Source of the DNA: a virus
Virus record (IMG/VR): IMGVR_UViG_3300035698_001083
Location: 1-20,192 of that record
Direction: 5' to 3' (one strand)
Length of the DNA stretch: 20,192 nucleotides
Under the pieces are notes generated by a model. That model was not told the origin of the DNA. It saw nothing but the letters and a program-made list of their open reading frames with translations, and did no database searches. The translations under genes were made by a program, and so were the position numbers. Below are positions 1 to 20,192 of the stretch, one piece after another (positions within the stretch are counted from its first letter, which is position 1; the number at the start of each line of letters is the position of its first letter).

Positions 1-145
1 ATAATACAATACATGTAATACATTGTCAAGCATTAATATAATATTTATTTATATATTATCTAAACACAGTAGATTTATCTAGATATTAAATATATTATTT
101 GAGTAGCATAAGATTTAATTTAATGGCGTACAAAGTAGGTAAAAC
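1..145. other. AT-rich leader before the probable terS gene
   Basis: This non-coding stretch is very AT-rich. It holds a 10-bp palindrome TATCTAGATA at 76-85, a perfect -10-like TATAAT at 37-42 without a good -35 box, and a TTGTCA at 23-28 with no good -10 at the right distance. The site GGCGTACAAAG at 125-135 is the exact reverse complement of an 11-base site at 959-969 on the far side of the next gene. A promoter for the packaging genes is plausible here but cannot be fixed by eye because A/T runs match -10 boxes by chance. Confidence 0.4.
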
Positions 146-601
146 ATGGCTAAAGGCAAACCAAAATCAGAATGGGGCATCAACGGAAGACCCAGTCAAT
201 GGAATGATGAAACCGTTAAAGCTTTTGGAAAACAATTTCTTGAGTGGAGTGAAAAAGAAAGCAGTATTGTGATTGGATCTTTCAATTCGGAGCACCCCCA
301 CGATCCCGATTGTATTTATGATTTAGCTAAGAAATATGATTGGTTCCAACTGATTGTGGATAAAGTTAGGACTACTGTCGGCACTAGAAGAGAGCGCATG
401 GCGTTCACTGGGGAAGGCAATGCGTCTGTATGGAATAAAACAGCTAGGTTTTATGATAAAAGACTACACGAACATCTTAACAAAGAAACTTACGACTCAG
501 CATTTAACGACTCGAAAGGTAGACTAGCAGGAAGTGGCGTTGATGAAGATACACTTCCAGATATTTTGCAGTTTATCGCATCACAAAAGAGCGGTAAGTA
601 G
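146..601 (+). CDS. Probable terminase small subunit
   Basis: The 151-residue protein lies directly before the large terminase, where a DNA-recognition small subunit is expected. It would bind the packaging site and hand DNA to TerL. Residues about 50-85 read as a helix-turn-helix-like stretch (CIYDLAKKYDWFQLIVDKVR) followed by a basic run TRRER. The middle part (FTGEGNASVWNKTARFYD) resembles the region after the DNA-binding helices in small terminases of P22-like and related phages. AGG at about 6 bases before the ATG serves as a weak ribosome site. The assignment rests on position and general pattern, not on a diagnostic motif. A different DNA-binding regulator is the main alternative. Confidence 0.68.
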   Translation: MAKGKPKSEWGINGRPSQWNDETVKAFGKQFLEWSEKESSIVIGSFNSEHPHDPDCIYDLAKKYDWFQLIVDKVRTTVGTRRERMAFTGEGNASVWNKTARFYDKRLHEHLNKETYDSAFNDSKGRLAGSGVDEDTLPDILQFIASQKSGK

Positions 602-640
602 CACGCTATTAACATATCAATCATTGTCATCATTGATAAA

Positions 641-684
641 TTAAGAAGCTATAAGATGTAGCAACAAGTTAATAAGCTATAAGA
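641..684 (+). repeat. Direct repeat of 16 bases, 28-base period
   Basis: TTAAGAAGCTATAAGA at 641-656 and TTAATAAGCTATAAGA at 669-684 differ at one position. The core GCTATAAG occurs a third time at 1029-1036, just before terL. All three copies are in the same orientation and in non-coding DNA. They could be protein-binding sites (TerS or a regulator) or phage promoter elements. Confidence 0.55.
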
Positions 685-736
685 GAGTATAACAAGGAAT
701 TAGTGTGTACTGTAATATAGATATAAGTTGTAGAAG

Positions 737-808
737 ATGTCCGCGCCAGCCGATGGCACGAACGACCGTCCGCTTGTGAGCCTAATGGCATTCACCCGCT
801 ACCGCTAA
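737..808 (+). other. GC-rich island with a possible 23-codon ORF
   Basis: From 740 to 805 the sequence is about 65% G+C by count, while the flanks are strongly AT-rich. An ATG (737-739) to TAA (806-808) frame of 23 codons matches the island edges almost exactly and would encode MSAPADGTNDRPLVSLMAF plus four residues. GAAG just before the ATG is at most a poor ribosome site. GC-rich DNA has few stops, and a second + frame is also open here, so coding is uncertain. The island has hairpin potential (GCCA-GCCGA-TGGC near 745-757 and GTGA/TCAC arms near 775-795) and three CCGCT copies, so an RNA or a DNA-binding site is equally possible. Confidence 0.3.
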
Positions 809-840
809 GGTATATCAAATAATTAATTGTTGTCAAAGCT

Positions 841-893
841 TTATTTTGGTGTTTCATAGTGTAAACTATTTTCAACGGTCTTATTTTGGGGTT
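841..893 (+). repeat. Direct repeat with a 40-base period
   Basis: TTATTTTGGTGTT at 841-853 and TTATTTTGGGGTT at 881-893 match at 12 of 13 positions. A shorter related TTGGTGTT follows at about 895-903. They lie in the same gap before terL and may be binding sites in a pac or control region. Confidence 0.45.
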
Positions 894-950
894 AATTGGT
901 GTTGTTTTGATGTATCACTGATTATTATTGATATTCTCTTAATATTGTGA

Positions 951-969
951 TGTACGCCCTTTGTACGCC
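951..969 (+). repeat. TGTACGCC tandem repeat, 11-base spacing
   Basis: TGTACGCC occurs at 951-958 and again at 962-969, one helical turn apart. The longer form CTTTGTACGCC (959-969) has an exact inverted copy at 125-135, so this site type flanks the small-terminase gene on both sides. It is followed by the palindrome CGTTTAAACG (971-980). A dimeric protein binding on one face of DNA would fit. Confidence 0.45.
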
Positions 970-1084
970 TCGTTTAAACGCTACTCAAGAGGCTAACACC
1001 GGTTGACTAATGTAACAACATCAGTAACGCTATAAGCTCAACAGAAGGGCTAAGAATGAATATAACATAATAATGGAAGTAATT

Positions 1085-2359
1085 ATGATCAATGAGCTAT
1101 CAGACAAACAGAAGTATTCTTTAACTAACAGCGATGCACGTATCAATATATGGACCGGGGCAGTGCGGTCCGGGAAGTCTTTCAGTGCTCTATTAAGATT
1201 TATAGAGTTCTGTTTATCAGATATTCAAGGGGATATGGTGCTCATCGGTAAGACATCGGAAGCACTCAAGCGTAACGTTATATCAGAAATACAACGCCTA
1301 CTTGGGAAGTCGGCAAGATATTCATCGGGCAAAGGTGAGCTACTTATTTATAATAGAACTGTTCACGTAATCGGGGCTAACGATGATCGAGCTGAGGGCA
1401 AAATTCGTGGATCCACATTCGCAGGGGCTTTAGTTGACGAGGGGACTCTTATCCCTGAGATATTCTTTAAGATGCTGTTATCACGTTTATCAGTAGAAGG
1501 GGCTAAGCTATTCACTACTACGAACCCCGACTCACCTTTTCACTGGTTAAAGAAAGACTTTATAGATAGAAAAGAAGAACTAGACTGCAAAGTATTCCCT
1601 TTCGAGCTGGAGGACAACCCTTCTTTGGGTAGAGCATACAAAGACAACTTAAGAAAAGAATACCAAGGACTCTATTATGACCGTTTCATATTGGGCCTAT
1701 GGGTTGTGGCTCAGGGTGCAGTATACTCACTATTTGATAAGGAGCAACACGTTATAAACTTCCCTCCAGCTCAGGCAGATAAATATATTGTCGGAGTCGA
1801 TTACGGGACCACCAATCCAACCGCTTTTACGCTTATCGGATATAATGCAAATGTTTACCCGAATATGTGGATAGAGAAAGAATATTGTTGGGACTCAAGA
1901 AAGGAGCTAAGACAGAAAACGGACTGTGAATATGCTCAAGACTTGACCGCATTTATTCGAAATCTAAACATTGAAACTATATACATCGACCCATCAGCGG
2001 CATCTTTTATACAAGAGTGTCGGCAACAAGGGATGAACAAAATACAACCTGCTAATAATTCAGTGCTAGACGGTATTCGTTTTGTCACCAGCTTACTAGA
2101 CAACGGAACGTTAAAGATCTGTTCATCATGTTTGAACACAATAAGAGAATTCCAGTCTTATGTTTGGGATGATAAAGCAACTTTAAAAGGAGAGGACAAG
2201 CCAATGAAAACCAATGATCATAATCTCGACAGTTTGCGCTATGCCTGCATGCACTTCTTTAATGGTACCGGCTCGATGACACCGCAAGATTTAAACACTA
2301 GATACAGAAAAGCTTTAGGGTTAGACGATTCTATGCCTGCATTTTTTAGAAGCTATTAA
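1085..2359 (+). CDS. terL: Terminase large subunit (packaging ATPase/nuclease)
   Basis: This is the motor that drives DNA into the prohead through the portal and cuts the concatemer. In the 424-residue form the ATPase domain shows Walker A GAVRSGKS (25-32), Walker B GALVDE (114-119) and the coupling motif TTTNPD (144-149). The RNase H-like nuclease domain shows its acidic residues in GVDYG (D239), YIDPS (D302) and DHNLDSLRYA (D378/D382). Length and motif order fit the PBSX/P22-like TerL group. I chose the ATG at 1085 because GGAAG lies 5 bases upstream; an in-frame ATG at 1073 lacks a ribosome site and would add four residues. Portal follows after 47 bases. Confidence 0.96.
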   Translation: MINELSDKQKYSLTNSDARINIWTGAVRSGKSFSALLRFIEFCLSDIQGDMVLIGKTSEALKRNVISEIQRLLGKSARYSSGKGELLIYNRTVHVIGANDDRAEGKIRGSTFAGALVDEGTLIPEIFFKMLLSRLSVEGAKLFTTTNPDSPFHWLKKDFIDRKEELDCKVFPFELEDNPSLGRAYKDNLRKEYQGLYYDRFILGLWVVAQGAVYSLFDKEQHVINFPPAQADKYIVGVDYGTTNPTAFTLIGYNANVYPNMWIEKEYCWDSRKELRQKTDCEYAQDLTAFIRNLNIETIYIDPSAASFIQECRQQGMNKIQPANNSVLDGIRFVTSLLDNGTLKICSSCLNTIREFQSYVWDDKATLKGEDKPMKTNDHNLDSLRYACMHFFNGTGSMTPQDLNTRYRKALGLDDSMPAFFRSY

Positions 2360-2406
2360 AAAAATAATTAGTTATACATATCTAATAAACTAAAAGGGTT
2401 AATACG

Positions 2407-4515
2407 ATGATTGATATGCAAGAAGATAAATATTATGTTGATGGCAATGACAGTTTTATTAAGCAACGAATGGAAGATTTTTATAAAAGTTCCATATCAG
2501 TAAACCAAGCGTTTTGGGCTGAAGCTGAAATTGACCTGCGGTTTAAGAATGGAGATCAAACCGTGTGGGATAGTATATATGGTAATATGCCCGAGTACAG
2601 GAAGAAACAGTTCAATTTCAACAGGATTCAAAAGATCCTTAATATGATCACTGGACACCAACGAAAGAACCGAAAGAGCCTAGTAACCCTGCCCGTTGAA
2701 AACTCCGATCAATACACTTCAGATCAACTATCAAAAGCCCTATTTTGGTCAGTAAAAAGAGATAATGTTTTACATACCTTTTCTGATGCCTTTGAGGGAG
2801 CTGTTGGCGTTGGTATGAATATGTTATCTCCATGGATGGATTACCGATATGATACTATTAACGGCGATGTCAGGGTTGACAATGTTGGATACTCAAGTTA
2901 TATCATAGACCCATACTTTAGAAAAACAGATTTATCTGACTGCAACGGCTTATGGCGTAGATCGTACAGAACAAAAAAAACATTGGAAGGAATGTTTCCT
3001 GCGAGATCGGAAGACATAGATTTAATACGGACTACCGGAAACAAAGACGGTAAGTTTGAGTATATGCCGGAAGCACAGAACCTAAGCGATAGTAAACTGC
3101 TTGCTCTTGATGAATTTTGGTATTCAGATGATAGACCAGCCACTATTATAGAAGACGTAGTAACAGGCGATTCAGTAGAATTCTTTGGAGAAAAGGAAGA
3201 ACTAGATTCATTTATAGCCAATAATGAAAACGCCATAGTAAAAAAGATAAGAGTTCCAACAGTTAAAGTTTGCTATTCTGTTAATGGAACAGTTTTATAT
3301 AACGGCCCTAACCCCTACGGAACAGAGTTATTTCCAATAGATAAATATCCATTTATCCCTGTTCTTGGATACTATGAGCCAGATTTATCTTACTTACCGC
3401 TAAGAATACAAGGAGTATGCAGAGGCCTAAGAGATGCACAGTTCCTATATAACCGCCGTAAAGTTATCGAATTAGATATTTTAGAATCCCAACTAAATTC
3501 AGGATACATCTACGAAGAAAACGCCCTTGTTGATCCTAACGATGTATTTTTATCAGGACAAGGAAAAGGCTTAGCTGTTAAAGATGGAAGACTGGCAGGC
3601 ATTAAAGAGGTAACCCCTCCACAGATCCCGCCTTCAATGTTGCAAATATCCGAAAGCCTTGGCAATGAGATAATGCAAATATCCGGAGTTAACGAAGAGC
3701 TACTAGGATCGGCTACTGATGATAAAGCTGGCGTTCTTGCTATGTTAAGACAAGGTGCCGGACTTGTTACACTAGAAAAGCTTTTTGATAACAGTGATTA
3801 CGCATTTAAGTTATTAGGCGAAAGGATTGTTGAGATGATACAGGCAAACTTTAAATCCGCCAAGATTGAAAGAATAACAGGACAAGAGGCCTCCCCACAA
3901 TTTAAAGACAAAGCGTTCCAAAAATATGATATAGAAGTAGTTCAGGGAATGAACACCGAAACACAGAAACAAATGCAGTTTGCTCAAATGTTAGAGCTAC
4001 ACAATGCCGGTGTCCCTCTTGCTCCTGAAGATATACTTGATGCTAGCCAGATGCAGAACAAGGCAGAGCTTATTGAGAATATGAAGAAAAGAGAAGAGGT
4101 TCAAGCCCAACAAGCCCAGCAAGCTCAAATGATGCAGATAGAATTATTGAAAGCCCAAATAAATAGTGCTAACTCTAAAGCCCTGGCAGATCAAGGCCTT
4201 GGTATAGAAAGAGTTTCAAGAGTTTCAGAAAATGAATCATTAAGCGAATCAAGACACGCCCAAGCGATAGCAGATCTCCAAGATGCTCAGCTATCTAAAG
4301 CCAAAGCAATGAAAGAGCTTTCTGAAATGGACTTAAACGAAATAGAAAAGTTATTAATGTTATCTGATCGTTTAAAAGTAGATACTCTAGAAGATGCGCA
4401 AGAGGCAGGTTTTGAAGAGACTGGCCTAGGCGATAAGGTAGAAGCCTTACAAACATTACAGGCCTCCTCACAACAAACAATGGCGCAGACAATGGGGCAA
4501 AATCCTCAAATTTAA
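2407..4515 (+). CDS. P22-type portal protein
   Basis: The portal is the dodecameric ring at one vertex through which DNA enters and leaves, and it docks TerL and later the neck. The 702-residue length is close to P22 gp1 (725). The N-terminal part has the pattern typical of this family: an early helix with QFNFNRIQKILNMITGHQRK around residues 60-80, a segment VGYSSYIIDPYFRKTDLSDC around 160-180, and a central helix region with GVNEELLGSATDDKAG near 427-442. The C-terminal 150 residues are charged and Q-rich with predicted coiled coil (about 555-660), matching the long C-terminal barrel or tail of P22-type portals. AGGG lies 8 bases before the ATG. It is directly downstream of terL, as expected. 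Confidence 0.94.
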   Translation: MIDMQEDKYYVDGNDSFIKQRMEDFYKSSISVNQAFWAEAEIDLRFKNGDQTVWDSIYGNMPEYRKKQFNFNRIQKILNMITGHQRKNRKSLVTLPVENSDQYTSDQLSKALFWSVKRDNVLHTFSDAFEGAVGVGMNMLSPWMDYRYDTINGDVRVDNVGYSSYIIDPYFRKTDLSDCNGLWRRSYRTKKTLEGMFPARSEDIDLIRTTGNKDGKFEYMPEAQNLSDSKLLALDEFWYSDDRPATIIEDVVTGDSVEFFGEKEELDSFIANNENAIVKKIRVPTVKVCYSVNGTVLYNGPNPYGTELFPIDKYPFIPVLGYYEPDLSYLPLRIQGVCRGLRDAQFLYNRRKVIELDILESQLNSGYIYEENALVDPNDVFLSGQGKGLAVKDGRLAGIKEVTPPQIPPSMLQISESLGNEIMQISGVNEELLGSATDDKAGVLAMLRQGAGLVTLEKLFDNSDYAFKLLGERIVEMIQANFKSAKIERITGQEASPQFKDKAFQKYDIEVVQGMNTETQKQMQFAQMLELHNAGVPLAPEDILDASQMQNKAELIENMKKREEVQAQQAQQAQMMQIELLKAQINSANSKALADQGLGIERVSRVSENESLSESRHAQAIADLQDAQLSKAKAMKELSEMDLNEIEKLLMLSDRLKVDTLEDAQEAGFEETGLGDKVEALQTLQASSQQTMAQTMGQNPQI

Positions 4516-4537
4516 TAAATAATTTACATTTATTAAA
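4511..4537 (+). terminator. AT-only 10-bp hairpin at the end of the portal gene
   Basis: TTTAATAAAT (4511-4520) and ATTTATTAAA (4528-4537) are perfectly complementary around a 7-base loop. The stem overlaps the portal stop codon. It lacks G-C pairs and a following T run, so it is a weak terminator at best and may only shape the mRNA end. Confidence 0.3.
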
Positions 4538-4589
4538 TGGTGTTCAATAATGCGGTAGCTCTTTACATAGTGTTTAGAGGTTTTAACCT

Positions 4590-4602
4590 GGGATAATATC
4601 CC
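4590..4602 (+). promoter_or_regulatory. Hairpin just upstream of a ribosome site
   Basis: GGGAT-AAT-ATCCC forms a 5-bp stem with a 3-base loop, placed 8 bases before the GGAG ribosome site of the next small gene. Similar hairpins precede the scaffold and capsid genes, which suggests a shared role in mRNA processing, stability or translation. Confidence 0.35.
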
Positions 4603-4622
4603 GTTTACACCGGAGTTTTAAA

Positions 4623-4814
4623 ATGGCTAAGAAATTTTATGATGGTACTTCATTAAGTACTAGTAACCAATATGCTAACATGCCGCAAGAAGTAGTTCAC
4701 AAATCATACTCCAAGCAAGTTCTTGGTGGTGGTGATTGTAGTTACATTGATACCGAAGAAGGTATTAACAAGCTACATGCTGAAAATTCTCGTAAAATAA
4801 AGCGCATGAAGTAA
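4623..4814 (+). CDS. Small conserved-looking phage protein between portal and scaffold
   Basis: The gene encodes 63 residues starting MAKKFYDG, with a middle part NMPQEVVHKSYSKQVLGGG and a basic end KIKRMK. Its ribosome site is strong (GGAG, 7 bases before ATG). The pattern of a small protein with an NMPQ.V..KSY segment at this place recalls short uncharacterised proteins in other phages, but I know no function for them. There are no membrane segments or enzyme motifs. Its place inside the morphogenesis block suggests a minor virion or assembly role. It is followed by a GNRA-loop hairpin before the next gene. Confidence 0.7.
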   Translation: MAKKFYDGTSLSTSNQYANMPQEVVHKSYSKQVLGGGDCSYIDTEEGINKLHAENSRKIKRMK

Positions 4815-4822
4815 ATTTCATT

Positions 4823-4848
4823 GGGTCGGTAACGGCCCTTTATCTTTT
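4823..4848 (+). terminator. Small GNRA-loop hairpin with T-rich tail
   Basis: GGGTCG (4823-4828) pairs with CGGCCC (4833-4838), including one G-T pair, around the tetraloop GTAA. TTTATCTTTT follows. This resembles a short intrinsic terminator or attenuator. Since the next gene starts 14 bases on with its own ribosome site, partial readthrough is likely, which would tune expression between the small gene and the next one. Confidence 0.45.
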
Positions 4849-4861
4849 AAATGGTGGTAAT

Positions 4862-5311
4862 ATGAAAGATGCAAAAAGAAAGACAGTAGGGGCGCTTTCA
4901 TCGGAGCTTTTATTAAAGCCCGACAATAAGCAAGGCGTTGTTGATACTCAATTGGAGATATATAAAGAATATCTACCCAGTATAGAAAATCTTGTTAATG
5001 GTGAAGATTGCAAAGATTGGAAAGATCCCTTTTATGTTGTAGTGCTTATTAGACGTGAGAGATCAATGGTTAATGTAATAAGACATCATTTTGTAGCCCG
5101 TAAAACATTACCTACCCCTCAATATGATCAAGATACTTGGAAATACTTTCCAAGTTCAGGAACATTAGAATATTTATGGACAGTCCCGGCAAAGGACAAA
5201 GTTAATGAATTAATTATGCTTGAAGCCTCATATCCAAAATCTTTTAATGATTTAATACGATTCTGCAAACTATTTAAGGCTGATAAGCTTGATATTGTCT
5301 GCGGAAAATAA
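4862..5311 (+). CDS. Hypothetical protein of the head-assembly block
   Basis: This 149-residue protein is soluble, with no signal peptide or membrane segment. Its core has a distinctive run, FYVVVLIRRERSMVNVIRHH at about 57-76, followed by ARKTLPTPQYDQDTW and a C-terminal half rich in aromatic and leucine residues (LEYLWTVPAKDKVNELIML). This mixture looks like a conserved family found near portal and scaffold genes in related phages, but I cannot name a function. GGTGG before the ATG acts as ribosome site. Its position between portal and scaffold suggests an assembly or minor head protein. Confidence 0.75.
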   Translation: MKDAKRKTVGALSSELLLKPDNKQGVVDTQLEIYKEYLPSIENLVNGEDCKDWKDPFYVVVLIRRERSMVNVIRHHFVARKTLPTPQYDQDTWKYFPSSGTLEYLWTVPAKDKVNELIMLEASYPKSFNDLIRFCKLFKADKLDIVCGK

Positions 5312-5316
5312 TAATC

Positions 5317-5345
5317 TTGTTATTAAAGAATAACATTCACATAAT
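5317..5345 (+). promoter_or_regulatory. Candidate promoter before the scaffold gene
   Basis: TTGTTA (5317-5322) and CATAAT (5340-5345) are 17 bases apart, 4/6 and 5/6 matches to the sigma-70 boxes. A 7-bp hairpin TGTTATT-AAAG-AATAACA (5318-5335) overlaps the -35 box. The scaffold ATG is about 100 bases downstream. AT-rich DNA gives such matches often, so this is only a candidate for extra scaffold and capsid expression. Confidence 0.3.
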
Positions 5346-5415
5346 ACAATTATATTTAATCTTGCTTCACTGCTCGTGTAAGAGCGTAAGGTTGAGTAGT
5401 TAATAAACGCAAAAA

Positions 5416-5430
5416 TGGATTCGTTATCCA
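5416..5430 (+). promoter_or_regulatory. Hairpin abutting the scaffold ribosome site
   Basis: TGGAT-TCGTT-ATCCA is a perfect 5-bp stem-loop. It directly adjoins the AGGAG ribosome site at 5431-5435 and parallels the hairpins before the small gene at 4623 and the capsid gene at 6224. Confidence 0.35.
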
Positions 5431-5442
5431 AGGAGTATTTTT

Positions 5443-6192
5443 ATGACATTAGATACATTATCTGAAATGGCGCAAGACGTGGAAGTCGCTAACCCACAAG
5501 ATGAGAATACCCAAACTTCTGAAATTGCTCAAGAAACTGTAGGAAAAGAAGTTCAAAAGGAGGAAACCCCTCAAGAGCTTAATTTTAGACAGCTTAGAGA
5601 GTCAAGGGACGAAGAGAGACAGCGCAGATTAGAATCTGATAAACGCTTAGAAGCTCAACAAGTTCTTTTAGAAAAAGTTATGTTAGGCGATAAAAAGCCA
5701 GTCCAAGAAGAGGTTGAAGAGTTCGAAGAGGACGACATCCAAAACTATGGACAGACAAAAAAAACTATAAGACGTGAGGCTGAAAAGATTGCTAAGTCTT
5801 TACTTGCAGAAGAGAGAAAAAGAAATGAAACTCTCAATGCACCTAATAAACTTAAGCAAGAGTTTATTGATTTTGATAGTGTTGTTTCAACGGAAAATGT
5901 TAATTACTTAATTAAAAATGAACCGGATTTAGCCGCTATCTTAAATAATGTTAAAGATCCCTATCTGCAAGGAAAAGGAGCTTATAAGTACATAAAAACA
6001 CTAGGTCTTGATAAGAAGGAAAGCGTAACTAAAATGAAGCGAGATGCCTCCCTAAATGCTGATAAACCAGTATCTCCCAATGCTACTATTGGAAGAAACT
6101 CTGTTGGAGATGCCAACTCTTTTTCAAGGACGTTAACGCCTGATCTTAAAAAGCAACTCTACAAAGAGATGATGCAAGCTAGTAATGGATAA
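5443..6192 (+). CDS. Probable capsid scaffolding protein
   Basis: The 249-residue protein stands directly before the major capsid gene, the usual place of the scaffold that guides shell assembly and then leaves. Its make-up supports this: highly charged, E/K/Q-rich, with no hydrophobic core. Residues about 45-80 (RQLRESRDEERQRRLESDKR and on) and 105-135 look like long helices or coiled coil, with an acidic patch EEVEEFEEDD near 88-97. A C-terminal part after a loose region (SPNATIGRNS) ends in a short basic helix, LTPDLKKQLYKEMMQ, as in scaffolds that bind capsid protein through a C-terminal helix. Ribosome site AGGAG is strong. There is no sequence signature unique to scaffolds. Confidence 0.75.
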   Translation: MTLDTLSEMAQDVEVANPQDENTQTSEIAQETVGKEVQKEETPQELNFRQLRESRDEERQRRLESDKRLEAQQVLLEKVMLGDKKPVQEEVEEFEEDDIQNYGQTKKTIRREAEKIAKSLLAEERKRNETLNAPNKLKQEFIDFDSVVSTENVNYLIKNEPDLAAILNNVKDPYLQGKGAYKYIKTLGLDKKESVTKMKRDASLNADKPVSPNATIGRNSVGDANSFSRTLTPDLKKQLYKEMMQASNG

Positions 6193-6203
6193 CGATAAGT
6201 CTG

Positions 6204-6222
6204 GTTAAACATGGAGTTTAAC
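6204..6222 (+). promoter_or_regulatory. Hairpin presenting the capsid ribosome site in its loop
   Basis: GTTAAAC (6204-6210) and GTTTAAC (6216-6222) are perfectly complementary, with a 5-base loop ATGGA. The only Shine-Dalgarno match for the capsid ATG at 6224 is GGAG at 6213-6216, so it sits in the loop and first base of the stem. The stem ends one base before the start codon. This could control or enhance translation initiation of the most abundant virion protein. Confidence 0.6.
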
Positions 6223-6223
6223 T

Positions 6224-7171
6224 ATGGCAATCACTACAACAAGTGTTTTACCTGCCCCGGTGCAACAGTCTTTTTCAGAAAAGCTATTGAGTGTACCAAC
6301 CCCTCATTTTGTCTACGGCCTTGGAGCTGATAGAAAAACCATGCCAGCTAATTCTGGTAATATCTTAAGAATGCAGCGTTATAATGCTCTTTCTACTGCA
6401 ACAGTACCTTTAGGTAATAGTGGTATCACTCCACCAGCACAACAATTAACAGCCGTTGATATTGATGCTGAAATTAAGTTTTACGGAACTTATATCTACC
6501 TTAACGAGCAAGTTGTTCTACAGAACCAAGATAAAGTATTAAATTCAGCTACTAAGCGTTTAGGTGTTTCTTTACGCCAAACAGAAGATGAATTGATGAG
6601 AAATATGCTTATCTCAACTGCTTCTGTTATTAACTGTGTTAACGGTGCTAACGGTGACAACCCAACCGAAATAAACCGTACTGATATCGATGAAGTTATC
6701 AGAACATTGGCTAATAACGATGCTTATACTGTTGCTGATAACATTGAAGCTGACGATAAGTTTGGAACAGGCCCTGTAAGGGATTCCTACCTTGCTTTCG
6801 GAAGTACTCAATTAATTAGTGATCTTGAGAATGTTCGTGGATTCATGAATAAATCACAATATCCTTATCAAGATACAACACTTCGCAGCGAATGGGGTAA
6901 TGTTTCTAATCTTCGTTTCTTCTTATCCTCTATTGGATCTCAAGAAGGTCTTTCTATGAATGGTAATGATGTTTACAACATTTCTATTTGTGGAACAGAA
7001 GCTTATGCTGCTATTGAGCAAGATGCTTATAGTACACAATTCATTTACCGCCCACCTATCTATGATGGCCCATTGGCATTAAATGCTAGTGTTGGTTATA
7101 AGATGGCTGCTGCACAGTGCATTACTAACGATGCATGGGTCTTTAATTTAAGAACAACTTTAGCTGCATAG
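6224..7171 (+). CDS. Major capsid protein, N4-gp56-like family
   Basis: The 315-residue protein forms the icosahedral shell and has the HK97-type fold in this family. Features that match N4-gp56-like capsid proteins are the N-terminal arm ending in FSEKLLSVPTPHFVYGLGAD (18-37), the segment TAVDIDAEIKFYGTYIYLNE (76-95), the helix region LRQTEDELMRNMLISTASVI, and the later stretch YRPPIYDGPLALNASVGYKM before a short C-terminal beta part. Its place after the scaffold supports the call. Codons are clean, and the gene is led by a ribosome site in a hairpin loop. The next gene starts 10 bases after the stop with a strong GGGAGG site, so the two are likely co-expressed. Confidence 0.94.
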   Translation: MAITTTSVLPAPVQQSFSEKLLSVPTPHFVYGLGADRKTMPANSGNILRMQRYNALSTATVPLGNSGITPPAQQLTAVDIDAEIKFYGTYIYLNEQVVLQNQDKVLNSATKRLGVSLRQTEDELMRNMLISTASVINCVNGANGDNPTEINRTDIDEVIRTLANNDAYTVADNIEADDKFGTGPVRDSYLAFGSTQLISDLENVRGFMNKSQYPYQDTTLRSEWGNVSNLRFFLSSIGSQEGLSMNGNDVYNISICGTEAYAAIEQDAYSTQFIYRPPIYDGPLALNASVGYKMAAAQCITNDAWVFNLRTTLAA

Positions 7172-7181
7172 GGAGGTTATT

Positions 7182-8132
7182 ATGACTGCTGAAACTGAAA
7201 TACTTACAGGTAAATATACCTCTGATGGAAACTTCAAGATTCTTGAGCTTCCTGCTGATGTTCACAAATTTAAGATTTGGAACTATACTGATCAGGGTTC
7301 ATCTGCTAATCCCGGCGTTGTAAAAAGAGCTACTTGGTTCTTAGGAATGCCAGTAGATTATTACATGGGTGTTAAAAACACTGATGGTGCTGCTACTGAT
7401 GAATCAGTACTTGGTACTTCTGGCGGTTTCCGTTGGATTGAGTCTACACCTAACAATCTTGAGGCTGCTGTAACTGCTACTGCAATTACTGCTGCTACTC
7501 CTCCTGTTGTATCAGCTGTTGGACATGGTTACCAAGTTGGTGATACTGTTCTTCTTACTGGTACTACTGGAATGTTACAAGTAGGCGGAATTGAAGCTAC
7601 AGTAACTGTTCGTGATAGTGCAGACACTTTCAGCATTGGATATGTTCCTGCTGTTGGTTTTGCCGCTGCTGCTACTGCTGGTGCTGTTCGTAGAGTTTCT
7701 ACTCCTGCGATGTTCGGACCTAGACGTAGATTTATTACAGCTATTACTGCTGCTGCTAGTGCCGTAGTTACTCTTTCTGTAACTCACGGATACAAAGTTG
7801 GAGAGAAGATTAAGTTTAAGATAGAGTCAGAATTCGGAATGACAGAAATCAATGATTTAGTTGGAGAAGTTACTGCTATTTCTACAGCTAATAACACTGT
7901 AACTGTTGATATCGATTCTTCTGCTTTTACTGCTTTTGCTTTCCCTGCTTCTGCTGAAGTACCTTTCACACACGCATATGCTTTGCCTGTAGGAGAAGAT
8001 GCTTCTGTATTAACTGGTGCTGTTAAAAACGAAGGCTTTAGAGGCTTACGTATCGGTGCTACAGTTGATGGAGCAGATGGTGACGAGATGAAATGGGAAG
8101 CCGAAAGAGCTGGTTACCGTATCGTAGAGTAA
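7182..8132 (+). CDS. Head-associated beta protein with two FCCH-like repeats
   Basis: The 316-residue protein follows the capsid gene with a strong ribosome site, so high expression is likely. Residues 1-95 form an N-terminal domain. After it come two repeats of an SH3-like beta module, about 99-168 and 184-255, each with an HGY-(Q/K)-VG-(D/E) turn (115-121 and 202-208) and a later V.VRDSADTFSI-like strand. This pattern is known from phage structural proteins that profile searches often assign to the E1 FCCH domain. The C-terminal 60 residues end in DEMKWEAERAGYRIVE. A capsid decoration or head-vertex protein is likely; a tail protein is the alternative. Alanine- and threonine-rich codons cause a simple-looking DNA composition. 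Confidence 0.75.
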   Translation: MTAETEILTGKYTSDGNFKILELPADVHKFKIWNYTDQGSSANPGVVKRATWFLGMPVDYYMGVKNTDGAATDESVLGTSGGFRWIESTPNNLEAAVTATAITAATPPVVSAVGHGYQVGDTVLLTGTTGMLQVGGIEATVTVRDSADTFSIGYVPAVGFAAAATAGAVRRVSTPAMFGPRRRFITAITAAASAVVTLSVTHGYKVGEKIKFKIESEFGMTEINDLVGEVTAISTANNTVTVDIDSSAFTAFAFPASAEVPFTHAYALPVGEDASVLTGAVKNEGFRGLRIGATVDGADGDEMKWEAERAGYRIVE

Positions 8133-8156
8133 ATTATTACTCATAAGTAGTTTTTT

Positions 8157-8222
8157 CCTGATTCCAGATATATCAGGACGGTAAATGGGAGCAAATATCG
8201 TTAGCCAATGGAGGCTCTCCCA
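8157..8222 (+). other. Two stem-loops in the gap after the head gene
   Basis: The first, CCTGAT (8157-8162) with ATCAGG (8172-8177), has a 9-base loop. The second, TGGGAG (8186-8191) with CTCCCA (8217-8222), encloses a smaller GCC/GGC pair (8204-8206 and 8213-8215). No T run follows, so neither is a classic terminator. They may protect or process the mRNA. Confidence 0.4.
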
Positions 8223-8239
8223 CTAATTAAGAGGTTAAT

Positions 8240-8566
8240 ATGGCAACAGTAATATCAACAAATGCAGATAAAATAGAAAAAGCTAGAAAAGCTGATAGCA
8301 AAATGGTTAAAGGTAAGTTTTTATGCCACAAGCCTAAAGGCGGAAGCATGAAGTTTTCATATAGAAAGTATAAAGGTGACCCAATAAGAACTTATACTTT
8401 AGATGATGGAAAAGAATATGAAATACCTATAGGAGTAGCAAAGAATATTAATAACTGCGGAGAATATATACATTCTAATATTATGGATTCTCAGGGTAAT
8501 CCTATGGTAGATAAAAAGGGTAAGAAAGATTACCGTTGTTCATTCCAGAATAGCGACCTCATGTAG
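8240..8566 (+). CDS. Hypothetical virion-block protein
   Basis: This 108-residue protein begins with a helical, lysine-rich stretch and then a beta-rich core: KFLCHKPKGGSMKFSYRKYK, GDPIRTYTLDDGKEYEIPIG, and VAKNINNCGEYIHS. The end, KKDYRCSFQNSDLM, is basic. The order of a short beta core around YEIPIGVAKNIN recalls small uncharacterised proteins between capsid and neck genes of related phages. I know no function. The ribosome site (AGAGG) is weak and two stem-loops precede it. A minor head or neck protein is the simplest reading. Confidence 0.75.
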   Translation: MATVISTNADKIEKARKADSKMVKGKFLCHKPKGGSMKFSYRKYKGDPIRTYTLDDGKEYEIPIGVAKNINNCGEYIHSNIMDSQGNPMVDKKGKKDYRCSFQNSDLM

Positions 8567-8574
8567 TAATATTA

Positions 8575-8634
8575 GTGTCGATAGATATATTTTGATATCC
8601 ACTGTTGAAAACTTTTAAAATAATTTGTCGACAC
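8575..8634 (+). repeat. Inverted repeat before the tail genes, possible terminator
   Basis: GTGTCGA (8575-8581) and TCGACAC (8628-8634) can form a 7-bp stem over a 46-base AT-rich insert that has its own small hairpin (GATAT/ATATC). ATTTTTATT follows the right arm, so an RNA stem could end transcription of the head genes. The right arm also contains the -35 box of a candidate promoter. Confidence 0.4.
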
Positions 8635-8656
8635 ATTTTTATTAAAACAATATTAT
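8628..8656 (+). promoter_or_regulatory. Candidate sigma-70-like promoter for the tail genes
   Basis: TCGACA (8628-8633) and TATTAT (8651-8656) each match 5 of 6 consensus positions and are separated by exactly 17 bases. Transcription would start near 8663, just before the gene at 8676. This is the best promoter match seen in the window. The -35 box lies inside the right arm of an inverted repeat, so a repressor or an RNA stem from upstream could influence it. Confidence 0.5.
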
Positions 8657-8675
8657 AAAGATAAATGGTTAATAT

Positions 8676-9626
8676 ATGACAACATTAGAAAATATAAGAA
8701 TTAAGATAAGAAGACTAACAGCTAGTCCATCGCCTGCACAAATAACTGATGTTCAGATAAACAGTTATATAAATACTTTTTATTTAGATGATTTACCACA
8801 ACACCTAAAGCTTCTTGATCTTAAAAGTACATATACTTTTTATTCAGAGCCTAATATTGATCTTTATGATGTAAATTTTAATCCATCGTTTACTGATGAT
8901 ACTGTAGCTGCATATTACAGCCTAACACCACCAGTATATATATCTGGAAGCGTGGCCTCATATTCACAATCAAAAGCAGAGTTTAATAGAAGCTATCCAT
9001 TTGTAAATTCAGAAGATACTTTATCTGGCGATGGAACAGTTGGACCATATGCTATCACAGTAACTAATAGTCCTGTTTTGCGTAATATGGTAACAATTTC
9101 TGCTACCGATAGCGCTGGTAACAATCTTGTTGCTTATGATGATGGTTCAGGGGCTTTATCAGGTGATGCCACAGGTGTAATTAATTATGTTACCGGAGCA
9201 ATAACCGCTTTAACATTTACTGGATTAATACTAGCAACTGAAACAATAACTGTTCAGACTGCCCCATATGTTGCAAATAAGCCTAATTCTGTTTTATTTA
9301 GTAATAATAAAATAAAGCTAAGACCTATTCCGGATAAAACTTACAGAATAGATATTGATGCTATGATTTATCCGACTGTATTATTAGACGATGTTGACAA
9401 TCCAAACCCTCACTTTCTTTGGCAGTTATTAGCGATTGGAGCTTCAAAAAAGATATTAGAAGATAGAGGCGATATTGAATCAGTTTCTTCTTTAATGCCT
9501 TTATTTAATGAACAAATGACTTTATGTCAAAGACGCACAATACAACAGCAAACAAATAGCAGAACAGAAACAATATATAGTAATTCTAATCAAACATTCG
9601 GAGGACACTATGGCTTACTTAGATGA
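8676..9626 (+). CDS. Probable head-completion/neck protein with inserted beta domain
   Basis: The 316-residue protein has a helical N-terminal part (LENIRIKIRRLT, then DVQINSYINTFYLDDLPQHL, 20-42) and a helical C-terminal part (PHFLWQLLAIGASKKILEDR, then MPLFNEQMTLCQRRT, 245-290). That arrangement resembles head-completion or tail-accessory proteins that bind below the portal, the role of P22 gp4. Between them, residues about 112-197 form a beta module with LSGDATGVINYVTGA (161-175), which recurs in the large protein at 10784. P22 gp4 is about 166 residues, so the insert explains much of the extra length. The gene has no strong ribosome site but a good promoter candidate upstream. Its last 17 bases overlap the next gene in another frame. 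Confidence 0.65.
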   Translation: MTTLENIRIKIRRLTASPSPAQITDVQINSYINTFYLDDLPQHLKLLDLKSTYTFYSEPNIDLYDVNFNPSFTDDTVAAYYSLTPPVYISGSVASYSQSKAEFNRSYPFVNSEDTLSGDGTVGPYAITVTNSPVLRNMVTISATDSAGNNLVAYDDGSGALSGDATGVINYVTGAITALTFTGLILATETITVQTAPYVANKPNSVLFSNNKIKLRPIPDKTYRIDIDAMIYPTVLLDDVDNPNPHFLWQLLAIGASKKILEDRGDIESVSSLMPLFNEQMTLCQRRTIQQQTNSRTETIYSNSNQTFGGHYGLLR

Positions 9627-10197
9627 TATTCCAAACCCAGAAGATATTCAGGCTACTAGTCAAGGTCAGATAAAAGAGAACTTTGGACAGCTTGAAACAC
9701 AGTATAGTGTTGACCATGATTCATTATTAGCTGCTGGAGCTTCTGGAAAGCACCTTAAAGTTACTATGCCTGAAGTTACTTCAGATCCTGCTACTTCTGA
9801 AGATGAAGGAGCTTTATATACAAAAGATAGCGGTACTCAACCAGAGCTTTTCTATAGAGAAGAATTAAGTGGTGATTCTGTACAACTTACTGAAAGAGGC
9901 TATGCTATATCATTTATAAAGGCTTTTGTATCTTTTAGTGGTGCTGGTGTTATTGCTGGAACTGCTCTAAATGTTACAAGTGTTACAAGAACAGGTGGCG
10001 GAAGATATACTATAAATCTTACAACGGCTCTTGATGATGCTGACTATTTAGTAATTGGTAATTGTAATTCAACAGATATACGACTTTGGACTGTTCAAAA
10101 CTACGCAAAGTCTAATAATTCTTGCTCTGTTATAACTTGTAATAGTGGTACTCCTCAAGATGTATCAACAGATCTTATTATAATAAGGGTAGCCTAA
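9610..10197 (+). CDS. Tail appendage/fibre-like protein, paralog 1
   Basis: This 195-residue protein begins MAYLDDIPNPEDIQATSQGQ and continues NFGQLE.QYSVDHDSLL, GASGKHLKVTMPE and EGALYTKDSGTQPELFYREE. Such an opening is typical of phage fibre or appendage proteins that trimerise at the N terminus and carry a beta C-terminal domain. Residues about 103-195 form that domain, with YTINLTTALDDADYLVIGN. It is a full-length paralog of the next gene. GGAGG inside the end of the previous gene provides the ribosome site, and the stop overlaps the next start as TAATG. Its receptor or partner cannot be read from the sequence. Confidence 0.75.
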   Translation: MAYLDDIPNPEDIQATSQGQIKENFGQLETQYSVDHDSLLAAGASGKHLKVTMPEVTSDPATSEDEGALYTKDSGTQPELFYREELSGDSVQLTERGYAISFIKAFVSFSGAGVIAGTALNVTSVTRTGGGRYTINLTTALDDADYLVIGNCNSTDIRLWTVQNYAKSNNSCSVITCNSGTPQDVSTDLIIIRVA

Positions 10198-10784
10198 TGG
10201 CTTATTTAGACGACATACCAGATTCAAACGACATACAGCCAATAAGTCAGTCGCAGATAAAAACTAACTTTAAAGAGCTTGAGCGACAATTTAGCGTTGA
10301 CCATGACTCTTTATTAGAAGATAAAGCTTCTGGTAAACATCTTAAGGTTACCTTGCCAGAAATAGCTGCTGATCCTGCTACGGCTGCTAATGAAGGATGC
10401 GTATATACAAAAGACAGTGGAACACAGCCAGAACTATTTTATAGAGAAGAATCAAGTGGTGATGTGGTACAGCTTACCGAAGACGGCAGAAGGCCCTCAT
10501 ATATAAAAGCTTTTGTATCTTTTGATAATACAGGAGTTATTATTGGAGAGGCCTACAATGTTACTAGTGTTACAGGCTCTCTAGTGTATACTATAAACTT
10601 TACCAATGCGTTAGCCGATACTAATTATTTAGTAGTTGGCAATCCTAATTCTTCCGTTGTCAAGTCTTGGATTGTTCAAACATCCGCTAAAACAGTAAAC
10701 TCTTGTACTGTTATATGCCATAATCTCATATTACTTAGTGACCTAGTAACCGCAGTAGATATTGCAATAATAAGGATACTATAA
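10197..10784 (+). CDS. Tail appendage/fibre-like protein, paralog 2
   Basis: Also 195 residues, it aligns with the preceding protein over its whole length. The first 110 residues are closest (MAYLDDIP, NF..LE.Q.SVDHDSLL, ASGKHLKVT, DSGTQPELFYREE). The C-terminal beta domain keeps YIKAFVSF, YTINF..ALAD.NYLVVGN and AK..NSCTVI but differs more. It starts at the stop of its paralog (TAATG) with AGGG upstream, and itself overlaps the next start the same way. Equal length but clear divergence means an old tandem duplication. A mixed fibre, or two different receptor-binding ends, would fit. Confidence 0.75.
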   Translation: MAYLDDIPDSNDIQPISQSQIKTNFKELERQFSVDHDSLLEDKASGKHLKVTLPEIAADPATAANEGCVYTKDSGTQPELFYREESSGDVVQLTEDGRRPSYIKAFVSFDNTGVIIGEAYNVTSVTGSLVYTINFTNALADTNYLVVGNPNSSVVKSWIVQTSAKTVNSCTVICHNLILLSDLVTAVDIAIIRIL

Positions 10785-12997
10785 TGGCTTATCAACCTTT
10801 CTACATAGAAGCATTTAAAACTGGACTAGAAAAAGACAAGGCCTCTTTTCAGCTTCTTCCGGATGCTTTCTCTGAATTACAAGATGCTTTTATATATAGA
10901 GATCGTCTTTCTAGAAAAAAAGGCCATGCTAAAGTATGTAGATTGACTAGAGTTTTATCAACAGAAGCTTTAGGGAATACTACTGGAACACCTCATACTG
11001 GAAATATAAAGACAATATTATCACTAGAAACTGATTCTGAATTATCGCAAACCTCTATATCTATTACTGTGGCCGCTCCTAATACAGAAACTTTTACTGA
11101 ACCTGCTGTTCCCGATGGAACTTTAGTTGGTGACGGAGGAGGGCTGGGTACTATAAATTATATTACTGGAGCTTTTTCAATCACTAGTGGTGCAGGGTGG
11201 GCGGGCGCTCAAGCCGTTACTATAGATTTTGACTATTATCCTGCTTTGCCTTGTATGGGACTTTATTCAAGAGAACTTGTGGCTGCGAATTCCGAACAAT
11301 CAGTGGCTTTCGATACAAAATATATATATTTCTATAGTAATACAAGTAATAGATTTGAAGAAAACGGTTCTGGTATAACCTGGCAAGGGTCAGATAGTGA
11401 TTTCTTTTTTGCTAATAGCTATTATAGTGGTACTGCCTTAGGTGACGTTTTTATTGTTACTAACTTTAATAAAAGTGCTACTCCTGACCCAATACGATAT
11501 TATGACACCGCAACCTCTACATGGACCACCTTTGCTCCATCTGTAGATGGAATTGGCAATGAGTTACATCAAGCTCTAACTATTTTACCATATAAAGGCC
11601 GCTTAGTGGCCTTAAATATATGGGAAGGTGCTACTTTAGCGACTTCTTCTCAAGAAAGAAGGCGTGTTAGATGGTCACAAAATGGAGATGCCTTTGCGGC
11701 CGATGCTTGGAGATCAGATATAGCCGGTAAAGGTGGATATTTAGATGCTCCAACCTCTGAAAAGATAATATCTGCTGAATTTATTAAAGATACCCTGATA
11801 GTAGGCTTTGAAAAGTCAGTATATAAACTTAGATATACTGGAAATGAAATACTTCCATTCTTATGGGAAAAGATTAGCAATGAATACGGTATAGAATCTA
11901 CTTATTCTGTTACGAATTATGATACAGCACAACTTGCTATTGGAGAGAAGGGCATAATAGCTTGTGATCCTTCAGAAGTAGTCCGTATAGACAAACAAAT
12001 ACCTGATGAAATCTTTAACATACATAATGAAAATGAAGGCCTAAAAAGAGTCCATGCAGTAAGAGATTATGATAAAAACCTTATTTACTGGACCATACCT
12101 ACATCAAGAAAGAATAGAACCTATCCAGACAAAGTACTTGTCTTTAGTTATGAAAACATGGCTTGGTCTTATTTTAAAGATAGCTATACTTGCTTAGGCG
12201 TCCTACAAGAAGGAAGCGATGAAACTTGGGCTAGTCTTACCGATGTAACATGGGAAATGGCAGAGTACGCCTGGAATAGGCCCTCACACCAATCATTGTA
12301 TCCTTCAATCATTGCAGGCAATCAAAATGGTTACATATTAAAGATACAGCAATATTCAGCCAACGAACCTTCTTTTGCAATAACAGATATTACAGCTGGA
12401 ACACCAGTACAATTAACTATTCCTGATCATAATTTATCTACTAATGACTACATATCCGTATCTACTATATTAGGTACAGCAAGCTCATTAAACGATACAT
12501 CTTATAAAGTTAATTTCGTAGATGAAGATACAATATCATTATCAGATCATAACGGTATTCCTATAACCTTAGCTGCAGGAAGCACATATATTGGTGGTGG
12601 CGAGATAAGTTGGTTACATGATTTTGTTGCTACAAGCAAGAAGTATAACTTTCTAAAAGAGGGAAAATCTACTGAATTAGGCTACATAGACTTCTTAGTA
12701 AATAAAACAGAAGATGGAATGTTTACTGTAGATATATATGCTGATCATGACAATAGCTATCCAATAAACATTAATGATACTTTCTTTAATAATGTTGTGC
12801 ATACAAGCCAATATTCTTCTGATATAGGGTCACAAGATAAATTAATACATAGGTTATATTCTAGATCAAATCTACAGTTTTTACAGTTTAAATTAAGCCT
12901 TACAGGAAGTCAAAAAGTAGAATCTTCCGTACATGATTCAGATATAAGCATATTTTCTATGATAATATGGACAGCTCCTAGCGGGAGGTTAGTATGA
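10784..12997 (+). CDS. Large tail/neck stabilisation protein (P22 gp10-like position)
   Basis: The 737-residue protein opens MAYQPFYIEAFKTGLEKDKA, LLPDAFSELQDAFIYRDRLS and KKGHAK, a start known from phage proteins of the gp10-like packaged-DNA stabilisation group. The middle (about 155-520) has repeated beta hairpins with aromatic residues (FDTKYIYFYS, LPYKGRLVALNIW, VRWSQNGD, IVGFEKSVYKLRYTG, GIIACDPSEVVRIDK, VLVFSYENMAWSYF), consistent with a beta-propeller. Two added modules are seen: a GD...GTINYITGA beta domain at about 85-152, shared with the protein at 8676, and an FCCH-like module at about 530-605. P22 gp10 is 472 residues, so the additions account for much of the size. It would plug the portal channel and bind fibres. 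The stop overlaps the next ATG as ATGA. Confidence 0.68.
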   Translation: MAYQPFYIEAFKTGLEKDKASFQLLPDAFSELQDAFIYRDRLSRKKGHAKVCRLTRVLSTEALGNTTGTPHTGNIKTILSLETDSELSQTSISITVAAPNTETFTEPAVPDGTLVGDGGGLGTINYITGAFSITSGAGWAGAQAVTIDFDYYPALPCMGLYSRELVAANSEQSVAFDTKYIYFYSNTSNRFEENGSGITWQGSDSDFFFANSYYSGTALGDVFIVTNFNKSATPDPIRYYDTATSTWTTFAPSVDGIGNELHQALTILPYKGRLVALNIWEGATLATSSQERRRVRWSQNGDAFAADAWRSDIAGKGGYLDAPTSEKIISAEFIKDTLIVGFEKSVYKLRYTGNEILPFLWEKISNEYGIESTYSVTNYDTAQLAIGEKGIIACDPSEVVRIDKQIPDEIFNIHNENEGLKRVHAVRDYDKNLIYWTIPTSRKNRTYPDKVLVFSYENMAWSYFKDSYTCLGVLQEGSDETWASLTDVTWEMAEYAWNRPSHQSLYPSIIAGNQNGYILKIQQYSANEPSFAITDITAGTPVQLTIPDHNLSTNDYISVSTILGTASSLNDTSYKVNFVDEDTISLSDHNGIPITLAAGSTYIGGGEISWLHDFVATSKKYNFLKEGKSTELGYIDFLVNKTEDGMFTVDIYADHDNSYPININDTFFNNVVHTSQYSSDIGSQDKLIHRLYSRSNLQFLQFKLSLTGSQKVESSVHDSDISIFSMIIWTAPSGRLV

Positions 12998-13497
12998 CGT
13001 TTTCACCAGCAAATTCTATTACATCATATGTTCCTCCTGATATTAATCTTCCAGAAGATCCCAAGAAGATGAGAGATGAGTTAAATGATACTTTAACAAG
13101 AATAATTGACGCTCTAAACGATAAAGATATAGCGCATTATAATACTGTTGAAGTTGTAAATGGACAAAAGTTTTTTACAGATGGCGATACACAAAAGTTT
13201 AGAAACGTGTATAGAAAAGTAATAAATTTTGGAGCGTTACCTAATACTGCCTCTAAAACTATTGCACATGGGATTACTACTAATGCTAATACGACCTTTA
13301 CAAGAATTTATGGTACTGCTACAGATCCTAGTGCTGCTACTATTACTAAAGCTATTCCGATTCCGTATATAGATCCATCTGCATTAGCTAATGGAATAGA
13401 ATTATATATAGACGCTACTAATGTTGTTATCACTACTGCTGCTGATTATTCTGATTATTCAACAGCTTATATTATTTTAGAATGGTTGCAATTCTGA
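12994..13497 (+). CDS. Small beta-rich tail protein
   Basis: This 167-residue protein has a proline-rich start (YVPPDINLPEDP), a short helix good for coiled coil (KKMRDELNDTLTRIIDALND, 24-43) and then a beta domain: GALPNTASKTIAHGITTNAN, FTRIYGTATDPS, IPIPYIDP, IELYIDATNVVITTAADYSD, YIILEWLQF. A short coiled coil with a beta knob fits a tail needle, tip or small fibre. Its place after the gp10-like gene is that of the P22 gp26 needle, but there is no needle-specific motif. GGGAGG before the ATG is a strong ribosome site and the gene overlaps its neighbour by four bases. Confidence 0.62.
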   Translation: MTFSPANSITSYVPPDINLPEDPKKMRDELNDTLTRIIDALNDKDIAHYNTVEVVNGQKFFTDGDTQKFRNVYRKVINFGALPNTASKTIAHGITTNANTTFTRIYGTATDPSAATITKAIPIPYIDPSALANGIELYIDATNVVITTAADYSDYSTAYIILEWLQF

Positions 13498-13548
13498 TCT
13501 ATTAGTGATATACATAAAATAAATATTTTAAAGACAAAGGAGTAATAT

Positions 13549-14040
13549 ATGGCATCTTTACACGACTTTCTGTTCGGCAAAGAAGAAAAGATGATGAAAC
13601 CAGAATTGTTTTCGCCTGAGCAAGAGCAATTCTTAAATATGATTTTGAAGGGAACACAACCAGGTATGAGTAGTGGAATAGACTACCTTACTCAAATGCT
13701 ATCTGGTAGTAAAGAATCTACAGAGGCCTTTGAAGCTCCATATATGCGACAATTTGAAGAGCAGACAATACCGGGCATAGCTGAAAGATTTGCAGGTGTA
13801 GATGCTCAAAGCTCTAGTGCTTTCGGTCAATCATTAGGACAAGCGGGTGCTGGATTGCAAGAGAATCTTGCTGCTCTTAGAGAGGGTCTTAGAGGACAAG
13901 CCTTAAGCCAGTTACAAGGAATTAGCGGTATGGGTTTAGGTCAAAGATTTGAGAATATGTTCAGACCAGAAACAACAGGAGTTATTGGTGGAATGGCACA
14001 AGGCGCTGCACAAGGTGCTACAATGGCTTTAATGGCATAA
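13549..14040 (+). CDS. Probable small DNA-ejection protein
   Basis: The 163-residue protein has a loose N-terminal half with KPELFSPEQEQFLNMIL and a helix FEAPYMRQFEEQTIPGIAER. Then comes a low-complexity G/A/Q/S region, SSAFGQSLGQAGAGLQENLA, and a glycine- and alanine-rich end GVIGGMAQGAAQGATMALMA that could insert in a membrane. The FEAPYMRQFEEQTIP...SSAFGQ..G pattern is found in internal virion or ejection proteins near this gene position in P22-like and other podoviruses. It would leave the capsid with the DNA. It heads a set of three with strong or overlapping starts. Confidence 0.62.
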   Translation: MASLHDFLFGKEEKMMKPELFSPEQEQFLNMILKGTQPGMSSGIDYLTQMLSGSKESTEAFEAPYMRQFEEQTIPGIAERFAGVDAQSSSAFGQSLGQAGAGLQENLAALREGLRGQALSQLQGISGMGLGQRFENMFRPETTGVIGGMAQGAAQGATMALMA

Positions 14041-14050
14041 GGAGAATACA

Positions 14051-15319
14051 ATGGTTCAGATAGTACAACAGCGTGATATTGGCGAAGATATTGGGAAAGG
14101 TATAGGCACAGCTCTATCTACTCTTGGAGAGAAGCTCGCTCAACATAGGTCAGATAAAAAAGAATCTGATGCGTTAGAAAAACTAAGGTCTGGGTGGTCT
14201 GCTGAAACAACTCCAGAAGAAAAAGCTTTTGATGTAATGCAAGATTCTAATATTAGCGCTGAGACTAAAAAATCTATTCCTAAGCTGTTTTCTGATATGG
14301 CTAAGAAAAAGCAACAGGAATGGTCTCCAGAAAAACAAAAGGAATTATCATCTGCTTTTCAGGGTGTAGGTGTTGACGAAGAGAAGGCTAATAATTATGC
14401 TAATTTATACGGCCAACTAACTACTGGTGGGCAGACAGAAGCAGGAAAGATACTTCTTGATAATGTATTAAGAGACGGAAATCTTGGCGAAAAGCAACAG
14501 GCTAAAGAACCACAGAAACCAACCAAGCTTTTAGGCGAAGAAGTACAATATGAATATCCAGATCTTGATGTAATAGAAGGCTTAACTCCAAAAGAAAAAG
14601 CTTCATATAGAAAAGATTTGGCAAAATCAAATACTATAGATTATCAAGCGTCCAAAAAAACATTAAAATCTCTAAAGACAGACGGAGAAGCCGTTGAACA
14701 ACTTGGTAGACTTAGTGCTAGTGGTAAATTACCTGAAAATATTGGAAGAGTAAATCTTGATAAGCACGGTTATTTAAAAGTTCCATTTCTTGCAAATGAG
14801 CAGTCTCAATTATATGTTAAGACTATTAATGGATTTATTAAAAATGCCAGGGAATCGTTTGGTGCCAAAGTTACAAATTTCGAGTTAGATGCCTTTATGC
14901 AACAACTTCCTACTTTATCTTTAAGTCCAGAAGGAAGAACACTTGTATTGGCACAGATGGACAATATAAATAAAAGAGCGCAATTAAAACTTCAAGCTGA
15001 AAAAGCTGTTTATGATAAGTACGGATTATCAAATGTAGATATTCAGAAATTAGATAGTATATCAGACGATATGATCTCTGAAAAAAATACACAGCTAGAA
15101 CAAGAATTTTCTGATATTGTAAATAAATCAGATGAGCTAATTGAAAAGGCTAATAATAAACAAGGTGTAGGTTTTGACAAAAATAATTCTCCTGCAAATA
15201 CAGAACAAACTATAGTCAGCAAACTTCCCTCGCCTTCAACATATAAAGGTTATGCTACTGATGATAAGACTGGTAAAAGATATTATAGTGATGGAGTTAA
15301 TTGGAGTGAGGCAAAATAA
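14051..15319 (+). CDS. Probable internal virion / DNA-ejection protein
   Basis: The 422-residue protein is almost wholly helical and hydrophilic. It starts MVQIVQQRDIGEDIGKGIGT with a small GIGT/LST amphipathic stretch, then charged repeats of helix. There is no signal peptide and no enzyme motif. The last 25 residues (STYKGYATDDKTGKRYYSDG, VNWSEAK) form a small W/Y-rich unit. Such start and end patterns are seen in phage internal proteins. Its place matches P22 gp20/gp7. Start is supported by GGAG 7 bases upstream, and the stop overlaps the next start. Direct sequence likeness to a named protein is not certain. Confidence 0.58.
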   Translation: MVQIVQQRDIGEDIGKGIGTALSTLGEKLAQHRSDKKESDALEKLRSGWSAETTPEEKAFDVMQDSNISAETKKSIPKLFSDMAKKKQQEWSPEKQKELSSAFQGVGVDEEKANNYANLYGQLTTGGQTEAGKILLDNVLRDGNLGEKQQAKEPQKPTKLLGEEVQYEYPDLDVIEGLTPKEKASYRKDLAKSNTIDYQASKKTLKSLKTDGEAVEQLGRLSASGKLPENIGRVNLDKHGYLKVPFLANEQSQLYVKTINGFIKNARESFGAKVTNFELDAFMQQLPTLSLSPEGRTLVLAQMDNINKRAQLKLQAEKAVYDKYGLSNVDIQKLDSISDDMISEKNTQLEQEFSDIVNKSDELIEKANNKQGVGFDKNNSPANTEQTIVSKLPSPSTYKGYATDDKTGKRYYSDGVNWSEAK

Positions 15320-17946
15320 TGGCATTTATTCTTGAAGATTTAGAGCAAGAAGACGATATTCAGCAACAACCTATTCAGCAAGAACCTGTTCAGGAAGGTT
15401 TTACATTGGAAGGAGATCTTAATCAAGAACCTGTAGAAGAACCTGCTGAAGAACCTGCTGAAGAACCTGTTGAAGAAAAAGAGCTAAACAGATTCTCTAA
15501 ATATTTAAGAAAGTCATATCAAGAAGAAACTGGTCTATTCAAGAAAGAAAAAGGACCTTTGGATTACATAAAAAAGCCTAAAGAAAAGTCGGAAGATGGA
15601 AAAAGATCTTGGTTTTCTGATGTAGCTCTTCAAATGTCAAAAGGAGCTTTGAAAGCCTTAACATATCCAGCTGACTTATTTAAAGCAGCCGCTAGCGGAA
15701 TGGCTCTCGATATATTAAAAGAAGAAAAATCTAATGCCATACAAGAAGGTAGAGATTTTGATATTGATGCCGCCTGGGAAGTAGCACAGGAAGGCTTAGA
15801 CAAGATTCCTACTCAAGATTTTTTAGAAGGTTATTTAGAAGATGTATTAGAAGAAGATTTTGGTCCACAAAGTGAGTCTGCTAAATATCTTGGTAAGGCT
15901 GCTGAAATAGCTTCTTTTGTACCTGGAGAAACTGTTGCAAAGACATTAGCTGGTGCTGGTGCTGGTGCTGCAGTAAATCTTGCTTCCGATAAACTAGGTC
16001 TTCCAGAACCTGTTGGAGAGATTGCTGGAATGGTAACATCTGGAGGCACTCAACTTATAAAAACCCCTACTAAATTAAGTCCAAAAACAGCAAAAATAAA
16101 AACTCCTAAAGCTTTAACAAAAAAACTTATTGGTGAAGAAGTTGGAGTAACGTCACGTCAGACACAAGAGAAAGCCATACAGGCATTACAGTCATTTGAT
16201 GAAGGAGTCGTTAAAGATACTAAGCTACGCCCAGAAAAGCCCGTTAAAGCATCTAAAAAGTTATCAGATATAGAAGCTAAAGCCTTTACAAAAGAAAAGG
16301 AGCTTACTAAGGCAGAGAAGCTTGCAGAGTCTATTTCCAAGAAAGAAGAGTCTATTGCAGATGCTGCTAGAAAAGAAAAACTTGATGTTCTTAAAGAGCA
16401 TAAAGACAAGATATCTAACCTAAGCCCTGAAGCAGAAGTTGTGCATAATAATGTATCTGATTCTGTTTCTAAAGAATCTTTTAAGAGTAATACTGAGGCA
16501 GGTAAGAGCATACAAAAGGCTGTAAAAGAAGCTAAAGATGTAGAGCATAAACAGATAAATAAATTATATAAAATTGCAGAGAAGGACACTAGTAAACACG
16601 CAGGAAAAGCCGATAATTTAGTTACATATATTGAAAAGAAAGTAGATCAGCTGGATCAAACATTACATAAATCTCCCGGCGAAAAGAAGGTATTAAATAC
16701 TTACAACGATATATTATTTAATCTAAGAGATAAGGGAGGAAATGCAAGAAATGTTAAGGTATCTGAACTGATAAAAACTTCTGATAGTGTGGCCTCTGAA
16801 ATAAACTATATAAATTATGAGCCAGATGCGAAAGACATTTTAAAAGGTTTACCAACTAGAATAAATGAAGAAGCTAGACGTATTGTTGTATCAAGAGGCG
16901 GAAGCACTAAAAGTATTGATATTGCAGATAAAGCATATGGTGAATGGAGTAATAAATATATTAATAAAGATATGAAGCCATATCTTCAAATAAGAGAAGT
17001 TAATCCAGAAGAACTCTTTGCCGGTATACATAAAGAAGAAGTATATAGGTCTATATACCAAGCTCTTCCAGAGGGAAAAGTAAAGGCAGAATTATTGACT
17101 AAGTCAGCTAAAGAAATTATTCCTAACAGACTTAATCCTTTTATAAAAGACATTGAAAAAGTAGGTGGAAAAGCTTACGAAAGAGAGATAGAGAACTTAA
17201 AGGGATTTCTGCCAGAAGAATTAGTGAACAAAGCTGATACTGCCATGAAAGCAGAGAAACTTGGCTATAACAAACTAAAAAATGCTGAAGCTTTTAGAAA
17301 GAATGAAGTTAAACTCTTAAAATCAAATGAAGTTACGGAAAAAGCTACAAAAAAAGCTATAGAGCTTGAAAAAGAACAGGCTAAATTAGCTAAAGAAGAG
17401 TTGAGGGCTAAGAAAAGTAAAGAAGGCGAAAAACCTCGTAGTATAATTAGACGGTCACAGGAAAATGCTAAGACAAAAACTCCTAAAGAAACAGAATATA
17501 CTAAAAAGGTAAAGTCTATTGCCAAATGGTCTAAGGAAACACCTGAAACATTAGCTAAAAAGATGGATTCAGTATCTGGTATTAATGAAATAGAGGCCTC
17601 TTTATTAAAGAAAAAAGGTGGAGATAAAATCTACAATTCTCTAAAAAAGTCCAAGATAAGAGATATTGTTCAACCTAAAATAGGTGAAAAGCTTACAGGC
17701 GAAAGCGTTAGTAAGACATTGGCTAATAGAAAAAACTATGATCTTTTAGAAAAGCTAATTGGTAAAGAAGAGCTAGATTCTATTATTGAAGTTGCTAACA
17801 TCATTGGAAAGAAAGAAATTAGAAGAAATTCAGTTATTAAATTTAGCAAGCGTACTTTAACACTTGTAGGAGGCTACGCTGCCGTAAATAAATTACGCAG
17901 ATATTTATTCGGTGGAAGTACTAGAAATAATTATGCAGTAGACTAA
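15319..17946 (+). CDS. Large probable DNA-ejection protein (gp16/gp20 position)
   Basis: The 875-residue protein begins with an acidic, proline-dotted arm holding four EEPVEEPAEE-type units (about 37-52). A glycine- and alanine-rich hydrophobic stretch follows near 195-245 (VAKTLAGAGAGAAVNLASDK, then GEIAGMVTSGGTQLI). Long lysine- and glutamate-rich helices fill 270-420 and 670-740. A short hydrophobic piece, TLTLVGGYAAVNKLRRYLFG, lies near the end. This mix of coiled coil and membrane-active stretches fits ejection proteins that form a conduit through the envelope. No lysozyme or transglycosylase motif is evident to me. It is the last + strand gene before the minus-strand module, and its stop codon overlaps the end of a minus-strand open frame. 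Confidence 0.62.
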   Translation: MAFILEDLEQEDDIQQQPIQQEPVQEGFTLEGDLNQEPVEEPAEEPAEEPVEEKELNRFSKYLRKSYQEETGLFKKEKGPLDYIKKPKEKSEDGKRSWFSDVALQMSKGALKALTYPADLFKAAASGMALDILKEEKSNAIQEGRDFDIDAAWEVAQEGLDKIPTQDFLEGYLEDVLEEDFGPQSESAKYLGKAAEIASFVPGETVAKTLAGAGAGAAVNLASDKLGLPEPVGEIAGMVTSGGTQLIKTPTKLSPKTAKIKTPKALTKKLIGEEVGVTSRQTQEKAIQALQSFDEGVVKDTKLRPEKPVKASKKLSDIEAKAFTKEKELTKAEKLAESISKKEESIADAARKEKLDVLKEHKDKISNLSPEAEVVHNNVSDSVSKESFKSNTEAGKSIQKAVKEAKDVEHKQINKLYKIAEKDTSKHAGKADNLVTYIEKKVDQLDQTLHKSPGEKKVLNTYNDILFNLRDKGGNARNVKVSELIKTSDSVASEINYINYEPDAKDILKGLPTRINEEARRIVVSRGGSTKSIDIADKAYGEWSNKYINKDMKPYLQIREVNPEELFAGIHKEEVYRSIYQALPEGKVKAELLTKSAKEIIPNRLNPFIKDIEKVGGKAYEREIENLKGFLPEELVNKADTAMKAEKLGYNKLKNAEAFRKNEVKLLKSNEVTEKATKKAIELEKEQAKLAKEELRAKKSKEGEKPRSIIRRSQENAKTKTPKETEYTKKVKSIAKWSKETPETLAKKMDSVSGINEIEASLLKKKGGDKIYNSLKKSKIRDIVQPKIGEKLTGESVSKTLANRKNYDLLEKLIGKEELDSIIEVANIIGKKEIRRNSVIKFSKRTLTLVGGYAAVNKLRRYLFGGSTRNNYAVD
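15427..15474 (+). repeat. Four tandem 12-base units in a coding region
   Basis: GAACCTG(T/C)(A/T)GAA is repeated four times, encoding EPVE/EPAE units in the acidic arm of the large ejection protein. Copy number could vary by slippage. Confidence 0.85.
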
Positions 17947-18056
17947 CTCTTGTAATAGTCTCTATCTATCTTTTCTTTAATGGCTAGATTAACAAACTCT
18001 TGCATAGACATTTCTATTGATGCCAAATATGTTTTAATGATGCCAAGTATGTCTTC
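17943..18056 (-). pseudogene. Possible remnant of a ribbon-helix-helix repressor gene
   Basis: A minus-strand frame, open for 37 codons from a stop at 18057-18059 to TAG at 17943-17945, reads ...GIIKTYLASIEMSMQEFVNL then AIKEKIDRDYYKS. Helix, turn MS, then QEFVNLAIKEKI matches the C-terminal two helices of Arc/CopG-type DNA-binding proteins. No ATG with a ribosome site precedes it; the first ATG (18009-18011) would give 22 residues. Its upstream part overlaps the end of the HNH gene. In P22 the arc, mnt and ant genes lie at the same place, between ejection and tailspike genes. It is short, so chance likeness cannot be excluded. Confidence 0.35.
18018..18055. repeat. Tandem copy of the HNH gene 3' end
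   Basis: TGATGCCAAATATGTTTT (18018-18035) and TGATGCCAAGTATGTCTT (18038-18055) match at 16 of 18 bases with a 20-base period. Read on the minus strand, the first copy met encodes the endonuclease end HTWHH-stop, and the second would encode HIWHQ-stop in another frame. This looks like a recombination or insertion scar. Confidence 0.6.
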
Positions 18057-18594
18057 TTATTAGTCTTCCTATAGTAGTAGAATCAACTTTAAACATAGAG
18101 CCTAAATATTTATAAGAATATTTTCCAGTTGAGTACATATCTCTTATCTTTTCAACATCTGATTTTTTTAATTTGCAAGATGGATTCTTTTCTCCTTTAA
18201 AATCTGGAATTCTATTTCTTTTTGCTTTATCTCGCATATTATCAGTATGAGTTCCTAGATATAAAATATTTGGGCATACATTTGATGGATTATCATCTTT
18301 ATGACATACGAACATATCTAAAGGAATATTTCCTTTATGATATATATAAGAAAACCTATGGGCTAATATTTTTTTACGATTTAAATTTATTACACCATAT
18401 CCTTTATCATTACATATTCCTATCCATTCCCAAAGATTTTTAGATACTATTTTTATATTTTTGAAAAAGACTTCTTCAAGAGATGCTCCATGAAAATTAG
18501 ATTTACATTTTCTAGAACAAAAATTATGATTCCATTTTGTATATCTTATAAGATTTTTTCCGCAGTAATCACAATAAACAGAAAATTTTGTCAT
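18034..18594 (-). CDS. HNH homing-type endonuclease
   Basis: The 186-residue protein is the only clear gene on the minus strand. An N-terminal zinc ribbon has C8-C11 and C26-C30. The HNH core reads AHRFSYIYHKGNIP (78-91), then CHKDDNPSNVCPNILYLGTH (97-116) with H79, H98, N109, H116 and TDN at 117-119. A C-terminal helix-turn-helix (about 136-186) ends IGRLIRRHTWHH and probably contacts DNA. Such free-standing enzymes cut phage lacking the gene and spread by repair. I chose the ATG at 18594 because GAGGG lies 7 bases upstream; an ATG nine codons earlier has no ribosome site. It stands against the late genes, so late transcripts from upstream would be antisense to it. Confidence 0.93.
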   Translation of the reverse strand: MTKFSVYCDYCGKNLIRYTKWNHNFCSRKCKSNFHGASLEEVFFKNIKIVSKNLWEWIGICNDKGYGVINLNRKKILAHRFSYIYHKGNIPLDMFVCHKDDNPSNVCPNILYLGTHTDNMRDKAKRNRIPDFKGEKNPSCKLKKSDVEKIRDMYSTGKYSYKYLGSMFKVDSTTIGRLIRRHTWHH

Positions 18595-18628
18595 AAATAA
18601 ACCCTCGCAAGTTTCTCGCATTAAAAGT

Positions 18629-18679
18629 AAGAGTCAGCTACTGCGAGTAGTAGATTTCGGCTGGCCGGCCTAGACTCTT
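18629..18679 (-). promoter_or_regulatory. GC-rich branched stem element, possible HNH leader
   Basis: AAGAGTC (18629-18635) and GACTCTT (18673-18679) close a 7-bp stem. Inside it are CTACT-GCG-AGTAG (18638-18650) and a GC block with GGCCGGCC (18663-18670), which can fold as a second hairpin. A perfect minus-strand -10 box TATAAT (18692-18687) would start an RNA near 18680, so this structure would be the 5' leader of the endonuclease mRNA. CTCGCA motifs recur nearby (18604, 18615 and, inverted, 18642). The closing stem is complementary in DNA and RNA alike, so an operator is also possible. Confidence 0.45.
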
Positions 18680-18706
18680 GATATTAATTATACGTATCTG
18701 TATGTT
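18678..18706 (+). promoter_or_regulatory. Weak candidate promoter for the fibre genes
   Basis: TTGATA (18678-18683, 5/6) and TATGTT (18701-18706, 4/6) are 17 bases apart. Transcription would begin near 18713 and lead to the gene at 18768. It overlaps the possible minus-strand -10 box of the endonuclease, giving a divergent pair. The DNA is very AT-rich, so the match is weak evidence. Confidence 0.3.
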
Positions 18707-18767
18707 AAAAATATATATATACAATTCGTATATAAGAATTATATTTAAATATAAAAGGAGATTTTAA

Positions 18768-19307
18768 ATGTCTAGTGATCCATTAAAATATTTAGGACGC
18801 GATAAAGCATCATCAGCAGAATCAATTGCCGGAACAAATAATTATAAAGCTGTTACACCTGAGGGACTTCAAGCCAGTCTTGATAGTGTTATAGCCTCTC
18901 CTGGAGCGATTGGTGGAACAACACCTGCTGCTGGAACATTTACAACACTTACTGCTACTGATGTAAATATTTCTGGTAAATCAGTTTATACTCCAGATGC
19001 AATAACTGCTACTAGTGCTGGCGTTGCCGCTTCTGTTGCTACTGTTGTTACAGAAATCACAACTAATGGTGATAGTGATCTTGATAATGTTACTCTTGCT
19101 AATGGTATAGATGGTCAAGTTAAGATATTTGCTGTTGTTGCTGTTGGAAATGCTGCTGACTCTGTAAAGATTACACCTGCTAGTATGATAGGTGGTACAC
19201 AGATTACATTTGCTGCAAATCCTCTTGGATTGGGTTGCCAGATGGTATACGACGCTGGTGCTGCTGGCTGGATAGTAACAGGCAATAATGCTGGTACAGT
19301 AGCTTAA
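18768..19307 (+). CDS. Fibre/appendage structural protein
   Basis: The 179-residue protein has a short adaptor-like start (SSDPLKYLGRDKASSAESIA, then YKAVTPEGLQASLDSVI) followed by GAIGGTTPAAGTFTTLTATD. The last motif is a common beta repeat in phage tail fibres and head fibres. The rest is a threonine-, alanine- and valine-rich beta region ending GAAGWIVTGNNAGTVA, which looks like a tip domain with a GWxVxG strand. It has a strong ribosome site AGGAG and is the first gene after the minus-strand module. A strong terminator follows, so it forms its own short transcription unit unless readthrough occurs. Confidence 0.75.
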   Translation: MSSDPLKYLGRDKASSAESIAGTNNYKAVTPEGLQASLDSVIASPGAIGGTTPAAGTFTTLTATDVNISGKSVYTPDAITATSAGVAASVATVVTEITTNGDSDLDNVTLANGIDGQVKIFAVVAVGNAADSVKITPASMIGGTQITFAANPLGLGCQMVYDAGAAGWIVTGNNAGTVA

Positions 19308-19333
19308 GTTAAAAATTTCGTTCTTCACTCCCG

Positions 19334-19369
19334 GCTCTCATTGGCTTTTAGCTAGTGGGGGCTTTTTTT
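19334..19369 (+). terminator. Strong intrinsic terminator
   Basis: Bases 19334-19345 pair with 19351-19362 over 12 bp (several G-T pairs) around the loop TTTTA, followed directly by seven T residues (19363-19369). It is the clearest intrinsic terminator in the window. It closes the unit of the fibre gene ending at 19307. Confidence 0.85.
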
Positions 19370-19473
19370 GTTGTACTTATTAAAATAAAATCTTACTATC
19401 GAATTAATTGCATATAACAATATATGTGGGTTTAAAAACTTGCAGATCAAACTGCTACAAAGGAGAAGATATA

Positions 19474-19824
19474 ATGAGTTACGGTAAGAAAATAAAATTT
19501 GATGTCATTCGAGAGCTAGCTTTCGGTGATATATCAGCAACATACGCTGCGGTCGGAGGAGTAACAACTAAGAATGCAAGAGCTATAAAATTAACTAACA
19601 ACACTGACCAAACTGTTTATTTCACAGATGACAATTCAGAAGATCAACTAAAGCTCCCTCCGAACAGCTTCCAACTTTGGGATATAACTGCTAACAAGCC
19701 TACCTCTGAGGGAGCTCAATTTTTCGGTGTTGGAGTTCAATCCTATTGCCGTCATATTACAGCGTTAGCACCGAGTTCTGGTTATGTATCTATAGAGTGC
19801 CTTATCGTTGCTGGAGGTAATTAA
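19474..19824 (+). CDS. Small virion-associated protein, possible fibre adaptor or collar
   Basis: The ATG at 19474 is chosen because AGGAGA precedes it by 7 bases; an upstream in-frame TTG at 19408 has no ribosome site. The 116-residue protein begins MSYGKKIKFDVIRELAFGDI and continues with SATYAAVGG, NARAIKLTNNTDQTVYFTDD and LKLPPNSFQLWDITANKP, ending GYVSIECLIVAGG. This compact beta-sandwich pattern (a strand, NAR.IKL.N.TD, a turn, LP..SF.LWDI) is familiar from small phage structural proteins next to fibre genes. Its role is not established. It stands between a terminator and the tailspike gene, with which it is closely coupled (start 2 bases after the stop). Confidence 0.7.
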   Translation: MSYGKKIKFDVIRELAFGDISATYAAVGGVTTKNARAIKLTNNTDQTVYFTDDNSEDQLKLPPNSFQLWDITANKPTSEGAQFFGVGVQSYCRHITALAPSSGYVSIECLIVAGGN

Positions 19825-19825
19825 T

Positions 19826-20192
19826 ATGTCACAAGCAGGAATAATTTCAGAGATTGATCCTACATATGAAATGTTAGATCAAAAGGCTACTCTATATGTA
19901 GATAAAAACGGAAGTGATACTAATAGCGGCCTTAATATTGATGAGCCTAAACTTACAATACAATCAGCTGTGGATATAGCTAGCGTTAATTCTACTATAC
20001 TAATCAATCCAGGCACTTATACAGAAACTGTTACTTTTACAGCTAATGGACAGGTACTTGTTGGTGTTGGAAGACCTAACAATGTTATTATTACACAAGC
20101 CGATGCAAATGTTTTAGACTTCAATACTAGAACTAATTGCCAGATAAAGAATATGCAGATAAGTGTTACAGCAGCTACTACAAATATAGATA
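19826..20192 (+). CDS. Tailspike-like protein with beta-helix start (partial)
   Basis: The gene runs off the window after 122 codons. It starts with ATG 2 bases after the previous stop, with GGAGG upstream. Translation gives a short arm (MSQAGIISEIDPTYEMLDQK) and then ATLYVDKNGSDTNSGLNIDE, PKLTIQSAVDIA, ILINPGTYTETV and GVGRPNNVIITQ. The pattern VDKNGSD.NSG....P..TIQ.A...A......I.I.PGTY.E.V is the standard opening of right-handed parallel beta-helix (pectate-lyase-like) proteins. In phages these are tailspikes or fibres that bind or cleave surface polysaccharide. Catalytic residues lie beyond the window, so the substrate is unknown. Its place beyond the immI-like module matches P22 gene 9. 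Confidence 0.82.
   Translation, partial: MSQAGIISEIDPTYEMLDQKATLYVDKNGSDTNSGLNIDEPKLTIQSAVDIASVNSTILINPGTYTETVTFTANGQVLVGVGRPNNVIITQADANVLDFNTRTNCQIKNMQISVTAATTNID

Follow-up and report, generated by a model that had tools for sequence, protein, structure and literature searches.

The short open reading frame of 37 codons on the minus strand at positions 18056-17943 of the window (the entire 20,192-base IMG/VR record, possibly a fragment of a genome) is very probably the 3' remnant of a small ribbon-helix-helix (RHH) repressor gene, truncated by an HNH endonuclease gene and the probable leader RNA in front of it. The original prediction had taken the whole frame for the C-terminal helices of an Arc/CopG protein, left at the place of the arc-mnt-ant module of P22 when an HNH gene replaced a control module there. 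The frame is a real gene relic, and the likeness to RHH proteins holds for codons 7-37, but codons 1-6 are the 3' end of the HNH gene. The replacement, too, was partial: the 5' third of the RHH gene and its upstream region were lost, but not the whole locus, and the regulatory role of what was lost would follow from the family and the position of the gene.

The frame reads EDILGIIKTYLASIEMSMQEFVNLAIKEKIDRDYYKS* and consists of two parts. The RHH-homologous part comprises codons 7-37 (18038-17946; 17943-18038 with the stop codon, minus strand; IKTYLASIEMSMQEFVNLAIKEKIDRDYYKS*), the C-terminal two thirds of an RHH gene, and corresponds to residues 19-49 of the intact gene in the related contig L014, which span the greater part of helix A together with the turn and helix B. 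The first six codons (EDILGI, 18039-18056, minus strand) lie inside the HNH ORF (18034-18621) and represent its 3' end read in another frame; upstream of 18038 there is no homology to L014. The RHH homology ends at 18038, no more than 2 bases from the HNH stop codon (TAA, 18036-18034), and at the other end the TAG codon of the remnant overlaps the stop codon of the convergent ejection gene (15319-17946). The HNH/RHH junction is spanned by a 20-bp direct repeat (18012-18051; copies 18012-18031 and 18032-18051, 85% identity), within which a part of the 37-codon frame falls. It pairs the HNH 3' end CATACTTGGCATCATTAA with similar RHH coding DNA CATATTTGGCATCAATAG in another frame, and may have been left when the two sequences were joined.

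Thirty-seven codons are by themselves little evidence, but this frame exceeds chance. Scans of the 37 residues against Pfam, PHROGs and NCBIfam, the check proposed originally, gave nothing significant; as such generic profiles are blind to the 37 residues, the likeness can be proven only through relatives. The family profile was built from the RHH genes that six relatives have at this locus and did not include the window. By this profile the remnant is the first of 529 open frames in the window (34.1 bits, E-value 5.7e-10); the second-best frame reaches 6.8 bits, and 60 shuffled windows give at most 11.9. A stricter profile omits L014, the one relative detected with the sequence of the remnant itself, and still places the remnant first (20.7 bits, E-value 8e-6). 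Omission of L024 as well lowers the score to 8.2 bits and the signal disappears; the profile claim thus depends on the L014/L024 branch. In a blastp alignment with L014, 18 of 31 residues are identical and 26 of 31 similar, with an E-value of 4e-13 that applies to this one comparison only; over 27 residues, the L014 protein is 63% identical to the remnant. Identity at the three codon positions amounts to 21, 25 and 12 of 31 and the replacements are conservative, a pattern that shows past selection as a protein in this frame. It would be very improbable for all this to be a chance ORF, in which a low-complexity pattern of helices imitates an RHH protein. The brevity of the frame and the silence of the generic scans are compatible with that idea, as is the contribution of the unrelated repeat and HNH 3' end to its length; however, neither the first rank retained without L014, nor the intact homologue at the orthologous locus, nor the codon-position signature would then be expected.

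As anticipated in the original prediction, relatives without the HNH gene have an intact RHH gene at this place. It is present on the same strand in all six relatives with a complete ejection-to-fibre interval (L003, L014, L015, L017, L024 and L025), so that neither an empty interval nor an unrelated gene was encountered, and none of the six carries an HNH gene there. Five of these relatives were located only through flanking genes: L003 via homologues of the ejection and fibre genes, L015 and L017 via the gene after the fibre, and L024 and L025 via the fibre N-terminus. In each of the five, an ORF of about 44-62 aa lies on the minus strand between the ejection gene and the fibre. Its best Pfam match is ParD in L015 (27.6 bits, over the cut-off) and, just below the cut-off, ParD in L003 (24.6 bits) and L017 (20.5 bits), RHH_1 in L024 (17.7 bits) and HicB in L025 (20.5 bits). 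The sixth, L014, was detected when the remnant and the L003 gene were aligned and the alignment was used as the query; its intact gene (51 aa, 4947-5102), whose protein has no match in Pfam, has the place and orientation of the remnant, and the gene that follows the fibre, 56% identical, anchors the synteny of L014 with the window. A match to the L014 RHH protein in a further contig, L019, proved spurious, as it falls within a longer unrelated frame. In the nearest relative of the window, L002 (97% DNA identity over 8.6 kb), the sequence switches 12 bases before the ejection stop to a TnpB-type gene (N-terminus of TnpB, 8604-8832; HTH_OrfB_IS605, 68.7 bits), after which the contig ends; this IS605-type element is a second mobile element at the ejection/fibre boundary. 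Among 50,697 phage records, tblastn yielded nothing relevant with the remnant, with the RHH proteins of L014, L024 and L025, with the fibre N-terminus of L015 or with the ejection protein.

The intact relatives have the architecture of RHH proteins (an N-terminal strand and two helices in about 45-60 aa), of which the remnant retains the helices only. According to the Pfam matches, the profile comparison with PDB sequences and the predicted fold, they belong to the RHH (MetJ/Arc/CopG) superfamily and resemble its ParD/ParG/CopG type, whose members are their best sequence-profile matches: ParD, HicB and RHH_1 in Pfam, and in the PDB, for a profile that includes the window remnant, ParG (E-value 1.5e-4), an antitoxin (1e-3) and ParD (8e-3), with protein 56B also among the best. 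An AlphaFold model of the L014 protein, calculated with the family alignment (mean pLDDT 87), has an extended N-terminus and helices at residues 13-26 and 30-46. All 13 Foldseek matches of this model in the PDB are RHH proteins, including TacA1, P22 Arc (TM 0.65-0.69), CopG, CdbA, MatP, VapB, AmrZ and Reg576; every E-value exceeds 0.8, as expected for 51 residues, and the fold support is qualitative. The predicted likeness thus stands at the level of the superfamily but not for Arc and Mnt themselves, to which there is no sequence homology: the family profile gives Arc -0.7 bits and Mnt 1.5 bits, and the hhalign probabilities are 0.2% and 18%, respectively.

The gene that abuts the remnant is a complete, free-standing HNH endonuclease gene with a C-terminal helix-turn-helix (18034-18621, minus strand). 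Its first ATG is at 18621, and the likely start is at 18594, where MTKFSVYCDYC follows a GAGGG motif. The protein matches HNH_3 in Pfam (31 bits, over the cut-off), HTH_38 below the cut-off (22.4 bits), and phrog_59 in PHROGs (E-value 5e-25). In this combination of domains and in its seat between late genes it resembles the free-standing phage HNH endonucleases of phrog_59; unlike these, the window copy truncates its neighbour and has ahead of it a probable int-alpA RNA element (RF02996, 18614-18680, minus strand). The match to the latter is structural and full-length, with 33.9 bits (E-value 4.5e-5 over 881 bases) against an Rfam gathering threshold of 35.8, and a TATAAT motif (18692-18687) ends 6 nt before it. 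Searches for an int-alpA element in the relatives and beside five other phage HNH genes were negative, and a scan of viral contigs gave no close relative of the HNH gene. A group I intron was also considered for the HNH region and discarded, as Rfam recognises no intron there. Matches to the HNH protein occur in 775 phage records, and several alignments reach its last residue, which indicates that the protein in the window is complete. This bears on the idea that the 37-codon frame is no separate gene but the true C-terminus of the HNH protein, severed by a frameshift. The frame does lie on the same strand, immediately downstream and overlapping, but phage homologues align up to the last residue of the window protein, and the homologues of the frame are independent small genes in phages that have no HNH gene there; we reject this explanation, which has an exceedingly small chance of being correct. 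Nothing RHH-like was detected when the lost N-terminal half was sought in the three minus-strand frames of 18594-18790. The RHH gene has therefore been partly replaced rather than simply interrupted, since its N-terminal codons are absent upstream of the HNH gene. As the window is the sole available genome with this HNH insertion, its contig may conceivably be a chimeric assembly. The fibre region of L015 contains what look like fragments of an HNH gene (9936-10090, minus strand; final residues ...SWKHVED), and gain and loss of HNH genes seem to recur near the fibres in this phage group.

The comparison with the position of the arc-mnt-ant module was well chosen. In the annotation of P22 the second immunity region of this phage, immI, lies between genes 16 and 9, in the order 16> | <sieA <orf59a <mnt | arc> ant> | 9>, so that immI shares with the window and its six relatives the slot from the last ejection gene to the tailspike or fibre, and mnt, like the RHH gene here, is read in the opposite direction to the late genes. 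Behind mnt, P22 has sieA, in place of which four relatives have short hydrophobic, presumably membrane ORFs behind the RHH gene on the same strand (L003, L015, L017 and L024), and L025 has a P63C-domain gene directly behind it (3827-4846, minus strand, 97 bits) and a short hydrophobic ORF as well. P63C is linked in other phages to antirepressor-type proteins, and the L025 gene is a possible counterpart of P22 ant. Unlike immI, the locus has one RHH gene and no recognised arc or ant, the latter being sought by reading the ORFs of the interval. The membrane ORFs are also smaller (28-96 aa) than SieA, a protein of 162-164 aa with three predicted transmembrane domains (PMC10883804). Salmonella phage L likewise has a degraded mnt-like gene and offers a precedent for this evolutionary step; that gene is a poorly conserved homologue for which no displacement by an HNH gene is mentioned, whereas the RHH gene of the window was cut sharply.

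RHH proteins bind DNA as dimers, through the pair formed by their N-terminal strands, and autorepression of their promoters is common. On these grounds we envisage that phages of this lineage have a small gene for an RHH repressor where the last ejection gene gives way to the first fibre gene, oriented against the late genes. Its product would be a dimer whose paired strands bind a putative operator in the gap of about 96-125 bp between the start of the RHH gene and that of the divergent fibre gene, and by acting on its own promoter it would control both itself and, where present, the membrane ORF(s) or the P63C gene behind. Such an autoregulated cassette on the opposite strand would resemble in its layout mnt with sieA/ant of P22, and may possibly serve superinfection exclusion. 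Near-consensus promoters precede the RHH gene in two of the six relatives (TTGACA-17-TACAAT in L014 and TTGACT-17-TAAAAT in L017) and are not clear in the other four; no operator or dyad common to the RHH-fibre gaps of the relatives was found. Cro-like HTH_3 genes are present in the L017 and L025 contigs, and a tyrosine integrase is seen in none of the seven partial contigs.

The main rival to a phage regulator is an antitoxin of the ParD, HicB or BrnA type, with the small ORF behind it as the toxin. The best Pfam and NCBIfam likenesses are indeed to ParD, HicB and BrnA, and in L015, L017 and L003 the hydrophobic ORFs downstream of the RHH gene could be taken for its partners. However, no ParE-, HicA- or BrnT-like toxin was recognised beside any copy, and the ORFs behind the gene vary among the relatives. 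In the window and in L014 the RHH gene has no such companion, its stop codon overlapping that of the ejection gene, and the neighbours that are conserved are the ejection and fibre genes. The proteins also differ from ParD/ParG/CopG-type regulators in having 44-62 aa and no recognised partition ATPase or ParE-type toxin alongside. We consider an antitoxin rather unlikely and prefer a phage repressor, into whose locus the HNH gene and its leader RNA would have landed, at the cost of the upstream region and about 18 codons at the 5' end.

After such a loss the remnant should be inactive, as the strand that contacts DNA and the upstream region are gone and there is no evident start signal. On the other hand, the helices left in it are the part by which RHH proteins form dimers, as established for Arc and CopG, and its 31 codons contain no internal stop. 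A peptide of these helices, translated after the HNH gene, might dimerise and interfere with the RHH repressors of related phages. We find this highly improbable: no clear ribosome-binding site or start is present, the beginning of helix A is missing, and the sequence, at 31 codons, is too short for ongoing selection to be demonstrated.

The interpretation as a truncated repressor gene explains an otherwise meaningless frame and captures the slot during loss through an HNH gene. It extends the classical layout of P22, where an RHH regulator lies in the interval that separates the ejection genes from the tailspike, to an uncultured group of podoviruses that lacks sequence likeness to Arc and Mnt. 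It is conceivable, if doubtful, that in this group, where P22 immI sequences are not detectable, the RHH cassette with its variable passengers constitutes a second immunity or superinfection-exclusion locus, repeatedly disabled by mobile elements such as the HNH gene with the int-alpA RNA in the window and the IS605-type element in L002. The cassettes of L014, L015 and L025 are short sequences with which one could test if superinfection exclusion or antirepression generally resides in this slot, and the link between HNH and int-alpA deserves a wider search.

The portal, coat and terminase proteins of the window match phage families, the relatives of the portal including phages such as BcepMigl, Itty13 and KPP25. 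The gene on the left side of the locus (15319-17946, plus strand) encodes a presumed ejection protein of 875 aa, which is 94% identical to L002 and 25% identical to its positional counterpart in L003. On the right side, divergent from the HNH gene and the remnant, lies a tail-fibre-like gene of 179 aa (18768-19307, plus strand). Searches of genome contigs with fibre N-termini for a prophage or a host returned nothing. The C-terminal ~110 residues of the fibre (window 18988-19307) are 52-89% identical in ten viral contigs (L003-L012) that are otherwise mostly different, which suggests a mobile fibre-tip domain. Elsewhere in the window, two adjacent genes of 195 aa (9610-10197 and 10197-10784) have the look of tandem paralogues, with about 72% DNA identity revealed by cross-matches to L002.
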